Shown here: in pieces, positions 1 through 64,000 of the stretch
Position numbering within the stretch: position 1 is the stretch's first letter
How the letters are laid out: every line of letters begins with the position of its first letter
Notes under the pieces: generated by a model
What the model was told of the DNA's origin: nothing
The model's database searches: none
What the model saw: the letters and a program-made list of their open reading frames with translations, nothing else
Assembly (NCBI GenBank): GCA_009996615.1
Contig: JAACZU010000016.1
Location: 32,008 to 96,007, forward strand
Length of the DNA stretch: 64,000 bases
Reading direction: 5' to 3'
From: Rhodanobacteraceae bacterium
GTDB lineage: Bacteria > Pseudomonadota > Gammaproteobacteria > Xanthomonadales > Rhodanobacteraceae
Made by a program: the position numbers and the translations under genes

Positions 1-533
1 ACCTGGATGTTCTCCCCGATCACGTCGGCATAGCGCTTGATGCCGAATGCCGAGCGCGGCAGCGTCGCGCTGGCCGAGAAGCCGGCCTTGCGCTTGAACG
101 CGTAAGGATCGGGCGCGATCAGGTTCAGCGTGAATGCGACGTCGACCGGCCGCGTCGTGCCGTGCAGGGTCAGGTCGCCGTGGATCACGCCGCGCTTCGC
201 ATCGATCTTCTCGACGCCGCGGCTGGTGTAGCGCGCGGTCGGCCAGCGCGCGGTATCGAGCAACTGGCCGGACTGGATCATCTCGTTCCACTTCGCATCG
301 CCCATGTCGACGCTGCTCAGGTCGATCTCGACGTCGACGCGGCTCGCGCTCCAGTCCTGTTCGTCGAACTGGAACCAGCCGTCCTTGATGCGCACGCGCC
401 CGAGCGGATGCGAAAAGCCCTGGTGATCGGTGCGGAACCAGACCTGCGAATGCACCGGATCGAAGCGGTAGGTGACCGGCGCGGCGGTGGCGAGGGCGGG
501 CAGGGCGAGCGTCAGCGCGGCGGCGTGGCGCAA
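1..533 (-). CDS. YceI-family periplasmic protein (partial, 3' end off window)
   Basis: The reverse strand from about 533 to base 1 reads as one open frame. It starts with a short secretion signal (MRHAAALTLALPALATA) followed by APVTYRFDPVHSQVWF, the N-terminal strand typical of YceI-like lipid-binding lipocalins. Further motifs fit the family: GFSHPLGRVRIKDGWFQFDE and LTLHGTTRPVDVAFTLN. YceI proteins are periplasmic and thought to bind isoprenoid or quinone-type lipids; the ligand here is unknown. No ATG is available near the signal peptide, so I chose TTG at 533; the exact start is uncertain. The gene runs off the left edge, so its C-terminus is not visible. It is absent from the ORF track because it is incomplete. 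Confidence 0.8.
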   Translation of the reverse strand, partial: MRHAAALTLALPALATAAPVTYRFDPVHSQVWFRTDHQGFSHPLGRVRIKDGWFQFDEQDWSASRVDVEIDLSSVDMGDAKWNEMIQSGQLLDTARWPTARYTSRGVEKIDAKRGVIHGDLTLHGTTRPVDVAFTLNLIAPDPYAFKRKAGFSASATLPRSAFGIKRYADVIGENIQ

Positions 534-575
534 CGACCACTGACGGAGGATTGCCTCGGCCGGTCCGGGGCGAAC

Positions 576-618
576 ACCATCCCCACCCAACCCTCCCCTT
601 GAAGGGGAGGGCTGAAAG
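576..618. repeat. Dispersed palindromic repeat A, copy 1
   Basis: The stretch contains the near-perfect inverted repeat CCCTCCCCTTGAAGGGGAGG followed by a T/G-rich flank. Its reverse complement matches the copy at 7700-7740 almost base for base over about 40 bases, in the opposite orientation. It lies between yceI and the downstream GTPase gene. The rest of 534-737 shows no gene. Confidence 0.8.
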
Positions 619-737
619 CGTCGCGGCCACCTGCCGCGCGGTTTCAAGAGCAGCGATGTCGGCCGGTCGCGCATGTGGCCAGCTTGGCAAAAAGCCGGAA
701 TCCGCGCCACCGCCAAAAAGTGAACAGCGCGTTTCCG

Positions 738-2237
738 TCAGCGCGCGTCGGCGTCGCGCCCGCCGCTGCGCGCCGCCTCCAGCGCGAGCCGGGCGACACG
801 CTCGACGCGCTCGCGCGCCGGCTCGGCCAGCAGCGCACGCACGCGCGCCTCGATGTCGGCGGCATCGAGTTCGGCGCGCTCGGCCAGCGTCGCGGCCAGC
901 GCGCGGCCGAGGCTGTCGAACACCAGGCCATAGGCGATCGCGTGCAGCACGCCGCCGCCGAGCGTGCCGAGGCCGGGAAACGCCTTCAGCGCGTTGCCGG
1001 CGATCGCCAGCACGATCGCGGTCGTGTTGCGCACGGTCAGGCCGACGCGCGACAGCAGCGCCTCGACGTCGAGTTCGCGCACCGCGACGCTGTGGATGCG
1101 CGCCAGCTCGCGCACCAGCGCCGTGCCAAGCGCACCCTGGATCAGGATGTCGCTGCCCGGCGCGACCGCGGCGAGCGCGCCGACCACCGCGCGGCGCGTG
1201 TACTTGGCCACCGTCTCGGCCGACTCGCGCGCGGCGGTCGCGCGCGCGAGCTCGTCGCTGCGCCGGCCGACCTCGGCCAGCACCGCCGCCTCGCGCGCTG
1301 ATTCCAAGCCGGCCGCGCCGGGTGCGGTGACCTGACCGAGCGCTTCGAGCAACGCATCGATCTCGGGCGCGCGCTCGCGCTCGACCCGCTCGCGGCGGCC
1401 GTCGGCGAGCGTGCGTTCGTAGCGCTCGCGGCCGCCGGCGCTGAGCGCGACGATCGCGCGCGTGCGCTTGGCGTAGCGCTGCGCGAAGCGCTGCAGCAGC
1501 GCGGCGCGCTCGGTCTCGTCGTAGAGGTCGGCCTTGTTCAGCGCGAGCACCAGCGGCTTGCCGAAGCCGGCCAGCCAGTTCAGTTCGGCATCCTGCGCGC
1601 GCGTCAGGTCGGCCGCGGTCAGGTAGACCACCGCGTGCGCGCGCAGCGCCTCGTCGCGCGCGATCTGCGCGTGCAGCGCGCCGTCGACCTCGCCGCTGCC
1701 GGGCACGTCGGCGAGCACCAGCTCGCGCCCGTCCGGCAGCGTGCCGCGATACTGCGCGACCCGCTGCGTGGTGCCGCCGCGCACGTCGACGGCCGGCGCG
1801 GCATCCGGCGCCAGCGCGCGGATCAGGCTCGACTTGCCGGTCGAGATCTCGCCGAACAGCGCGACGTGCAGCTCGCCGCCGGCGCGACGGCGGTCGAGCT
1901 CGGCCAGCTCGGCCTCCAGCGCGGCGGTGTCGGCGCGGCGCTCGCGCAGCGTGGCCAGGCGCAGGTCGACCTCGCCGCGCGAAACCGGCATCGGCGCGGT
2001 CAGCGCAGTGCGCGCGGCCGGCCGCGCCAGTCGCCACAGCAGCCAGGCCAGTCCCCCGAACGCGGCGGCGGCCACGACCAGCAGCGGCAAACGCAGCCAC
2101 AGCGGCATCTCCGCGAGGCGCTGGTAGAACTCGAGCAGGCTGTTCAGCGTCGCCACCAGCAGCCCGAGCAGCAGCGCTGCGCCGAGCGCGAGCGCGGCGA
2201 GCAGGATCAGGCGGAGCGGCAGGCGCGGGGTCGGCAT
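738..2237 (-). CDS. Membrane-anchored GTPase with DUF697-like C-terminal domain
   Basis: This 499-residue protein has two hydrophobic N-terminal helices (about residues 9-30 and 47-70) and then a GTPase domain. The P-loop is GEISTGKSS (129-137), the G3-type motif is ADVPGSGE (176-183) and the G4 motif NKAD (234-237) specifies guanine. The C-terminal third (about 350-470) is Ala/Gly-rich and hydrophobic, with stretches such as VGLTVRNTTAIVLAIAGNAL, like the DUF697 membrane domain of YcjF-type proteins. Family members are inner-membrane GTPases linked to stress or envelope functions, but the biochemical role is not established. It is a single gene with its own start at ATG 2237, divergent from the hybrid sensor kinase. 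The G3 motif DVPGSGE differs from canonical DTPG. Confidence 0.8.
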   Translation of the reverse strand: MPTPRLPLRLILLAALALGAALLLGLLVATLNSLLEFYQRLAEMPLWLRLPLLVVAAAAFGGLAWLLWRLARPAARTALTAPMPVSRGEVDLRLATLRERRADTAALEAELAELDRRRAGGELHVALFGEISTGKSSLIRALAPDAAPAVDVRGGTTQRVAQYRGTLPDGRELVLADVPGSGEVDGALHAQIARDEALRAHAVVYLTAADLTRAQDAELNWLAGFGKPLVLALNKADLYDETERAALLQRFAQRYAKRTRAIVALSAGGRERYERTLADGRRERVERERAPEIDALLEALGQVTAPGAAGLESAREAAVLAEVGRRSDELARATAARESAETVAKYTRRAVVGALAAVAPGSDILIQGALGTALVRELARIHSVAVRELDVEALLSRVGLTVRNTTAIVLAIAGNALKAFPGLGTLGGGVLHAIAYGLVFDSLGRALAATLAERAELDAADIEARVRALLAEPARERVERVARLALEAARSGGRDADAR

Positions 2238-2294
2238 CGGACGATTCTAGCCGCGACCCGGGCGAGCCGAGCGCCTTGGGGCAGGCTTGAGCAG

Positions 2295-2311
2295 CGCGGC
2301 TGAAGCCGCTC
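2295..2311 (-). repeat. REP-like repeat B, copy 1
   Basis: The minus strand reads GGAGCGGCTTCAGCCGC, a 17-base imperfect palindrome identical to the one at 30958-30974. It lies in the gap between the divergent GTPase and sensor-kinase genes. Confidence 0.7.
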
Positions 2312-2382
2312 CGCCGCAGCATCGCCGTGCAGCCTCGCCCCATGCGTGGCAGTATGGCCGGCGGGAAAGGGGGGGGCTTGAG

Positions 2383-5300
2383 ATGCGCCGATTGCTCGCA
2401 TTGCCGCTGCTGGCTGCACTGGCGGCCTTTGCCGCGCCGCCGCCGGCGCCACCGCAGTTCATGCGGCTGGGCGTCGAGGACGGCCTGCCGTCGAGCGTGA
2501 CCTACAAGGTCACGCAGGATCAGGACGGCTTCCTCTGGTTCGGCACGCAGGATGGCCTGGCGCGCTACGACGGCGTCGGTTTCCGCGTGTTCCGGCACGA
2601 TCCGGCCGATCCCGCCTCGTTGCCCTCGAACGACATCTCCTCGATCCTGATCGACCGCCAGGGCCGGCTCTGGTGCGGCGGCGAGGCGTCCGGCCTGAAC
2701 CGGCTCGAAGCCGATGGCCAGACCTTCACGCACTGGCGCCACAAGGCCGGCGACCTCGGCACGCTCGGCAGCGACGACATCTTCGCATTGGCCGAGGACG
2801 CGTCCGGCGCGATCTGGGTCGGCACCTACCTCGGCGGCCTCAACCGCCTGCAGGATGACGGCAGTTTCCTGCACATCGACCACGACGCCGAAGACCCGGC
2901 CAGCCTGCGCTCGAGCACGGTCTATGCGCTGCACGCGGACCAGCGCGGACGCTTGTGGATCGGCACGGACGAGGGCCTGGACGTGCGCGAGCCGGACGGC
3001 CGCCTCGTGCACGTCGACTTGCCGCCGCTGGCCGAGCGTGGTGGTCCATCGGTCGTGATGGCGTTCCTCGACGAACCGGCCGGCAGCGTGCTCGTCGGCA
3101 CGGTCAAGGGACTGTTCCGCGTCGATGCCGGGCTGCGCTACCAGGGCGAACTCGCGCCGGCCACGCCGCCGCTGCGCGTATCGGCGCTGGCACATACCGA
3201 CGACGGCGCGTTGTGGGTCGGCACGTTGCGCGGACTCGCGCGGCTCGATGCGCGCGGGTTGCAGTCCTACCGTACCGACGCGATCGCGCCGGGTGCGTAC
3301 CCCGGCACGCGCACGATGAGCATCTTCAACGACGCCGAAGGAGGCGTCTGGTTTTCGCTGTACGACGGCGGCATCGCGCATCTGCCGCCGAATTGGCGCA
3401 ATTTCGCCACGTTCCGCAATATCCCGGGCGATGCCGCCAGCCTGTCGAACTCGCGCGTGCGCGCAGTCGGCATCGACGGCAGCCGCGCGATCTGGGTCGG
3501 CGGTGGCGACGAGAGCCTCGATCGCATCGACCGTGCCAGCGGCGCGGTCGAGCGCTGGGGCGAGCGCTTGCGCCTGGGTAATGCCCGCGTCGTCGCCGTG
3601 CTGCCGGATGGTGCTGATCACCTCTGGCTCGGTTCGCAGACCGCGTTGCGGCGCTACTCGCTGCGCACGTTCGAGCCGGTCGAACTGCCAAAGGACCTGG
3701 CCCGCGCCGACGCATTGCCACCGGGCATCTTCGAGCACCTGGTGCGCGCGCGCGACGGCAGCCTCTGGGTCGGGGCGCGCGGCGGTGGCGTCGCGCGCGT
3801 CGCCGGCGACCCCGCGCGCATCGTGGCGCGCTACCTGCCGGCCGAAAAGACGCTCGTTGACAGTGATATCACCGCACTGGTGCTCGACGCCGACGGACGG
3901 CCGTGGATCGCGACGGCGAGCGGCGTCGAGCGCCTCGACGCCACGACGGACCGGTTCGTCGTGGTCGACGGCCTGCCGCGCGAGGCGATCCACGCACTCG
4001 CATTCGCCGCGGACGGCACGCTATGGCTGCACCGGCTCGGCGCGCTCGAGCGCTGGCGCGTCGACGGCGCCACGCCGGTGCTGGCTCAACGCCTGGACGC
4101 CGCGCGGGGCTGGCCGAGCCTGCGGGCCCTCGCGTTGGCGGTGTCGGCGGACGATAGTGTCTGGGCGACCTCGCCGCGCGGCCTGTGGCGGGTCGACGGC
4201 GCGACGCAGGAAGTACGCCGCTTCGACGCGCGCGACGGCCTGCCGAGCCAGGAATTCCTGCCGACCGCACTGGCCGTCGCGCCGGACGGTACGCTGGTTG
4301 CCGGTACCGTCGGCGGCGCCGTGGCCATCGATCCGCTCGCGCTGAAGCTCGACACGCCGGCTCCCCCCTTGCGCGTTACGGCGGCGCACGTGCGCCGCGC
4401 CGGCGAATCGACGGCGCTGGACGCGGCAGCACCGATCCTGCTGCGCCACGACGACCTGGATTTCGGCGTCGAGGTGCGTGCGTTGTCCTATGCGAACCCG
4501 GCGGCCAACCGCTATCGCTTCCGCCTCGAGGGCTTCGACGACGACTGGCTCGACAGCGCGCGTGGCGAGCGCCTGTGGTCGAGCCTGCCAGCGGGCAGCT
4601 ATCGCCTGCGCGTGCGTGCCGCGAACGCAGCCGGCGTGTGGGGCGAGCTGGCAACGCCCCTGTCGATCACGGTGTCGCATCCGCCGTGGGCGACGCCGCA
4701 GGCACGGGTGTTGTATGCATTTGCCGCACTGCTGGCGGTCGCGTTGTTGCTGCGCGCCTACCGGGCGCGCGTGCGCCGCCGCCACGCGCTCGCGCTGGTC
4801 GAGGCGAAGTCGGCCTTCCTGGCGACGATGAGTCACGAGATCCGCACGCCGATGACCGGCGTGCTCGGCATGAGCGAGCTGCTGCTCGGCACCGCGCTCG
4901 ATGAGCGCCAGCGCGGCTATGCGCAGGCGATCCAGCAGTCCGGCGAGCTGATGCTGCGCGTGATCAACGACAGCCTCGACCTCGCACGCATCGAGGCCGG
5001 CAAGCTCGCGCTCGAACAGTCACCGTTCGACCCGGCGGCGCTGGCGCGCGAGGCCGCCGCGTTGCAGCGGCCGCTGGCCGAGCGCAAGGGGCTGCAACTC
5101 GTCGTCGAGATCGCCACCGACGTGCCCGCGCAAGTGCTCGGCGACGCCGTGCGCGTGAAGCAGATCCTGCTCAACCTGGTCGGCAATGCATTGAAGTTTA
5201 CCGAGCGCGGCGGCGTCACCTTGCGCCTGACACGCGCGCCGTCCGGCGGCCTGCGCTACGCCGTCGTCGACAGCGGCCCCGGCATGAGCGAGGCGTTGCG

Positions 5301-5976
5301 CGCGCGGCTGTTCGGCCGTTTCGAGCAGGATGTGGATGCCGCACGCCGGCACGGCGGCAGCGGCCTGGGTTTGGCGATCTGCCACGAGCTGGTGCAGCTG
5401 ATGGGCGGCCAGATCGACGTCGCCAGCCGACTCGGCGAGGGCAGTACGTTCACGGTCGACCTGCCGCTGGAGGTCGCGGTGGCATCCTCGGTCATGCCAC
5501 CGGCGCCGCTGACGCCGGCCACGTCGGCCCTGCGCGTGCTGCTGGTCGAGGACGATGCAACCGTCGCCGAGGTTATCGGTGGCTTGCTCGCCCAGCTGGG
5601 TCATCGCACCGTGCACGTACCAAACGGCCTTGCCGCGCTGGCCGAACTCCGCGGAGCCGATGCCACCAACTCGCGGGATGGACCGTTCGACGCGGCGCTG
5701 CTCGACCTCGACCTGCCGGGCGTCGATGGCCTGCAGCTGGCGCGCATGATCCGCGCCAGCGGCTACCCGCAGCTGCCGCTTGTCGCGGTCACCGCACGCT
5801 CGGTCGGCGACGAGGAGGTGCTGATCCGTTCGGCCGGCATGCAGGCGTTGCTGCGCAAGCCGCTGACGATCGCGCTGCTGCGCAGGACGCTGGCGGCCCT
5901 GGCCGATGCGCGCGACAAGGGCGCGGCCGCCGCCCGCGGCGGCTCAGCCGACCGGCAGCGAGAGCAGCGGGCGTGA
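2383..5976 (+). CDS. Hybrid two-component sensor kinase with periplasmic beta-propeller sensor
   Basis: The 1197-residue protein has a signal peptide ([17 protein letters not shown]) and a long periplasmic region of two-component-propeller repeats, e.g. [21 protein letters not shown]-like domain follows (about 690-760), then one transmembrane helix (about 770-790). The cytoplasmic part has a HisKA domain with phospho-acceptor His818 in [10 protein letters not shown], an ATPase domain with N box [13 protein letters not shown] (about 930) and G boxes DSGPGMSE and GGSGLGLAI, and a receiver domain whose likely phospho-acceptor is Asp1108 in LLDLDLPG. It resembles the hybrid sensors that detect polysaccharide fragments in Bacteroidetes, but it lacks a fused DNA-binding domain, so phosphate probably passes to a separate protein. 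The start at 2383 follows a G-rich Shine-Dalgarno and begins the signal peptide; the track start at 2287 is too early. The ligand is unknown. The 3' end overlaps the convergent GNAT gene by 33 bases. Confidence 0.93.
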
Positions 5977-6390
5977 CCAGCTGACGCGGCCGGTCGGTGG
6001 CCGTGTGCCGACGCGTTCGGCGCCCATGCGCAGGTAGAACGCCTCGGCCGGCGGATGCGCGACGATCGCGATGCGCGCGATGCCGAGCGCGCGCGCCTGC
6101 CCGCGCAGGTGGTCGAGCAGCCGCGCGCCGAGGCGCCGTCCCTGCGCCTCGTCGCGGACGAACAGCAGGTCGAGCTCGGGCGCCGCCGGCACGCCACGCA
6201 GCGAGTAGAAGCCGAGGATGCGGCCATCCTGCTCGGCGACGAACACGAGGTCCGCCTCGACCTGCGCCGGCGTGACGGCGTAGCCGTGCAGGATCGCCGC
6301 GTAGTCGCCGCGGTACGCGCTCGAGGCGTGCATCAGTTCGGTGAGCTGCGCGCAGTCTTCGCGGGTCGCGCTGCGGATGGTCGGATCCAT
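5944..6390 (-). CDS. GNAT-family N-acetyltransferase
   Basis: This 148-residue protein starts [20 protein letters not shown], a typical GNAT first strand and helix. It has the acetyl-CoA-binding stretch [20 protein letters not shown] (a variant of the Q/RxxGxG/A loop) and the late motif [14 protein letters not shown]. It should transfer an acetyl group from acetyl-CoA to an amine; the substrate cannot be told from sequence. The start is ATG 6390; the longer track ORF is an artefact of reading through the upstream repeat. The gene converges on the sensor kinase and overlaps its end by 33 bases. Confidence 0.88.
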
Positions 6391-6416
6391 GGGAGCTTTG
6401 CGTTGCGCTGCTTTCA

Positions 6417-6455
6417 AGCCATCCCCTTCACGGGTAGGGCGGGGATGGGGTTCGG
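6417..6455. repeat. Degenerate copy of repeat A
   Basis: The sequence AGCCATCCCCTTCACGGGTA and the following G-rich stretch keep the layout of the copies at 576 and 7700 (C-rich arm, short loop, G-rich arm, GGGGATGG tail) with several mismatches. It lies upstream of the GNAT gene and downstream of hemE. Confidence 0.6.
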
Positions 6456-6494
6456 TGTTCGCGTTGCCGCTTCCGCGAAAACCGACCCGGCGCG

Positions 6495-6520
6495 TAGTGG
6501 GAGCGGCGGAAGCCGCGATG
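6495..6520 (+). repeat. REP-like repeat B, divergent copy
   Basis: TAGTGGGAGCGGCGGAAGCC, followed by GCGATG, matches the REP-like palindrome at 30956 apart from substitutions in the loop. It sits beside the degenerate repeat A copy in the hemE-GNAT gap (6391-6572), which holds no gene. Confidence 0.55.
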
Positions 6521-6572
6521 CTTTTCAGCCTCCGGCCCAAAGGCATCGCGCCTGCCGGCGCGCCCACACACA

Positions 6573-7634
6573 TCAGCCGCGACGGCTGAACTCGTGCACC
6601 GCGTCGACCAGCACCGCGACGTGCTCGGGCGGGATGTCCGGGGTGATGCCGTGGCCGAGGTTGAACACGTGGCCGGGGTGCGGGCCGAACGCGTCGAGCA
6701 CGGCGCGCGCCTGCGCGCGGATCGCGTCCGGGCTGGCCGCGAGCACGGCCGGGTCGAGGTTGCCCTGCAGCGCGACGCGCTCGCCGACGCGTGCGCGCGC
6801 CTCGCCGATGTCGATCGTCCAGTCGACGCCGAGCGCGTTGCAGCCGGTCGCGGCGAGCGCCTCGAGGTGCGCGTTGGCGCCCTTGGAGAACAGGATCAGC
6901 GGCACGTCGCGCGTGGCCGCTTCGGCCTTCAGGCGCGCGACGATCTCGCCGAGCCAGCGCAGCGAGAACTCGCGGAATGCCGCCGGCGCGAGCAGGCCGC
7001 CCCAGGTGTCGAACACCATCAGCGCCTGCGCGCCGGCCGCGACCTGCGCGGCGAGGTAGCTCGCCACCGCCTGTGCGAGCGTGTCGAGCAGGCGGTGCAT
7101 CGTCGCCGCGTCCTCCAGCGCGAGCGCCTTCGCGCGCGCGAAGCTTGACGAGCCGCCGCCCTCGATCATGTAGCAGGCCAGCGTCCACGGGCTGCCGGAG
7201 AATCCGATCAGCGGCACGCGCTCGTTGAGCTCGCGGCGGATCAGGCGCACCGCGTCCATCACGTAGCGCAGCTCGCTCTCCGGGTCGGGCACGCCGAGCC
7301 GGTCGATGTCGGCCACGCTGCGCAGTGGCGCCTTGAACTTGGGGCCCTCGCCTTCGACGAAGTGCAGGCCCAGGCCCATCGCATCCGGAATCGTCAGGAT
7401 GTCGGAGAACAGGATCGCCGCGTCGAGCGCGAAGCGCGCCAGCGGCTGCAGGGTGACCTCGCAGGCCAGTTCCGGCGTCTGCGCCAGCCCCATGAAACTG
7501 CCGGCGCGCGCGCGCGTGGCGCGATACTCGGGCAGGTAGCGGCCAGCCTGGCGCATGATCCAGACCGGCGTCATGTCGACCGGCTCGCGGCGCAGCGCGC
7601 GCAGGAAGCGGTGATCGGGAGTGGCTACGGACAT
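6573..7634 (-). CDS. hemE: Uroporphyrinogen decarboxylase
   Basis: HemE removes the four acetate carboxyl groups of uroporphyrinogen III to give coproporphyrinogen III in heme synthesis; it is a cytosolic homodimer. The 353-residue length is normal. The two signature motifs are clear: [16 protein letters not shown] near the N-terminus (substrate-binding loop, residues about 23-38) and [19 protein letters not shown] (about 143-161), together with [17 protein letters not shown] 7634 begins [14 protein letters not shown] as in homologues. It stands alone here, flanked by repeat-bearing gaps; hemA lies elsewhere in the window at 53.9 kb. Confidence 0.97.
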
Positions 7635-7699
7635 GACGGCTCGCCTCGACTAGGGGGGAAGGGGTTCCGGAAGCGCTGCGCCTTGCTGCGCTGCTCTTG

Positions 7700-7740
7700 A
7701 GCCCTCCCCTTCAACGGGAGGGTTGGGTGGGGATGGTGTT
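7700..7740. repeat. Dispersed palindromic repeat A, copy 3
   Basis: AGCCCTCCCCTTCAACGGGA plus GGGTTGGGTGGGGATGGTG is the best-preserved copy of repeat A, and matches the reverse complement of 576-618 with about one or two differences. It can fold as a C-rich/G-rich hairpin with the GGTTGGGTGGGGATGG tail outside. It lies between hemE and the WGR gene; no gene is seen in 7635-7843. Confidence 0.8.
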
Positions 7741-7843
7741 GCTGGCGCGCATCCCTTGTTGCGAAATCCGCCCCGCGTCCCCGCGTTCGGGCGCCCACCG
7801 CCGCTCAAAGGGAGCCGGAAAAAGCAGCACGCTCCTGCGCACC

Positions 7844-8104
7844 TCAGCCGGCATGCGGCCCCTCGAAGCCCTGGCTGAACATGACCTGGAAGCCACGCTT
7901 GAGCTGCGCGTCGCGCGCGCGCTCGAACGCATTCAGTGCGGCATCGCGTTCCAGGTACAGTTCGCGCCGGCTGCTCGAGCGGCTGCCTTGCTGGCCCCAT
8001 TCACGGAACAGCGTCCAGCCGCCCAGCAGATCCTGCTGCAGCACGAGCTGGTAGAAGCGCGGCGCATCGGCGCCGGCGGGTCGGGTTTGCATGAAGACGC
8101 GCAT
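7844..8104 (-). CDS. Small stand-alone WGR-domain protein
   Basis: The 86-residue protein is almost entirely one WGR-like domain. RFYQLVLQQDLLGGWTLFRE is followed by WGQQGSR, the position of the Trp-Gly-Arg signature (here WGQQGS), and the helix RDAALNAFERARDAQLKRGF ends the fold. In eukaryotic PARPs and some bacterial proteins, WGR domains bind nucleic acid ends; the role of tiny bacterial versions is not known. I placed the start at ATG 8104 because the longer track ORF runs through the divergent promoter region. It is divergent from the TonB receptor gene. Confidence 0.72.
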   Translation of the reverse strand: MRVFMQTRPAGADAPRFYQLVLQQDLLGGWTLFREWGQQGSRSSSRRELYLERDAALNAFERARDAQLKRGFQVMFSQGFEGPHAG

Positions 8105-8220
8105 GGTGAACCCCGGATTGTAGCTTCCCCGCGTGGCCAGCGGTGAACCGCATGCGCCACGTTCACGGCGTCCGCGCCACACGCTATGCTGGCCGGACAT
8201 CAAACCCTGGGGAGGGGACC

Positions 8221-10629
8221 ATGAGTGTGTCGCGAGGAAGGACCGCAGCGCTGGTCGCTGCGGCTGTGGGAAGCGTGTGTGTTTCGGCCGGCGGCTGGGC
8301 GCAGGCGCAGGAGGCAGGTACCGATCCAGCCGCGGCGGACGAGCAGGCGACCCGGCTCGAAGGCGTGACGGTGATCGGTTCGCGCCGCTACGAGCGTGCC
8401 TCCGATACCGAGACGCCGGTGCCGGTCGATACGCTGCCAATGACCAAGGCGGCCGAGCAGGCGCCGACCTTCGATCTGGCGCAGACGCTGCAGTACACGG
8501 CGCCATCGCTGATCTCGGGGCGCCAGACCGGCGCCGACAACGCCGACTCGGTCGATTCGGCTGCGCTGCGCGGCCTCGGCTCGGACCAGACCCTGGTGCT
8601 GGTCAACGGCAAGCGCCTGCATTCGACCGCGCTGGTCAACCTGTTCGGCGCGCGCAACCGCGGCAATACCGGCACCGACCTCAACACGATCCCGCTGCTG
8701 GCGATCGACCGCGTCGAGATCCTGCGCGACGGCGCCGCCGCGCAGTACGGCTCCGACGCGATCGCCGGCGTGATGAACATCGCGCTCAAGCGCCGCCCCG
8801 GCTGCGAGGGCGTGGCCGGCTATGGCCAGTACACGCGCGGCGACGGCGAGAACTGGCTCGCCTCGGGTTACTGCGGCTTCAAGGTCGGCAACGACGGCAT
8901 CGTCGCGCTGACCGCCGAATACCTCGACCGCGGCCGCTCCAATCGCACCACCGCGGCCGATCCGCTGCGCATCATCGGCGACACCGCGGTCAAGAACGGC
9001 ACCGTCTACTTCAACGGCGAGATCCCGTTCGCCAATGGCCTGCACTTCTACTTCGACGGCGGCCTGCAGAACCGAGATGCGTCCTCGGCCGCGTTCGCGC
9101 GCGGCGGCATCGGCTCGGACGACATCCCCTCGCGCAACTCCGCCGCGATGTACCCGGACGGCTTCGTGCCGTTCATCGATCCGTACATCCAGGATCGCCA
9201 CGGCACCGCCGGGGTGTGGTGGATGTGGAACGACTGGCGCGTGGATGCGTCGCAGACGCTCGGCTACAACAAGCTGATCGACACGATCCGCCACACGCTC
9301 AACGCCTCGATCGCGAACTACGATCTCGAGCACGGCGGCCGCGGCATCAGCCCCGACCACTTCAATGCCGGCGGCTTCTCGTTCGCGCAGGCGACCACCA
9401 ACCTCGACTTCGCGCGCTTCTTCGACGGCTGGCTGCACGGCGTCAACGTCGCGTTCGGCGGCGAGTTCCGCCACGAGAACTACCAGATCTTCGCCGGCGA
9501 ACCGGGCTCGTACATCGACGCGGACGGCCCCGGCGGCGGCAACGCCGGCAGCCAGGGCTTCCCCGGCTTCCAGCCGGCCGACGCGACCGACAAGAGCCGC
9601 AACAGCTGGGCCGTCTACGGCGACGTCGAGATCGACTGGACCGACCGCTTCATGACCGACCAGGCCGTGCGCCACGAGCACTACAGCGATTTCGGCTCGA
9701 CCACGATCGGCAAGCTGGCCGGCGCCTACCGCGTCACCGACGGCTTCCTGCTGCGCGGCTCGCTCAGCACCGGCTTCCGCGCGCCGTCGCTGCAGCAGCG
9801 CTACTTCTCCTCGACCTTCACCGACTTCATCAGCGGCGTGCCGGTCGACGTCGTGCTGGCGCCGAATGGCGGCGCGATCGCGCGCGCGGCCGGCATTCCG
9901 GACCTGAAGCAGGAAAAATCCAGGAGCGCCACGCTCGGCTTCACCTGGAAACCGCTCGACAACGTCTCGGTCACGCTCGACGGCTACCGCATCGACATCG
10001 ACGACCGCATCGTGCTGAGCGGGCGCTTCGATACCTCCGACCCGGACATCGGTGCGATCCTCGAGCAGCTGGGCGTCGGCGAGGCGCAGTTCTTCGTCAA
10101 CTCGGTCGACACGCGCACGCAGGGCATCGACCTGACCGTCAACCACACCACCAGCCTCGGCGACGGCGAACTGGCCAGCTACCTCGCGTTCAACCATGGC
10201 ACCACCAAGGTGCGCGCGGTGCACACGCCGCCATCGCTGGTCGGGCGCGAGGATTCGCTGCTCGGCGAGCGCGACCGCCTGTTCATCGAGGACGGCGCAC
10301 CGCACTCGAAGGCGGTGCTCGGCTTCGACTACACGCTCGGCAAGTGGGACACGAACTTCAAGATCATCTACTTCGGCCCGATGACGCTGGGCACGTTCTC
10401 CGGCCCGCCGGTGCCGAACCAGCACTACTCGGACAAGACCTCGGCCGACGTCAGCGTGACCTACAGCTTCACCGAGGACACCAAGCTGACGGTCGGCGGC
10501 GCCAACATCCTCGACAAGTTCCCGACCCGGCAGGACCCGGACGAGACCGACAACGGCTTCAAGTACGAGGCGGTGCAGTTCGGCCTGAACGGCGCGGCGT
10601 GGTTCGTGCGGCTGGCGCACAGGTTCTGA
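8221..10629 (+). CDS. TonB-dependent outer-membrane receptor
   Basis: This 802-residue protein has a signal peptide ending near GGWAQAQEAG, a plug domain from about residue 40 (TRLEGVTVIGSRRY; LRGLGSDQTLVLVNGKRLHS; VEILRDGAAAQYGSDAIAGV) and a long beta-barrel that ends in aromatic Phe (FVRLAHRF), as expected for BamA-folded porins. It should import a large substrate using proton-motive force through TonB-ExbBD. The substrate is not identifiable; no siderophore, vitamin or sugar genes lie beside it. The start at 8221 follows a GGGGAGGGG Shine-Dalgarno and begins the signal peptide, so the track start at 8143 is too early. It converges on the sulfatase gene. Confidence 0.93.
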   Translation: MSVSRGRTAALVAAAVGSVCVSAGGWAQAQEAGTDPAAADEQATRLEGVTVIGSRRYERASDTETPVPVDTLPMTKAAEQAPTFDLAQTLQYTAPSLISGRQTGADNADSVDSAALRGLGSDQTLVLVNGKRLHSTALVNLFGARNRGNTGTDLNTIPLLAIDRVEILRDGAAAQYGSDAIAGVMNIALKRRPGCEGVAGYGQYTRGDGENWLASGYCGFKVGNDGIVALTAEYLDRGRSNRTTAADPLRIIGDTAVKNGTVYFNGEIPFANGLHFYFDGGLQNRDASSAAFARGGIGSDDIPSRNSAAMYPDGFVPFIDPYIQDRHGTAGVWWMWNDWRVDASQTLGYNKLIDTIRHTLNASIANYDLEHGGRGISPDHFNAGGFSFAQATTNLDFARFFDGWLHGVNVAFGGEFRHENYQIFAGEPGSYIDADGPGGGNAGSQGFPGFQPADATDKSRNSWAVYGDVEIDWTDRFMTDQAVRHEHYSDFGSTTIGKLAGAYRVTDGFLLRGSLSTGFRAPSLQQRYFSSTFTDFISGVPVDVVLAPNGGAIARAAGIPDLKQEKSRSATLGFTWKPLDNVSVTLDGYRIDIDDRIVLSGRFDTSDPDIGAILEQLGVGEAQFFVNSVDTRTQGIDLTVNHTTSLGDGELASYLAFNHGTTKVRAVHTPPSLVGREDSLLGERDRLFIEDGAPHSKAVLGFDYTLGKWDTNFKIIYFGPMTLGTFSGPPVPNQHYSDKTSADVSVTYSFTEDTKLTVGGANILDKFPTRQDPDETDNGFKYEAVQFGLNGAAWFVRLAHRF

Positions 10630-10784
10630 AGAAGCCGCGATTGGGACTGCGAAGGCAGGATGCCGTAGCGAACGGCGAAGCCGGCCCGCAGGGCGAGCCG
10701 CGGAGGCGGCGAGTCATTTGGGATTGGGTAAGGCGGGTCCGGTCTGCTCCACGGGGGCCGGACATTCGCTCTCGCACCTCAGCC

Positions 10785-10825
10785 CGTAGGGTGGGACGCA
10801 GCCGCGCAGCGGCGAGTCCCACCGC
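10785..10825. repeat. Repeat C (GGTGGGAC...GTCCCACC hairpin), copy 1
   Basis: GTAGGGTGGGACGCAGCCGC, then GCAGCGGCGAGTCCCACC, forms an inverted repeat with GGTGGGAC and GTCCCACC as outer arms. It lies in the 225-base convergent gap (10630-10854) between the TonB receptor and the sulfatase, where it could also end transcription from both sides. No gene is seen in this gap. Confidence 0.7.
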
Positions 10826-10854
10826 CCGCATGTCACGGCGGCGCGATGCGCGCC

Positions 10855-12552
10855 TCACTCGCCCAGCACGCGCAAGACGCCGAACGCATGCGCCATCCAC
10901 GACTCCAGCACGGCGCGGTCCGGGCAGTCGTCGAAGCGGCCGCCGCAGCGTTCGCGCAGGCGTGCATTGGCTTCGAAGTACGCGTTCTTCGGCAGGCCGG
11001 CGGCGTCGAGCACGAGGCTGCCGAGGAAGGCGAGGTCGAGCGGGCCTTCGCGCGGCGGCAGCGCCGCGCCGGCGAGATTGGTGTCGATGCGGTAGTAGGT
11101 GAGGTTGCGCGCATCGGCGCGCAGCGCAGGCGGCAACGCACTGTCGAGCGTGCCTTCGAGGCCGTCGAACGAGGGATGGTGGTCGCCGAAATGCACCAGC
11201 ACGCTCGGCCGGTCGTCGGCGAACAACGAATCACGCAGGCGCGCGAGCGCCGCGTCGGACTGGTGCAGGCGGAACAGGTAGTGGGCGAGGTTGCGGTTCA
11301 GGCGCGCGTCCGCGCCCGGTAGCGGTGGCGCGTTCCACGGTGGCGGCAGCGTGTCGAGCGGAAGGTCGTGCGGGCCGTGCTGGCGCATGGTCAGCAGCAT
11401 GAAGAAGATCGGCCGGCCGTCGCTCGCGCGCGCGCGCTGGCGGATCGCGTCGAACTGCTGCAGCAGTTCGAGGTCGGTGCTCTCCCAGCGCAGGCCCATC
11501 TCCTGCGCGTCGTGGAACTCGTCGAAGCCGTAGTCGGCGTAGGCGCCGGCGGCGCGCACGAAGTCGCGCGGCATCGGGTAGACCGCGATCGTGCGGTAGC
11601 CGAGCGCCTTGAGCTGGCGCGGCAGGCTCTCGCGCAGGCGCGGTGCGAGGTTGTATGGCGCGTACATGCCGGCCGGCCCGAACAGCGTGTGCGGCATGCC
11701 GGCGAGGAACGCGAACTCGCTGGTCCAGGTCGCGCCGCCGTAGGTGTGCACGCGCAGCGGGCCGTAGGCGGCCGTGTGTGCATCCGGCTCGAACAGCGCC
11801 ACGTTGCAGGCTGGCACGGTGCAGGCCGCCCACTGGCGCGGATCGAGCGTGCTCTCTTCGAGCACGGCGACGATGTCGGGCCGCTGTGCCGGCGCGGCAG
11901 TGGTGCCAGCGCCCCAGTCGAACGCGCCGGCCGCGTCCGGCGCGTATGCGGGCACCGACAGTTGCATGCGCGTCAGCGAGTAGAGGAAGGAGCTGGTCGG
12001 GTTGCGCCGCGCGTGCTCGAGGAACTCCCAGATGTTGACCGCTTGGATCTCGCGGAAGAGGCCCTGCGGCGCCGCGACGGCGACCAGCGGCAGCAGCGCG
12101 AGCAGCGACCACAGGCCTTGGGCGCGCCGGCGGCCACGCCAGCGTCCCGGCGTCTCCAGGCGCCACAGGGTGACGGCGAGCAGCACGCCGCCGAGCAGCG
12201 CCGCGGCGGTCTTGTGCCACAGCTTCGGGTAGTGCGCGATCACGTCGACGGTGGACGTGGTCGCGAAATAGCGCAGGTCCGGCGCCAGCAGCGGCTCGTG
12301 CAGGTAAGCGATCTTCAGCGCATTGGCCAGCCACAGCGCGCCGGCCAGCGCGCCGACGGCGAACAGGCCGAAGCCGAGGCGGCCGCACAGCGTGGCCAGG
12401 AACAACGCCAGCGCGCCGGCCAGCGCCGCGCAGTACAGCCGTTCGGTCGGGTCGGTCTCGACCGGCAGCAGGCGCCAAAGCGCGAACGTGAACGCACAGG
12501 CGCCGATGAGAATCGCCGCCAGCGTGCGCGGGCGGGTGTGCAACCAATCCAT
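10855..12552 (-). CDS. LTA-synthase/MdoB-like membrane sulfatase (paralogue 1)
   Basis: The 565-residue protein has four or five N-terminal membrane helices and then a large periplasmic alkaline-phosphatase-fold domain. VLEESTLDPRQW carries early metal-site residues, GGATWTSEFAFLAGMPHTLF includes the probable Thr nucleophile, and HFGDHHPSFDG carries late metal-binding Asp/His. Enzymes of this family transfer glycerol phosphate or phosphoethanolamine onto envelope glycans or lipids (LtaS, OpgB, EptA); the acceptor here is unknown. ATG 12552 after GGGGAAA opens the first membrane helix. It has a close paralogue at 18144-19877 with the same motifs. It is divergent from the TIR operon. Confidence 0.85.
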   Translation of the reverse strand: MDWLHTRPRTLAAILIGACAFTFALWRLLPVETDPTERLYCAALAGALALFLATLCGRLGFGLFAVGALAGALWLANALKIAYLHEPLLAPDLRYFATTSTVDVIAHYPKLWHKTAAALLGGVLLAVTLWRLETPGRWRGRRRAQGLWSLLALLPLVAVAAPQGLFREIQAVNIWEFLEHARRNPTSSFLYSLTRMQLSVPAYAPDAAGAFDWGAGTTAAPAQRPDIVAVLEESTLDPRQWAACTVPACNVALFEPDAHTAAYGPLRVHTYGGATWTSEFAFLAGMPHTLFGPAGMYAPYNLAPRLRESLPRQLKALGYRTIAVYPMPRDFVRAAGAYADYGFDEFHDAQEMGLRWESTDLELLQQFDAIRQRARASDGRPIFFMLLTMRQHGPHDLPLDTLPPPWNAPPLPGADARLNRNLAHYLFRLHQSDAALARLRDSLFADDRPSVLVHFGDHHPSFDGLEGTLDSALPPALRADARNLTYYRIDTNLAGAALPPREGPLDLAFLGSLVLDAAGLPKNAYFEANARLRERCGGRFDDCPDRAVLESWMAHAFGVLRVLGE

Positions 12553-12685
12553 TCCATTTCCCCAGCAGGCTCCGAAGCCGAGAAGACGTGTAACAGCGCG
12601 GCAGCGTTGCTGCAATGAACGTGTTGTTGGCGTGCTTCGGAGTGGTGCCTGGCGGTCATCGGAGCGACCAGGACTGGCGCTGAAA

Positions 12686-12701
12686 TGTGACGCACATCAC
12701 G
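12686..12701 (+). promoter_or_regulatory. CRP/Clp-type operator upstream of the TIR operon
   Basis: TGTGACGCACATCACG matches the TGTGA-N6-TCACA consensus of CRP at 9 of 10 conserved positions. In Xanthomonadales the CRP-like regulator Clp recognises the same sequence. A possible -10 (TATCTT, 12710-12715) lies just downstream, which would put the site centre near -28 and favour repression, unless transcription starts further downstream. The site is in the 206-base divergent gap 12553-12758, so it could act on the sulfatase gene too. Its presence also argues against the track start at 12687. Confidence 0.65.
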
Positions 12702-12758
12702 TTTTGGGCTATCTTGCTCGCCGTCTGCCCGCGCCCTCGGACGCGATTGCGGGGTGGT

Positions 12759-14978
12759 ATGTCCGACCCTCCGGTGGCCAACGGGCCCGTCTATCGGGCC
12801 TTCATCAGCTACAGCCACCAGGACCGGCGCTGGGCGGACTGGTTGCACAAGGCGCTGGAAACCTGGCGCGTCCCGCGCCGGCTGGTCGGCCTGACGACTG
12901 CTGCCGGAGTGATCCCGCGCCGCCTGCTGCCGATCTTCCGCGACCGTGACGAGCTGGCCAGCGCCACCGACCTCGGGCGCAAGGTCAACGAGGCGCTGGC
13001 GCAGTCGGCGAGCCTGATCGTGGTCTGTTCGCCGCATGCGGCCGCTTCGCGCTGGGTCAACGAGGAGGTGCTGGCGTTCAAGCGGCTCGGGCGCGGCGAG
13101 CGGATCTTCTGCCTGATCGTCGATGGCGAGCCGAACGCGAGCGACCTGCCCGGGCGCGCGGCGGACGAGTGCTTCTGTCCGGCGCTGCGCCATCGGCTGG
13201 GTGCCGATGGCCGTCTCGGTCCGGAACCCGCCGAGCCGATCGCCGCCGACGTGCGGCCCGGCAAGGACGGCAAGGCCAACGCCAAGCTGAAGCTGATCGC
13301 CGGCCTGCTCGACGTCGGTTTCGACCGGCTCAGGCAGCGCGAGCAGCAGCGCCACCTGCGCCGCCTGATGGCGGTCACCGCGCTGGCGGTGGCCGTGATG
13401 CTGGTCACGACGACGCTGGCGATCAGCGCGGTGATGGCGCGCCGCGATGCCGAGCGGCGCCAGAAGCAGGCCGAGGACCTGGTCGGCTTCATGCTCGGCG
13501 ACCTCGGCGACAAGCTCGATGAGGTACACCGGCTCGACATCATGCAGGCGGTCGACGACAAGGCGATGGCCTACTTCGCCTCGCTGCCGGCGGCCGACGC
13601 GACCGACGCCGCGCTGACGCTGCGCGTCAACGCGCTGGAGAAGATCGGCAACGTGCGCATGGACCAGGGCGCGCTGCCGGCCGCCGTCGAGGCCTACCAG
13701 GCGGCCGTCGCGCTGGCCGGGGAACTCGCGCGGCGCGCGCCCGCCGATGCCGGGCGCAAGGCGGTCTGGGGCGACAGCCTGAAGTGGCTAGGGCAGGCGT
13801 ACTGGTACCAGGGCGATCTCGGCGCCGCGCTGCGCAACTTCGAGTCCGCCGGCGCCCTGCTGCAGGCCGCGCATGCGGCCAGCCCGGCCGACCCGGACCT
13901 CGCTTTCCAACTCGCCGCGGCGCACATCGACAGCGGCCGCGTGCTCGAGGCGCGCGGCGACTTCACCGCGGCGCAGGGCGCCTACGAGGCCGCGCTGGCG
14001 CTGTACCAGGAGCTGGCCGCGCGCGACCCGAAATGGCAGACGTACCTGGGCAGTGCCTGGGACAGCCTCGGCAAGCTGGCGCTGCAGCGCGGCCAGCTCG
14101 AGCAGGCAGTGACCGCCTACCGCACCAACCAGCGCATCCAGTCCGCGTTGGCGGCGCGCACGCCGGGCGACCATGCGCAACAGGAGCACTTGCTGCTCGC
14201 CAATGCGATCCTCGGCCGCACGCTCGGGCTGTGCGGTGAACTGGAGGCTGCGGTGCGCTACACCGACGCGGCCGTGCAGGTGGCCCAGGCGTTGAATGCG
14301 TTCGATCCGGCCGTGATGCCGTGGAAAGACCTTCTGGCGTTGTACAGCCAGCAGCTCGGCGGCCTGCAGCGGCAAGCCGGCCAGCTGGATGCGGCCGCGC
14401 GCCTGGATGCCGAGGCGGTGCGGATCCTCGCGGAGCTGATGGCCAAGGACCCGACCAGCACCGGTTACGCGCAGGATTTCGCGCAGGCACAACTGGAAGC
14501 CGCGCGGCTGCACGTCGCGCGCCATGCCGTCGAAGCCGCGGCGGCACCCGCCGATGCGGCGCTGGCGACGGTGCGCACGCTGCGCGCGCAAAGTCCCGAC
14601 AGCCGCAGCCTGCTCCTGCTGGAAGCTCAGCTCCACCTCGTCCGCGGCACGATTGCCGCGCAGCGCAACGACCTGTCGTCGGCGCGGCGCGAGTGGACGC
14701 AGGCGCGCGACGGCCTCGAGCCGGCGCTGCGCGCCGGTGACGATCCGAACTTCCTCGCCGCCTACGCCGAGGCGCGGCTGCGGCTCGATGACGGCGACGG
14801 CGCGCAGGCGAGCATTGGCAAGCTGGCGGCGATGGGCTACCGCACGCCGGATTTTGTCGCGCTGCTTGAGAGCCGGCAGATCGCCTATCCCGCCAATGCC
14901 GAATTCGCGCAGCGGATCGCCGCGATCATGGACGAGCCGCCGGTGGCACGAACCGATCCCTCCACACCGCCGCGATGA
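12759..14978 (+). CDS. TIR domain - transmembrane - TPR protein
   Basis: The 739-residue protein begins with a TIR-like domain (about 10-160): box 1 YRAFISYSHQDRRWADWLHK, the IFRDRDELASATDL loop, and SRWVNEEVLAF. In the last, Glu103 is four residues after Trp99, as is the catalytic Glu of NAD-cleaving TIR domains. One transmembrane helix (about 204-226) separates it from a long alpha-helical TPR-rich region (about 265-710). The TIR is predicted to face the cytosol. It is the first gene of a three-gene operon with 15053-15436 and 15462-17189. I chose ATG 12759 because the upstream ATG lies inside a CRP-type operator. NADase activity and a defence role are inferences; TIR-TM-TPR proteins could also act in other signalling. 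Confidence 0.85.
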   Translation: MSDPPVANGPVYRAFISYSHQDRRWADWLHKALETWRVPRRLVGLTTAAGVIPRRLLPIFRDRDELASATDLGRKVNEALAQSASLIVVCSPHAAASRWVNEEVLAFKRLGRGERIFCLIVDGEPNASDLPGRAADECFCPALRHRLGADGRLGPEPAEPIAADVRPGKDGKANAKLKLIAGLLDVGFDRLRQREQQRHLRRLMAVTALAVAVMLVTTTLAISAVMARRDAERRQKQAEDLVGFMLGDLGDKLDEVHRLDIMQAVDDKAMAYFASLPAADATDAALTLRVNALEKIGNVRMDQGALPAAVEAYQAAVALAGELARRAPADAGRKAVWGDSLKWLGQAYWYQGDLGAALRNFESAGALLQAAHAASPADPDLAFQLAAAHIDSGRVLEARGDFTAAQGAYEAALALYQELAARDPKWQTYLGSAWDSLGKLALQRGQLEQAVTAYRTNQRIQSALAARTPGDHAQQEHLLLANAILGRTLGLCGELEAAVRYTDAAVQVAQALNAFDPAVMPWKDLLALYSQQLGGLQRQAGQLDAAARLDAEAVRILAELMAKDPTSTGYAQDFAQAQLEAARLHVARHAVEAAAAPADAALATVRTLRAQSPDSRSLLLLEAQLHLVRGTIAAQRNDLSSARREWTQARDGLEPALRAGDDPNFLAAYAEARLRLDDGDGAQASIGKLAAMGYRTPDFVALLESRQIAYPANAEFAQRIAAIMDEPPVARTDPSTPPR

Positions 14979-15052
14979 GCGCCGCAGGTTCCACGGGCGA
15001 TGCGGCCCGCCCTCCGAGCGCCGCGCGGGCAGAATGCAGAAGGAGTCCGATC

Positions 15053-15436
15053 ATGCCGATCCAGGTCAGGCTGGATGTCAACGCCAACCCACCGGTGACC
15101 GTGCAACCGCAGAAGATGGCGGTCAACCGCGGCAACCAGATCGTCACATGGGTGCCGGCCGCGCAGCAGAAGTTCACGTTCGTCTCGTTGACCGGTTTGC
15201 CGACCCCGCCGTTCTCGAAGCTGAGCGTGCAGGACGGGCAGATCACGGTGACCAACGACAATCGCGCCGTCGGCGAGTATCCGTACACGATCGTGGTCAG
15301 CCTCGATGGCAAGCAATACAGCACGGCGGCGTCCGGTGCCGACGCGGGCGCGAAAGCCGGTTCGGCGCTCGCCACCGCCGCCGGCGCCGCCGCGCCGACG
15401 CCACTGATAGCCCGCCCGATCATCGACAACAAGTGA
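15053..15436 (+). CDS. Small beta-rich protein of the TIR operon, function unknown
   Basis: The 127-residue protein has no signal peptide or membrane helix. It is beta-strand-rich: MPIQVRLDVNANPPVTVQPQ, FTFVSLTGLPTPPFSKL and YPYTIVVSLDGKQYST look like strands of a small Ig-like sandwich. An Ala/Gly-rich linker and a short tail follow. ATG 15053 has a strong AGAAGGAG Shine-Dalgarno seven bases upstream, so the longer track version (starting within the TIR stop codon) is unlikely. It lies 74 bases after the TIR gene and 25 bases before the SLOG-like/SLATT-like gene. I do not recognise a family. Confidence 0.75.
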   Translation: MPIQVRLDVNANPPVTVQPQKMAVNRGNQIVTWVPAAQQKFTFVSLTGLPTPPFSKLSVQDGQITVTNDNRAVGEYPYTIVVSLDGKQYSTAASGADAGAKAGSALATAAGAAAPTPLIARPIIDNK

Positions 15437-15461
15437 TCGATCGCCATCGGCATGCAGGTCC

Positions 15462-17189
15462 ATGGCAGTGAGCGCCATCGTTGCCCCGCTGGTCGTCGGC
15501 GTCACCAGCCATCGCAACATTCCCGCACGCGAGGCCGAGGCGATCCGGCGCCGCGTGCGGGAGTTCTTCGCGCAGCTGCAGCACGAGTTCCCCGGCCTGC
15601 CGCTGGTCGTGCTGTCGGCGTTGGCCGCCGGCGGCGACCAGTGGGTGGCCGAGGAAGCGCTCGCGGCCGGGGCGGAGCTGGTCGCGCCGCTGCCGCTGCC
15701 ACCGGCGGCCTACGCAGACGATTTCACCGACGCTGCCAGCCGCGTGGCGTTCGCCGAGCTGTGCCGGCGCGCCCGGGTGCTGCAGCTGCCGGCGCTTTCC
15801 GCGGCCGGCGAGGCCGCCATGCCGGGCGATGCGCGTGACCGGCACTATGCCCAGGCCGGCATCTACATCGCCAGCCACAGCCACATCCTGCTGGCGCTGT
15901 GGGATGGTCGCGAGTCGGACCTGCTCGGCGGCACCGCGCAGGTCGTCCGCTACCATCTCACCGGCGTCATGCCCGGCGCGATCGAGCGGCGCCGCGGCGC
16001 GCAGGCCCTGCTTGGCAGAGGCGACGAAAGCCTCGTCTACCACATCGTGTGCTCGCGCGCCGGCCGCGACGGCGTGGCGCTGCCTCCGCTGCCGCCCCTG
16101 CAGCCTTTGCAGGCGCGCTGGCTGGGCCGCGAGCGCGTGCGCGCGGGCAGCGACGGCATGCCGGCGGAGTTCCGCCTGATGTTCACGCGCATGCGCCAGT
16201 TCGACGAGGACTGCCAGCGCCATGCGGAAAGGATCCGGGCCGATGCGCAGGCGCCGGACGGCACCGCCGCGCAAGCGTCGGATGACCCGATCGACGGCCT
16301 GTTCGCCGCGGCCGACTGGCTGGCGCGGCATTTCCAGCGGCGCGTGCTGCAGGCGCTGCGCAGCATCTATGTGCTGGCCACGCTGATGGGCATCGCGTTC
16401 GTCTGCTATTCCGACCTGCCGACCGACCTGCCGTACCAGGACCATGCGATCTACGTGTTCATCGTGCTGTTCGGCGCCGGCGTGCTGGTGGACCGCGTCG
16501 CACGCCGCCGCGACTGGTACCGCAAGTACATCGACTACCGTGCGCTCGCCGAAGGGTTGCGCGTGCAGCATTGGTGGCGCGAGGCCGGCATTGCGCCGAC
16601 CAGCTCGAGCGGCTTCGCGCACGACAACTTCATGCAGAAGCAGGACATCGAACTCGGCTGGATCCGCAACGTGATGCGCGCGGCCAGCGTGCGCACGTTC
16701 GACGATGCCGCGCCGCCGGACGCCGCGCTGGCAAGGATCGGCGCCGAGTGGATCGGCGCGCCTGGCCACGGCGGCCAGCTCGACTACTACACGCGCAAGA
16801 GCGAGCGCCGCAGTCGCACGCAGCGCCTGACGCGCGGCCTCGGGCGCGCGTGCCTGTGGACCAGCATCGCGATCAGCCTCCTGCTGGCGCTGTTCCAGCA
16901 TCGCATCGGCCCGGACGACACGACCTCGCTGGTGGCGCTGATGGGCACGCTGACGATCATCGCGGCCGCGCGTGAGTCGTATGCCTACCGCAAGGGCGAC
17001 AAGGAATTGATCAAGCAGTACCGCTACATGCACGGCATCTTCGCCGAGGCGCGCCACCTGCTCGATCGCGTGCACGATGCCAACGGCCGCCGCGAGATCC
17101 TGCGCGCGCTCGGCGAGGCGGCCCTGGCCGAGCATGCCGAGTGGGCGCTGATGCACCGCGAGCGGCCGCTGGAGAACGCGCGGTTTTGA
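15462..17189 (+). CDS. SLOG-like domain fused to SLATT-like membrane region
   Basis: The 575-residue protein starts with a Rossmann-like domain whose motifs resemble SLOG nucleotide-binding proteins: VVGVTSHRNI (11-20), LSALAAGGDQ (51-60), then ELVAPLPLP (72-80). After a linker come two pairs of transmembrane helices (about 300-322 and 329-350; about 464-482 and 487-505). Between them is YRKYIDYRALAEGLRVQHWW, which resembles the helix that follows the membrane pair in SLATT/DUF4231 proteins. SLATT domains (SMODS- and SLOG-associating two-TM effectors) are predicted pore-forming effectors in nucleotide-signalling defence systems. The gene is third in the TIR operon, so a TIR-made nucleotide sensed by the SLOG-like domain is an attractive model. 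The domain assignments are from motif memory only. Confidence 0.7.
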   Translation: MAVSAIVAPLVVGVTSHRNIPAREAEAIRRRVREFFAQLQHEFPGLPLVVLSALAAGGDQWVAEEALAAGAELVAPLPLPPAAYADDFTDAASRVAFAELCRRARVLQLPALSAAGEAAMPGDARDRHYAQAGIYIASHSHILLALWDGRESDLLGGTAQVVRYHLTGVMPGAIERRRGAQALLGRGDESLVYHIVCSRAGRDGVALPPLPPLQPLQARWLGRERVRAGSDGMPAEFRLMFTRMRQFDEDCQRHAERIRADAQAPDGTAAQASDDPIDGLFAAADWLARHFQRRVLQALRSIYVLATLMGIAFVCYSDLPTDLPYQDHAIYVFIVLFGAGVLVDRVARRRDWYRKYIDYRALAEGLRVQHWWREAGIAPTSSSGFAHDNFMQKQDIELGWIRNVMRAASVRTFDDAAPPDAALARIGAEWIGAPGHGGQLDYYTRKSERRSRTQRLTRGLGRACLWTSIAISLLLALFQHRIGPDDTTSLVALMGTLTIIAAARESYAYRKGDKELIKQYRYMHGIFAEARHLLDRVHDANGRREILRALGEAALAEHAEWALMHRERPLENARF

Positions 17190-17303
17190 GTCCTGCATGG
17201 TGGAGACGAAAGTCGCCCAAGTAAGCAAAGCGCACCGGGCATTTCGCGGCACCGTGTGCGTGTTCCCGGGTGCGGCCTGCAGCCTTGCCCGCGCTTGCGC
17301 GCA

Positions 17304-17369
17304 TGGTGGGACTCGCCGTGGAGCGGTGGCGTGTTGCCGGGCGTAGCGCGCGGCTGCGTCCCACCCTAC
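17304..17369. repeat. Repeat C, copy 2
   Basis: GGTGGGACTCGCCG at the left and GCGCGGCTGCGTCCCACC at the right form an inverted repeat around a 30-base centre. It and the next copy fill much of the 364-base convergent gap (17190-17553) between the SLOG-like gene and rnhB, which has no gene of its own. Confidence 0.7.
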
Positions 17370-17441
17370 GAGGGCCGTTGCGGCGTTGATGGCTGGGCGC
17401 CGCGCGAGCGAATCACCGTCGCATCCGCGTGGCGTTGCGCA

Positions 17442-17505
17442 TGGTGGGACTCGCCGTGGTGCGGTTGCGTCGAGCCGGCTGCTGCGCGCGGCTGCGTCCC
17501 ACCCG
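17442..17505. repeat. Repeat C, copy 3
   Basis: This is a second head-to-tail copy only 70 bases after copy 2, with the same ends (GGTGGGACTCGCCG and GCGCGGCTGCGTCCCACC) and a different centre. Two tandem copies in a convergent gap may act as a bidirectional transcription block. Confidence 0.7.
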
Positions 17506-17553
17506 ACGACAGTACGGTTCGTGCCTGCGCCCTCTAGTGCTGAAGGAGCGGTG

Positions 17554-18147
17554 TCAGAACAGTTCCGGCGCGATCAGCCGCCGCACCGGTGCGAAGCTGC
17601 GCCGATGGATCGCACAGGGGCCGAGCCGTTCGAGCGCGGCGAGGTGCTCGGGCGTGGCGTAGCCCTTGTGGCGGGCGAAGCCGTAGCCGGGATGGCGCGT
17701 GTCGAGTTCGCCCATCAGCGCGTCGCGTGCGGTCTTGGCGAGGATCGAGGCGGCGCTGATCGCCGCCTCGCTGGCGTCGCCGCCGATGATCGCGCGCGCC
17801 GGGCAGGGTAGCTCCTTGGGCAGGCGGTTGCCGTCGATCAGCGCCAGCGTCGGTGCGATGCTGAGTGCCTGCAGCGCACGCGTCATGCCGGCCAGCGTCG
17901 CGCCGAGGATGTTGAGCCGCTCGATCTCGTCGACCTCGACCATGACCACCGACCATGCCAGCGCGGCGGCACGGATCTGCGGCGCCAGCGCGTCGCGCTG
18001 CGCCTCGGCGAGTTGCTTGGAGTCGGCCAGGCCCTCGAGCGGGCGGGACGGATCGAGGATCACTGCGGCGACCACGACCGGCCCGGCCAGCGGGCCGCGG
18101 CCGGCCTCGTCGACGCCGGCGACGAGGGCTTCGGTAGCGATGCTCAT
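17554..18147 (-). CDS. rnhB: Ribonuclease HII
   Basis: RNase HII cuts the RNA strand of RNA-DNA hybrids and starts removal of single ribonucleotides from DNA. The 197-residue length is standard. The catalytic DEDD residues are visible: [17 protein letters not shown] (Asp and Glu of the first motif), [10 protein letters not shown] (third) and [12 protein letters not shown] (fourth). ATG 18147 overlaps the TGA of the upstream sulfatase gene (ATGA), so translation is probably coupled. In many gammaproteobacteria rnhB directly follows lpxB; here a sulfatase gene has come between them. Confidence 0.96.
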
Positions 18148-19877
18148 TCGTGCAGGTCGTGCAGCCTGGTGAAGATGTGGTCGTGGTACGAGGCCAGCAT
18201 CTTCGTCTCCTTGCAGTCGAGGTAGCGGCCCTTGCAGCGCTCGCGCAGCAGAGTGTTGGCCTGCTGGAACGCGTCCTTCGGCACGCCGGCGACATCCAGC
18301 ACGAGCGAGCCGAGGAACGCGATGTCGAGCACCGGGTAATCGAACTTGCGCCGCACCGGGAAATTCGACTTCAGCATGTAGTAGGTGACCCAGTTCGAGG
18401 TGTGTGCGGCTTCCTTCGGCACCTTCTTCGGGATCTGGTTGATCGCGCCGTCGAAGGACGGCTGGTGGTCGCCGAAGTGGACCAGCACGGCCGGCTGCTT
18501 GCCGCCGAGCAGCGACTTCTCCAGCTCGGCCAGCATCGCGTCGGACTGCTGCAGGCGCTCGAGGTAGTTGCCGAGGTTGAGGTTCAGCCAGTCATCCAGC
18601 GCCTTCGGCTTGAACGTGCCGGGGAACAGCGGCTTGTCGTACGGCGGCGGCAGCTCGGCCAGCGGCACCATGTGCGGGCCGTGCTGGTGCAAGGTCAGCA
18701 TGAACACGAACAGCGGCTGGTCCGGGTGCATGCGCTTCTCGTCGGCGTAGATGCGCTGGAACACCGCGAGCAGGTCGGCGTCGCGGCTCTTCCAGCCCAG
18801 GCCGTAGTCGGTGCCGTCGTAGAACGCGTCGAAGCCGTAGTAGTCGTAGGCGTTGCGTGCGTTGAGGAAATCGCCGCTCATCGGATACAGCGCGATCGTG
18901 CGGTAGCCGGCTTCGGAGAACGCCTTCGGCAAGGTGTAGGCGACGCGCGGGGCGAGGTTGTACGGCGCGTACAGGCCGGCGTTGCCGAACAGCGTGTGCG
19001 CAAGGCCGGTCAGGAACGAGAACTCGCTCGTCCAGGTGCCGCCGCCAAACGTGTGCACGCTCATCGGGCCGTGCGCGCGCGTCTGCCGGTCCGGCTCGAA
19101 CATGCGCCGCTTGCACACCGGCAGCGTGCACAGCTTCAGGATGCGCGGATCGAACGTGCTCTCCTCGAGGATCGCGACCACGTCCGGGCGCGTCGGCGGC
19201 GCCTGCAGCGGCCGGTCCAGCTTCCAGTCGATGCCGTGGTCGACGTCCGGCGGGATCGCCGGCACGGTGATGACGGTGTCGTTGAACGAGGTGAAGAAGT
19301 CGGTGATGAAGCTGCGGTCGTTCACCGTGATCCACATCGGCTTGTTGAACACCGCGTTGAACGGGCCGTCCACCGACAGGCAGGTGACCAACAGGCAGCC
19401 GGCCGAGACCGCGCCGAGCCCGCGCGTGCCGATGCGTGCCGCGCGCGGATGCCGCGCGAGCAGCGTGGCGTGCTCGCGGCGGTATGCGACGACCAGCAGC
19501 AGCGGCACCAGCACCAGCGTGGCGAGGCTGGCGCCGAGCAGCAGCGGATAGTGCGAGATGACCTCGAGCGTGCCGGCGTTGACGAAGTAGGCGAGGTCCG
19601 GCGCCAGCAGCGGCGTCGTCAGGTACATGAACTTGAGCGAGGCGGCGATCTCGATCACGCCGAACACCAGCGCGACGACGAGCAGCGAGAACGCCACGCG
19701 CGCGCTGGCGAACAGCGCCAGGAGCAGGCCGAGCAGGACCAGCGTGCCGGCGAAGATCCGCTCCGGTACGGTGTTTTCGGTCAGCGGGCCGAATGCGACC
19801 AGCGCGGCGAACGCGAGCGCGGCCACGGCGCGCAGCAGCGGCGCGCGGCGGGCGGGAGGAGGGGCGGGGTCGATCAT
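18144..19877 (-). CDS. LTA-synthase/MdoB-like membrane sulfatase (paralogue 2)
   Basis: The 577-residue protein has about five N-terminal membrane helices and a periplasmic sulfatase-type domain with the same motifs as the 10855-12552 protein: [34 protein letters not shown] and [11 protein letters not shown]. The two proteins align through the whole length, including YAPYNLAPR and [10 protein letters not shown]. It should transfer a phospho-group onto an envelope glycan or lipid. Its place between lpxB and rnhB suggests a lipid A or LPS-related job, but this is inference. ATG 19877 starts [11 protein letters not shown]; the larger track ORF upstream is an lpxB shadow. Confidence 0.85.
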
Positions 19878-19942
19878 GCGGTGGCGGCCATCGGGCGCAT
19901 CCTGCGCAGGCGCACGGCTGGCGTCAATGTGCGCGAACTCGC

Positions 19943-21208
19943 TCAAGCGTCGGCGGCCGGCCCGACCAGTTCGGCGATTGCCGCGGCGGCGCCGCGGCTG
20001 GCGTCGCCGCGCAGGGCCAGGTGCAGGCGGCGATACTCGGCCAGCAGCGCCGGATCGGGCGCGCGCGCCGCCAGCAGCGGGCGTATCGCGTCGGCCAGCG
20101 CGGCCGGCGTGCAGGCGTCCTGCATCAGTTCCGGCGCGAGGTCGCGCCCGGCCAGCACGTTTGGCAGCGCGTAGCGCGCGGTCTTGAGCATCCCGAACGC
20201 CTTGACGATGCGGTAGGTCAGCGGCGCGATGCGGTAGGCGACCACCATCGGCCGCTTCGCCAGCATTGCCTCGAGCGTGGCTGTGCCGGAGGCGAGCAGG
20301 ATCGCGTCGGCGGCGATCATGGCTTCGTGCGCATGGCCGTCGAGGACGTGAATGGGGAATGGGGCATCGGGAAAGGAGGAAGCGGGCATGGCGGCTGCCG
20401 CGTGCCCTGCGATTCCCGTTTCCCGATTCCCGATTCCTGCCTTCGCGAGCACGCTCGCGAAGGCTTCGCGGCATCGGGCATTGGCCATCGGCGCGACGAC
20501 CTGCAGGTGCGGGATCTCGGCGGCGAGCTGGCTTGCGGCGGCGAGGAAGTCGGCGCCGAGCCGCGCGATCTCGCCGAGGCGGCTGCCGGGCAGCAGCGCC
20601 AGCACCGGCGCGTCGGCCGGCAGGCCGAGCGCGGCGCGCGCGGCGGCGCGGTCGGGTTCGAGCGGGAACGCGTCGGCGAGCGGGTGGCCGACGAAGCGCG
20701 CATCGACGCCGTGGCGCGCGTAGATCGGCGGCTCCATCGGGAACAGGCACAGCACGCGGTCGGCGCTGCGGCCGATCTTCGCCGCGCGCTGCTGGCGCCA
20801 GGCCCAGATCGACGGGCTGACGTAGTGCACGGTGCGGATGCCGCCGCGCTTGAGCGTGCGCTCGAGGCCGAGGTTGAAGTCCGGCGCGTCGATGCCGATG
20901 AACGCATCCGGCTGCCACGCGCGCACGCGCCGCGCGACATCGCGGCGGATGGCGAGCAGTCCGGGCAGGTGCCTGAGCACCTCGACCAGCCCCATCACGG
21001 CGAGCTTCTCCGCCGGATACCAGGCCTCGAGTCCGGCCGCGACCATCCGCGGCCCGCCGACCCCGGCGAACTGCGCTTCCGGAAAGCGCTCGCGCAGCGC
21101 CGCGATCAGCCCGGCGCCGAGCAGGTCACCGGACGCCTCGCCGGCGACGAGGGCGAAGCGCTTCGCGCCGGGAATCGGGAATGGGGAATCGGGAATCGGA
21201 AACTGCAT
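19943..21208 (-). CDS. lpxB: Lipid-A-disaccharide synthase, with repeat-encoded insertion
   Basis: LpxB joins UDP-diacylglucosamine to lipid X to give the lipid A disaccharide at the inner membrane. Family motifs are clear: FALVAGEASGDLLGAGLI, FIGIDAPDFNLGLER, VHYVSPSIWAWRQ, LLPGSRLGEI, LLASGTATLEAMLAKRPMVV. Two features are odd. First, the N-terminus (MQFPIPDSPFPIPGAK) is encoded by the C-rich arm of a heptameric repeat; GTG 21319, overlapping the lpxA stop, keeps the same frame and is an alternative start. Second, around residues 256-287, about 20-25 residues more than E. coli LpxB (KAGIGNRETGIAGH...SSFPDAPFPIH) are encoded by another repeat pair (20349-20440). Both keep the frame, and catalytic motifs on each side are intact, so the enzyme is probably active. 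Confidence 0.93.
   Translation of the reverse strand: MQFPIPDSPFPIPGAKRFALVAGEASGDLLGAGLIAALRERFPEAQFAGVGGPRMVAAGLEAWYPAEKLAVMGLVEVLRHLPGLLAIRRDVARRVRAWQPDAFIGIDAPDFNLGLERTLKRGGIRTVHYVSPSIWAWRQQRAAKIGRSADRVLCLFPMEPPIYARHGVDARFVGHPLADAFPLEPDRAAARAALGLPADAPVLALLPGSRLGEIARLGADFLAAASQLAAEIPHLQVVAPMANARCREAFASVLAKAGIGNRETGIAGHAAAAMPASSFPDAPFPIHVLDGHAHEAMIAADAILLASGTATLEAMLAKRPMVVAYRIAPLTYRIVKAFGMLKTARYALPNVLAGRDLAPELMQDACTPAALADAIRPLLAARAPDPALLAEYRRLHLALRGDASRGAAAAIAELVGPAADA
20349..20440. repeat. Repeat D inverted pair inside lpxB
   Basis: On the + strand a G-rich arm (GAATGGGGAATGGGGCATCG, GGAAAGG) is followed after about 40 bases by the C-rich arm (GATTCCCGTTTCCCGATTCC, CGATTCC). It is the same heptamer family seen between other genes in this window, here within a coding region and in frame. 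Confidence 0.85.
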
Positions 21209-21311
21209 GTCGCCAGGTCGATGCGTGCTCGCGATCCGGACCCCGCGCTTGCCGTTGGCAGGAGCGGGCGCCTGCTCGCCCGATTCCCGATTCCCCATTC
21301 CCGATTCCCGG
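21169..21311. repeat. Repeat D inverted pair at the lpxA-lpxB junction
   Basis: The left arm GGGAATCGGGAATGGGGAAT (with GGGAATCGG after it) and the right arm CGATTCCCGATTCCCCATTC, CCGATTCCC flank about 78 bases. The right arm starts a few bases from the lpxA stop codon; the left arm encodes the first residues of LpxB. Confidence 0.85.
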
Positions 21312-21315
21312 TTCT

Positions 21316-22086
21316 TCACCTCGCCAACGCCCGCCCGCTGCGCTCGATGAAGTCGAGCAGCGCGGCGACGTCGGCGCTGTCCCTGGCCTGCTCGGCGAGC
21401 TTCTCGCGCGCCTCGGCCAGCGGCGTGCCGGCGACGTAGACGGTGCGGTAGGCGCGCTTGATCGCGGCGATGCGCTCGGCGTCGAAGCCGCGGCGCTTGA
21501 GGCCTTCGCTGTTGATGCCGCGCGGGCGCGCGTAGTCGCCGGCGATCATCACGAACGGCGGCACGTCGCCGTTGACGAGGCTGCCCATGCCGACGAACGC
21601 GTGCGCGCCGATCTTGCAGAACTGGTGGATGCCGGTGAAGCCGCCGAGGATTGCGTGATCGCCGACCTCGACGTGGCCGGCGAGCGTGGCGTTGTTGGCG
21701 AACACGACATGGTTGCCGACGATGCAGTCGTGCGCGACGTGCACGTAGGCCATGATCCAGTTGTCGTCGCCGATGCGCGTGACGCCGCCGCCGTCGGCGG
21801 TGCCGCGGTTGAACGTGGTGAACTCGCGGATCACGTTGCGGTCGCCGATCACCAGCTCGCTGAGCTCGCCGTGGAACTTCTTGTCCTGCGGTTCGGCGCC
21901 GAGCGAGGCGAACTGGAAGATGCGGTTGTCGCTTCCGATGCGTGTGGCGCCCTCGATCACGACATGCGGACCGATGCGGGTGCGATCGCCGATCTCGACA
22001 TCCGGCCCGACGATGCTGTACGGGCCGATGTGGACATCGGCGCCGATCTTCGCGGCCGGGTCGACGAGGGCGGTCGCGTGGATCAT
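21316..22086 (-). CDS. lpxA: UDP-N-acetylglucosamine O-acyltransferase
   Basis: LpxA adds the first 3-hydroxyacyl chain to UDP-GlcNAc, the first step of lipid A synthesis; it is a cytosolic trimer with a left-handed beta-helix. The 256-residue protein shows hexapeptide repeats from the start ([20 protein letters not shown]), the catalytic His region ([15 protein letters not shown]) and [22 protein letters not shown] 22086 shares a base with the fabZ stop (TGATG), so the start is well fixed; the longer track ORF adds seven residues from fabZ. Confidence 0.97.
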
Positions 22087-22553
22087 CAGCGCGCGACCTC
22101 GGCGCAAAGCATCTCGGCTTCGGCTGCGAGCTGGTCGCCGACGAAGGCGCGGCCCTGGAACTGGCTCATGTTGCGCATCGAGCGCTTGTGCTCGACCTCC
22201 AGGCGCAACTGGTCGCCCGGCACGACGGTGCGGTTGAAGCGCGCGTTGTCGACCTTGACCAGGTAGAACACGGCCGGCTTGGCCGCCTCGTGCGGCACCG
22301 ACAGCTTGATCATCACGCCGGCTGCCTGCGCCATCGCCTCCACGATCAGCACGCCCGGCATGACCGGGTGGCCCGGGAAATGGCCCTGGAAGAACGGTTC
22401 GTTGATGGTGACGTTCTTCAGCGCGGTCACGCGCTTGCCTGGCTCGAGCGCGACGATGCGGTCGAGCAGCAGGAACGGATAGCGGTGCGGCAGGATCGCC
22501 GCGATCTGCTCGACGCCGATCGGGAGCTGCAGCGCGGCGGGGTGTTCGTTCAT
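22086..22553 (-). CDS. fabZ: 3-hydroxyacyl-ACP dehydratase FabZ
   Basis: FabZ dehydrates 3-hydroxyacyl-ACP in fatty acid elongation and competes with LpxA/LpxD for the same substrates. The 155-residue protein has the hot-dog fold motif [14 protein letters not shown], the catalytic [20 protein letters not shown], and [13 protein letters not shown] 22553 overlaps the lpxD stop (ATGA) and its stop overlaps the lpxA start (TGATG). The track lists it only as the tail of a larger out-of-place ORF. Confidence 0.97.
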
Positions 22554-23575
22554 GGGTCTTCTTCCTTCCCGGCGGCGCCGACGCGCCGCGCGATTTCGTC
22601 CAGGTGCCTGAAGCGCGCCGCGTTGCGCCGCCACAGCCGGTTCGGCTGGATCGGCGTGCCGGACGAGTATTCGCCGGGCTCGCGGAGCGAATGCGTGACC
22701 AGGCTCATTGCGGTCACGGTGACGCGATCGGCCAGGCTCAAATGACCGAGTATGCCAGCGCCGCCGCCGATCAGGCAGTATCGCCCGATCGTGGCGCTGC
22801 CGGCGACGGCGGCGCAGCCGGCCAGCGCGCTGTGCGCGCCGATGCGGACGTTGTGCGCGATCTGGATCTGGTTGTCGAGGCGCACGTCCTCCTCGAGCAC
22901 GGTGTCGCCGAGCGCGCCGCGGTCGATGGTGGTGTTGGCGCCGATCTCGCAGTCGTCGCCGACGACGACGCCGCCGAGCTGCGGCACCTTGATCCAATGG
23001 TCGCGATCGAACGCGAGGCCGAAGCCGTCGGCGCCGAGTACCGCGCCGGGATGGACCAGCACGCGCTTGCCGAGCGTGACGTCCTGCACCAGCGTCACGC
23101 GCGCGACCAGGCGCGATTGCGCGCCGACCGCGCAGTCGCGGCCGACGATGCAATGCGGCCCGAGCACCGCGCCGTCGTCGACGCGCGCGCCGTCCTCGAT
23201 CACGCAGTACGGGCCGATGCTGGCGCCGGCGGCGATCGTGGCGGTGGCGGCGACGACCGCGCTGGGGTGGATGCCGGGCGCGGCGGCCGGCTGGCGTTCG
23301 TACAGCGCGGCGATCTTCGCGAACGCGACGTATGGGTCGCGCGCGATCAGGCAGGAGCCGTCCCAGGCGTCCGCGTCGGCTTCGCGCAGCACCACGGCGG
23401 CAGCCTGCGTCTGCGCCAGCTGCGCGCGGTAGCGCGGGTTGGCGAGGAAGCCGAGCTGCGTCGGACCGGCTTGCGCCAGCGTGGCGACGCCGGCGATCGG
23501 CTGCTGGGGATCGCCGCGCATCGCGAGCTCGAAGCGCGCGGCGAGCTGGCCGAGGGTGAAGGTCGCGGTGGTCAT
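22550..23575 (-). CDS. lpxD: UDP-3-O-acylglucosamine N-acyltransferase
   Basis: LpxD adds the second 3-hydroxyacyl chain, on nitrogen, in lipid A synthesis. The 341-residue protein has the N-terminal uridine-binding domain ([31 protein letters not shown]) and then hexapeptide repeats ([37 protein letters not shown] with the FGxAF-type loop; [20 protein letters not shown] with the catalytic His). ATG 23575 overlaps the skp stop (ATGA). Length and motifs are standard. Confidence 0.97.
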
Positions 23576-24123
23576 GGCGTGGACGCTTTCGGCGGCTGGC
23601 GGCGCAGGCGTTCGAGGATGCGCTCGGTCACGTCGACGCGCGGGCTGGCGTAGACGACCGGGCTCGGCACGATCAGGTCGAAGCCCTGCTCGCGCGCGAA
23701 CTCAACCACCGCATCGTTGATCTCGCGCCAGCTGCGGTCGAGTTCCTGGTCGCTGCGCGTCTTCAACTCGGCGCGCAGGTTGTCGCGGTTGCGCTTGATC
23801 GAGCGGTCGAGTGCGTCGATCTCGCGCTGCAGCGCGTCGGCGTCCGCCTTCGGCAGCGTCGCGGCGGTGCGCGCCTGGCGCGCGCGCAGCTCGGCGGCGC
23901 GCTGCTCGTCGGCCTTCAGCGCGGCGTCGCGCGCGGCGAATTCACGCTCGAGCTTCTGCCGCCCGGCAAGCACCTGCGGCGCACTGTCGAGCAGGCGCTT
24001 CATGTCGACGTAGCCGATCTTCGTCGCTGCAGGCGTCTGCGCGTGCGCGCCGCCGGCAAGGGCCAGCGTCGAGGCGAGCAGCATCGCTAGCAAACGGCCC
24101 GATGCTGATGCTGGCTGCGCCAT
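23572..24123 (-). CDS. skp: OmpH/Skp-family periplasmic chaperone
   Basis: Skp is a trimeric periplasmic chaperone that holds unfolded outer-membrane proteins for BamA. The 183-residue protein has a signal peptide (LLAMLLASTLALAGGAHA), then KIGYVDMKRLLDSAPQV, the start of the OmpH fold, a long coiled coil rich in Lys, Arg, Asp and Glu (about 50-125), and a C-terminal strand region (FDLIVPSPVVYASPRVDVTE). It lies between bamA and lpxD as in most gammaproteobacteria. Confidence 0.93.
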   Translation of the reverse strand: MAQPASASGRLLAMLLASTLALAGGAHAQTPAATKIGYVDMKRLLDSAPQVLAGRQKLEREFAARDAALKADEQRAAELRARQARTAATLPKADADALQREIDALDRSIKRNRDNLRAELKTRSDQELDRSWREINDAVVEFAREQGFDLIVPSPVVYASPRVDVTERILERLRRQPPKASTP

Positions 24124-24172
24124 CCGGCGTCTTCCTCGTTGCTGCGCCGTCCCCGGTGGACCTCGGTGTGGA

Positions 24173-26569
24173 TCAGAAGGTGTTGCCGAACGTGAACTGG
24201 ATCATCTCGGTGTCGTCGCCGGGCTTCTTGCGGATCGGCTTGGCGAAGTTGATCACGATCGGGCCGACCGGTGCGCGCCACTGGAACGAGATGCCGGTGG
24301 ACGCACGCAGCTCGCTGGCGCTCCAGCTCTTGTAGGGCTTGCAGGCGTCGAGCGTGCAGAGGGTGTTCTTGAACACGTTGCCGACGTCGACGAACCAGGT
24401 CAGGCGCGTGCTGTCGTCGTTCTCCTTCATGAACGGCGTCGGGAAGATCACCTCGGCCGAGGCGACCGTCTTGAACGCGCCGCCGAGCGGCAGGCGGCAG
24501 TACTTGTTCGACGGCGGACAGTTGGTCGGGTCGAACACCGTGTACGGGCCGAGCGTGTTGTCGCGGAAGCCACGCACGTCGGAGACGCCACCGGCATAGA
24601 AATTCTCGAAGAACGGCAGGCCGCCGAGGTTGGCGATGTAGCGCGGGTGGTCCGCCGGCAGCACGCTCTTGGGCGCGTTCCAGGTGTCGCCGTAGCCGAC
24701 CATGAAGTGGCCGTAGAAGGTCAGGCTGTCGGTCATGCGCAGGTACTGCGCGAAGCGGTAGTTGATCTTGTAGTACTCGACCGTCGAGCCCGGCAGCGTC
24801 GCTTCCAGCGACAGCGACTGCAGCGAGCCGCGGGTCGGGTTCCAGTAGCGGTTGCGCGTGTCGTGCGCCCACGACAGCTGCATGTTCCAGGTGTGGAACG
24901 TGCGGTGGCCGAGGTTGTCGATGTAGTCGACGATGTTCTGCGGCGTGCCGTAGTAGGCCGTGATGCCGGTCTTGCTGACGCCGAGCTGGGTGTTGATCGT
25001 GTCCGACTCGGTGATCGGCAAGCTCGCGTAGATGTTGAACGCGTCGGTGTTGCTGAGGTAGCTGGCGATGTTCTGCTCGCTCGCGTCCAGCTCGGTGTGC
25101 TGGATGTCGTAGCCGATGCCGATGCCGTCGTCGGTCAGGTACGGCTCGTAGTAGGACAGCTGGTAGCGCTGCAGGTACGAGCTGCGCATGGCCGACACCG
25201 ACACGCGGTCGCCGCTGCCGAAGAAGTTGTTCTGCGTCACCGCGACGCTGCCGATCAGACCCTGCAGCTGCGAGTAGCCGAGGCCGAACGTGAACTGGCC
25301 GGAGTTTTGCTCCTCGACCGCGACGGCCAGGTCGACCTGGTCCTCGGTACCGGGCACCTTGGGCGTCTCGATCGACACGGTCTTGAAGTAGCCCAGGCGC
25401 TGCAGGCGGATCTTCGAGCGGTCGATCGCCGCTTGCGAATACCAGGCGCCTTCGAGCTGGCGCATCTCGCGGCGAAGCACCTCGTCCTCGGTATGCGAGT
25501 TGCCCTTGAACACGATCTGGCGCACGTAGACGCGCTTGCCCGGATCGATGAAGAAGTTGATGCCGACGGTGCGCTTTTCCTTGTCGATCGCCGGCAGCGG
25601 CTGCACTTCGGCGAACGCGTAGCCGATGTTGGACAGCGCCGCAGTGATCGCGTCGACCGACTGCTCGACCTTCTTGCGCGAGAACACGTCGCCGGCCTTG
25701 GCCTGGATCATCTTGCGCAGGTCGTCTTCCTTGAGCACCAGCGTGCCGGTCAGCTTGATGTCGCTGATCGTGTAGACCTCGCCTTCCTTGATGTTGGCGA
25801 CGACGTACATCTTGCGCTTGTCGGGGCTGATCGAGACCTGGGTCGACTCGACGTTGAAGTCGGCGTAGCCGCGGTCCATGTAGTAGGACTGCAGCTTCTC
25901 GAGGTCGCCGGACAGCTTTTCGCGCGAGTACTGGTCGTCCTTGGAGTACCAGGAGGTCCAGTTCGAGGTATCGGACTCGAATTCCTCGCGGATCGCCTTG
26001 TCCGGGAAGGTGGTGTTGCCGACGATGTTCAGGTGTTTGATCTTCGCCGCCTTGCCTTCGGCGATGTTGATCGCGATCTCGATGCGGTTGCGGTCGAGGT
26101 TGACGGTGGCGGTCTTGACCGAGACGTTGTACTTGCCGCGGTTGTAGTACTGGCGGGTCAGCTCGCTCTGTACCTCGGCCAGCTTGAGCGGATCGTACGA
26201 CTCGCCCTCGGCCAGGCCGATGCCCTTGAGGCCCTTGAGCAGGTCTTCTTCCTTGAGGTCCTTGTTGCCGCGGATCGCGATCTTGCTGATCTGCGGGCGC
26301 TCCTTCACGGTCACGACGAGGATGTCGCCCTGGCGGCCGAGCTGCACGTCGTTGAAGAAGCCGGTCTTGTACAGCGCGCGGATCGCCTGCTCGGCGCGGT
26401 CAGGCGTCAGCGCGTCGCCCTTCTCGACCGGCAGGTAGGTGAACACCGTGCCCGCGGCGATGCGCGACAGGCCGTCGATGCGGATGTCGGAGATCGTGAA
26501 CGTGTCGAATGCGGAGGCGTGGCGCGCGGCGAGAAAGGCGAGCAGGAAAACAGCGGCAATACGCTTCAT
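24173..26569 (-). CDS. bamA: Outer-membrane protein assembly factor BamA
   Basis: BamA is the essential Omp85 beta-barrel that inserts outer-membrane proteins. The 798-residue protein has a signal peptide (MKRIAAVFLLAFLAARHASA), five POTRA domains (about 22-420; start FTISDIRIDGLSRI) and a 16-strand barrel ending FTFGNTF with a C-terminal Phe. The loop-6 region GVSDVRGFRDNTLGPY carries the conserved VRGF motif. I used ATG 26569, six bases after a GTG (26575) that the track uses; GGAAG is upstream of both. Gene order rseP-bamA-skp-lpxD is conserved. Confidence 0.97.
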   Translation of the reverse strand: MKRIAAVFLLAFLAARHASAFDTFTISDIRIDGLSRIAAGTVFTYLPVEKGDALTPDRAEQAIRALYKTGFFNDVQLGRQGDILVVTVKERPQISKIAIRGNKDLKEEDLLKGLKGIGLAEGESYDPLKLAEVQSELTRQYYNRGKYNVSVKTATVNLDRNRIEIAINIAEGKAAKIKHLNIVGNTTFPDKAIREEFESDTSNWTSWYSKDDQYSREKLSGDLEKLQSYYMDRGYADFNVESTQVSISPDKRKMYVVANIKEGEVYTISDIKLTGTLVLKEDDLRKMIQAKAGDVFSRKKVEQSVDAITAALSNIGYAFAEVQPLPAIDKEKRTVGINFFIDPGKRVYVRQIVFKGNSHTEDEVLRREMRQLEGAWYSQAAIDRSKIRLQRLGYFKTVSIETPKVPGTEDQVDLAVAVEEQNSGQFTFGLGYSQLQGLIGSVAVTQNNFFGSGDRVSVSAMRSSYLQRYQLSYYEPYLTDDGIGIGYDIQHTELDASEQNIASYLSNTDAFNIYASLPITESDTINTQLGVSKTGITAYYGTPQNIVDYIDNLGHRTFHTWNMQLSWAHDTRNRYWNPTRGSLQSLSLEATLPGSTVEYYKINYRFAQYLRMTDSLTFYGHFMVGYGDTWNAPKSVLPADHPRYIANLGGLPFFENFYAGGVSDVRGFRDNTLGPYTVFDPTNCPPSNKYCRLPLGGAFKTVASAEVIFPTPFMKENDDSTRLTWFVDVGNVFKNTLCTLDACKPYKSWSASELRASTGISFQWRAPVGPIVINFAKPIRKKPGDDTEMIQFTFGNTF

Positions 26570-26648
26570 CGTCACTTCCGTCTGGGCATCGTGGGGCCCG
26601 CGACGGGTACTGCCGCGGCCTGGTGTTTGTTTCGGGGCAGAACCGCGA

Positions 26649-28013
26649 TCAGGATGCGATCCGCAGGATGTCGTTGTAGAACGCCAGGCCCATCAAGGCC
26701 ATCAGCAGGGTCAGACCGACATACTGACCGGCGATCTGCGCACGCTCACTGACCGGACTGCCCTTTAACAGTTCGATAAGGTAATACAGCAGATGGCCGC
26801 CGTCCAAGATCGGGATCGGCAGCAGGTTCAGGATCGCCAGGCTGAGCGAGATGATCGCCAGGAAGTTCAGGAACCAGGCCGGCCCGAGCTGGGCCGAGCT
26901 GTTGGCGACCTGGGCGATCGTGATCACGCCGGAGAGGTTCTTCAGCGAGGCCTGCCCGGTGACCATGCGGCGGAGCATGCCGAGCGTCTCGGTGCTGCGC
27001 TGCCAGGTCTCGGCCAGCGCCTTTGGCACTGCCGCCAGCGGGCCGTAGTGCAGGGTCGCGTCGTATTTCGCCTCGACCGGCTGCGGCGCGATGCCGAGCA
27101 GCCAGGCCGGCGCCTTGCCGTCGTCGCGTGCGGCCGGGTTGCGTTCCGGTGTAGCCGGCAGCTCGTGCCGCTGGCCGGCGCGCTCGATCGCGAGCAGCAG
27201 CGGGTGGTCGGCGCTGGCCTGCTGCTGGATCGCCGCCGGCACGTCGCGCCAGTCGGCGATCTTCGTCTCGCCGATCGCGAGGATGCGGTCGCCCGGCTGC
27301 AGGCCGGCGCGCGCCGCGGCGCTGTCCGGCGAGACCGTGCCGATCACCGGCGGCACCGCCCACTGGCGCGGCGCCAGGCCGATCTCGCGGTACAGCGCCT
27401 GCTCGTCGAGGTCGCGCGGCAGCTTCGAGAGCGGCAGCGTGCGCTGGCGTTCGGTGCCGCCGGCGTCGACCACGCTGAGCTTGAGGTCGTGGCGGTCCAT
27501 GCCGGCCTGCATCACGAGCAGGCTGGCGTCGGTCCAGGTCTCGACCGGCGTGCCGCCGACCGCGGTGATGCGGTCGCCGGCCTGGAAGCCGGCGCTGGCG
27601 GCGATGTGGTCGACCGGGCCGAGCACCGGCTGGTAGTCCGGCTTGCCGATCACGAACATCAGCCAGAACGCGGCCAGCGTGAAGACCAGGTTGAATGCCG
27701 GGCCGGCGGCGGCGATCGCCATGCGCTGGCCGACCGGCTTGCGGTTGAACGCGCGGTCGAGTTCGGCCGCGTCGACCGCGCCCTCGCGCTCGTCGAGCAT
27801 CTTGACGTAGCCGCCGAGCGGGATCGCCGCGATCGCGAATTCGGTGCCGTGGCGGTCGCGGCGCGACCACAGCGCCTTGCCGAAGCCGACCGAGAACTTC
27901 AGCACCTTCACGCCGCAGCGGCGCGCGACGACGAAGTGGCCGAATTCATGGAAGGTGACGAGCAGGCCGAGCGTGACCAGCAGCCACCAGACGGAACCGA
28001 AGAATTCGTTCAT
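26649..28013 (-). CDS. rseP: Site-2 intramembrane metalloprotease RseP
   Basis: RseP cleaves anti-sigma factors such as RseA within the membrane and removes leftover signal peptides. The 454-residue protein has the zinc-binding FHEFGHFVVARRCGVKVL in its first membrane helix, two PDZ domains (about 115-185 and 200-290), and the C-terminal NLLPIPILDGGHLLYY with the third zinc ligand. ATG 28013 matches the homologous start; the track ORF adds 52 residues made from repeat sequence. The C-rich arm of repeat D lies just upstream of the start and leaves no clear Shine-Dalgarno. Confidence 0.96.
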   Translation of the reverse strand: MNEFFGSVWWLLVTLGLLVTFHEFGHFVVARRCGVKVLKFSVGFGKALWSRRDRHGTEFAIAAIPLGGYVKMLDEREGAVDAAELDRAFNRKPVGQRMAIAAAGPAFNLVFTLAAFWLMFVIGKPDYQPVLGPVDHIAASAGFQAGDRITAVGGTPVETWTDASLLVMQAGMDRHDLKLSVVDAGGTERQRTLPLSKLPRDLDEQALYREIGLAPRQWAVPPVIGTVSPDSAAARAGLQPGDRILAIGETKIADWRDVPAAIQQQASADHPLLLAIERAGQRHELPATPERNPAARDDGKAPAWLLGIAPQPVEAKYDATLHYGPLAAVPKALAETWQRSTETLGMLRRMVTGQASLKNLSGVITIAQVANSSAQLGPAWFLNFLAIISLSLAILNLLPIPILDGGHLLYYLIELLKGSPVSERAQIAGQYVGLTLLMALMGLAFYNDILRIAS

Positions 28014-28019
28014 TGCGAG

Positions 28020-28183
28020 ACGGGAATCGGGATTGGGGAATCGGGAATCGGGTGTCCGGAGCCGTGATGGGGCGAGGCAAGGTGAGGCTGGAACATCGAC
28101 ATGCTGGGCACCAAGGCACTCGGGCTCAGGTTTCGGTGCGCCGGCGCCGTTCCTATTCCCGATTCCCAATTCCCAATTCCCGG
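28020..28183. repeat. Repeat D inverted pair between dxr and rseP
   Basis: The left arm (CGGGAATCGGGATTGGGGAA, TCGGGAATCGGG) and right arm (TTCCCGATTCCCAATTCCCA, ATTCCCGG) are separated by about 100 bases. Read in the gene direction, the G-rich arm comes first and contains the TAG stop codon of dxr; the C-rich arm ends just before the rseP ATG. Confidence 0.85.
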
Positions 28184-29343
28184 ATGATACGTTGGGCTTG
28201 CCGACGCGCAGTTAAATCGGCGTCAAGCAACGTCGCGAGATCGCTGGCCGGTGCCGACGGCAGCGCTTCGAGGCAGCGTTCGATCGTCTGCGCGATCGCC
28301 AGGAACGGCAGGCGATGGTCGAGGAACGCGGCGACCGCTTCCTCGTTGGCGGCGTTCAGGGTCGTCGTCGCGGTGCCGCCGGCGCGCAGCGCCTGGTAGG
28401 CCAACGCGAGGCAGCGGAACGTGGCCAGGTCGGGCGCCTCGAAGTCGAGCCGCGCGAGCGCGAGCAGGTCCAGTGGTGCGACGCCGGTCTCGACGCGCTC
28501 GGGCCAGGCCAGGCCGTAGGCGATCGCGGTGCGCATGTCCGGGTTGCCGAGCTGCGCCAGCACCGAGCCGTCGACGTACTCGACCAGCGAATGCACGATG
28601 CTCTGCCGGTGCACGACCACGTCGATGCGCTCGGCCGGCGCGTCGAACAGGTAATGCGCCTCGATGACCTCCAGGCCCTTGTTCATCAAGGTGGCCGAAT
28701 CGACCGAGATCTTGCGGCCCATGCGCCAGTTCGGGTGCGCGCAGGCGCGCTCGGGCGTGACGTCGGCGAGGTCGGCGACGGTGAGGCCACGGAACGGACC
28801 ACCCGAGGCGGTCAGCAGCAGGCGCCGCACGCCAGCGCGACCGAGGTCCGGGCGGCCACCGGGCAGGCACTGGAACACCGCGTTGTGCTCCGAATCGAGC
28901 GGCAGCAGCTCGCCGCCGCCCTCGGCCAGCGCGGCCAGCAGCAGCGGGCCGGCCATCACGATCGCTTCCTTGTTGGCCAGCAGCAGGCGCTTGCCGGCGC
29001 GCGCGGCGGCCAGCGTAGACTCCAGCCCGGCCGCGCCGACGATCGCCGCGACCACGGTGTCGCAGTGCGTGCCGCTGGCCGCTTCGACCAGCGCGTCCGC
29101 CCCGGCCGCGACGCGGCAGGCGACGCCGGCGGCGGCGAGCCGCGCGCGCAGCTCGGCTTCGCGGGCTGGATCGGCGATCACCGCCAGCTCCGGACGGAAC
29201 TTCGTGCACAGCTCGGCCAGCGCGCTGACGCTGCGGTGCGCGGCCAGCGCGGTCACGCGGAAGCGGTCGGGATGGCGCGCGACGACGTCGAGCGTGCTCG
29301 CGCCGATCGAGCCGGTCGCGCCGAGGACCGCAATCTTCCTCAT
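28153..29343 (-). CDS. dxr: 1-deoxy-D-xylulose 5-phosphate reductoisomerase
   Basis: Dxr (IspC) makes 2-C-methyl-D-erythritol 4-phosphate, the committed step of the MEP isoprenoid pathway, using NADPH. The 396-residue protein has the NADPH fold [20 protein letters not shown], metal and substrate residues in [17 protein letters not shown], the flexible-loop region ASGGPFRG, and [19 protein letters not shown]. Its last residues (ELGIGNRE) and stop codon come from repeat D, so the native C-terminus has probably been altered by a few residues. Confidence 0.96.
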
Positions 29344-29356
29344 GACCCGGATGTCC

Positions 29357-30187
29357 TCACGGGCCGAACGCGAGGTCGAGCAGCGCCTTGCCGGCGGCGA
29401 ACACCGGCAGCGCCGCGAACAGGCTGTCGAAGCGGTCGAGCAGGCCGCCGTGGCCGGGAATCAGTACGCCCGAGTCCTTCACGTTGGCCTGGCGCTTGAG
29501 CAGGCTTTCGAACAGGTCGCCGACGATCGAGGCGACCACGATCAGCAGTCCCAGCGCGACCAGCGCGGCCAGCGCGACGCCGCGCTGGCCGAGCAGCCAG
29601 CCGCCGGCCAGCGCCAGCAGCGCGGCGCCCGCCAGCGCGCCCCAGGCGCCGGCGCGCGTCTTGTTCGGGCTGATGCGCGGCGCGAGCTTGGTCGTGCCAA
29701 AGCGCTTGCCGGCGAAGTAGGCGGCGGTGTCCGCCATCCAGGTCAGCATCAGTGCGAGCAGCGCCCAGGCATGGCCGCGGTCGGCGCCGCCGTGGATCTC
29801 GATCAGGGCGAGCCAGGCCGGCAGGATCGCGAGCTCGCCGGCGGCGAGCTTGATCAGCGCGTTCTCGCGCGTCGGCGCCGCGCCCCAGGCGAGGTTGCGC
29901 ATCCACGCCAGCGCGAGCAGCCACCAGGCGAGGCCGGCGCCGATCACCCACCACGCCGCATCCTGCCCGCGCAGCTGCCACAGCAGCACGAGCAGGCCGG
30001 CGTTGACGGCCAGGATGGCGCCGCGCAGCGGGCGCGAGGACAGGCCGGCCAGGCGCGCCCATTCCCACAGCGCGAGCAGCGACAGCACGCCGAGCACTGA
30101 GGCCAGCACCGCGGTCGGCAGGAACAGGATGATCGCGACCCCGATCGGGGCCAGCACCAGGGCGGTCAGGGTACGTTGCTTGAGCAT
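29357..30187 (-). CDS. cdsA: Phosphatidate cytidylyltransferase
   Basis: CdsA makes CDP-diacylglycerol from phosphatidate and CTP, the branch point of phospholipid synthesis, in the inner membrane. The 276-residue protein is a run of about eight membrane helices. The C-terminal signature is present as [20 protein letters not shown] with its conserved Asp residues, and [20 protein letters not shown] matches the family's cytosolic loop. It sits 13 bases from dxr and 16 from uppS in one operon. Confidence 0.95.
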
Positions 30188-30203
30188 GCGCAGGGCCTTG
30201 CCG

Positions 30204-30944
30204 TCAGCCGATCGCGCGCGCTTGCGCGGAGGTCAGGCCGTAGCGGCGCTCGCGGCGTGCGAACTCGGCCAGCGCGGCGTCGAGCACGGCGGCATCGACG
30301 TCCGGCCACAGCGTGTCGGTGAAGTACAGCTCGGCGTAGGCGGTCTGCCAGAGCAGGAAATTGCTGATGCGCATCTCGCCTCCGGTGCGGATGAAGAGGT
30401 CGACCGGCGGCTGGTCGGCCAGGCAGACGTGGCGGGCAAACACGGTTTCGTCGATCGTGGCCGGATCGAGCTCGCCGCGCGCCGCGGCGGTCGCCAGCGC
30501 GCGCGCGGCCTGCGCGATGTCCCAGCGGCCGCCGTAGTTGACCGCGATGTTGAGCTGCAGCGAGGCGTTGCCGGCAGTGCGCTGCATCGCCGCGTGCATG
30601 CGCTGGGCCAGTTCCGGCGCGAACGCGCCGAGCTCGCCGACGAAGCGCACGCGCACGTCGTTGGCGGCGAGCTCGTCGACCTCGCGGTCGAGCGCCTTCA
30701 AAAACAGCTGCATCAGCGCGCCGACTTCCTCGTCCGGCCGCTTCCAGTTCTCGCTCGAGAACGCGAACAGGGTCAGCGCCGCGATGCCGCGGCGGCGGCA
30801 GAACTCGATCGCCGCGCGCACCGCCTTCTGGCCTTCGCGGTGGCCGAGGCTGCGCGGCAGGTGGCGGCGCTCGGCCCAGCGGCCGTTGCCGTCCATGACG
30901 ATCGCGATGTGGCGCGGGACGCGCGCGGCGGCATCTGGAACCAT
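30204..30944 (-). CDS. uppS: Undecaprenyl diphosphate synthase
   Basis: UppS builds the C55 undecaprenyl carrier of peptidoglycan and O-antigen synthesis by cis-prenyl addition of isopentenyl diphosphate to farnesyl diphosphate. The 246-residue protein has the P-loop RHIAIVMDGNGRWAERRHL with catalytic Asp, FSSENWKRP, and near the end DLFIRTGGEMRISNFLLWQ with the conserved RTGGExRxSNFL motif. ATG 30944 fits the family; the other track ORF in this region is a frameshifted shadow. Confidence 0.97.
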   Translation of the reverse strand: MVPDAAARVPRHIAIVMDGNGRWAERRHLPRSLGHREGQKAVRAAIEFCRRRGIAALTLFAFSSENWKRPDEEVGALMQLFLKALDREVDELAANDVRVRFVGELGAFAPELAQRMHAAMQRTAGNASLQLNIAVNYGGRWDIAQAARALATAAARGELDPATIDETVFARHVCLADQPPVDLFIRTGGEMRISNFLLWQTAYAELYFTDTLWPDVDAAVLDAALAEFARRERRYGLTSAQARAIG

Positions 30945-30955
30945 GCTTCACACTG

Positions 30956-30978
30956 TAGGAGCGGCTTCAGCCGCGACT
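30956..30978 (+). repeat. REP-like repeat B, copy 3
   Basis: TAGGAGCGGCTTCAGCCGCG, then ACT, is the best copy of the REP-like palindrome in the window, with a 17-base core identical to 2295-2311 (minus). It sits between frr and uppS (30945-31098), where no gene is seen. Confidence 0.75.
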
Positions 30979-31098
30979 CGTTCGGTCGGCTCGGCGCGTC
31001 AGGCCGCACGTTGCGGGACGAAGACCGGTCGCGCGCGCAGGCCGGGCGGTGGGCTCGGGCCGGCGGGCGAATCCCGAGTCTCCGATGCAATCCCGGTC

Positions 31099-31656
31099 TT
31101 ACATCGCCATCAACTCGTCTTCCTTCGCCTTGACCACGCCGTCGATGTCCTTGACGAACTTGTCGGTGAATTTCTGGATCTCGTCCTCGACGCGGCGCTC
31201 GTCGTCTTCGCTGATCTTCTTTTCCTTGAGCAGTTCCTTGGCCTGGTGCAGCGCGTCGCGGCGCACGTTGCGCACCGCGACCTTGGCGTTCTCGCCCTCG
31301 TGCGCGACGTGCTTGGACAGCTCCTTGCGGCGCTCCTCGGTCAGCGGCGGCAGGTTGATGCGGATCAGCGTGCCGACGGTGGTCGGCGTCAGCCCGAGGT
31401 CGGAGGCGAGGATCGCCTTCTCGATCGCGCCGACCATGTTCTTCTCGAACGGCGTGATCGTGATCGAGCGCGAGTCGGCGAGCGCGACGCTGGCGACCTG
31501 CGTGATCGGCGTGTCGGTGCCGTAGTAGGGGACCTTGAGCGGTTCGATCAGCGCCGTGCTGGCGCGACCGGTACGCAGGCGCGTGAGTTCCTGTCGAAGC
31601 GACTCGACGCTCTTCTGCATGCGCGTCTGCGCGTCCTTCTTGATGTTGTCGAGCAT
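31099..31656 (-). CDS. frr: Ribosome recycling factor
   Basis: RRF splits post-termination ribosomes together with EF-G. The 185-residue length and full-length motifs are standard: MLDNIKKDAQTRMQKSVESL, LTRLRTGRASTALIEPLKV, ALADSRSITITPFEKNMVGA and RINLPPLTEERRKELSKHV. In most relatives it follows pyrH directly; here an ECF sigma gene and two small secreted-protein genes lie between them. Confidence 0.97.
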   Translation of the reverse strand: MLDNIKKDAQTRMQKSVESLRQELTRLRTGRASTALIEPLKVPYYGTDTPITQVASVALADSRSITITPFEKNMVGAIEKAILASDLGLTPTTVGTLIRINLPPLTEERRKELSKHVAHEGENAKVAVRNVRRDALHQAKELLKEKKISEDDERRVEDEIQKFTDKFVKDIDGVVKAKEDELMAM

Positions 31657-31761
31657 GGCGCGGCCACCTGTCTGTATGGCAAGTTGGCCGGCGAGTATAG
31701 CAGCGCCTGCGCGGGCACTGGCCCGCCGCTGCGGAGCGACGGGGCCGCGGTGAGGCCGGTC

Positions 31762-32496
31762 TCATGCACGGGGCGAGGCGTCGGGCGGCTCGTGCATGAC
31801 GGGGCCGAGCGCGGCACGCAACTCGTCGACTTCGCGTTCGAGGTCGCCGCCGCTGGCGGCCGTCGCGGCGAGCTCGGTCCGTATCAGCTCGCGCAGGCGC
31901 TGGCGCAGGCGATGCACCGCCACCGCCAGCGTGTTGCGGCGCAGCCGCAGTGCCTTGGCGAGCTCGGCGTAGTCGGCCTTGTCCGGCGCTTCGAGCAGAA
32001 AGTCGCGCAACTGGTCGAACACCTCGCCCTTGCCGGCTGCCAACGCCTCCTCGCGCAGCCGGCCGAGCGCCGCTTCGAGGACCGTCATGGCCCAGGCGCG
32101 CTCGAACACGCGCTCGGGCGTCTCGGCGTCGCTGGCGACATTGTCCAGCCGCACGCGACCGGCCTCGAACGATTCGAAGCGCACCTTGCCGCCGCGCTTG
32201 ATCGTGCGCCCCTCTTCCTCGGTGTTGAGCAGGAAGCGCTTGACCGCGGTCAGCAGGAAGGCGCGAAAGCGACCCTGCGTGGCGTCGGCGCCGACCTGAT
32301 GGCCGTGCTCGATGAAGCGCGTGAAGAACGCCTGGGTCAGGTCCTCGGCGTCGGCGCGGTAGCCGCGATGCCGGATGTAGGCCAGTACGGGCGCGCGGTA
32401 GGCGCGGCAGAGCGCCTCGAGTGTGGCTTGCACCTCACCCGTAGCGGCCTGCCCGCGCAGGACCGCGCTCCATTGCACCGTGTCGGGCACGCTCAT
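31762..32496 (-). CDS. ECF-type RNA polymerase sigma factor
   Basis: The 244-residue protein has a sigma region 2 (YRAPVLAYIRHRGYRADAED followed by LTQAFFTRF) and a region 4 helix-turn-helix (YAELAKALRLRRNTLAVAVH followed by RLRQRLRELI). The length between and after is longer than for minimal ECF factors, as in the families often seen near Ser/Thr kinases. No anti-sigma factor or kinase gene is next to it, so its control is unknown. I set the start at ATG 32496 (MSVPDTVQWSAVLRG), preceded by GGAAAGG; the track start adds 17 residues. Confidence 0.85.
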   Translation of the reverse strand: MSVPDTVQWSAVLRGQAATGEVQATLEALCRAYRAPVLAYIRHRGYRADAEDLTQAFFTRFIEHGHQVGADATQGRFRAFLLTAVKRFLLNTEEEGRTIKRGGKVRFESFEAGRVRLDNVASDAETPERVFERAWAMTVLEAALGRLREEALAAGKGEVFDQLRDFLLEAPDKADYAELAKALRLRRNTLAVAVHRLRQRLRELIRTELAATAASGGDLEREVDELRAALGPVMHEPPDASPRA

Positions 32497-32700
32497 GCCG
32501 ACTACCTTTCCGAGGTGGAGTATGCGCCGGGTGGGCGGCCGTGCCATGTGCCGTCGACCCGTGCGCGGTGGCCTGCCGGCACGCCGCGCAGGCGCGTGGT
32601 CGCGGGGGCCATGCTCGCCAAGGCGAAGCCGCCCGTCGTGGGCGGCCTCGCTGTATCGGGCCGGAGGGGCGTCAAGGCCGCATCGGACCGATGCCGCTTG

Positions 32701-33063
32701 TCACTTTGAAACGAGGGCGACCGGGTAGTAGCCGGCCTCGTAGTCGCGCAGGAAGCGCGCGTAGCGTGCACGGACGCGGTCGTACGAGGTCAGGTATTCC
32801 GCGTGGGAGGATGCGGCGCCGAACAGCATGCTGATTTCCTTCGGGTTGAATTCGGTGCGGATCAGCGCATGCAGGTCATCGCACGCAGCGAGGTCGGTGG
32901 GCGGCGTGCAGTCGCCCAGCGGGCGATCCCACGAGGCGAAGGGCAGTTTGGACTGCACCGTGACGGGCCTGAGGGGTTGCTGCAGGGTATCGTCGCCGGC
33001 GCAGGCGACACCGGCCATCGACGCAAGGCTCATGCCGATGAGGACGGCGGTGGTTCGCTTCAT
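32701..33063 (-). CDS. Small secreted protein, paralogue A of a tandem pair
   Basis: The 120-residue protein has a signal peptide (MKRTTAVLIGMSLASMAGVA, cleavage near ACAGD), a conserved WDRPLGDCTPP motif, then a helical C-terminal half with EISMLFGAASSHAEYLTSY and RYARFLRDYE. The same elements occur in the neighbouring 33294-33680 gene, so the pair arose by tandem duplication. Two Cys residues (in DCTPP and LAACDD) could form a disulfide. ATG 33063 follows GGAG. The function is unknown. Confidence 0.8.
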   Translation of the reverse strand: MKRTTAVLIGMSLASMAGVACAGDDTLQQPLRPVTVQSKLPFASWDRPLGDCTPPTDLAACDDLHALIRTEFNPKEISMLFGAASSHAEYLTSYDRVRARYARFLRDYEAGYYPVALVSK

Positions 33064-33142
33064 GATGCACTCCAGGAGCAGTGCGGATCTGACCATCCCT
33101 TGAAGGGTCCGCGGCAGGGTGGAGAGCGTCCGCTTCCGGGCA

Positions 33143-33166
33143 GGCGCCGAAGGCAGTGGCCTTCGG
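33143..33166. promoter_or_regulatory. Conserved hairpin in the leader of paralogue A
   Basis: GGCGCCGAAGGCAGTGGCCT followed by TCGG folds into a short stem (CGAAGGC with GCCTTCG). It begins 80 bases upstream of the paralogue A start, and a near-identical hairpin lies at the same distance from paralogue B. It may be a shared regulatory element. Confidence 0.5.
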
Positions 33167-33225
33167 TTACTAAGGTCAGGAAAACGGGCGGCGGGTTACA
33201 CGATCCGTGGCCCGACGCCGGAAGC

Positions 33226-33259
33226 GCGAAACCGCCCCGGTGTGCCGGGACGGTTTCGC
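33226..33259. terminator. Strong hairpin downstream of paralogue B
   Basis: GCGAAACCGCCCCGG, loop TGTG, then CCGGGACGGTTTCGC makes a stem of about 14-15 base pairs with one mismatch. It lies about 35 bases after the stop codon of the 33294-33680 gene. There is no T-run, so it may stop transcription only partly or protect the 3' end. Confidence 0.55.
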
Positions 33260-33293
33260 AGGGCGGGAATGCCGGCACTCGGCCGGCGCGCGC

Positions 33294-33680
33294 CTACCAG
33301 GAGGTCTGGACCAGCGGCAGGCTGTTGACGTTGTCCGGCTCCCAGTCGCGCAGGAAGTCGTGGTAGCGGTCGCTCAGGTGCACGTACGAGGCCAGGTACT
33401 CGGGCGAGTGCGACCACGCGCCGAAGATCATCTGGATCTCATGCTCGGTGAAGTTCCGGCGCAGGGCGAGCGCCACCGCGCGGCACGCCGGCAGGTCCGG
33501 CTCGACGCTGGGCGGCGTGCAGTCGCCGAGCGGGCGATCTTCCGTGGCATACGGCATCGGCTGGTGCTGGACCGTGATCCCCTGCAGGGTCGGGTGCGTG
33601 GGCTCGTCGCCGGCCCATGCAAAGCCTGCCATCGCCGCGAGGCTCGCGCCGGCGACGAGGGTGAACGTGGTGCGTTTCAT
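33294..33680 (-). CDS. Small secreted protein, paralogue B of a tandem pair
   Basis: The 128-residue protein has a signal peptide (MKRTTFTLVAGASLAAMAGF, cleavage near AWAGD). It shares with paralogue A the MKRTT start, EDRPLGDCTPP, EIQMIFGAWSHSPEYLASY and FLRDWE. Conserved Cys residues sit in the same places (DCTPP, DLPACR). ATG 33680 follows GGAG. The track ORF is much longer because it runs on through pyrH in another frame. The function is unknown; the pair lies between pyrH and the ECF sigma gene on the same strand. Confidence 0.8.
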   Translation of the reverse strand: MKRTTFTLVAGASLAAMAGFAWAGDEPTHPTLQGITVQHQPMPYATEDRPLGDCTPPSVEPDLPACRAVALALRRNFTEHEIQMIFGAWSHSPEYLASYVHLSDRYHDFLRDWEPDNVNSLPLVQTSW

Positions 33681-33756
33681 CGGTACTCCGTGACGCCGGA
33701 GCAGCCCGCCCGTCCGCTGGAAGGGTGCCCCAATGGATCTGCGTCGGCATCCGGCT

Positions 33757-33777
33757 GGCGCCGAAGGCGGGGCCTTC
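33757..33777. promoter_or_regulatory. Conserved hairpin in the leader of paralogue B
   Basis: GGCGCCGAAGGCGGGGCCTT, then C, matches the hairpin at 33143 (GAAGGC stem with GCCTTC) and begins 77 bases upstream of its gene, against 80 for paralogue A. The element was therefore copied along with the gene. The rest of 33681-33907 has no gene. Confidence 0.5.
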
Positions 33778-33907
33778 AGGCGTATCGGACTGCGAAGGGC
33801 ACCGCAGGGTTGCATGCGGCGCGCGCATCGGCCGCGCGCGGCGCCTGGCGCGATCGCGCACGGGATTCGTGAAGCGGGCGTTGGGATCGCCCGCCTGAAT
33901 GGCGGGA

Positions 33908-34633
33908 TCAGCCGTTCGAATCGACCAGCGTACCGATCGGCTCGCCGCGCACGATGCGCATCAGGTCGCCTTCGCGCGTGAGGTCGTAGATGCGCAGCGG
34001 GATCTTGTGGTCGCGGCACAGCGCGATCGCGGTGGTATCCATCACCTGCAGATTGCGCTGGATCACCTCGTCGTAGGACAGGTGCTCGTAGCGCTTGGCG
34101 TTGGCGTCCTTGGCCGGGTCCGCGGTGTAGACGCCGTCGACCTTGGTCGCCTTCAGCAGCAGGCCGGCGCCGATCTCGATCGCGCGCAGCGCGGCGGCCG
34201 AATCGGTGGTGAAGAACGGGTTGCCGGTGCCGGCGGCGAACAGCGCGATGCGGCCCTTCTCGAGGTGGCGGATCGCGCGGCGGCGGATGAAGTCCTCGCA
34301 GACCTCGTTGATCTTGATCGCGCTCATCGTGCGCGCGGTGCCGCCGGCCTTCTCGATCGCATCCTGCATCGCCAGCGCGTTCATCACGGTCGCCAGCATG
34401 CCCATGTGGTCGCCGGTGACGCGGTCCATGCCGGAGGCGGCCAGGCCCTCGCCGCGGAAGATGTTGCCGCCGCCGATGACCACGCCGACCTGCACGCCGG
34501 CGCGCTGCACCTCGATGATCTCGCGCGCGAGGCGGCGCAGCACTTTCGGGTCGATGCCGTAATCGGCCGCCCCCATCAGCGCCTCGCCGGAAAGTTTCAG
34601 AAGGATACGCTTGTACTTGATATCGGCAGGCAT
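33908..34633 (-). CDS. pyrH: UMP kinase
   Basis: PyrH phosphorylates UMP to UDP and belongs to the amino-acid-kinase fold family of bacterial hexameric UMP kinases. The 241-residue protein has [14 protein letters not shown], the [12 protein letters not shown] loop, [20 protein letters not shown] and [19 protein letters not shown] 34633 begins [17 protein letters not shown] as in homologues; the track ORF extends into upstream sequence. The gene is separated from tsf by about 8.9 kb and from frr by about 2.2 kb, unlike the usual tight tsf-pyrH-frr order. Confidence 0.97.
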
Positions 34634-34758
34634 GGAATCGGTTCCGGCAGGCAAAACGGGCGTATTGTAGCGGCAGACGCTGAACGGACGCGCGGGGATG
34701 TCGCACCGTGTTGTCGCAGGCGTCGCACGGCGCAACGGAAGAGACAGAGGGGAATCGC

Positions 34759-35322
34759 ATGGGGCGTCTGGTCGGCATCGCAGGCAGCCTGCGGCAGGGC
34801 TCGTACAACGCCGCGCTGCTGCGCGCCGCGGTCGACGTGATGCCGGCCGGCACGGAACTGGCGGTCGCAACGATCCGCGGCATTCCGCTCTACGACGGCG
34901 ACCTCGAAGCCAGCCACGGCATTCCGCCCGAGGTCGCCGCGCTGAAGGACGCGATCGCCGCGGCGGATGGACTGTTGCTGGTGACGCCCGAATACAACAA
35001 CTCGATTCCCGGCGTGTTCAAGAACGCGATCGACTGGCTGTCGCGCCCGGCCGCCGACATCCCGCGCGTGTTCGGCAACAAGCCGGTCGCGCTGATCGGC
35101 GCCTCGCCCGGCGGCTTCGGCACGCTGCTGAGCCAGAACGCCTGGCTGCCGGTGCTGCGCACGCTGCGCGCGCAGTTCTGGAGCGAGGGGCGCCTGACCG
35201 TGTCGCGTGCCGGCGGCGTGTTCGGCGCCGACGGCACGCTGGCCGACGCGGCGATCCGCGCGCAACTGGGGGCGTTCATGCACGGCTTTGCCGCGTTCGC
35301 GCAGGCTAACGCGCGGCGCTGA
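34759..35322 (+). CDS. NAD(P)H-dependent FMN reductase (paralogue 1)
   Basis: This 187-residue flavodoxin-fold protein begins [18 protein letters not shown] (FMN phosphate loop) and has [20 protein letters not shown], the family's FMN-binding and catalytic loop, followed by [15 protein letters not shown]. Such enzymes reduce FMN, quinones or azo compounds with NAD(P)H. The start at 34759 follows GAGGGGAA. It is adjacent to the LigB-type dioxygenase gene (19-base gap), so the two may be co-transcribed. A second member of the family is at 37589-38161. Confidence 0.88.
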
Positions 35323-35341
35323 TCAGACGAGGAGTCCACCG

Positions 35342-36124
35342 ATGACCGGCACGCTGCCCGCCCTGTTCTTCGGCCACGGCAATCCACTCAACGCGCTGGC
35401 GAGCAATGCCTGGACCGAAGCCTGGCGCAGTATCGGCGAGCGCTTGCCGCGGCCGCAGGCGATCCTGGCCATTTCCGCGCATTGGTACGTGCCGGGCACG
35501 GCCGTCACCGCGAACGCGCGGCCGCGCACGATCCACGACTTCGGCGGCTTTCCGCGCGCCCTGTACGAGGTGCAATATCCGGCGCCCGGCGACGTGGCGC
35601 TCGCGCGGCGCGTGCAGGAGGTGCTGGCGCCGCTGCCGGTGCGGCTGGACGAAGCGTGGGGCCTCGACCACGGCACCTGGTCAGTACTGAAGCACGTCTA
35701 TCCGGACGCCGACATTCCGGTCGTGCAGCTCGCGCTCGACGAGACGCAGCCGCCGCCGGTGCACTTCGAGATCGGCAGCCGGCTCGCGCCGTTGCGCGAC
35801 GAGGGCGTGCTGATCGTCGGCAGCGGCAACCTCGTGCACAACCTGCACACCTACGCCTGGGGTCGCCATGCGCCCGAGCCGTTCGACTGGGCGGTGCGCT
35901 TCGAGAGCGCCGCACGCCGGCTGATGCTGGAAGGCGACTACACGCCGCTGCTCGACTACGAATCGCTCGGACGCGACGCGACGCTGAGCATCCCGACGCC
36001 GGAGCATTACCTGCCGCTGCTGTACGTGCTGGCCACGCGCCGGCCGGGCGAGCCGATCGCGTTTCCGGTCGAGGGCGTCGACGGCGGCTCGATCTCGATG
36101 CTGACGGTGCAGGTCGGGACGTAG
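35342..36124 (+). CDS. LigB-family (DODA-type) extradiol dioxygenase
   Basis: The 260-residue protein has the start PALFFGHGNPLNAL with metal His, the second metal region LAISAHWYVPG, DEAWGLDHGTWSVLKHVYPD, and GSGNLVHNLHTYAWG near the end. These match the YgiD/4,5-DOPA-dioxygenase group, which uses a single metal ion to open catechol rings; E. coli YgiD (a zinc protein) has such activity in vitro, but physiological substrates are unknown. ATG 35342 has a GAGGAG Shine-Dalgarno. It follows the FMN reductase gene directly. Confidence 0.9.
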   Translation: MTGTLPALFFGHGNPLNALASNAWTEAWRSIGERLPRPQAILAISAHWYVPGTAVTANARPRTIHDFGGFPRALYEVQYPAPGDVALARRVQEVLAPLPVRLDEAWGLDHGTWSVLKHVYPDADIPVVQLALDETQPPPVHFEIGSRLAPLRDEGVLIVGSGNLVHNLHTYAWGRHAPEPFDWAVRFESAARRLMLEGDYTPLLDYESLGRDATLSIPTPEHYLPLLYVLATRRPGEPIAFPVEGVDGGSISMLTVQVGT

Positions 36125-36219
36125 TACAAGACCGGCAGCGTTGCCTGATCGCCACGGCGCCCGTTCGGCCCCGGGGCGGTCTCCATCCAAAGGCGGGTCG
36201 GGACCAGCGAGGAGGCGCG

Positions 36220-36786
36220 ATGAACCAGGTGAGCGGGAGCGGAACGAAGGCCACGGGCACGACGCCGGGGCATGGCGGGCAGATCGTCTGGGGCGTGCTG
36301 CTGATCGTTGCGGGCATCCTCGCCGTGCTGATGCCGGCCGTTGCCGCGCTCGGCACGGCGTTCGTGTTCGGCTGGGTGCTCGCGTTCGGTGGCGCGTTCG
36401 AGCTGGTGCACGCGATCCAGGCCCGCCACTACGCCGGCTTCGGCTGGCGCCTGGCGTCGGGCCTGCTGACGCTGGTGCTGGGCCTTGCGGTCCTGCTGGT
36501 GCCGCTGGCCGGCGTCGCATCGCTGGCGCTGCTGGTCGGTGCGTTCCTGTTTGCCGGCGGCATCGTGCGCAGCGTGCTGGCGTTCCGGCTCAGGCCGCTG
36601 CCGGGCTGGGGCTGGGTGCTGTTCGACGGCCTGGTGTCGCTGCTCGTCGCGATCCTGATCGGCATCGGCTGGCCGCAGGACTCGCTGCCATTCATCGGCC
36701 TGCTGACCGGCTTCTGGCTGGTCACGGCGGGACTGTGGCGGATCATGCTGGCGCGCTTCGTGCGCCAGGCGAAGCTGCCGCCCTGA
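36220..36786 (+). CDS. HdeD-family (DUF308) membrane protein
   Basis: The 188-residue protein has six membrane helices in the DUF308 pattern: IVWGVLLIVAGILAVLMPAV, FVFGWVLAFGGAFELVHAIQ, a third and fourth helix pair, GWVLFDGLVSLLVAILIGIG and IGLLTGFWLVTAGLWRIMLA. HdeD is linked to acid resistance in E. coli, but homologues are widespread and of uncertain function. ATG 36220 follows AGGAGG. It lies 95 bases after the dioxygenase gene. Confidence 0.88.
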   Translation: MNQVSGSGTKATGTTPGHGGQIVWGVLLIVAGILAVLMPAVAALGTAFVFGWVLAFGGAFELVHAIQARHYAGFGWRLASGLLTLVLGLAVLLVPLAGVASLALLVGAFLFAGGIVRSVLAFRLRPLPGWGWVLFDGLVSLLVAILIGIGWPQDSLPFIGLLTGFWLVTAGLWRIMLARFVRQAKLPP

Positions 36787-36978
36787 CGGGGGCGCGCGCC
36801 GACCACGCGAGCCGCCAATCCGACGCTCCGCGAGGCGGGCGCAGCCACGCCAAGCCGCTCCTGCGCCGCGCGACCACGTCGGGCCACTTGGGCGCGCTCT
36901 GTTTCGAGCGTGTTCGCGCCGCGCCTTGTGCCGGAACTCCGCCAATGCCCGGCTGCATGGAGGGATCCGGCGAGGGCG

Positions 36979-37527
36979 TCAATGCCCCGTCGGCCCGCCG
37001 CGCCGGCTCGCTTCGAACAGGAACCAGGTGCGCCGCTCGGTTTCGTCGATCCAGCCTTCGAGCAGGCTCGCGCTGGCGATGTCGCGGTGCTCGTCGCACA
37101 GGTCGTGTGCCTCGCGCAGGCGCGCGGCCAGCGTCTGGTTGTCCTCGCGCAGCTCGGCGAGCATGTCGTCCGGCGCGACGTAGTCGGCGTCGTTGTCCGC
37201 CACGCGCTGCATGCGCGCGATGCCGCCGATCGACTTCAGCGTGCCCTGGCCGATCTTGCGCACGCGCTCGGCGATCGCGTCGGTCATCGCGAAGACCTGC
37301 GTGGCCTGTTCGTCGAGCAGCACGTGGTAGTCGCGGAAGTGCGGCCCGCTCATGTGCCAGTGGAAGTTCTTGGTCTTCAGGTACAGCGCGAACACGTCGG
37401 CGAGGATCGCGTTGAGCGCACCGGCGATGTCGCGCGTCGCCGCCGCCTTCAGGTCGGTCGGCGTGGTCAGTGGCGCGCGTTCGCGGCGCTCGAGGTCCTG
37501 CAGCTTGGTCGCGTCGGGCTTCTTCAT
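36979..37527 (-). CDS. Dps-family ferritin-like protein
   Basis: The 182-residue protein has a Dps-like four-helix bundle: LYLKTKNFHWHMSGPHFRDY with the ferroxidase His residues, HVLLDEQATQVFAMTDAIAE with Asp/Glu ligands, and a final helix ERRTWFLFEAS. Dps proteins form 12-mers that oxidise and store iron and protect DNA; the N-terminal Lys/Arg-rich tail (MKKPDATKLQDLERRERAPL) may bind DNA. The C-terminus is a bit longer than average. ATG 37527 follows CAGGAG. The 192-base gap to the HdeD gene shows no gene. Confidence 0.9.
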   Translation of the reverse strand: MKKPDATKLQDLERRERAPLTTPTDLKAAATRDIAGALNAILADVFALYLKTKNFHWHMSGPHFRDYHVLLDEQATQVFAMTDAIAERVRKIGQGTLKSIGGIARMQRVADNDADYVAPDDMLAELREDNQTLAARLREAHDLCDEHRDIASASLLEGWIDETERRTWFLFEASRRGGPTGH

Positions 37528-37588
37528 GGCATCGCTCCTGGGGTCGGCACACAGGGGAAGGATCGTTGCACGTGGTCTCGCGGGCGGC

Positions 37589-38161
37589 TCAGCCTTCGCG
37601 CGGCAGCACCGTGAGCACGCGCTCGATGAACAGGTGCAGCTCGCGCATGTAGTTGCGCAGGAAGTCGGCGGTCGAGTCGTTGGTGACCTGGCCGTCCTCG
37701 GTGATCAGGCCTGGCGTGAACTGGATGTAGGCCTCCAGCGTGTTCATCAGCGGCGAGTTGCAGAAGCACAGCACGCCACGCAACTGCTGCTGCGCCACCG
37801 CGGTGCCGATCGAGCCGGGCGAGGTACCGATCACCGCGGACGGCTTGCGCGCGAACGAGTTCTTGCCCCAGGGCCGGCTGGCCCAGTCGATCGCGTTCTT
37901 CAGCGCGCCGGGGATCGAGCGGTTGTATTCGGGCGTGATGAAGAGCACCGCGTCGACCTCGGCGATCGCCTGCTTGAACGCGCGCGCCGCCGGCGGGTAG
38001 TCGGCGTCGTGGTCGTAGCTGTACAGCGGCAGCTCGCGGATCGGGATCTCCACCAGTTGCAGCTCGTCCGGCGCCAGGCGCACCAGCGCCCTGGACAGCA
38101 GGCGGTTGATCGAGCCCTTAGCCAGGCTGCCGACGAAATATCCCACCTTGTACGTGTTCAT
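37589..38161 (-). CDS. NAD(P)H-dependent FMN reductase (paralogue 2)
   Basis: The 190-residue flavodoxin-fold protein has VGYFVGSLAKGSINRLLSRA and TPEYNRSIPGALKNAIDWAS followed by SAVIGTSPGSIGTAVAQQQL. It is a paralogue of 34759-35322 with the same TPEYN-SIPG-KNAIDW-SRP core, and is closer to chromate/quinone reductases of the NfsB-like type. It lies next to the dps gene on the same strand, so a role in oxidative stress or electrophile detoxification is likely but unproven. Confidence 0.88.
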   Translation of the reverse strand: MNTYKVGYFVGSLAKGSINRLLSRALVRLAPDELQLVEIPIRELPLYSYDHDADYPPAARAFKQAIAEVDAVLFITPEYNRSIPGALKNAIDWASRPWGKNSFARKPSAVIGTSPGSIGTAVAQQQLRGVLCFCNSPLMNTLEAYIQFTPGLITEDGQVTNDSTADFLRNYMRELHLFIERVLTVLPREG

Positions 38162-38197
38162 CTGGACTCCTCGGCGATCGGTGTCGATGGTTGCGCC

Positions 38198-38596
38198 TCA
38201 GCGCAGGCGAGGCGGTGGACGGCGGACCTCCTGCCGGCGTTCCTCGTCGAGCGTGAGGAACGCTTCGGGCGTGCTCACGAGCCGCTCCAGCGGGATCGGC
38301 GCGCCGCTCAGGTCGGAAAAGCCATAGGTGCCCTGCTCGATCTTCTGCAGCGCACGTTCGATGGCCTGCAGGCGCGGCTCGTCCACGTCGCGCAGCGCCT
38401 GCGCGATCTCCTGCCGGGCCATCTCCTGGGCGCTGTCCTCCAGGTCGTGCACCTCGGCGCCATGCTCTTCCTGCCGGGTGCGATCGCGGGCGAGCGTGGT
38501 CTGCTCCGCGCCGAGTAACTGCCGGCGCAGCCCTTCCAGGCGCTCGCGCTGTCGTTCGACGAATTCCCGGCTCAGGTGCGGCGTGGGCTCGGCCAT
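38198..38596 (-). CDS. TraR/DksA-like protein lacking zinc-finger cysteines
   Basis: The 132-residue protein has the coiled-coil region (REFVERQRERLEGLRRQLLG... QIAQALRDVDEPRLQAIERA) and the degenerate zinc-finger region QKIEQGTYGFSDLSGAPIPL. In DksA the latter contains two of the four zinc Cys (GTYGYCEDTGEPI-type); here they are Phe-Ser-Asp, and no later Cys pair exists. Such Cys-less DksA-like proteins can still bind RNA polymerase through the secondary channel. It lies 36 bases from the FMN reductase start and may be co-transcribed. The name and role are by family only. Confidence 0.82.
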   Translation of the reverse strand: MAEPTPHLSREFVERQRERLEGLRRQLLGAEQTTLARDRTRQEEHGAEVHDLEDSAQEMARQEIAQALRDVDEPRLQAIERALQKIEQGTYGFSDLSGAPIPLERLVSTPEAFLTLDEERRQEVRRPPPRLR

Positions 38597-38965
38597 GGGA
38601 TTCTCCGGCAGGCGCCGGCCTGCTCATGTCGTCGGTGCCCGTGGCCTGGCCAGCCGCCAATCGATCGCCGCTGCAACGCCGCCGCGACGGCTCGCGCATG
38701 GGGCGCTTGCTTGGGCGCGAAAGCCAGTGCTGCGCTGCCTGCTTGCATCGGCGGGCGTCTCCGGCGAGGCGATCCGGACCATCGACCACGGGCGCCCATC
38801 GTACTCTCCGACAAGGCGTCGCCATGAACGGGCGCGAAACGGAGGAGGCAGGATGCGTCCGCGCATGTCGGCCACGCCGTGGCGCCACGGATGCGGCCTG
38901 CCGCAGGCGGCTGCCCGTCCCGGCGCGGCGCGCTACAGTGCGCCTCCCTCGCCGACGGAGTCCGC

Positions 38966-39595
38966 ATGCCGACGATCAAGACCCTGGTGCTGGTGCTCGA
39001 CCTCTGCGGCACCTTCGTGTTCGCGCTCAGCGGCGCGCTCGCCGCAGTGCGGCGCCGGCTCGACCTGTTCGGCGTGCTGGTGCTGTCGTTCGCGGCCGCC
39101 AACTCCGGCGGCATCGCGCGCGACCTGCTGATCGGTGCGGTGCCGCCGGCGGCGATCGGCGACTGGCGCTACCTGGCTGCCGCGCTGTGTGCCGGCGTGC
39201 TCACGTTCCGCTGGGCACCGCTGATCGAGAAGCTGCAGAACCCCGTGCGCTTGTTCGACGCGGCCGGCCTGGCGCTGTTCGCGGTGGCCGGGGCACAGAA
39301 GGCGCTCGCCTTCGGCCTGAATCCGGTCATGGCCGCCTTGCTCGGCATGCTGACCGGCATCGGCGGCGGCATGTTGCGCGACGTGCTGCTGGCCGACGTG
39401 CCGCTGGTGCTGCGCTCGGACCTCTACGCCGTGGCGGCGCTCGCCGGCGCGGCCGTGGTGGTGGCCGGCGCGGCGCTCGGCCTGCCGTCGGCGGCAACGA
39501 TGATCGGCGGCGCCGCGCTGTGCTTCGGCCTGCGCGTGCTGGCGATCCGGCGCGGCTGGCAACTGCCGGTCGCGGACAGGGACAGGGCGCGCTGA
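38966..39595 (+). CDS. TRIC-type (UPF0126) cation channel family membrane protein
   Basis: The 209-residue protein has seven hydrophobic helices in two repeats, each with a Gly-rich motif: LSFAAANSGGIARDLLIGAV and LGMLTGIGGGMLRDVLLADV. This repeated G-G-RD motif is typical of bacterial TRIC-like UPF0126 proteins, which form trimeric cation channels. No substrate is known for this member. ATG 38966 starts MPTIKTLVLVLDLCGTFVFA; the track start is too early. The upstream 369 bases (38597-38965) contain no gene I can support. Confidence 0.88.
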   Translation: MPTIKTLVLVLDLCGTFVFALSGALAAVRRRLDLFGVLVLSFAAANSGGIARDLLIGAVPPAAIGDWRYLAAALCAGVLTFRWAPLIEKLQNPVRLFDAAGLALFAVAGAQKALAFGLNPVMAALLGMLTGIGGGMLRDVLLADVPLVLRSDLYAVAALAGAAVVVAGAALGLPSAATMIGGAALCFGLRVLAIRRGWQLPVADRDRAR

Positions 39596-39747
39596 TGGCG
39601 AGTGTGACGGCCTTCACGTATCCGTCCGCGGGCTGATAGCATCGGCGCTCTGCCTCGGTCTCGGGGCGGAGGAGGGCGAGTCCTCGCCCTCGGGGTTTGC
39701 GGAAAGATCCGGTGTCGTGTGGACGTCCACCATCAGGGGAGTTCCTC

Positions 39748-42700
39748 ATGCTTGGCAGTCGCGCAATGGCAGGGACGCTCGCGTTCCTGTGCTCGTTCTT
39801 CGGTGCCTTCACGCCCGTCACGTCAGTGGCAGCACAAGGCGGGAATCCATCTCCAGACGCTGCCCCGGGCATGACCTGGACCGCCGGCGAGCGGGTCCCG
39901 GCCGCCGCGGGCGTCGTGCAGACCACGCAGGCGATCATGGAGCTGCAGGCGGCCGCGCCGCCGCGCAGGCCGCGGCCGCAACGTGAACTGGAGGCGCCCG
40001 ATCGCAGCCAGTTGCAACCGAATCCGGATGCGCTGCCCGTTTCGCGCTATCCGTTGAATCCGCCGACGGCTCCGGCGCGCGAGCCGAACGCAATCCATAC
40101 GCCGAGCCTGTCCTTCGACGGCGCGACGCTGGCCGACACCGGCGCCTTCCCGCCCGATTCGATGGGCACGGTCGGCCCGACCCAGTACGTCGTCTTCGTC
40201 AACGGCCGCCTGCGTTCGTTCACCAAGGCCGGCGCCGCCGACGGCGTGCTGAATGCCGACCCGGACGTGTTCTTCGCGCCGGTGATGACGCCGATCGGCG
40301 GTTCGGTCGTACTCAACTTCACCAGCGATCCGCAGGTCCGCTACGACCGCTTCAGCGCGCGCTGGTTCCTCAGCATCATCGACGTGCCATGCACCAACAC
40401 CTCGTGCTCGGCCACCGCGGCCAACCGCTGGCTGCTGGCCGTCAGCGACGCGGCCAGCAACGGCACGATCAGCGCGTCGACGAGCTGGACGTTCTTCCAG
40501 TTCCAGGCCGATCCCGGCACGAACTTCTGCGACTACCCGTCGTTGGGCATCGACGTCAACGCGCTCTACGTCGGCTGCAACATGTTCACCAGCGCCGGCA
40601 GCTATGCCGGTGCCAACGGCTACGTCGTCCAGAAGTCCTCGACGCTTGGCGCCGGTCCACTGGTCGTCACCCGTTTCACCAACATCGGCACCACCGCGGC
40701 CGGGCCCTACGCGCCACGCGGAGTGGACAACCTCGATCCCGGCGCGACGATGGGCTACTTCGTCGGCGTCGATGCCGGCGTCTACAGCCGCATCGTGTTC
40801 CGCCAGGTCAGCAATCCGGGCGGTGCGGCGCCGACCATCTCGGCCAACATCAACGTGACCGTGCCGACGACCGGCGCCACCAATCCGGTCGAGCATGCCG
40901 GCAACACGGGCGGCAACAATGGCCGGCTCGATTCGCTCGACGATCGCCTGTTCGCCGCCACGGTGCGCAACGGCCACCTGTGGACCGCGCACAACCTGCG
41001 CGTGAACACGTCCGGCGTGGCCAACAGCGGCACCACCGCACGCAAGGCGGCGCGCTGGTACGACTTCCAGAGCCTCGACACGACGCCGGTCCTGGCTCAA
41101 TCCGGCACCGTCTATGACAACGCCGCCACGCTGGCGGCGGCGCTGCAGTACTGGATTCCGACGGTCACGCCGACCGGGCAGGGACATGCCGTCCTCGGCT
41201 TCAGCATGGCCGGCACGCCGTCCGGCGCAACCCCGGCCTTTGTCGGGCGCCTGGCCGGCGACACGCTCGGCACGATGACCGGACCGCCGAACGCGTCCGC
41301 CATCCTGTATGGCACGACCGCGGCGAGCTACAACCCGTCCTCGGATGCCGGTAGCGCCTCGGGACGGCGCTGGGGCGACTATTCGTTCACCGCGGTCGAC
41401 CCGCTCGACGACATGACGGTATGGACGATCCAGGAATACAACCAGGCCGCCAACAGCTACTCGGTGCGCGTGGGCAAGCTGCTCGCGCCGCCGCCCGCGA
41501 CGCCGACCTGTTCGGGTGCGCCGATCGATTTCGCCGCCGGCACCGGCAATGTCACGATCACTGCGACTTCCACCGGCGGCTCCGGCTTCTACGATCCAGG
41601 GCCGGACCTGCCGGCCCCGGCCCTGCCGTTCACGCACCTGACGGCGACCGTCACCGGCGCGACCGTCAACAGCGTGACCTACGCCTCGCCGACGCAAGTG
41701 ACGCTGAACATCACGGCCACCACGGCGGGCCTGCGCGACGTCACGCTGACCAACCCGGACGGCCAGGGCGTGACCGCCACCGGTTGCATCAACGTGACCG
41801 GCAGTGCGCCGACCACGCACGTGGTGACGCCGAGCGTGAGCGGTGGCAACGGCACGATCGCGCCGTCGACGCCGCAGACCGTCAACGACGGCACGACCGC
41901 CAGCTTCACGCTGACGCCGAGCGGCGGCTACCACATCGCCGGCGTCGGCGGCAGCTGCGGCGGCAGCCTGGCCGGCAGCGTCTACACGACCAACCCCGTC
42001 AGCGCCGACTGCACGGTCATCGCCAGCTTCGCGCCCGACCTGATGCCGCCGACGGTGGCGAAGACGTTCACTCCGTCCAGCGTGGTCGTGAACGGCGACA
42101 GCGTCGTGTCGATCACGTTGGGCAACCCGAACGCCTCGGCGATCACGCTGAGCGCGGATCTGGTCGACACTCTGCCGAGCGGCCTGGTGGCCACGAATGC
42201 GGGCACGACCTGCAGCGGCACGGCCAGCTTCACGGCTGGCTCGCTCAAGCTCGCCGCCGGCGCGACGATCCCGGCCAACGGCTCGTGCCAGCTGAATGGC
42301 CACGTGCAGTCGGCCACGGCCGGCAGCTACGTGAACACGATCGCGGCAGGAGCGCTGCAGACCAGTGCGGGCAGCAATGCCAGCGCCGCCTCAGCCACGC
42401 TGACCGTGACGCCGCCACCGCTCGCGCCGACGCTGGCCAAGGCGTTTGCGCCGGCCAGCGTACCGGTGGCGACGCCGAGCACGCTGACCTTGACGCTGGC
42501 CAATGCGAACGCGAGCGCGGCGACGCTGACGGCTGCGCTGGCCGACACGTTCCCGGCCGGCCTGGTCGTGGCCAGTCCGGCCAACGCGGCGACGACCTGC
42601 ACCGGCGGCACGGTCACGGCAAGCGTTGGCGCCGGTGCCGTGACGCTGTCGAGCGGGGCGCAGATCCCGGCGAACGGCTCGTGCACGGTCACCGTCGACG

Positions 42701-43335
42701 TGCAGTCCGCGACGGCCGGCGGCTACGCCAACACGATCGCGGCCGGCGCCTTGCAGACCAGTGCCGGCAGCAACGCGGGTGCGGCGACGGCGACGCTGAC
42801 GGTGACCGCGCCGCTGCTCGCCCCATCGCTGGTCAAGTCGTTCGTCCCGGCCAGCGTGGCGGTAAATGCGGCGAGCACGGCGACCCTGACCTTGGGCAAC
42901 CCGAACGCCAGCACTATCGCGCTGACGGCGACGCTCACCGATGCGCTGCCTGCCGGCCTCGTGGTCGCCACGCCGCTGTTCGCGGCGACGACCTGCCCGG
43001 GCGGCAACGTGATGGTGGCGCCGGGCGCATTCTCGTTCGCGCTCGCCGCCGGCGCGCAGATCCCGGCCAATGGCACCTGCACGGTCACCGTGGCGGTGCG
43101 CGCCGCCGCTGCCGGCAGCTATGTCAATGCGCTCGCCGCCGGTGCGCTGCAGACCAATGCCGGCAGCAATGCAGCGGCCGCCAGCGCCACGCTGACGGTC
43201 GCGCCGGTGATCACGGACCGCATCTTCTGCGACGGCTTCGAGGGCACGGCCTGCGCCGGCAGCAGCGCGATCCCGGTCGTCGAGGAACTGAACGCCCTGT
43301 TCCGTGACCGCGCGGTGCCTGGTGACCAGGGCTGA
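39748..43335 (+). CDS. Large secreted protein with tandem DUF11-like repeats and C-terminal DGFE motif
   Basis: The 1195-residue protein has a signal sequence (LAFLCSFFGAFTPVTSVAA), then a region (about 30-600) with beta-propeller-like features and SFDGATLADTGAFPPDSMGT. A divergent InlB-type domain follows near residue 690-770 (THVVTPSVSGGNGTIAPSTP), then three tandem repeats of about 120 residues in the DUF11-like style: PTVAKTFTPSSVVVNGDSVV, PTLAKAFAPASVPVATPSTL and PSLVKSFVPASVAVNAASTA, each ending near AAGALQTSAGSN. It ends with DRIFCDGFEGTACAG, an IFxDGFE-type motif I recall from many Xanthomonadales secreted proteins, and a short tail. The start at 39748 follows GGGGAG. Probably a surface or exported protein; function unknown. 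Confidence 0.85.
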   Translation: MLGSRAMAGTLAFLCSFFGAFTPVTSVAAQGGNPSPDAAPGMTWTAGERVPAAAGVVQTTQAIMELQAAAPPRRPRPQRELEAPDRSQLQPNPDALPVSRYPLNPPTAPAREPNAIHTPSLSFDGATLADTGAFPPDSMGTVGPTQYVVFVNGRLRSFTKAGAADGVLNADPDVFFAPVMTPIGGSVVLNFTSDPQVRYDRFSARWFLSIIDVPCTNTSCSATAANRWLLAVSDAASNGTISASTSWTFFQFQADPGTNFCDYPSLGIDVNALYVGCNMFTSAGSYAGANGYVVQKSSTLGAGPLVVTRFTNIGTTAAGPYAPRGVDNLDPGATMGYFVGVDAGVYSRIVFRQVSNPGGAAPTISANINVTVPTTGATNPVEHAGNTGGNNGRLDSLDDRLFAATVRNGHLWTAHNLRVNTSGVANSGTTARKAARWYDFQSLDTTPVLAQSGTVYDNAATLAAALQYWIPTVTPTGQGHAVLGFSMAGTPSGATPAFVGRLAGDTLGTMTGPPNASAILYGTTAASYNPSSDAGSASGRRWGDYSFTAVDPLDDMTVWTIQEYNQAANSYSVRVGKLLAPPPATPTCSGAPIDFAAGTGNVTITATSTGGSGFYDPGPDLPAPALPFTHLTATVTGATVNSVTYASPTQVTLNITATTAGLRDVTLTNPDGQGVTATGCINVTGSAPTTHVVTPSVSGGNGTIAPSTPQTVNDGTTASFTLTPSGGYHIAGVGGSCGGSLAGSVYTTNPVSADCTVIASFAPDLMPPTVAKTFTPSSVVVNGDSVVSITLGNPNASAITLSADLVDTLPSGLVATNAGTTCSGTASFTAGSLKLAAGATIPANGSCQLNGHVQSATAGSYVNTIAAGALQTSAGSNASAASATLTVTPPPLAPTLAKAFAPASVPVATPSTLTLTLANANASAATLTAALADTFPAGLVVASPANAATTCTGGTVTASVGAGAVTLSSGAQIPANGSCTVTVDVQSATAGGYANTIAAGALQTSAGSNAGAATATLTVTAPLLAPSLVKSFVPASVAVNAASTATLTLGNPNASTIALTATLTDALPAGLVVATPLFAATTCPGGNVMVAPGAFSFALAAGAQIPANGTCTVTVAVRAAAAGSYVNALAAGALQTNAGSNAAAASATLTVAPVITDRIFCDGFEGTACAGSSAIPVVEELNALFRDRAVPGDQG

Positions 43336-43363
43336 TTGATCGACGCGTGCCATCGCGTCATGC

Positions 43364-43394
43364 CGAGGCCTCCCGTCGGGAGGCCTCGTTTTTT
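43364..43394 (+). terminator. Rho-independent terminator of the large secreted-protein gene
   Basis: CGAGGCCTCCC, loop GT, GGGAGGCCTCG, then TTTTTT. This is a perfect 11-base-pair stem followed by six T residues, 29 bases after the stop codon of the secreted-protein gene. Confidence 0.93.
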
Positions 43395-43423
43395 CCCGGA
43401 CGGTCGCAGCTCCGCGCCGGGCA

Positions 43424-43455
43424 CAAAAAAACCCGCGGTCGCCCGCGGGTTTTTC
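43424..43455. terminator. Bidirectional terminator between secreted-protein gene and tsf
   Basis: AAAAAAACCCGCGG, loop TCGC, CCGCGGGTTTTT gives an 8-base-pair stem with an A-run on one side and T-run on the other, so it works on both strands. On the minus strand it lies 38 bases after the tsf stop and ends the rpsB-tsf transcript. Confidence 0.93.
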
Positions 43456-43492
43456 CGATTCCGCGATCAGGTGATGATCGCAAGGAACGCGG

Positions 43493-44368
43493 TCAGACCT
43501 GCATTGCCTTGGCCACTTCGGCCGCGTAGTCCTCGACGACCTTCTCGATGCCTTCGCCGACGGCCAGGCGCTGGAAGCCGAGCACGTCCGCGCCAGCGGC
43601 CTTGGCCGCGGCCTCGACGCTCTGGTCGGTGTTGAGCACGTACGGCTGGCCGTAGAGCGTGTTCTCGTTGACGATCTTGGCGACCTTGCCACCGATGATC
43701 TTCTCGAGGATCTCGGCCGGCTTGGCCCTGTCCTTCTCGCTCATCTTCGCCAGCTCGATCTCCTTCTCCTTGGCGAGGAAGTCGGCCGGCACGTCGGCCG
43801 CCTTGTTGTACGGCGGGTTCATCGCGGCGACGTGCATCGCCACGCCCTTGGCGAAGTCGGCGTCACCGCCCTTGACCTCGACCAGCACGCCGATGCGGCC
43901 GCCGTGCACGTAGGCAGCGACGTTGTTCGCGCTGGCGATCGCGACCATGCGGCGCACCTGCACGTTCTCGCCGACCTTGGCGACGACGGCCGCGCGCGCT
44001 TCCTCGACGGTCTCGCCCGACGGCAGCTTGACCGCCTTGAGCGCCTCGACGTCGGTCACGCCGGACGCCAGTGCGGCCGCGGCGACGGCGTCGGAGAAGG
44101 TCAGGAAGTTGCTGTCCTTGGCGACGAAGTCGGTTTCGGAGTTGACCTCGACCAGGACGGCCTTGCCGCCGTCCTGCGCCATCACGATGCGGCCTTCCGC
44201 GGCGACGCGGCTGGCCTTCTTGTCGGCCTTGGCCAAGCCCTGCTTGCGCAGCCACTCGGCGGCCGTGTCGATGTCGCCGTTGTTCTCGGTGAGTGCCTTC
44301 TTGCACTCCATCATGCCGGCGCCGGTGCGCTCGCGCAGTTCCTTGACCAGCTGTGCGGTGATTTCCAT
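43493..44368 (-). CDS. tsf: Elongation factor Ts
   Basis: EF-Ts exchanges GDP for GTP on EF-Tu. The 291-residue protein starts [20 protein letters not shown], followed by [20 protein letters not shown] and [19 protein letters not shown], the conserved N-terminal UBA-like domain and linker. [15 protein letters not shown] and [15 protein letters not shown] match the core domain. ATG 44368 follows GAGGA; the track ORF extends upstream in error. It lies 145 bases after rpsB in the usual pair. Confidence 0.97.
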
Positions 44369-44482
44369 GGTGTCCTCGTAGGCGGGAGCGGCGCGCAGGC
44401 GCAGCTCGTGTGAGACGGATACGGGCGCGCCCGGCGGCGGCAGGCCGACGCGGGTCGGCAGGCGGCAGCCGGGCGGCGCGTT

Positions 44483-44503
44483 CGGGCCGCACCAGGCGGC
44501 CCG
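44483..44503. promoter_or_regulatory. Hairpin in the rpsB-tsf gap
   Basis: CGGGCCGC, loop ACCAG, GCGGCCCG makes an 8-base-pair stem 10 bases after the rpsB stop. In E. coli the rpsB-tsf gap holds a weak terminator that lowers tsf relative to rpsB; this could act likewise, but there is no T-run. Confidence 0.45.
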
Positions 44504-44513
44504 ATGATGGCGC

Positions 44514-45395
44514 TTAGTCGGCGCTCGAGGTGTCGTCCGGGCGACCGCCACGGCGGCCGGCCGGCGCACGCTTGCCCGGGGCCGGCTTGCGCGGCGCCGG
44601 CTTGCGGCGGTCCTCGCGCTCGCCACGCTCGCGCGTTTCCTTGCCGGCGACCGGATTGCCCTCGGCGTCGAGCTCGACGAACTCGTCCTTCTCGCCGGCG
44701 GCGACCTGCGGCGCGGCGGCCTTGCCCTCGAGCACGGACTCGGCGGCGGCGCTGGTATACAACTGCACCGCGCGGATCGCGTCGTCGTTGCCCGGGATCG
44801 CGTAGTCGACCAGCGACGGGTCATAGTTGGTGTCGACCACCGCGATGACCGGAATGCCGAGCTTCTTGGCTTCCTTGATCGCGATGTCCTCGTGGCCGAT
44901 GTCGATCACGAACAGCGCATCCGGCAGGCGGTTCATGTCCTTGATGCCGCCGAGCGAGTTCTGCAGCTTCTCGCGCTCGCGCATCAGGCCGAGCACCTCG
45001 TGCTTGACCAGACGGTTCAGCGTGCCGTCGGTCTCCATGTTCTCCAGCTCCTTCAGGCGCGCGACCGACTGCTTGACCGTGCGGAAGTTGGTCAGCATGC
45101 CGCCGAGCCAGCGCTGCGAGATGTACGGCATGCCGCAGCGCGCCGCCTCTTCCTTGATCGCCTCGCGCGCCGAGCGCTTGGTGCCGACGAACAGGATCGT
45201 GCCGCGCTTCTGCGCCAGGCCCGAGATGAAGTTCATCGCGTCCGTGAACAGCGGCAGCGTCTTTTCGAGGTTGATGATGTGGATCTTGCCGCGCGCGCCG
45301 AAGATGTACGGCGCCATCTTGGGATTCCAGTAGCGCGTCTGGTGGCCGAAGTGCACGCCGGCTTCGAGCATCTGGCGCATGGTGACTTGAGGCAT
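44514..45395 (-). CDS. rpsB: 30S ribosomal protein S2, with basic C-terminal extension
   Basis: S2 is a small-subunit protein near the head-platform junction. The 293-residue protein has the standard start [20 protein letters not shown], the motifs [20 protein letters not shown] and [19 protein letters not shown], and [20 protein letters not shown]. The last 60 residues are an extension rich in Lys, Arg, Pro and Ala (e.g. [15 protein letters not shown]), beyond the E. coli length of 241; similar tails occur in some relatives. ATG 45395 was chosen by homology; the track ORF is far too long. Confidence 0.96.
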
Positions 45396-45630
45396 GGTGT
45401 AGCTCCAATGCGTGGGCGCACCGCGACGATTCGTCTGGTTTTGCGGTGACGCCCGGGGTTGGGACCTCCACGCATCCGCCGCGTGCGACTCCTCGCGGAG
45501 CACCCCGAACGCGGTGACGATGCGTGTGTGGATTCGGCGAACGTGCCGTACGGCCTTGAGGATTGCCCGGCGGGCCGCATTTTCGTTTCGCCGCCAACGA
45601 CTTGCGAAAGTCGGGCGGCGGAACCGTAAG
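45396..45630 (-). promoter_or_regulatory. Long leader of rpsB-tsf
   Basis: About 235 bases separate the rpsB start from a perfect TATAAT at 45631-45636 (minus strand). In E. coli the rpsB leader binds S2 and represses its own translation, and related leaders occur across gammaproteobacteria. No start codon with a good ribosome site is seen in this stretch. The regulatory role is inferred from position and length. Confidence 0.5.
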
Positions 45631-45638
45631 ATTATAGC
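45602..45638. promoter_or_regulatory. Overlapping divergent promoters of map (+) and rpsB (-)
   Basis: On the plus strand TTGCGA (45602-45607) and TAAGAT (45627-45632) are separated by 19 bases and point to map. On the minus strand a perfect TATAAT (45631-45636) points to rpsB, but its -35 is poor. The two -10 elements overlap in CCGTAAGATTATAGCC, so the polymerases probably compete for the site. Confidence 0.5.
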
Positions 45639-45680
45639 CCGGCTGGCGCGGCCCGCGCCAGCAGCATCCGTCGAGGAGCC

Positions 45681-46448
45681 ATGCCCGTTACCGTCAAAAC
45701 CCCGGACCAGATCGAGAAGATGCGCGTCGCCGGCCGCCTGGCCGCGGAGGTGCTGGAGATGCTGGTGCCGCACGTCAAGCCCGGCGTCAGCACCGAGGAC
45801 CTGGACCGGCTCGCCTACGAGCACATCGTCCACGTGCAGAAGGCGATTCCCGCCAACGTCGGCTACAAGGGCTTTCCGAAGACGGTCTGCACTTCGGTCA
45901 ACCACGTCATCTGCCACGGCATCCCGCATCCGGGCAAGCTGCTCAAGGACGGCGACATCGTCAACATCGACGTCACCGTGATCAAGGACGGCTGGCACGG
46001 CGACACCAGCCGCATGTACTGCGTCGGCACGCCGTCGGTACTGGCCAGGCGCCTGGTCGACACCACGCTCGAGGCGATGCTGCGCGGCATCGAGCAGGTA
46101 CGCCCGGGCGCGACGCTCGGCGACATCGGCCACGCGATCCAGAAGCATGCCGAGGCGCAGGGCTTCTCGGTCGTGCGCGAATACTGCGGCCACGGCATCG
46201 GGCAGGTCTACCACGAGGACCCGCAGGTGCTGCACTACGGCCAGCCCGGCGCCGGCCTGCGCCTGCAGAAGGGCATGACCTTCACGATCGAGCCGATGAT
46301 CAATGCCGGCAAGCCGCACACGCGCCTGCTGCCGGACGGCTGGACCGTGGTCACCAAGGACCACTCGCTGTCGGCGCAGTGGGAGCACACGATCGCGGTC
46401 ACCGACGACGGCTACGAGATCCTGACCGCGTGGCCGAGCGCGGCCTGA
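45681..46448 (+). CDS. map: Type I methionine aminopeptidase
   Basis: MetAP removes the initiator Met from nascent proteins. The 255-residue protein has [20 protein letters not shown] (catalytic His), [20 protein letters not shown] (two metal Asp), [20 protein letters not shown] (metal His), [12 protein letters not shown] (metal Glu) and [16 protein letters not shown] (last Glu). ATG 45681 follows GAGGAG. It is divergent from rpsB and first in an operon with glnD and dapD, as in E. coli order. Confidence 0.97.
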
Positions 46449-46459
46449 CCTGACCGGCC

Positions 46460-49135
46460 ATGGCGCCTGCAGCCGCGCGGTTGCCCGAATTGCCGCGCCT
46501 GCCGACGCCGCTGCCGCGCAGCGGCGTGTCGGGCGAGGCACGCCTGGCGCTGCGTCAGGTGCTCGGCGACGTCGACCGCAACCTGGCGGGCGCATTCCGT
46601 GACGGCGCCGCGGTCGATACGCTGCTGCGGCTACGCGCGCAGGCGGTCGAGCGCGTCGTCGCACACGTCTGGCAGGCCTGCGTCGGCGAGGCGGCCGGCT
46701 GCGCGCTGTTCGCGGTCGGTGGCTTCGGCCGCGGCCTGCTGTTCCCGCATTCGGACGTCGACCTGCTCGTGCTGGTCGAGCCGGACGCCGCGCCGCGCCA
46801 GGCGCGCGCGCTGGAGGCGCTGTTCGCCTGCCTGTGGGACCTCGGCCTGAAGCCCGGCCATGCGGTGCGCACGCCGGCGCAGTGCCGCGAGCTGGCCGCG
46901 GCCGACGTCACCGTGTACACCACGCTGCTCGACACGCGCCGCATCGCCGGCGACGCCGCGCTCGCCGCTGCGCTGGCGGCGCTGGTCGAGGATCCCACGC
47001 TGTGGCCGCCGGCCGCGTTCCTCGCCGCCAAGCGCGCCGAGCAGAGCGCGCGCCACGCGCGCTTCGGCGACACCGCCTACAACCTCGAGCCAAACCTCAA
47101 GGACGGCCCCGGCGGCCTGCGCACGCTCGACCTGATGCGCTGGCTCGGTCGCCGCATCGCGCAGGCCGGCGACTTTGACGCGATGGTCGCGCACGATCTG
47201 CTCGACCCGACCGAGCGCAACGCGCTGGTGCGCTCGGAGGCGACGCTGCGGCGCTACCGCTACGCACTGCACCTGGCCGCCGGGCGCGCCGAGGAGCGCC
47301 TGCTGTTCGACCACCAGCGCCGCATCGCGGCCGACCTCGGCTACCAGGACGAGCACGCGACCAACCTCGCGGTCGAGCAGTTCATGCAGCGCTACTACCG
47401 CGCCGCGACGATCGTCGAGCGCCTCGCCGCGCAGTTGCTCGAACGCCTGACCGAGTTGCTGGAGCCGGCACCGGCCGCGCCGCGCGAGCTCGATCGCGAC
47501 TTCGTCGCGCTCGGAGCGCGCATCGAGCCGCGCGCGCCGGACCTGTTCCTGCGCCGGCCGCGCGCGATCGTCGACGTGTTCGCGGTGCAGCTCGACCACC
47601 CGGAGCTGCGCGGCCTGTCGGCGCAGACGATGCGCCTCGTGCAGCAGGCGCTGGCGCGCCACCGCGACGAGTTCGCCGACGACGCGCACGTGCTCGGCGC
47701 GTTCTTGGCGCTGCTGCGGCGCGGCGCGCCGGCGGTCGAGGCGCTCGCGCGCATGAACCGCCACGGCGTGCTGGCGGCGATCCTGCCGCCTTTCCGGCGC
47801 GTGGTCGGGCGCATGCAGTACGACCTGTTCCACGCCTACACGGTCGACGAGCACACGCTGCGCGTGCTGCGCAACGTCGCGCGCTTCGCCGATACGTCCG
47901 CGCGCGACGAATTCCCGATCGCCTGCGAGACGTTTGCCGCGCTCGACAAGCCCGAACTGCTGCTGCTCGCGGCGCTGTTCCACGACATCGCCAAGGGCCG
48001 CGGCGGCGACCATTCGCAGCTCGGCGAGGACGAGGCGCGCGCGTTCTGCGTGCGGCTGGCGCTGCCCGACGCCGACATCGACCTGGTTGCCTGGCTGGTG
48101 CGCTGGCACCTGCTGATGAGCGTGACCGCGCAGCGCCAGGACATCACCGACCCGGAAGTCGTGCACCGCTTCGCCAGCCAGGCGGCCGACCGCGAGCGCC
48201 TGGACTACCTGTACCTCTTGACCATCGCCGACATCGCCGGCACCAACCCGAAGCTGTGGAACGAGTGGAAGGCACGCCTGCTCGCCGACCTCTACGTCGC
48301 CGCGCGCTTCGCGCTGCGCGCGGGCCTGGCGCAGCCGCCGCACGCGCAGGCGCGCATCGACGACTGCCGCGAGCGCACGCAGGCGCTGCTGATGGCCGAC
48401 GGGCTCGACATGGCGCAGGCCGCGCAGCGCCTCGCCGTGTTCCCGCCGCTGGCGTTCCTGCGCCTGCGTCCGGAGCAGCTCGCCTGGCAGGCGCGCGCGC
48501 TCGCGCAGGCGCCCGGCGGCCTCGTCGTCGCGGTGCAGCCGCGCCCGCCGCGCGGCAGCAACGAACTGTTCGTGCATGCGCCCGACCGCGACGGCCTGCT
48601 CGCGGCGATCACCGCGACGCTCGACCGGCTCGGCTTCTCGGTGGTCGGCGCGCGCCTGTTCGTCGAGCAGGGCCGCGTGTTCGACCTGTTCGAGCTGCTC
48701 GATGCCGGCACCTCGGCCGCGTTCGACGCGGCGCGCGCGCGCGAGCTCGAAGGCGCGCTGACGCGCGTGCTCGGCGCGCGCGACCTCGCCCCGCGCGTGT
48801 CACGGCGCAGCCTGTCGCGGCGCCTGCGCCACTTCCAGCGCGCGCCGCGGATCGACTTCACCGAGGTCGGCCGCGCGACCCAGCTCGCGCTGGTCTGCAG
48901 CGACCAGCCGGGCCTGCTCGCGCGGGTCACGCAGGCGTTCCGCGAGGCGCGCGTGCGCGTGCACGACGCGCGCATTGCGACCTTCGGCGAGCGTGTGGAA
49001 GACTTCTTCGTCCTGACCGACGAAGCCGGTCGCGCACTGGACGAGGCCGCGCAGGCCCGGCTGCGCGCGATCCTGCTCGACCATCTCGGCGTGCCCGCCA
49101 CGCCCCCGACCGGGATACCCGATGCAACGACATGA
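46460..49135 (+). CDS. glnD: [Protein-PII] uridylyltransferase / uridylyl-removing enzyme
   Basis: GlnD senses glutamine and uridylylates or deuridylylates PII to set nitrogen assimilation. The 891-residue protein has a nucleotidyltransferase domain with [20 protein letters not shown] (GG and DxD motifs), a middle helical domain, an HD domain with [20 protein letters not shown] (about 520), and two C-terminal ACT domains ([40 protein letters not shown]) that bind glutamine. Its end overlaps the dapD start by 14 bases. Confidence 0.96.
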
Positions 49136-49940
49136 ACCCCTGATCGACGCCGCGTGGGAGCGGCGCACGGCGCTGTCCGACGCCGACCTGGCCGCGCTGC
49201 GCCCGGCCATCGACGAGATCCTCGACGCGCTCGAGGCCGGCACCGCGCGCGTCGCCGCGCCGGACGGCCGCGGCGGCTGGCAGGTGCAGCAGTGGCTGAA
49301 GAAGGCCGTGCTGCTGTACTTCCGCCTCAACCCGAACCGCGTCATGGACGGCGGCCCGATGGCCGCATTCGACAAGGTGCCGCTGCGCTTTTCCGATGCC
49401 GGCGAGGCCGCGTTTCGCGCCGCCGGCGCGCGCGTCGTGCCCGGCGCGCTGGTGCGCCGCGGCGCGCACGTCGGCCAGGACGCGGTGCTGATGCCGAGCT
49501 ACGTCAACATCGGCGCGCACGTCGGCGCCGGCACGATGGTCGACACCTGGGCCACGGTTGGTTCGTGCGCGCAGATCGGCGCGAACGTGCACCTGTCCGG
49601 CGGCGTCGGCATCGGCGGCGTGCTCGAACCGCTGCAGGCGAACCCGACCATCATCGAGGACGACTGCTTCATCGGCGCGCGCTCGGAAGTCGTCGAGGGC
49701 GTGATCGTCGAGCGCGGCAGCGTCATCGGCATGGGCGTGTTCCTCGGCCAGTCGACGAAGATCTACGACCGCGCCACCGGCGAGGTCAGCTACGGCCGCG
49801 TGCCGGCCGGCAGCGTCGTCGTTGCGGGCTCCCTGCCGGCCGCCGACGGCAGCCACAGCCTGTACGCCGCGGTGATCGTCAAGAAGGTGGACGCGCAGAC
49901 GCGCGCCAAGACCGCGATCAACGAGCTGCTGCGGGCATAA
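49122..49940 (+). CDS. dapD: Tetrahydrodipicolinate N-succinyltransferase
   Basis: DapD adds succinyl from succinyl-CoA to tetrahydrodipicolinate in the lysine/diaminopimelate pathway. The 272-residue protein has the N-terminal domain with [20 protein letters not shown] and then a left-handed beta-helix of hexapeptides ([40 protein letters not shown]), and [20 protein letters not shown]. It overlaps glnD by 14 bases. dapE follows after arsC, so succinylase-branch genes are grouped. Confidence 0.96.
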
Positions 49941-49974
49941 AGCCGAGACCGCTGGGCGCGGATCAGCGCGGATG

Positions 49975-50011
49975 GGCACGGACACGGAGCCTTGCCTGAC
50001 CCGCGTCCGTG
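49975..50011. terminator. Candidate hairpin after dapD
   Basis: GCACGGAC and GTCCGTGC pair around a 21-base loop, about 35 bases after the dapD stop and before the arsC-like gene. There is no T-run, and the loop is large, so termination is uncertain. The rest of 49941-50074 shows nothing. Confidence 0.3.
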
Positions 50012-50074
50012 CGCTTGGCTGTTCGCCGTCCAGCCTACAATCACGCGTCCTCTCGACAACACATCGTCATCACC

Positions 50075-50437
50075 ATGTCCATCACGATCTACGGCCTCGA
50101 CAAGTGCGACACCTGCAAGAAGGCGCGCAACTGGCTCGACCGCTTCCACGTCGCGCACGAATTCGTCGACTACCGCACGCAGCGCATTCCGGCCGAATCG
50201 CTGAAGGCGTGGGCGCGGCAGGTCGGGGGCTGGGAGAAGTTCGTCAACCGCGCCTCGACCACTTGGCGCAGCCTGCCGGAGGCGCGCAAGACGCCCGGCA
50301 GTGACGCCGAGTGGACGCTGCTGATCAAGGAATACCCGGCCTTGGTGCGCCGTCCGCTGGTCGTGCTCGACGACGGCACGGTGCACCAGGGGTTCACCGA
50401 CAACGCTTTCAAGAAGCTGTTCGCGGTCGGCGCCTGA
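50075..50437 (+). CDS. ArsC/Spx-family thioredoxin-fold protein (YffB-like)
   Basis: The 120-residue protein has the redox motif GLDKCDTCKKARNWLDRFHV (CDTC) and the conserved end region YPALVRRPLVVLDDG. These match YffB, which lies next to dapE in E. coli as well. YffB-type proteins resemble arsenate reductase but their substrate is not firmly known; glutathione-dependent activity has been proposed. The start at 50075 avoids the upstream extension of the track ORF. It lies between dapD and dapE. Confidence 0.88.
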   Translation: MSITIYGLDKCDTCKKARNWLDRFHVAHEFVDYRTQRIPAESLKAWARQVGGWEKFVNRASTTWRSLPEARKTPGSDAEWTLLIKEYPALVRRPLVVLDDGTVHQGFTDNAFKKLFAVGA

Positions 50438-50503
50438 GCGCGCCAGGCAGTGGCTGCGCACCCCGGGTTGAGTATGCTTGTGGCTGTCAGCCAGGATCCG
50501 CCG

Positions 50504-51649
50504 ATGTCTTCCGTTCTCGATCTCACCCGCGAGTTGATCTACCGCGCCTCGGTCACGCCGGACGATGCCGGTTGCCAGGCGGTCATCGCCGCGCGCCTGG
50601 CGCGCGCCGGCTTCGCGATCGAGCACCTGCGCTACGACGCGGTCGACAACCTGTGGGCGACGCACGGTGAAGGCGGGCCGGTGCTGGTGTTCCTCGGCCA
50701 TACCGACGTGGTGCCGAGCGGACCGGCCGAGGCCTGGAGCAGCCCGCCGTTCGAGCCGGTCGAGCGCGACGGCCGCCTGTACGGGCGCGGCGCGGCGGAC
50801 ATGAAGGGCGCGGTCGCGGCGATGGTCATCGCGCTGGCCGACTTCGTGCACACGCATCCGGACCATCGTGGCACGGTCGCGCTGCTGCTGACCTCGGACG
50901 AGGAGGGCAGTGCGGTCGATGGCATCCGGCGCGTCGCGATCGAGTTCCGCCGGCGCGGCCAGCCGATCGACTGGTGCGTGGTCGGCGAGCCGTCCTCGAC
51001 CGCGCGCCTGGGCGATTTGATCCGCGTCGGCCGGCGCGGATCGCTGACCGGGCGCCTGCGCGTGGCCGGCCAGCAGGGCCACGTCGCCTACCCGGACCAG
51101 GCGCGCAATCCGATCCATGCGTTCGCCGGCGCGCTGGCCGAGCTCGCCGCCACGCGCTGGGACGAGGGCAACGCGGCGTTCCCGCCGACCTCGTTCCAGG
51201 TTTCCAACCTCAACGCCGGCACCGGCGCCGACAACGTGATCCCGGGCGAGCTGCGCGCCGTGTTCAACTTCCGCTTCGGCACCGCCAGCAGCGAGGCCTC
51301 GCTGCGCGAGCGCACCGAAGCGATCCTGCGCCGGCACGGCATCGAGCTCGGGCCCGATGCGAGCGGGCTGGAGTGGTGGCTGTCGGGCGAGCCGTTCCTG
51401 ACCGCGCCGGGCGCGCTGCGCGACGCCACCGTCGCGGCGATCCGCACGCACTGCGGCATCGAGCCGGTCGCCAGCACCGGCGGCGGCACCTCCGATGGCC
51501 GCTTCATCGCGCCGCTCGGCGCCGAGGTGGTCGAGCTCGGGCCGGTCAACGCGAGCATCCACCAGATCGACGAGTACATCGCGCTGGACGACCTCGAGCG
51601 CCTGCCGGCGCTGTACCGCGCGATCGCCGAGAAGCTGCTCGGGCGCTGA
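50504..51649 (+). CDS. dapE: Succinyl-diaminopimelate desuccinylase
   Basis: DapE removes succinate from N-succinyl-diaminopimelate to give LL-diaminopimelate, using two zinc ions. The 381-residue protein has [19 protein letters not shown] (metal His), [20 protein letters not shown] (bridging Asp), [13 protein letters not shown] (catalytic Glu) and [23 protein letters not shown] 50504 follows AGGA; the track start adds 18 residues. It is 66 bases after the arsC-like gene. Confidence 0.96.
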
Positions 51650-51719
51650 GGACCACGCCCTGTTTTTCGCCGGCAGGGCAGGCTATGGTCGGACTTCAAC
51701 CACGGATTAGGAGAAGTCC

Positions 51720-52481
51720 ATGCGTTCGATCCTCATCGGCGGGCTCGCCGCGCTTGCGATCGCCGGCAGCCTCCACGCCGGCACCGACGCCACGGCGCCG
51801 CTGGCGCTCGATACGACCTGGACCGTTTCGCTCGATGCCGACGGTCGCGTGGTCGAGCTGAAACAGGAAAGCCGCGTAAAGCCGTTGGTCGCCGAGCCGC
51901 TCGAGCGTGCGATCCGCGGCTGGAGCTTCGAGCCGGGCCGCGTCGACGGCCGACCGGCGGCGACCGAGACGACGTTGAACGTGGCGATCATGCTCGAACC
52001 GCATGGCGAGGGTTATGCCGTGCGCGTCAAGAGCGCGCGCACCGGCGGTGGCGTCGCCAGGACCACCGCGCCGACGTTTCCGCGCAGCGCACTGCCGTCG
52101 CGCGGCAGCGATGTGTTCTCCGCGTTGGCCGTGGTCGAGGTCCGCTACGACGAAGCGGGCAAGGTGATTGCGGCGGACGTCGCGCCGGGCGCGCCGAAGG
52201 TCCGGCGTGACGTGGGCAAGGCCGCACTGGATTCGGTGCGGCGCTGGACGTTCCGGCCCGAGCGCGTCGACGGCCACGCGATCGCCGCGACCGTGTACGT
52301 GCCGCTCTGCTTCACCGCATCCGTCGATTCGCGCAAGGCGATGAACGCGCAATGCGAGAAATGGACCCCGCCCGGTGAGCGCGCCGGCATCGGCGGCGGC
52401 GATGGGAGTGGCGTCGGCGAGGCGTTCGCGCTCGCGCCGGCCGCGACGCTGAAGAGCGAGGTGGTCGGTCGCACGCTGTAG
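51720..52481 (+). CDS. Secreted protein with TonB C-terminal-like domain
   Basis: The 253-residue protein has a signal peptide (ILIGGLAALAIAGSLHA) and a C-terminal region (about 130-210) with AVVEVRYDEAGKVIAADVAP and DSVRRWTFRPERVDGHAIAA, the usual look of the TonB_C fold found in many Xanthomonadales periplasmic proteins. The N-terminal half has a similar motif RAIRGWSFEPGRVDG, so it may hold two related domains. There is no membrane anchor like that of true TonB. ATG 51720 follows GGAGAA. The function is unknown. Confidence 0.75.
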   Translation: MRSILIGGLAALAIAGSLHAGTDATAPLALDTTWTVSLDADGRVVELKQESRVKPLVAEPLERAIRGWSFEPGRVDGRPAATETTLNVAIMLEPHGEGYAVRVKSARTGGGVARTTAPTFPRSALPSRGSDVFSALAVVEVRYDEAGKVIAADVAPGAPKVRRDVGKAALDSVRRWTFRPERVDGHAIAATVYVPLCFTASVDSRKAMNAQCEKWTPPGERAGIGGGDGSGVGEAFALAPAATLKSEVVGRTL

Positions 52482-52529
52482 GACGCGCGCGGGCGTGGCA
52501 TCCGCGCTCGGTCATGGCGGACGACGAGA

Positions 52530-52569
52530 GGGTAGGGTGGGACACAGCGCCGAAGGCGCGCGTCCCACC
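52530..52569. repeat. Repeat C, copy 4
   Basis: GGTAGGGTGGGACACAGCGC followed by CGAAGGCGCGCGTCCCACC has GGTGGGAC and GTCCCACC ends and a GCGC-CGAAG-GCGC inner stem. A half-copy (GCGGCTGCGTCCCGCCTACC) lies about 90 bases later. It sits in the 223-base convergent gap between the TonB-like gene and prfA (52482-52704), which has no gene. Confidence 0.65.
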
Positions 52570-52704
52570 AAGCATCCATCCCTGGAGCGGTATTCCGGTC
52601 GGCCTCCATGCCTCCCCCTCAGCGGCCGGATGGCCGCTTCGACCGCTGCGCGGCTGCGTCCCGCCTACCGGGATTAGCTTTCCGCTCGCGCCGAGATCCG
52701 CGGC

Positions 52705-53787
52705 CTACGCCGCGGCGGTCAGCTGCTGCAACTGGTCGGCCTGGTCCTCGCGCGTCAGCGCGTCGACCAGCTCGTCGAGGTCGCCGGCGACGATTTCCGG
52801 CAGGCGGTACAGGGTCAGGTTGATGCGGTGGTCGGTGATCCGCCCCTGCGGGTAGTTGTAGGTGCGGATGCGCTGGCTGCGGTCGCCCGAGCCGACCTGC
52901 AGGCGGCGCGCTTCGGCCTGCGCGGCGCTCTGCTTGCTGCGCTCGGCGTCGAGCAGGCGCGCCTTGAGCAGGGCGAGCGCACGCGCGCGGTTCTTGTGCT
53001 GGCTGCGCTCGTCCTGGCATTCGACCACGAGGCCGCTCGGCAGGTGCGTGATGCGGATCGCCGAGTCGGTCTTGTTGACGTGCTGGCCGCCCGCCCCGGA
53101 CGCACGGAACGTGTCGACCTTCAGGTCGGCGTCCTTGAGCTCGATCTCGTCGACCTCGTCCAGCTCGGGCAGGATCGCCACGGTCGCCGCCGAGGTGTGG
53201 ATGCGGCCCTGCGCCTCGGTCGCCGGCACGCGCTGCACGCGGTGCGTGCCCGATTCGTACTTCAGGCGCGAGAACGCGCCGTGGCCCTCGACGCGCGCGA
53301 TGACCTCCTTGTAGCCGCCGTGCTCGCCCTCGCTGGCGGACAGGATCTCGACCTGCCAGCGGCGCCGCTCGGCGTAGCGCAGGTACATGCGCAGCAGGTC
53401 GCCGGCGAAGATCGCCGCCTCGTCGCCGCCGGTGCCGGCGCGGATCTCGAGGAACAGGTTGCCCTCGTCGCGCGGATCCTTCGGGACCAGCAGGCGGTTG
53501 AGTTCGTCCTCGAGCGCCGCGCGGCGCGCCTCGAGCTCGCCGATCTCCTCCTGCGCGAGATCCTTCATTTCCGGATCGCGCAGCATCGCCTGCGCCGATT
53601 CCAGCGCCGCGCCGGCCTCGTCCCAGGCGCGCAGCGACGCCGCCAGTGGAGCGAGCTGGGCGTGCTCGCGCGAGACCTCGCGCAGGCGCTTGGCGTCCGA
53701 CAGCACTTCGGCACTGGCGAGCAGGTGTTCCAGTTCCTCGTGGCGCTCGGCGAGCTGTTCGAGTTTGCGGCGGATGGTGGGGAGCAT
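52705..53787 (-). CDS. prfA: Peptide chain release factor 1
   Basis: RF1 reads UAA and UAG stop codons and triggers peptide release. The 360-residue protein has the GGQ catalytic motif ([20 protein letters not shown]) and the PxT stop-recognition motif ([15 protein letters not shown]). The N-terminal coiled coil ([20 protein letters not shown]) is standard. It follows hemA across a repeat D pair, and no Shine-Dalgarno is clear because the C-rich arm lies just upstream of the start. Confidence 0.97.
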
Positions 53788-53798
53788 GTAGAGCCGGT

Positions 53799-53928
53799 AT
53801 TGGGAAGGGCCGGGATTGGGGATTAGGGATTGGGGATTCGTTAAAGCCGGGGTTCGGGGATTGGAAGGTCGTTCGACGCCCCGGATCGGTGCCGCCCGCT
53901 TTCCGAATCCCTAATCCCCAATCCCCGC
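53799..53928. repeat. Repeat D inverted pair between hemA and prfA
   Basis: Left arm GGGATTGGGGATTAGGGATT followed by GGGGATTCG; right arm GAATCCCTAATCCCCAATCC followed by CCGC. The hemA stop codon (TAG) lies inside the G-rich arm when read in gene direction, and the C-rich arm precedes the prfA start. Confidence 0.85.
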
Positions 53929-55176
53929 TTTCAGATCGAACAGACGGCCGGCCGCCTGCAGCAGCTCGCCGTCGCCGCGCAGCGCGGCGGCGCGCAGGTT
54001 CGCGCTCGGCGCGTGCAGCAGCTTGTTGGTCAGCGTGTGGGCGAGGAAGGCGAGCGCCTCCTCCGGCGACTTGCCGCGCGCCAGCAGCGCCTGCGCCTTG
54101 GCCAGCGTCTCGTCGCGCTGGTGCTCGGCGTTGCGACGCAGGTCGATGACCGGGTTGTGCACGTCGAGCGCGCGCCACCAGCCCATGAAATGCTCGACCG
54201 ACAGCTCGATCATCGCCTCGGCCTCGAGCGCGGCCTCGCGGCGCGAGCGCAGGTTGTCGTCGATGACCTGGCGCAGGTCGTCGATCGTGTACAGGTAGAC
54301 GTCCTCGAGCTCGGCCACCGACGCCTCGATGTCGCGCGGCACCGCGATGTCGACCAGGAACATCGGCTTGCGCCGGCGCGCGGCGATCGCCGCAGCGACC
54401 TGCGTGCGGCGCAGTACCGGTTCGCGGCTGGCGGTCGAGGCGATCACGATGTCGGCCTCGGCCAGGTGCTTGTCGAGGTCGTCCAGCGCGATCGCGTAGC
54501 CGCCGAAGCGCGTCGCCAGCGCCTGCGCGTTGGCGAGCGTGCGGTTGGCGACGATCAGGCGGCGCACCTGGGCGTCGCTCAGGTGGCGCGCGGCCAGCTC
54601 GATCGTCTCGCCGGCGCCGATCAGCAGCACGCAGGCCTCGCGCAGGTCGGCGAACATGCGTTCGGCCAGGCGCACCGCGGTGAACGCGACCGATACCGTG
54701 CTGGCGCCGATGCGCGTGTCCGAGCGCACGCGCTTGGCGACCGCGAAGGTGTTCTGGAACAGGCGCTCGAGCGGCGCGCGCAGCGTGTGCGCGTCGCGCG
54801 CCAGTGCATAGGCGTCCTTGACCTGGCCGAGGATCTGCGGCTCGCCCAGCACCATCGATTCCAGCCCGGTGGCGACGCGGAACAGGTGGCGCACCGCATC
54901 TGCATCGTGGTGGCGGTAGAGGAACTCGTCGACGCGCGCGTGGGTCAGGTCGTGGTGCCGGTGCAGCCAGGCGGCGGGCACGTCCTCGGCGCCGGGATCG
55001 ACCGTGCAGTACAGCTCGGTGCGGTTGCAGGTCGACAGGATCGCCGCCTCGCGCACCCCCGGCTCCGCCGTCAGGTCAGCCAGCGCCGGCGAGGTCGCTT
55101 CGGGCGGGAAGGCGACTTTTTCGCGCAGGGCAACCGGGGCAGTCAGGTGATTGAGTCCGAGGGCAATCAGCGCCAT
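53911..55176 (-). CDS. hemA: Glutamyl-tRNA reductase
   Basis: HemA reduces glutamyl-tRNA to glutamate-1-semialdehyde, the first step of C5 heme synthesis. The 421-residue protein has ALGLNHLTAPVALREKVAF, the catalytic Cys in STCNRTELYC, LESMVLGEPQILGQVKDAY, VLLIGAGETIELAARHL (NADPH fold) and VDIAVPRDIEASV. ATG 55176 starts MALIALGLNHLTAP; the track start adds 18 residues. The C-terminus ends GIGD and the TAG stop, both from repeat D. It is divergent from the TPR lipoprotein gene, as commonly seen for hemA and lolB-linked genes. Confidence 0.96.
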   Translation of the reverse strand: MALIALGLNHLTAPVALREKVAFPPEATSPALADLTAEPGVREAAILSTCNRTELYCTVDPGAEDVPAAWLHRHHDLTHARVDEFLYRHHDADAVRHLFRVATGLESMVLGEPQILGQVKDAYALARDAHTLRAPLERLFQNTFAVAKRVRSDTRIGASTVSVAFTAVRLAERMFADLREACVLLIGAGETIELAARHLSDAQVRRLIVANRTLANAQALATRFGGYAIALDDLDKHLAEADIVIASTASREPVLRRTQVAAAIAARRRKPMFLVDIAVPRDIEASVAELEDVYLYTIDDLRQVIDDNLRSRREAALEAEAMIELSVEHFMGWWRALDVHNPVIDLRRNAEHQRDETLAKAQALLARGKSPEEALAFLAHTLTNKLLHAPSANLRAAALRGDGELLQAAGRLFDLKAGIGD

Positions 55177-55338
55177 GTGTGATGACCGAACGAATCGCGG
55201 CGGCCGTGGCGGACCCCGGCGGGAGCGCATCGCGCCGGAGCGGATCGGCTAAGCTAGCCCGGTGCCGTGCCGACCGTGTTGCGTCGCCGCGAATTGTGCG
55301 GGCGCGCCCCGTTGATATCAAGCAAGACAAGGCTTTGC

Positions 55339-57090
55339 ATGCACCTTTCCGATGCCCTTCGTGCCTTCCGTCCGCGTCGCTCCGCGGCCCGCCTGGCGGC
55401 GCTCGCGGTCGTGGCCGGCACGCTGCTCGGCGCCTGCGCCAACGTGCCGCAGAAGGTGCCGCCGGCGCCGCGGGCACCGGTGTCGGCGAGTCCGGTCGCA
55501 CCCGAGGAGGACCTGCTGCTGAAGCTGCTCGGCGCGCAGTTCGCGCTGCAGGCCAACGACCTCGTCGGCGGCGCCGAGCAGTTCACCGCGGCGGCCGAGC
55601 TGTCGGCCGATCCGGCCGTCGCCGAGGAGGCGACGCGGCTGGCGCTGTCGGTGCGCAACTGGCCGCTGGCGCGGCGCGCGCTGGCGCGCTGGCAGCAGCT
55701 CGCGCCGCAGGATGCGGGCATCGTGCAGGCGCGCGCGTGGATCGCGCTCGCCGAAGGACACCTCGATGTGGCCGCGGCCGATCTCGACGCGCTCGCCGCT
55801 CGCGGCGACGAGCAGGCCTGGCGCCTGGTCGCGCAGGTGCTGCTCAGCGCCGAGGACAAGGACGCCGCGACGCGCCTGCTCGAGCGCCTGGCGACGCCGC
55901 AGCACTTGGGCGCGCGCGAGACCAACTGGATCGCGATCAGCCAGCTCGCGTTCAAGCTCGGCGCCAAGCCGCTGGCGCAGCGCCTGGCCGATGGCGCGGT
56001 GGAGCGGTTCCACGGCGAGGACGGCTACGTCTGGCGCGCGCGCCTTGCGCTCGACCGCGACGACAAGGCGGCCGCGCTCGCGATCTACGCCGAGGCGTTG
56101 CGGCGCACGCCCGATAGCGTGCGCCTGCGCAGCGGTTACGCGGCGCTGCTGGCCGACGGCGGCGACGCCGCCGGTGCCGCGCGCGTGCTCGCGCGCGGGC
56201 CGCAGGACGACGCCACGTATGCGGCGCGCGCCGCCTATGCCGCGCGTGTCGACGACAAGCCGGTCCTGGCCGGGCTGTATCGCGAGGTCGAGGCGGATGC
56301 GTCCGCGCGCAGTGGCAGGCGCCTGTACCTGCTCGGCCAACTCGCCGAGATGCTCGACAAGCGCGACGCCGCGCTGAGCTGGTATCGCGCGGTCGGTGAC
56401 GAGGACGAGCGCTGGTTCGACGCGCAGCTGCGCCAGGCGGTCGTGCTCGACCAGCTCGGCCGCACGAAGGAGGCGCTCGATTTCCTGCACCAGTTGCAGG
56501 CGCAGACCGCCGAGGACGCCGACCAGCTCGGCAACGTCTGGCTGCTCGAAGCGGAACTGCTGGTACGCAGGCAGCGTCCGAACGAGGCGCTGGCGGTCTA
56601 CACGCGCGCGCTCGAGAGCCTGCCCGACGATCCGCGCCTGCTCTATGCGCGTGCGCTGCTGGCGGTCGACCAGGGCGATCTGGGCGCCGGCGAGCGTGAC
56701 CTGCGCCGGCTGATCGAACTCAAGCCCGACAATGCCGACGCGCTCAATGCACTCGGTTACACGCTGGCCGACCAGAGCGGCCACGACGCGGCCCGCCAGC
56801 AGGAGGCGCTCGCGCTGATCGAGCGCGCGCTCAAACTCAAGCCGGACGAGCCGGCGATCCTGGACAGCCTCGGCTGGGTGCGCTACCGCATGGGCGACCT
56901 CGACGCGGCGTTGACCGCGTTGCGCGGCGCCTACGCCAGGCAGCCCGATCCGGACATCGCCGCGCACCTGGGCGAGGTGCTGTGGGTCAAGGGCGACCGC
57001 GACGAGGCGCGCCGGATCTGGGACGAGGGCCGGCGCAAGGACGCCGGCAACAAGACCCTGCTCGAAGCGATCAAGCGGTTGACCACATGA
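55339..57090 (+). CDS. TPR-repeat lipoprotein upstream of lolB
   Basis: The 583-residue protein has a lipoprotein signal with lipobox LLGAC (Cys near residue 33) and then about 14 helix-pair repeats of TPR type, e.g. DDPRLLYARALLAVDQGDLG and PDNADALNALGYTLADQSGH. The Cys is followed by Ala-Asn, so it is probably sent to the outer membrane. It overlaps lolB by four bases (ATGA). Such TPR proteins next to lolB are widespread in this order, and a role in lipoprotein or envelope handling is plausible but unproven. I used ATG 55339 because it starts the signal peptide. Confidence 0.88.
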   Translation: MHLSDALRAFRPRRSAARLAALAVVAGTLLGACANVPQKVPPAPRAPVSASPVAPEEDLLLKLLGAQFALQANDLVGGAEQFTAAAELSADPAVAEEATRLALSVRNWPLARRALARWQQLAPQDAGIVQARAWIALAEGHLDVAAADLDALAARGDEQAWRLVAQVLLSAEDKDAATRLLERLATPQHLGARETNWIAISQLAFKLGAKPLAQRLADGAVERFHGEDGYVWRARLALDRDDKAAALAIYAEALRRTPDSVRLRSGYAALLADGGDAAGAARVLARGPQDDATYAARAAYAARVDDKPVLAGLYREVEADASARSGRRLYLLGQLAEMLDKRDAALSWYRAVGDEDERWFDAQLRQAVVLDQLGRTKEALDFLHQLQAQTAEDADQLGNVWLLEAELLVRRQRPNEALAVYTRALESLPDDPRLLYARALLAVDQGDLGAGERDLRRLIELKPDNADALNALGYTLADQSGHDAARQQEALALIERALKLKPDEPAILDSLGWVRYRMGDLDAALTALRGAYARQPDPDIAAHLGEVLWVKGDRDEARRIWDEGRRKDAGNKTLLEAIKRLTT

Positions 57091-57695
57091 GGCGGGCGGG
57101 GAGGGTGGCCGCGCTCGGCGCGTGCATGCTGGCGCTCGGCGCGTGCGCGACGCCGCGCGTGCGGCCGGTCGCGGCCGATGCCGCCTTGCTGGCGGCGCAG
57201 GCGGCGCGCGAACAGGCGTTGGCCGCGCACGCCACCTGGACGCTGCGCGGCCGCCTCGGCGTCAGCGATGCGCGCGACAGCGGCAGCGGTTCGCTCGAAT
57301 GGATCCAGGCCGGCGCGCGGTTCCGCTTCAGCGTGCACGCGCCGGTGACCGGCAAGACCTGGGTGCTGGCCGGCGACGCGCAGCATGCCGTGCTCGAGGG
57401 CCTGCGCGAGCGGCCGGTCGAGGGTGGCGACGCCGCCAGCCTGCTCGAGCGCGAGCTGGGCTGGCGCGTGCCGGTGGCCGAGCTGGCCGACTGGGCGCGC
57501 GGCCTGCGCGCCGCCGGCGCCGCGCGCATCACGTTCCGCGCCGACGGCCTGCCGGCCGCGATCGAGCAGGACGGCTGGACCGTCGAGTACCTGGACTGGG
57601 ACGAAAGCCGCGATCCGCCGCTGCCGAGCAAGGTGTTCGCCAGCAAGGGCGACTACAAGGTGCGCCTGGCGATCCGCGAGTGGGCGCTGCAATGA
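57087..57695 (+). CDS. lolB: Outer-membrane lipoprotein receptor LolB
   Basis: LolB receives lipoproteins from LolA and inserts them into the outer membrane. The 202-residue protein has a lipobox (MLALGAC), then HATWTLRGRLGVSDARDSGS and GSLEWIQAGARFRFSVHAPV, the first strands of the LolB fold, and ends KLVLAI-like DYKVRLAIREWAL. ATG 57087 overlaps the previous stop and its own stop overlaps the ispE start, so the three genes are coupled. Confidence 0.93.
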   Translation: MRRAGRVAALGACMLALGACATPRVRPVAADAALLAAQAAREQALAAHATWTLRGRLGVSDARDSGSGSLEWIQAGARFRFSVHAPVTGKTWVLAGDAQHAVLEGLRERPVEGGDAASLLERELGWRVPVAELADWARGLRAAGAARITFRADGLPAAIEQDGWTVEYLDWDESRDPPLPSKVFASKGDYKVRLAIREWALQ

Positions 57696-58576
57696 GCGCG
57701 CCGGATTTCGACCGCGACGGCTGGAGCGACTGGCCGGCGCCGGCCAAGCTGAACCTGTTCCTGCACATCACCGGCCGCCGCGCCGACGGCTACCACCTGC
57801 TGCAGACCGTGTTCCAGCTGCTCGACTGGGGCGACCGCGTGCGCCTGCGCGCGCGCGCGGATGCGGCGATCGTGCGCCTCGACCCGCTGCCCGGCGTGGC
57901 GCCGGAGGCCGACCTCGCCGTGCGCGCCGCGCACGCGCTGCGCGCCTCGACGGGCGTGCGGCGCGGCGTCGACATCGCGGTCGACAAGGCGATTCCGCTC
58001 GGCGGCGGCCTCGGCGGCGGCAGTTCCGACGCGGCCACGACGCTGGTTGCACTGGACGCGCTGTGGGATACCCGCCTGGGCGAGGACGCGCTGGCCGCGC
58101 TGGGCCTTTCGCTCGGTGCCGACGTGCCGGTGTTCGTGCGCGGCCACAGCGCTTGGGCCGAGGGCATCGGCGAGCGCCTGACCGCGCTCGAGCTGCCCGA
58201 GCGCTGGTACGTGGTGGTCGATCCGGGCGTGCACGTGCCGACCGCGGCGCTGTTCGCGGCCCCGGAATTGACACGCGATGCGCCGCATCTGACAATTCCG
58301 CGCTTCATTGCGGGCGCAGCCACGACCAACGTGTTCGAACCGGTCGTGCGCGCGCGGTTTGCGCAGGTCGCGCAGGCGCTGGACTGGTTGGGCGGCCACG
58401 CCCCGGCGCGGCTGAGCGGGTCCGGCGGCTGCGTGTTCGCGGCGGTCGGGTCGCGCGAAGCCGGACTGGCGATCGTGCGAGAATGCCCGCCCGGGCTGCG
58501 TGCCTACGTGGCGCGCGGCGTGGCCGAATCGCCGTTGCGCCAGCGGTTGCGCGACGTGGCGGCGGCATGGAACTGA
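57692..58576 (+). CDS. ispE: 4-diphosphocytidyl-2-C-methyl-D-erythritol kinase
   Basis: IspE phosphorylates the 2-hydroxyl of CDP-methylerythritol in the MEP pathway. The 294-residue protein has the GHMP kinase motifs: PAPAKLNLFLHITGRRADGY (substrate site), IPLGGGLGGGSSDAATTLVA (ATP loop) and the C-terminal ARLSGSGGCVFAAV. ATG 57692 overlaps the lolB stop (ATGA). Together with dxr it shows that this organism uses the MEP pathway. Confidence 0.96.
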   Translation: MSAPDFDRDGWSDWPAPAKLNLFLHITGRRADGYHLLQTVFQLLDWGDRVRLRARADAAIVRLDPLPGVAPEADLAVRAAHALRASTGVRRGVDIAVDKAIPLGGGLGGGSSDAATTLVALDALWDTRLGEDALAALGLSLGADVPVFVRGHSAWAEGIGERLTALELPERWYVVVDPGVHVPTAALFAAPELTRDAPHLTIPRFIAGAATTNVFEPVVRARFAQVAQALDWLGGHAPARLSGSGGCVFAAVGSREAGLAIVRECPPGLRAYVARGVAESPLRQRLRDVAAAWN

Positions 58577-58696
58577 TGGGCGCAGGAGGCGCCCTCGCGG
58601 CGCGCCAAGGCGCGCCGCGGACGCGGTGCCCGGGGGCGTTCCGGGATCGCGGCGTGAAGGGCGGGCGCGGATGCCCGGTCTTCGACACGAAATTGC

Positions 58697-58771
58697 TGGG
58701 GCGTCGCCAAGCGGTAAGGCACCGGGTTTTGATCCCGGCATTCGCAGGTTCGAATCCTGCCGCCCCAGCCA
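58697..58771 (+). tRNA. tRNA-Gln (TTG)
   Basis: The 75-base sequence starts TGGGGCG and ends CGCCCCAG plus CCA, a 7-base-pair acceptor stem. The anticodon arm is CCGGG-TTTTGAT-CCCGG with anticodon TTG, and the T arm is GCAGGTTCGAATCCTGC. The lolB-ispE-tRNA-Gln-prs order is conserved in related genomes. Confidence 0.97.
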
Positions 58772-58914
58772 GTCTCCGGCCCGGATGGGCGTCGGATTCA
58801 TGGTGTGTTTCTCCCCCTCCCGGACGCCAGGCCGGCTTTCCGGAGGGATAGTGAACCGCGGGTCTTCCGCAGGACTGACAACGTTGGCCGTCGAGTCGGC
58901 CTAACGGAGCGAGC

Positions 58915-59883
58915 GTGGACACCAACATGGGCACATCCGGCATTCTGGTCTTCACTGGCAATGCCAATCGTGGTCTCGCCGCTGCGATCTGCAGCGAGCT
59001 GAGCGTGCCGCTCGGCAAGGCGCTCGTCGGGCGGTTCAGCGACGGCGAGGTGCAGATCGAGATCGAGGAGAATGTCCGTCGCCAGGAGGTGTTCGTCGTG
59101 CAGCCGACCTGCGCGCCGACCGCGGACAACTTCATGGAGCTGCTGGCGCTGGTCGACGCGCTCAAGCGCGCCTCGGCCGCCAGCGTCACCGCCGTGATCC
59201 CGTACCTGGGCTATGCGCGCCAGGATCGTCGCCCGCGCTCGGCGCGCGTGCCGATCACGGCCAAGCTGGCCGCCGAGATGATCGGCGTGGTCGGCACCGA
59301 CCGCGTGCTGACGGTCGACCTGCATGCGGACCAGATCCAGGGCTTCTTCAACATCCCGCTCGACAACGTGTACGCCTCGCCGGTGCTGCTGGCCGACATC
59401 TGGCGCCACCATGCGAAGGACAACCTGATCGTCGTCTCGCCCGACGTCGGTGGCGTGGTGCGTGCGCGCGCGATCGCCAAGCGCCTGGACGACGCGGACC
59501 TGGCGATCATCGACAAGCGCCGTCCGCGTCCGAACGAGTCGACCGTGATGAACATCATCGGCGACGTCAAGGACAAGACCTGCGTGCTCGTCGACGACAT
59601 CGTCGACACCGCCGGCACGCTGTGCGCGGCCGCCGCGGCGCTGAAGAAGAACGGCGCGCGCAAGGTCGTGGCGTACTGCACGCATCCGGTGCTGTCGGGC
59701 GCGGCGATGCAGAACATCGGCGGCTCGATGCTCGACGAGCTGGTCGTGACCGACACGATTCCGCTGTCCGAGGCCGCCAGGGCCTGCGGCAAGATCCGCC
59801 AGCTGTCGGTCGCCGAACTGCTGGCCGAGACGATGCGCCGCATCGCGTTTGGCGAGTCGGTCAGCTCGTTGTACGTGGACTGA
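58915..59883 (+). CDS. prs: Ribose-phosphate pyrophosphokinase
   Basis: Prs makes PRPP from ribose 5-phosphate and ATP for nucleotide, His and Trp synthesis. The 322-residue protein has [38 protein letters not shown], the metal/ATP site [20 protein letters not shown] and the PRPP loop [17 protein letters not shown]. The GTG start at 58915 follows GGAGC with good spacing; ATG 58927 is an alternative four codons in. It follows tRNA-Gln. Confidence 0.96.
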
Positions 59884-59885
59884 GG

Positions 59886-59973
59886 CCGGGATTGGGGATT
59901 CGAGATTGGGGATTGGACAAGGCGCAGGGCTTGCGCTTTCGACGAATCCCGAATCTCCAATCCCGAATCCCGG
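59886..59973. repeat. Repeat D inverted pair between prs and rplY
   Basis: CCGGGATTGGGGATTCGAGA followed by TTGGGGATTGG pairs with GAATCCCGAATCTCCAATCC followed by CGAATCCCGG, with a 30-base loop. The G-rich arm begins a few bases after the prs stop. Confidence 0.85.
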
Positions 59974-59977
59974 CTTT

Positions 59978-60025
59978 ACCGCTCCCCTGGTCGCGGGGGA
60001 GTCACCTGCCGCCGCGAGGCGGCTT
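59978..60025 (+). promoter_or_regulatory. Leader hairpins of rplY
   Basis: CTCCCC/GGGGGAG and GCCGCC-GCGA-GGCGGC make two small stems just upstream of the rplY start. They could be a leader for autoregulation or a remnant terminator; no consensus motif is recognised. Confidence 0.3.
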
Positions 60026-60049
60026 CACTGCAAGAAAGGCAATACCAAC

Positions 60050-60721
60050 ATGGCAACGACTCACGAAATCAAGGTCGAAAAGCGCAACGACGAGGGCAAG
60101 GGTGCGAGCCGCCGCCTGCGTCGCGCGGGCTACGTGCCGGCGATCGTCTACGGTGGCGAGCTGGCCCCGGTCAGCATCCAGATCCAGCACAAGGACGTCT
60201 GGCACGCCAGCCAGAACGAGTGGTTCTACGCGTCGATCCTCGACCTCAGCCTCGACGGCGACGTGCAGAAGGTGCTGCTGCGTGACATGCAGCGCCATCC
60301 GTTCAAGCAGCTCGTGCTGCACCTGGACTTCCAGCGCATCGACGAGAACGCGCCGATCCGCCTGCGCGTGCCGCTGCACTTCCTGAACCAGGAAGTCTCG
60401 CCGGCCGGCAAGACCTCGGGCGTGGTGATCATGCACGAACTGACCGACCTGGAAGTCTCGTGCCTGCCGAAGAACCTGCCGGAGGCGATCGAGATCGACC
60501 TGTCCGGCCTGGACGTCGGCCAGAGCATCCACCTGTCCGACCTCAAGCTGCCGGAAGGCGTGGAAATCCCCGAGCTGCGCCTGGGCAAGGAGCACGACCA
60601 CGTCGTCGTCGTCGCCAAGACGATGCGCGAGGAAGCCGAGGTGGCTCCGGCGGCGGCCGAGGGCGAAGGCGCTGCGGCTGCTCCGGCGGCCAATGGCAAG
60701 CCGGCTGCCAAGAAGAAGTAA
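60050..60721 (+). CDS. rplY: 50S ribosomal protein L25 (general stress protein Ctc form)
   Basis: L25 binds 5S rRNA. The 223-residue protein is the longer Ctc/TL5 form with an N-terminal 5S-binding domain (TTHEIKVEKRNDEGKGASRR, LRRAGYVPAIVYGG) and a beta domain (about 100-190), and ends with an Ala-rich and Lys-rich tail (GKPAAKKK). E. coli L25 has only the first domain. ATG 60050 follows AAAGG; the track ORF extends upstream. Confidence 0.95.
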   Translation: MATTHEIKVEKRNDEGKGASRRLRRAGYVPAIVYGGELAPVSIQIQHKDVWHASQNEWFYASILDLSLDGDVQKVLLRDMQRHPFKQLVLHLDFQRIDENAPIRLRVPLHFLNQEVSPAGKTSGVVIMHELTDLEVSCLPKNLPEAIEIDLSGLDVGQSIHLSDLKLPEGVEIPELRLGKEHDHVVVVAKTMREEAEVAPAAAEGEGAAAAPAANGKPAAKKK

Positions 60722-60734
60722 TTGCCTGCTTCGC

Positions 60735-60762
60735 CGCCGCCTGCCGATGCCGGCAGGCGGCG
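60735..60762. terminator. Hairpin between rplY and pth
   Basis: GCCGCCTGCCG, loop ATGC, CGGCAGGCGGC is an 11-base-pair perfect stem 13 bases after the rplY stop. It lacks a T-run, so it may attenuate rather than fully stop transcription into pth. Confidence 0.5.
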
Positions 60763-60775
60763 TGCGGATCACGCG

Positions 60776-61363
60776 ATGGCGGCCCTGCGTCTCATCGTCG
60801 GCCTCGGCAATCCGGGCGCCGAACACCTGCGAACCCGGCACAACGCCGGCTTCTGGCTGGTCGACGCGCTCGCCCAGCGCGAGGCGGCGCGCTTCGGTGT
60901 GGAATCGAAGCTGCGCGGCGAAACCGCGAAGATCGCGCTTGATGGCCACGCACTGTGGCTGCTCAAGCCGACCACCTACATGAACGCCAGCGGCGCGTCG
61001 GTCGGCGCGGCGCTGCGCTACTGGAAGATCGAGCCGGAGGAGATGCTGGTCGTGCACGACGACCTGGATCTGCCGCCCGGCACGGCGCGCCTGAAGTTCG
61101 ACGGCGGCCACGGCGGCCAGAACGGCCTGCGCGACCTGATCGCGCACATCGGCCACGGCAAGTTCCATCGCCTGCGCCTGGGCATCGGCCATCCGGGCCA
61201 TCGCGACCGCGTCACCGGCTGGGTACTCGGCCGGCCGTCCATCGCCGACGAGAACGCGATCATCGACGCCATCGCGCGCGCGCTCGACGTGCTGCCGCTG
61301 GCCGTGGCGGGACGCTTCGAGGACGCGATGAAGCAGTTGCACACGACCGGGAATCGGGAATAG
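60776..61363 (+). CDS. pth: Peptidyl-tRNA hydrolase
   Basis: Pth frees peptides from peptidyl-tRNA that has dropped off ribosomes. The 195-residue protein has [20 protein letters not shown] with catalytic His, [20 protein letters not shown] and [20 protein letters not shown], and [23 protein letters not shown] 60776 matches the family start; the track ORF has an upstream TTG. Its last residues (TGNRE) and TAG stop are supplied by repeat D. Confidence 0.96.
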
Positions 61364-61432
61364 GGAATCGGGAATAGTCAAACCCCGCTTCCGCTCCTCC
61401 GATTCCCCATTCCCCATTCCCCATTCCCGGAT
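61348..61432. repeat. Repeat D inverted pair between pth and ychF
   Basis: Left arm CGGGAATCGGGAATAGGGAA then TCGGGAATAG has four GGG runs spaced by four bases, a classical G-quadruplex motif. Right arm CGATTCCCCATTCCCCATTC then CCCATTCCCGG is the C-rich partner. The pth stop is inside the left arm, and the ychF ATG follows the right arm. Confidence 0.88.
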
Positions 61433-61439
61433 TCAAGCC

Positions 61440-62531
61440 ATGGGCATCAAATGCGGCATCGTCGGCCTGCCGAACGTCGGCAAGTCGACCCTCTTCAACG
61501 CGCTGACCAAGGCTGGCATCGCGGCGGCGAACTTCCCGTTCTGCACGATCGATCCGAACGTCGGCGTGGTGCCGGTGCCGGACCTGCGCCTGAACGCGCT
61601 GGCCGAGATCGTCAAGCCGCAGAAGGTGATCCCGACGGCGGTGGAATTCGTCGACATCGCCGGCCTGGTGGCGGGCGCGTCCAAGGGCGAGGGCCTGGGC
61701 AACAAGTTCCTTGCGCACATCCGCGAGGTCGACGCGATCGCGCACGTGGTGCGCTGCTTCGAGCACGGCGACATCGTGCACGTGGCCGGCAAGGTCGATC
61801 CGGTCGCGGACATCGACACGATCGACACCGAGCTGGCGCTGGCCGATCTCGACTCGGTCGAGAAGGCGCTCAACCGCGTCGAGCGCGCGGCCAAGGCCAA
61901 TGACAAGGACGCCATCGCGCGCAGGCCAGTCCTGCAGAAGCTCGCCGCCGGACTCAACGAAGGCAGGACCGCGCGCAGCCTCGGCCTCGACGACGAGGAG
62001 AAGGCGCTGGTGCGCGACCTGTTCCTGCTCACGCTCAAGCCCTTGATGTACATCGCCAACGTGCGCGAGGACGGCTTCGAGAACAACCCGCACCTGGATG
62101 CCGTGCGCGCGCGCGCCGCCAGCGAAGGTGCCGAGGTCGTGCCGGTGTGCGCGGCGATCGAGGAAGAACTCTCGCAACTCGAGGACGCCGACCGCGACGA
62201 GTTCCTCAAGGACCTGGGGCTGGACGAGCCGGGCCTGAACCGCGTGACGCGCGCCGCCTACAAACTGCTCGACCTGCAGACCTATTTCACCGCCGGCGTG
62301 AAGGAGGTGCGGGCCTGGACGATCAAGCGCGGCTACACCGCGCCGCAGGCGGCCGGCGTGATCCACACCGACTTCGAACGCGGTTTCATCCGCGCCGAGA
62401 CGGTCAGCTACGACGACTTCATCCAGTACAAGGGCGAAGCCGGCGCGGCCGCTGCCGGCCGCCTGCGCAAGGAAGGCAAGGACTACGTCGTCAAGGATGG
62501 CGACGTGCTGCACTTCCTGTTCAACGTCTGA
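61440..62531 (+). CDS. ychF: Redox-sensitive ribosome-binding ATPase YchF
   Basis: YchF (Ola1) is an Obg-type P-loop NTPase that prefers ATP and binds ribosomes, acting as a brake on the oxidative stress response. The 363-residue protein has [40 protein letters not shown] (G3-type), and the C-terminal TGS domain with [20 protein letters not shown] and [20 protein letters not shown]. It follows pth as in E. coli. The start comes directly after repeat D with no clear Shine-Dalgarno. Confidence 0.96.
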
Positions 62532-62742
62532 GGCCGTTGCCGGGTCGGCCAGCGGCCGTCCCGGCACTCTGCGGCAGGCGGCGCTTCGTCGACCGGGGCG
62601 CCAACGGCGCTTTCGCTTCGGCGCTCGCGTCGAACCGCCCGCCGCGCCGCCACGATGGAGCCTGCGCGCCACTCCGTATTGTTGCGGCGACGTAGCCGTC
62701 CGCCGGACGAGCCGTCGCCGCATCGTTCGACGGAGGAACCTC

Positions 62743-63303
62743 ATGCGTAGCCTGCACGTGTTGTTTGCGTTGTGCCTTATCCCGGTCATGGCCCTGGCGG
62801 CCGATCCGGTCCCCGAGCCGTCCGTGGCGCCGGCCGACGTGCTGGCCATGGAGGAGGGCATCTGGGACGCGGTGATCGAATTTCCGCCGGCCAAGCCGGA
62901 TGCGGCGCCGGGGCGTGCGACCGGCGTGCAGACCAACACCTTCGTGACCGGCCGGCGCTGGATCAGGAACGACTTCGCGGTCGACGCCAAGTATGGCGGC
63001 CATGGCACCTGGGGCTACGACCCGGTCAAGGGCAAGTACGTCGGCATCTGGGTCGACAGCAACCAGGACTACATCCGCTTCGACGAGGGAACCTACGACA
63101 CGGCCACCCGGACGATGACCTGGTGGTCGGAGCTGCGCCAGCCGGCGCCGCATCCGCCGGCCAAGTACCGCATGCGGGAAGAGTTCCGCGGCGACACGCG
63201 GGTGCTGACGATGACCGCGATCGGTCCGAAGAGCGGCAAGGAGATCCCGCTCGGCACGATCACGTTCACGCGGCGGCCGGGTCGCGACCCGGCCGGCCTC
63301 TGA
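62743..63303 (+). CDS. Secreted DUF1579-like protein
   Basis: The 186-residue protein has a signal peptide (LHVLFALCLIPVMALAADP) and a single beta-rich domain with EEGIWDAVIEFPP, GRRWIRNDFAVDAKYGGHGT, GTWGYDPVKGKYVGIWVDSN and GTYDTATRTMTWWSELRQ, the layout of DUF1579 proteins. The molecular function is unknown. ATG 62743 follows GGAGG. The 211-base gap from ychF shows a GC-rich hairpin and no gene. Confidence 0.82.
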   Translation: MRSLHVLFALCLIPVMALAADPVPEPSVAPADVLAMEEGIWDAVIEFPPAKPDAAPGRATGVQTNTFVTGRRWIRNDFAVDAKYGGHGTWGYDPVKGKYVGIWVDSNQDYIRFDEGTYDTATRTMTWWSELRQPAPHPPAKYRMREEFRGDTRVLTMTAIGPKSGKEIPLGTITFTRRPGRDPAGL

Positions 63304-63399
63304 GCCTCCGCAGGGCACTTTCGCCTGCGGGGCTGAACCGGTTGGCCCGCGGCGGCGTGCCCCTCGGCGCGGCAATCGAAAATTCGATGCATCCAAGCC

Positions 63400-63428
63400 T
63401 TGACAGAAGCAGGTTCAGGCAAGAGAAT
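63400..63428 (+). promoter_or_regulatory. Promoter of tRNA-Tyr/Gly/Thr-tuf operon
   Basis: A perfect -35 (TTGACA, 63400-63405) is followed after 17 bases by GAGAAT (63423-63428) and then a GC-rich discriminator (GCGCGGC), a pattern typical of promoters under stringent control. Transcription would begin about 10 bases before the tRNA-Tyr gene. Confidence 0.75.
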
Positions 63429-63443
63429 GCGCGGCTCCTCGGC

Positions 63444-63529
63444 GGAGGGATACCCAAGCGGCCAACGGGGGCAGACTGTAAATCTGCTGGCTTACGCCTT
63501 CGGTGGTTCGAATCCACCTCCCTCCACCA
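63444..63529 (+). tRNA. tRNA-Tyr (GTA)
   Basis: The 86-base gene starts GGAGGGA and ends TCCCTCCA plus CCA. It has a long variable arm as in other bacterial tRNA-Tyr genes, anticodon GTA in GCAGACTGTAAATCTGC, and a T arm GGTGGTTCGAATCCACC. It is the first of three tRNA genes before tuf. Confidence 0.97.
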
Positions 63530-63596
63530 GTTTTGATGATGTTTTCACGGCGGATTTACCACCCGCCGGTGCGGTACCCAAGCAGGTCGTTCCGGC

Positions 63597-63670
<74 letters not shown>

Positions 63671-63768
63671 TTGATCGCTCCGCGAAGTTGGGTTGCTGCT
63701 CTTGGATGAAGAGTCCTGCAAGGAAGCAGGTCTGATCTTCGCCGTCAGGGAGGACGGCTGAAATACAC

Positions 63769-63844
63769 GCTCACGTAGCTCAGTCGGTAGAGCACCTCCT
63801 TGGTAAGGAGGAGGTCGATGGTTCGATTCCATTCGTGAGCACCA
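63769..63844 (+). tRNA. tRNA-Thr (GGT)
   Basis: The 76-base gene starts GCTCACG and ends CGTGAGCA plus CCA. Anticodon arm CTCCT-TGGTAAG-GAG has anticodon GGT, and the T arm is ATGGTTCGATTCCAT. It lies 92 bases before tuf. Confidence 0.97.
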
Positions 63845-63936
63845 TCCTTCGCGACGGTGCAGTCGTCGCAGGTCGGCTGGCTTTTTCCCGGCTCGTCTCC
63901 ACCTAGTTCGTTTCCATCTGATCGGGGTTTTTCGGC

Positions 63937-64000
63937 ATGTCCAAGGAAAAATTCGAGCGCAAGAAGCCGCACGTGAACGTGGGCACGATCGGCCACGTTG
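63937..64000 (+). CDS. tuf: Elongation factor Tu (5' end only)
   Basis: Only the first 21 codons are in the window: MSKEKFERKKPHVNVGTIGH, the standard EF-Tu start just before its P-loop. EF-Tu brings aminoacyl-tRNA to the ribosome. The tRNA-Tyr-Gly-Thr-tuf arrangement is conserved across gammaproteobacteria. The gene continues past the right edge. Confidence 0.95.
   Translation, partial: MSKEKFERKKPHVNVGTIGHV

What the first reader, a model, noticed from the sequence alone, without database searches (positions are those of the whole stretch)
12759..17189. Three-gene TIR / small beta protein / SLOG-like-SLATT-like operon: candidate new nucleotide-signalling defence system
Seen: one strand, short gaps (74 and 25 bases). 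Gene 1 is TIR-TM-TPR with the WxxxE glutamate kept (Trp99, Glu103). Gene 3 has N-terminal motifs VGVTSHR and LSALAAGGDQ like SLOG domains, then two membrane-helix pairs with a YRALAEGLR helix like SLATT/DUF4231. Known: in Thoeris, TIR proteins make a cyclic ADP-ribose isomer that binds a SLOG domain of ThsA; SLATT domains are predicted membrane effectors. Inference: the TIR protein makes a signal that the SLOG-like domain senses, opening a membrane pore. The membrane-bound TIR with a long TPR sensor and the middle protein are not part of any Thoeris type I know.
Basis: partly seen in the sequence, partly recalled or inferred. Interest (0 to 1): 0.85.

Follow-up and report, generated by a model that had tools for sequence, protein, structure and literature searches.

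The report
TIR receptor, tailed partner, SLOG-SLATT operon
A bacterial operon pairs a membrane receptor that probably makes an NAD-derived alarm signal with a membrane protein that probably senses that signal and leaks the membrane, and the small protein between them belongs to a previously unremarked set of partner proteins that share a short C-terminal tail and travel with the receptor's sensor domain.

Summary
Gene 1 (12759-14978) is TIR-TM-TPR with the WxxxE pair invariant in homologues. Gene 3 (15462-17189) has a SLOG fold (nearest solved: YpsA, DprA, ShosA, LOG proteins) and two SLATT/DUF4231-like membrane modules. Of 93 loci collected by gene 3 alone, 71 carry the TIR-TPR gene; four more carry another TIR (one a SIR2-TIR fusion); 11 intact orphans exist. 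Empty sites in four congeners show a discrete insertion. The middle gene is not a fixed third component: its body varies, but about 85 such proteins end in a shared tail, (D/N)PxIxN. All 63 strict tails in these loci lie within 1.5 kb of these genes (0 of 7,743 distant ORFs). Tails follow the TPR sensor, not TIR or SLOG: they also sit directly downstream of nSTAND-TM-TPR and kinase-TM-TPR genes, and middle-protein similarity tracks TPR similarity (partial r 0.77). Pfam's function-unknown DP-EP family appears to be an outlying branch. Best reading: a Thoeris-like TIR-to-SLOG signal driving a SLATT membrane effector, triggered through a swappable TPR/tail-protein cassette. Defence, ligand and pore are inferred; flanks are housekeeping genes, not defence islands.

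The parts
12759..14978 (+). Gene 1: TIR-TM-TPR protein, 739 aa (proposed receptor and signal maker)
12792..13163 (+). TIR domain (residues 12-135)
   Evidence: TIR_2 6.5e-13, ThsB_TIR 1e-8
13053..13067 (+). W99-x-x-x-E103 of the TIR domain
   Evidence: W99 76/76, E103 77/77
13356..13412 (+). single membrane helix (residues 200-218); more K/R before than after it in homologues, so TIR inside, TPR predicted periplasmic
13626..14918 (+). TPR sensor region (residues 290-720), the most divergent part of gene 1
15053..15436 (+). Gene 2: small partner protein, 127 aa, strand-rich body (Big_9 only at E 0.065), no signal peptide seen
15410..15433 (+). C-terminal tail ARPIIDNK of gene 2, window form of the shared (D/N)PxIxN tail
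15462..17189 (+). Gene 3: SLOG + two SLATT-like membrane modules, 575 aa (proposed signal sensor and membrane effector)
15486..16127 (+). SLOG domain (about residues 9-222): VTSHR, GGDQ, RDR.YA, WDG, GGT motifs
16296..16574 (+). first SLATT/DUF4231 2TM module (residues 279-371)
   Evidence: DUF4231 4.2e-6 over cut-off; SLATT_3 below
16776..17144 (+). second 2TM module, SLATT_1-like (residues 439-561)
   Evidence: NCBIfam SLATT_1 2.5e-6, below cut-off

Best explanation
The operon encodes a Thoeris-like two-step alarm with an exchangeable front end. Gene 1 is a receptor: a cytoplasmic TIR enzyme joined through one membrane helix to a TPR sensor (predicted periplasmic). A small partner protein (gene 2) engages the TPR through its C-terminal (D/N)PxIxN tail and either holds the receptor silent or presents a bait. 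When the partner or envelope is disturbed (phage infection is the favoured but untested trigger), TIR domains assemble and turn NAD+ into a nucleotide signal. The signal binds the SLOG domain of gene 3, which opens or assembles its SLATT helices and permeabilises the inner membrane, stopping growth. Shown here: gene structure, domains, invariant TIR Glu, SLOG fold, linkage of genes 1 and 3, the shared tail, and the TPR-tail association across three output types. Inferred: signal chemistry, tail-TPR contact, pore formation, defence role.
For: TIR families over cut-off and WxxxE invariant. SLOG fold nearest YpsA/DprA/LOG; YpsA-like SLOGs are the clade said to include cADPR sensors (PMC9503650). 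The GGTAQVV segment lacks the LOG PGGxGTxxE form, which suggests a sensor (by inspection). DUF4231 over cut-off. Gene 3 partners with TIR-TPR in 71 of 93 loci chosen by gene 3 alone, in same-strand, divergent and downstream arrangements, and with other TIRs or SIR2-TIR plus nSTAND. Tandem TIR-TPR/partner sets accompany one gene 3. Tail: 63 of 63 strict cases within 1.5 kb of the genes, 0 of 7,743 distant ORFs (Fisher 2e-24); 26 genome-wide matches against 1 in the reversed control, all 26 with TPR or gene 3 adjacent; directly downstream of nSTAND-TM-TPR 8/11, STK-TM-TPR 2/4, TIR-TM-TPR 15/21. Middle protein tracks TPR (partial r 0.77, P 0.0005), not TIR (-0.12) or SLOG (-0.07).
Against: No assay, no ligand, no phage data. 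Eleven intact gene 3 orphans without a nearby TIR, some at a site next to metH where other species have the TIR, mean gene 3 may act alone or with a TIR elsewhere. Most tail proteins have no signal peptide although the TPR is predicted periplasmic. Flanks are not defence islands. The TPR/partner correlation could partly reflect exchange of one contiguous DNA block, since the TPR end of gene 1 abuts gene 2. SLATT_1 and SLATT_3 scores are below curated cut-offs. The window's own tail (RPIIDN) is an outlying form.
Confidence: 0.55

Rival explanations
1. Same hardware, different job: a housekeeping envelope-stress or kin-recognition switch, not phage defence. The TPR/tail pair senses envelope state and the TIR-SLOG-SLATT arm adjusts membrane permeability or triggers programmed death.
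For: Stable sites among housekeeping genes such as dapE, metH and lpx neighbours; related TM-TPR/tail pairs drive kinase and wHTH-nSTAND outputs; no viral or plasmid copies found.
Against: Patchy presence (13 of 61 genomes), empty sites, decay by internal deletion in one congener and a fast-diverging TPR resemble conflict genes.
Confidence: 0.3
2. RRNPP-like peptide communication: the tail is a released or presented peptide ligand for the TPR receptor, so the middle proteins are pro-peptides or carriers and the operon is a density or kin sensor.
For: Adjacent TPR receptor and small gene whose conserved part is the C-terminal end; RRNPP systems are adjacent propeptide and receptor genes (PMC10075063, abstract); several partners are 47-53 aa disordered chains ending in the tail, and a few have signal peptides.
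Against: Many partners carry about 100 aa folded-looking bodies that vary with the TPR; the tail is nearly the same in different species, which is poor for specific communication; RRNPP receptors are cytoplasmic and Gram-positive.
Confidence: 0.2
3. The TIR is itself the killer by NAD depletion, and gene 3 is a modulator or an independent protein.
For: Many bacterial TIRs deplete NAD (general knowledge); gene 3 orphans exist; TIR-TPR occurs without gene 3.
Against: Gene 3 is kept next to TIRs of several kinds and in several orientations, and one gene 3 accompanies tandem TIRs.
Confidence: 0.15
4. The tail is a secretion, sorting or degradation tag unrelated to the TPR.
For: Most partners lack signal peptides, and C-terminal tags are known in leaderless secretion (general knowledge).
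Against: Tails appear beside TM-TPR genes whatever the output domain, and not beside gene 3 orphans; signal-peptide partners keep the tail.
Confidence: 0.15

Closest known systems
Thoeris with SIR2-SLOG ThsA (ThsB TIR makes 3'cADPR, SLOG of ThsA senses it; PMC11204291)
   Same: Adjacent TIR gene and SLOG-bearing effector gene; TIR Glu conserved; ThsB_TIR Pfam match
   Different: Effector domain is membrane SLATT, not SIR2; TIR is membrane-anchored with a TPR sensor; extra tail-bearing partner; PADLOC gives only ThsB E 0.045 for gene 1 and nothing for gene 3
Thoeris with TM-macro ThsA (PMC11204291)
   Same: TIR signal with a membrane effector that binds a nucleotide
   Different: Sensor is SLOG rather than macro; four membrane helices of SLATT type
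SLATT/DUF4231 2TM predicted effectors of the SMODS/SLOG/TIR network (PMC7159879, PMC9503650)
   Same: Membrane effector next to nucleotide-signal enzymes; TIR-SLATT neighbourhoods in firmicute phages were reported
   Different: Here one protein carries SLOG plus two SLATT-like modules; TIR-TPR linkage and tails not described in the papers found
RRNPP receptor-propeptide pairs (PMC10075063)
   Same: TPR receptor with adjacent small gene whose C-terminal end is the conserved part
   Different: Membrane-anchored Gram-negative receptors with enzymatic heads; bodies often folded; no evidence of peptide release
Pfam DP-EP family PF08985 (function unknown)
   Same: A clear member in a genome of another order ends DPQMINRRPG and lies directly downstream of a Trans_reg_C-nSTAND1-TM-TPR gene; 6 of 22 tail proteins match weakly, best E 5e-4
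   Different: Most tail proteins, including gene 2, do not match DP-EP

Membership tests
Thoeris | TIR protein of ThsB type with catalytic Glu | tested here: met
   ThsB_TIR over Pfam cut-off; E103 77/77. PADLOC ThsB only E 0.045
Thoeris | ThsA effector with SIR2-SLOG or TM-macro architecture | tested here: not met
   Gene 3 has SLOG and SLATT modules, no SIR2 or macro match
Thoeris | Nucleotide made by the TIR activates the effector; abortive infection | not testable with these tools
   needs biochemistry and phage assays
SLOG superfamily | Rossmann-type fold nearest to YpsA/DprA/LOG | tested here: met
   top Foldseek hits 2nx2, 3uqz, 8zva, 5mll, later 2iz7, 1rcu, 1weh; best E 1.4e-3, so fold-level only
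SLATT/DUF4231 | 2TM module over a curated profile cut-off | tested here: met
   DUF4231 27.6 bits vs 24.7; SLATT_1 and SLATT_3 below their cut-offs
RRNPP | Cytoplasmic TPR receptor with secreted, processed peptide encoded next door | tested here: inconclusive
   adjacency and C-terminal conservation met, but receptor is membrane-anchored and processing is untestable here
Pfam DP-EP (PF08985), for gene 2 | match over the family's cut-off | tested here: not met
   P0002 has no DP-EP match; the relation rests on tail and gene order

The most novel reading that the evidence does not exclude
A general bacterial receptor cassette exists in which a membrane-anchored TPR domain is paired with co-encoded proteins carrying a common C-terminal (D/N)PxIxN ligand. 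The cassette is plugged into different outputs: TIR (signalling to SLOG-SLATT), wHTH-nSTAND and Ser/Thr kinase. The variable partner bodies act as baits, so threat specificity is swapped by exchanging the TPR/partner pair.
Probability: 0.4. Interest if true: 0.88.

Novelty: new variant of a known kind. Interest (0 to 1): 0.72.

Why it matters
If right, it adds a third effector type (SLOG-SLATT) to TIR-nucleotide signalling and supplies naturally occurring TIR/SLOG pairs for identifying new NAD-derived messengers. More unusually, the tail gives a simple sequence handle for finding the partners of a large group of membrane TPR receptors whose inputs are unknown, and makes the question 'what do these receptors sense' directly testable with a short peptide.

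Tried and rejected
Structure prediction of gene 2 from a 9-row alignment failed (mean pLDDT 40), so no fold is claimed; Pfam gives only Big_9 at E 0.065. Sequence search of the PDB with gene 3 or with a tail protein found nothing useful. A look for defence islands among flanking genes was negative by eye. Viral contigs and plasmids gave no gene 3 relatives. The idea that gene 2 is a conserved third component was rejected. The idea that the tail belongs to the SLOG-SLATT protein was rejected because orphan gene 3 loci and other-TIR loci lack it while kinase and nSTAND TPR loci have it. About eight of the 93 sequences are chance pattern matches (singletons in unlikely frames) and are not counted. 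A DP-EP family search in 61 relatives gave no hit, so family membership is not claimed for Xanthomonadales tails. The founding SLATT/SLOG paper (10.1093/nar/gkv1267) was not held, so its content could not be checked.
Full report
Observation. Gene 2 starts at 15053 after a good Shine-Dalgarno sequence. Gene 1 matches TIR_2, ThsB_TIR and TPR models over their cut-offs and has one membrane helix at residues 200-218. Gene 3 matches DUF4231 over cut-off and SLATT_3 and SLATT_1 below cut-off, in two separate 2TM modules. Its AlphaFold model (mean pLDDT 80.8) is nearest, among solved folds, to YpsA (DUF1273), DprA, ShosA and LOG-type proteins. E-values are only about 1e-3, so this is a fold-level assignment.

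Distribution and linkage. Gene 3 relatives occur in 13 of 61 genomes, the window's own included, and in at least 279 stretches of a species-level genome collection; the 80 best are mostly Xanthomonadales. In 93 loci collected through gene 3 only (four of them duplicates between the two collections), a TIR of this family is present in 71. The TIR lies upstream on the same strand, divergent, or downstream, so linkage is maintained through rearrangement. Of the 22 others, six are cut by a contig end, four have a different TIR (L021, L025, L026 at about 5 kb, and a SIR2-TIR fusion plus nSTAND1 in L028), one has an unassigned large partner (L074), and eleven are orphans. Some Lysobacter-group orphans sit beside metH, where L084 and L092 carry TIR plus gene 3, which suggests loss of the TIR end with gene 3 retained. 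In the window's genus the operon lies between rnhB and a sulfatase gene that are adjacent in four relatives (L176, L179, L181, L182). In G006 a remnant joins TIR codon 45 to gene 3 codon 394 at another site. The family is absent from the viral and plasmid collections searched.

TIR active site.

The middle gene. Between genes 1 and 3 lie small genes whose bodies differ widely: several strand-rich families, 47-53 aa acidic disordered chains, and a few with signal peptides. Nearly all end the same way, in (D/N)PxIxN followed by 0-9 residues. In gene 2 the tail reads ARPIIDNK. Among 13,419 ORFs of at least 40 codons in these loci, 63 end in the strict form and all 63 lie within 1.5 kb of the TIR-TPR or gene 3 genes; none of 7,743 distant ORFs does. 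A DNA pattern for NPxIKNx-stop, run over 148 genomes of the family, gave 26 matches against 1 for the reversed pattern, and all 26 have the TPR or gene 3 within 1.5 kb.

The tail follows the TPR. Tails are missing beside orphan gene 3, beside the other TIR types, and in L028. They are present beside TIR-TPR genes without gene 3 and beside proteins in which the same TM-TPR region follows a protein kinase or an nSTAND1 NTPase. In a wider sample a tail gene lies directly downstream in 15 of 21 TIR-TM-TPR, 8 of 11 nSTAND-TM-TPR and 2 of 4 kinase-TM-TPR genes; the same pattern ends 10 of 1,575 control ORFs (heads there were typed by simple motifs, with some left unassigned). In another order a clear member of Pfam DP-EP, a family of unknown function, ends DPQMINRRPG and lies directly downstream of a Trans_reg_C-nSTAND1-TM-TPR gene. 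Six of 22 tail proteins match DP-EP weakly.

TPR and partner change together. Median pairwise identity is 63% for TIR, 50% for SLOG, 54-55% for the SLATT modules and 29% for the TPR. Across 33 loci the similarity of middle proteins follows the TPR (partial r 0.77, permutation P 0.0005) and not TIR (-0.12) or SLOG (-0.07), with a weak SLATT term (0.18). In tandem loci the two TIR domains are alike (0.75-0.90) while the TPRs differ (0.27-0.64), and several TPRs have their closest relative, with the matching partner protein, in another species (L036 first TIR with L054; L064 second with L078). Since the TPR end of gene 1 abuts gene 2, block exchange can explain part of this. The association across output domains cannot be explained that way.

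Mechanism. The best-supported chain is: TPR receptor with tailed partner, TIR activation, NAD-derived nucleotide, SLOG binding, SLATT membrane effect. The first and last contacts are inferred. One tension is unresolved: helix-flanking charges put the TPR outside the inner membrane (mean K/R 5.3 before and 3.0 after the helix), but only about nine of some 85 partners have a signal-peptide-like start. Either the partners leave by another route, or the topology call is wrong.

Comparison. Thoeris is the nearest system for logic, but a defining feature (SIR2-SLOG or TM-macro ThsA) was tested and not met, so this is not filed as Thoeris. SLATT modules as nucleotide-responsive pores and TIR-SLATT neighbourhoods are already in print as predictions (PMC7159879, PMC9503650). 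TIR-TPR plus SLOG-SLATT, and the tail, were not found in the library searches, which cover open-licence papers only.

Verdict. Its 'three-gene defence system' label overstates the evidence. The more surprising result is the tail-coded partner set of membrane TPR receptors.

Noticed in passing
L028:3224-9792: SIR2-TIR fusion gene, nSTAND1 gene and a gene 3 relative in one run; a STAND-gated version of the same output.
   Followed up: partly
L027:7649-8330 (G006:C50): Internal-deletion remnant joins TIR codon 45 to gene 3 codon 394.
   Followed up: partly
L199, L201, L207, L208, L210, L123, L130, L260: nSTAND1-TM-TPR genes with a directly downstream protein ending DPQxxN; in L260 the partner is Pfam DP-EP and the receptor has a Trans_reg_C head.
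   Followed up: partly
L039:9297-9494, L040:9654-9854, L081:9438-9644: Extra signal-peptide-bearing 65-68 aa tail proteins in operons that already hold another tail protein (in L039 and L040 also a short disordered one).
   Followed up: no
L087, L089, L091, L105 beside metH: Intact orphan gene 3 at a Lysobacter-group site where L084 and L092 keep the TIR gene.
   Followed up: partly
L053:3150-4823: Gene 3 relative split in two frames, possibly a decayed copy or an assembly error.
   Followed up: no
L064 and L070 downstream of gene 3; L021: A second TIR type (FVSYARADKARVAPLVAAIEAKGWSVWWDPEI) near gene 3, in tandem in L064 and L070.
   Followed up: no
window 45458-45548 (-): Rfam t44 RNA match.
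   Followed up: no
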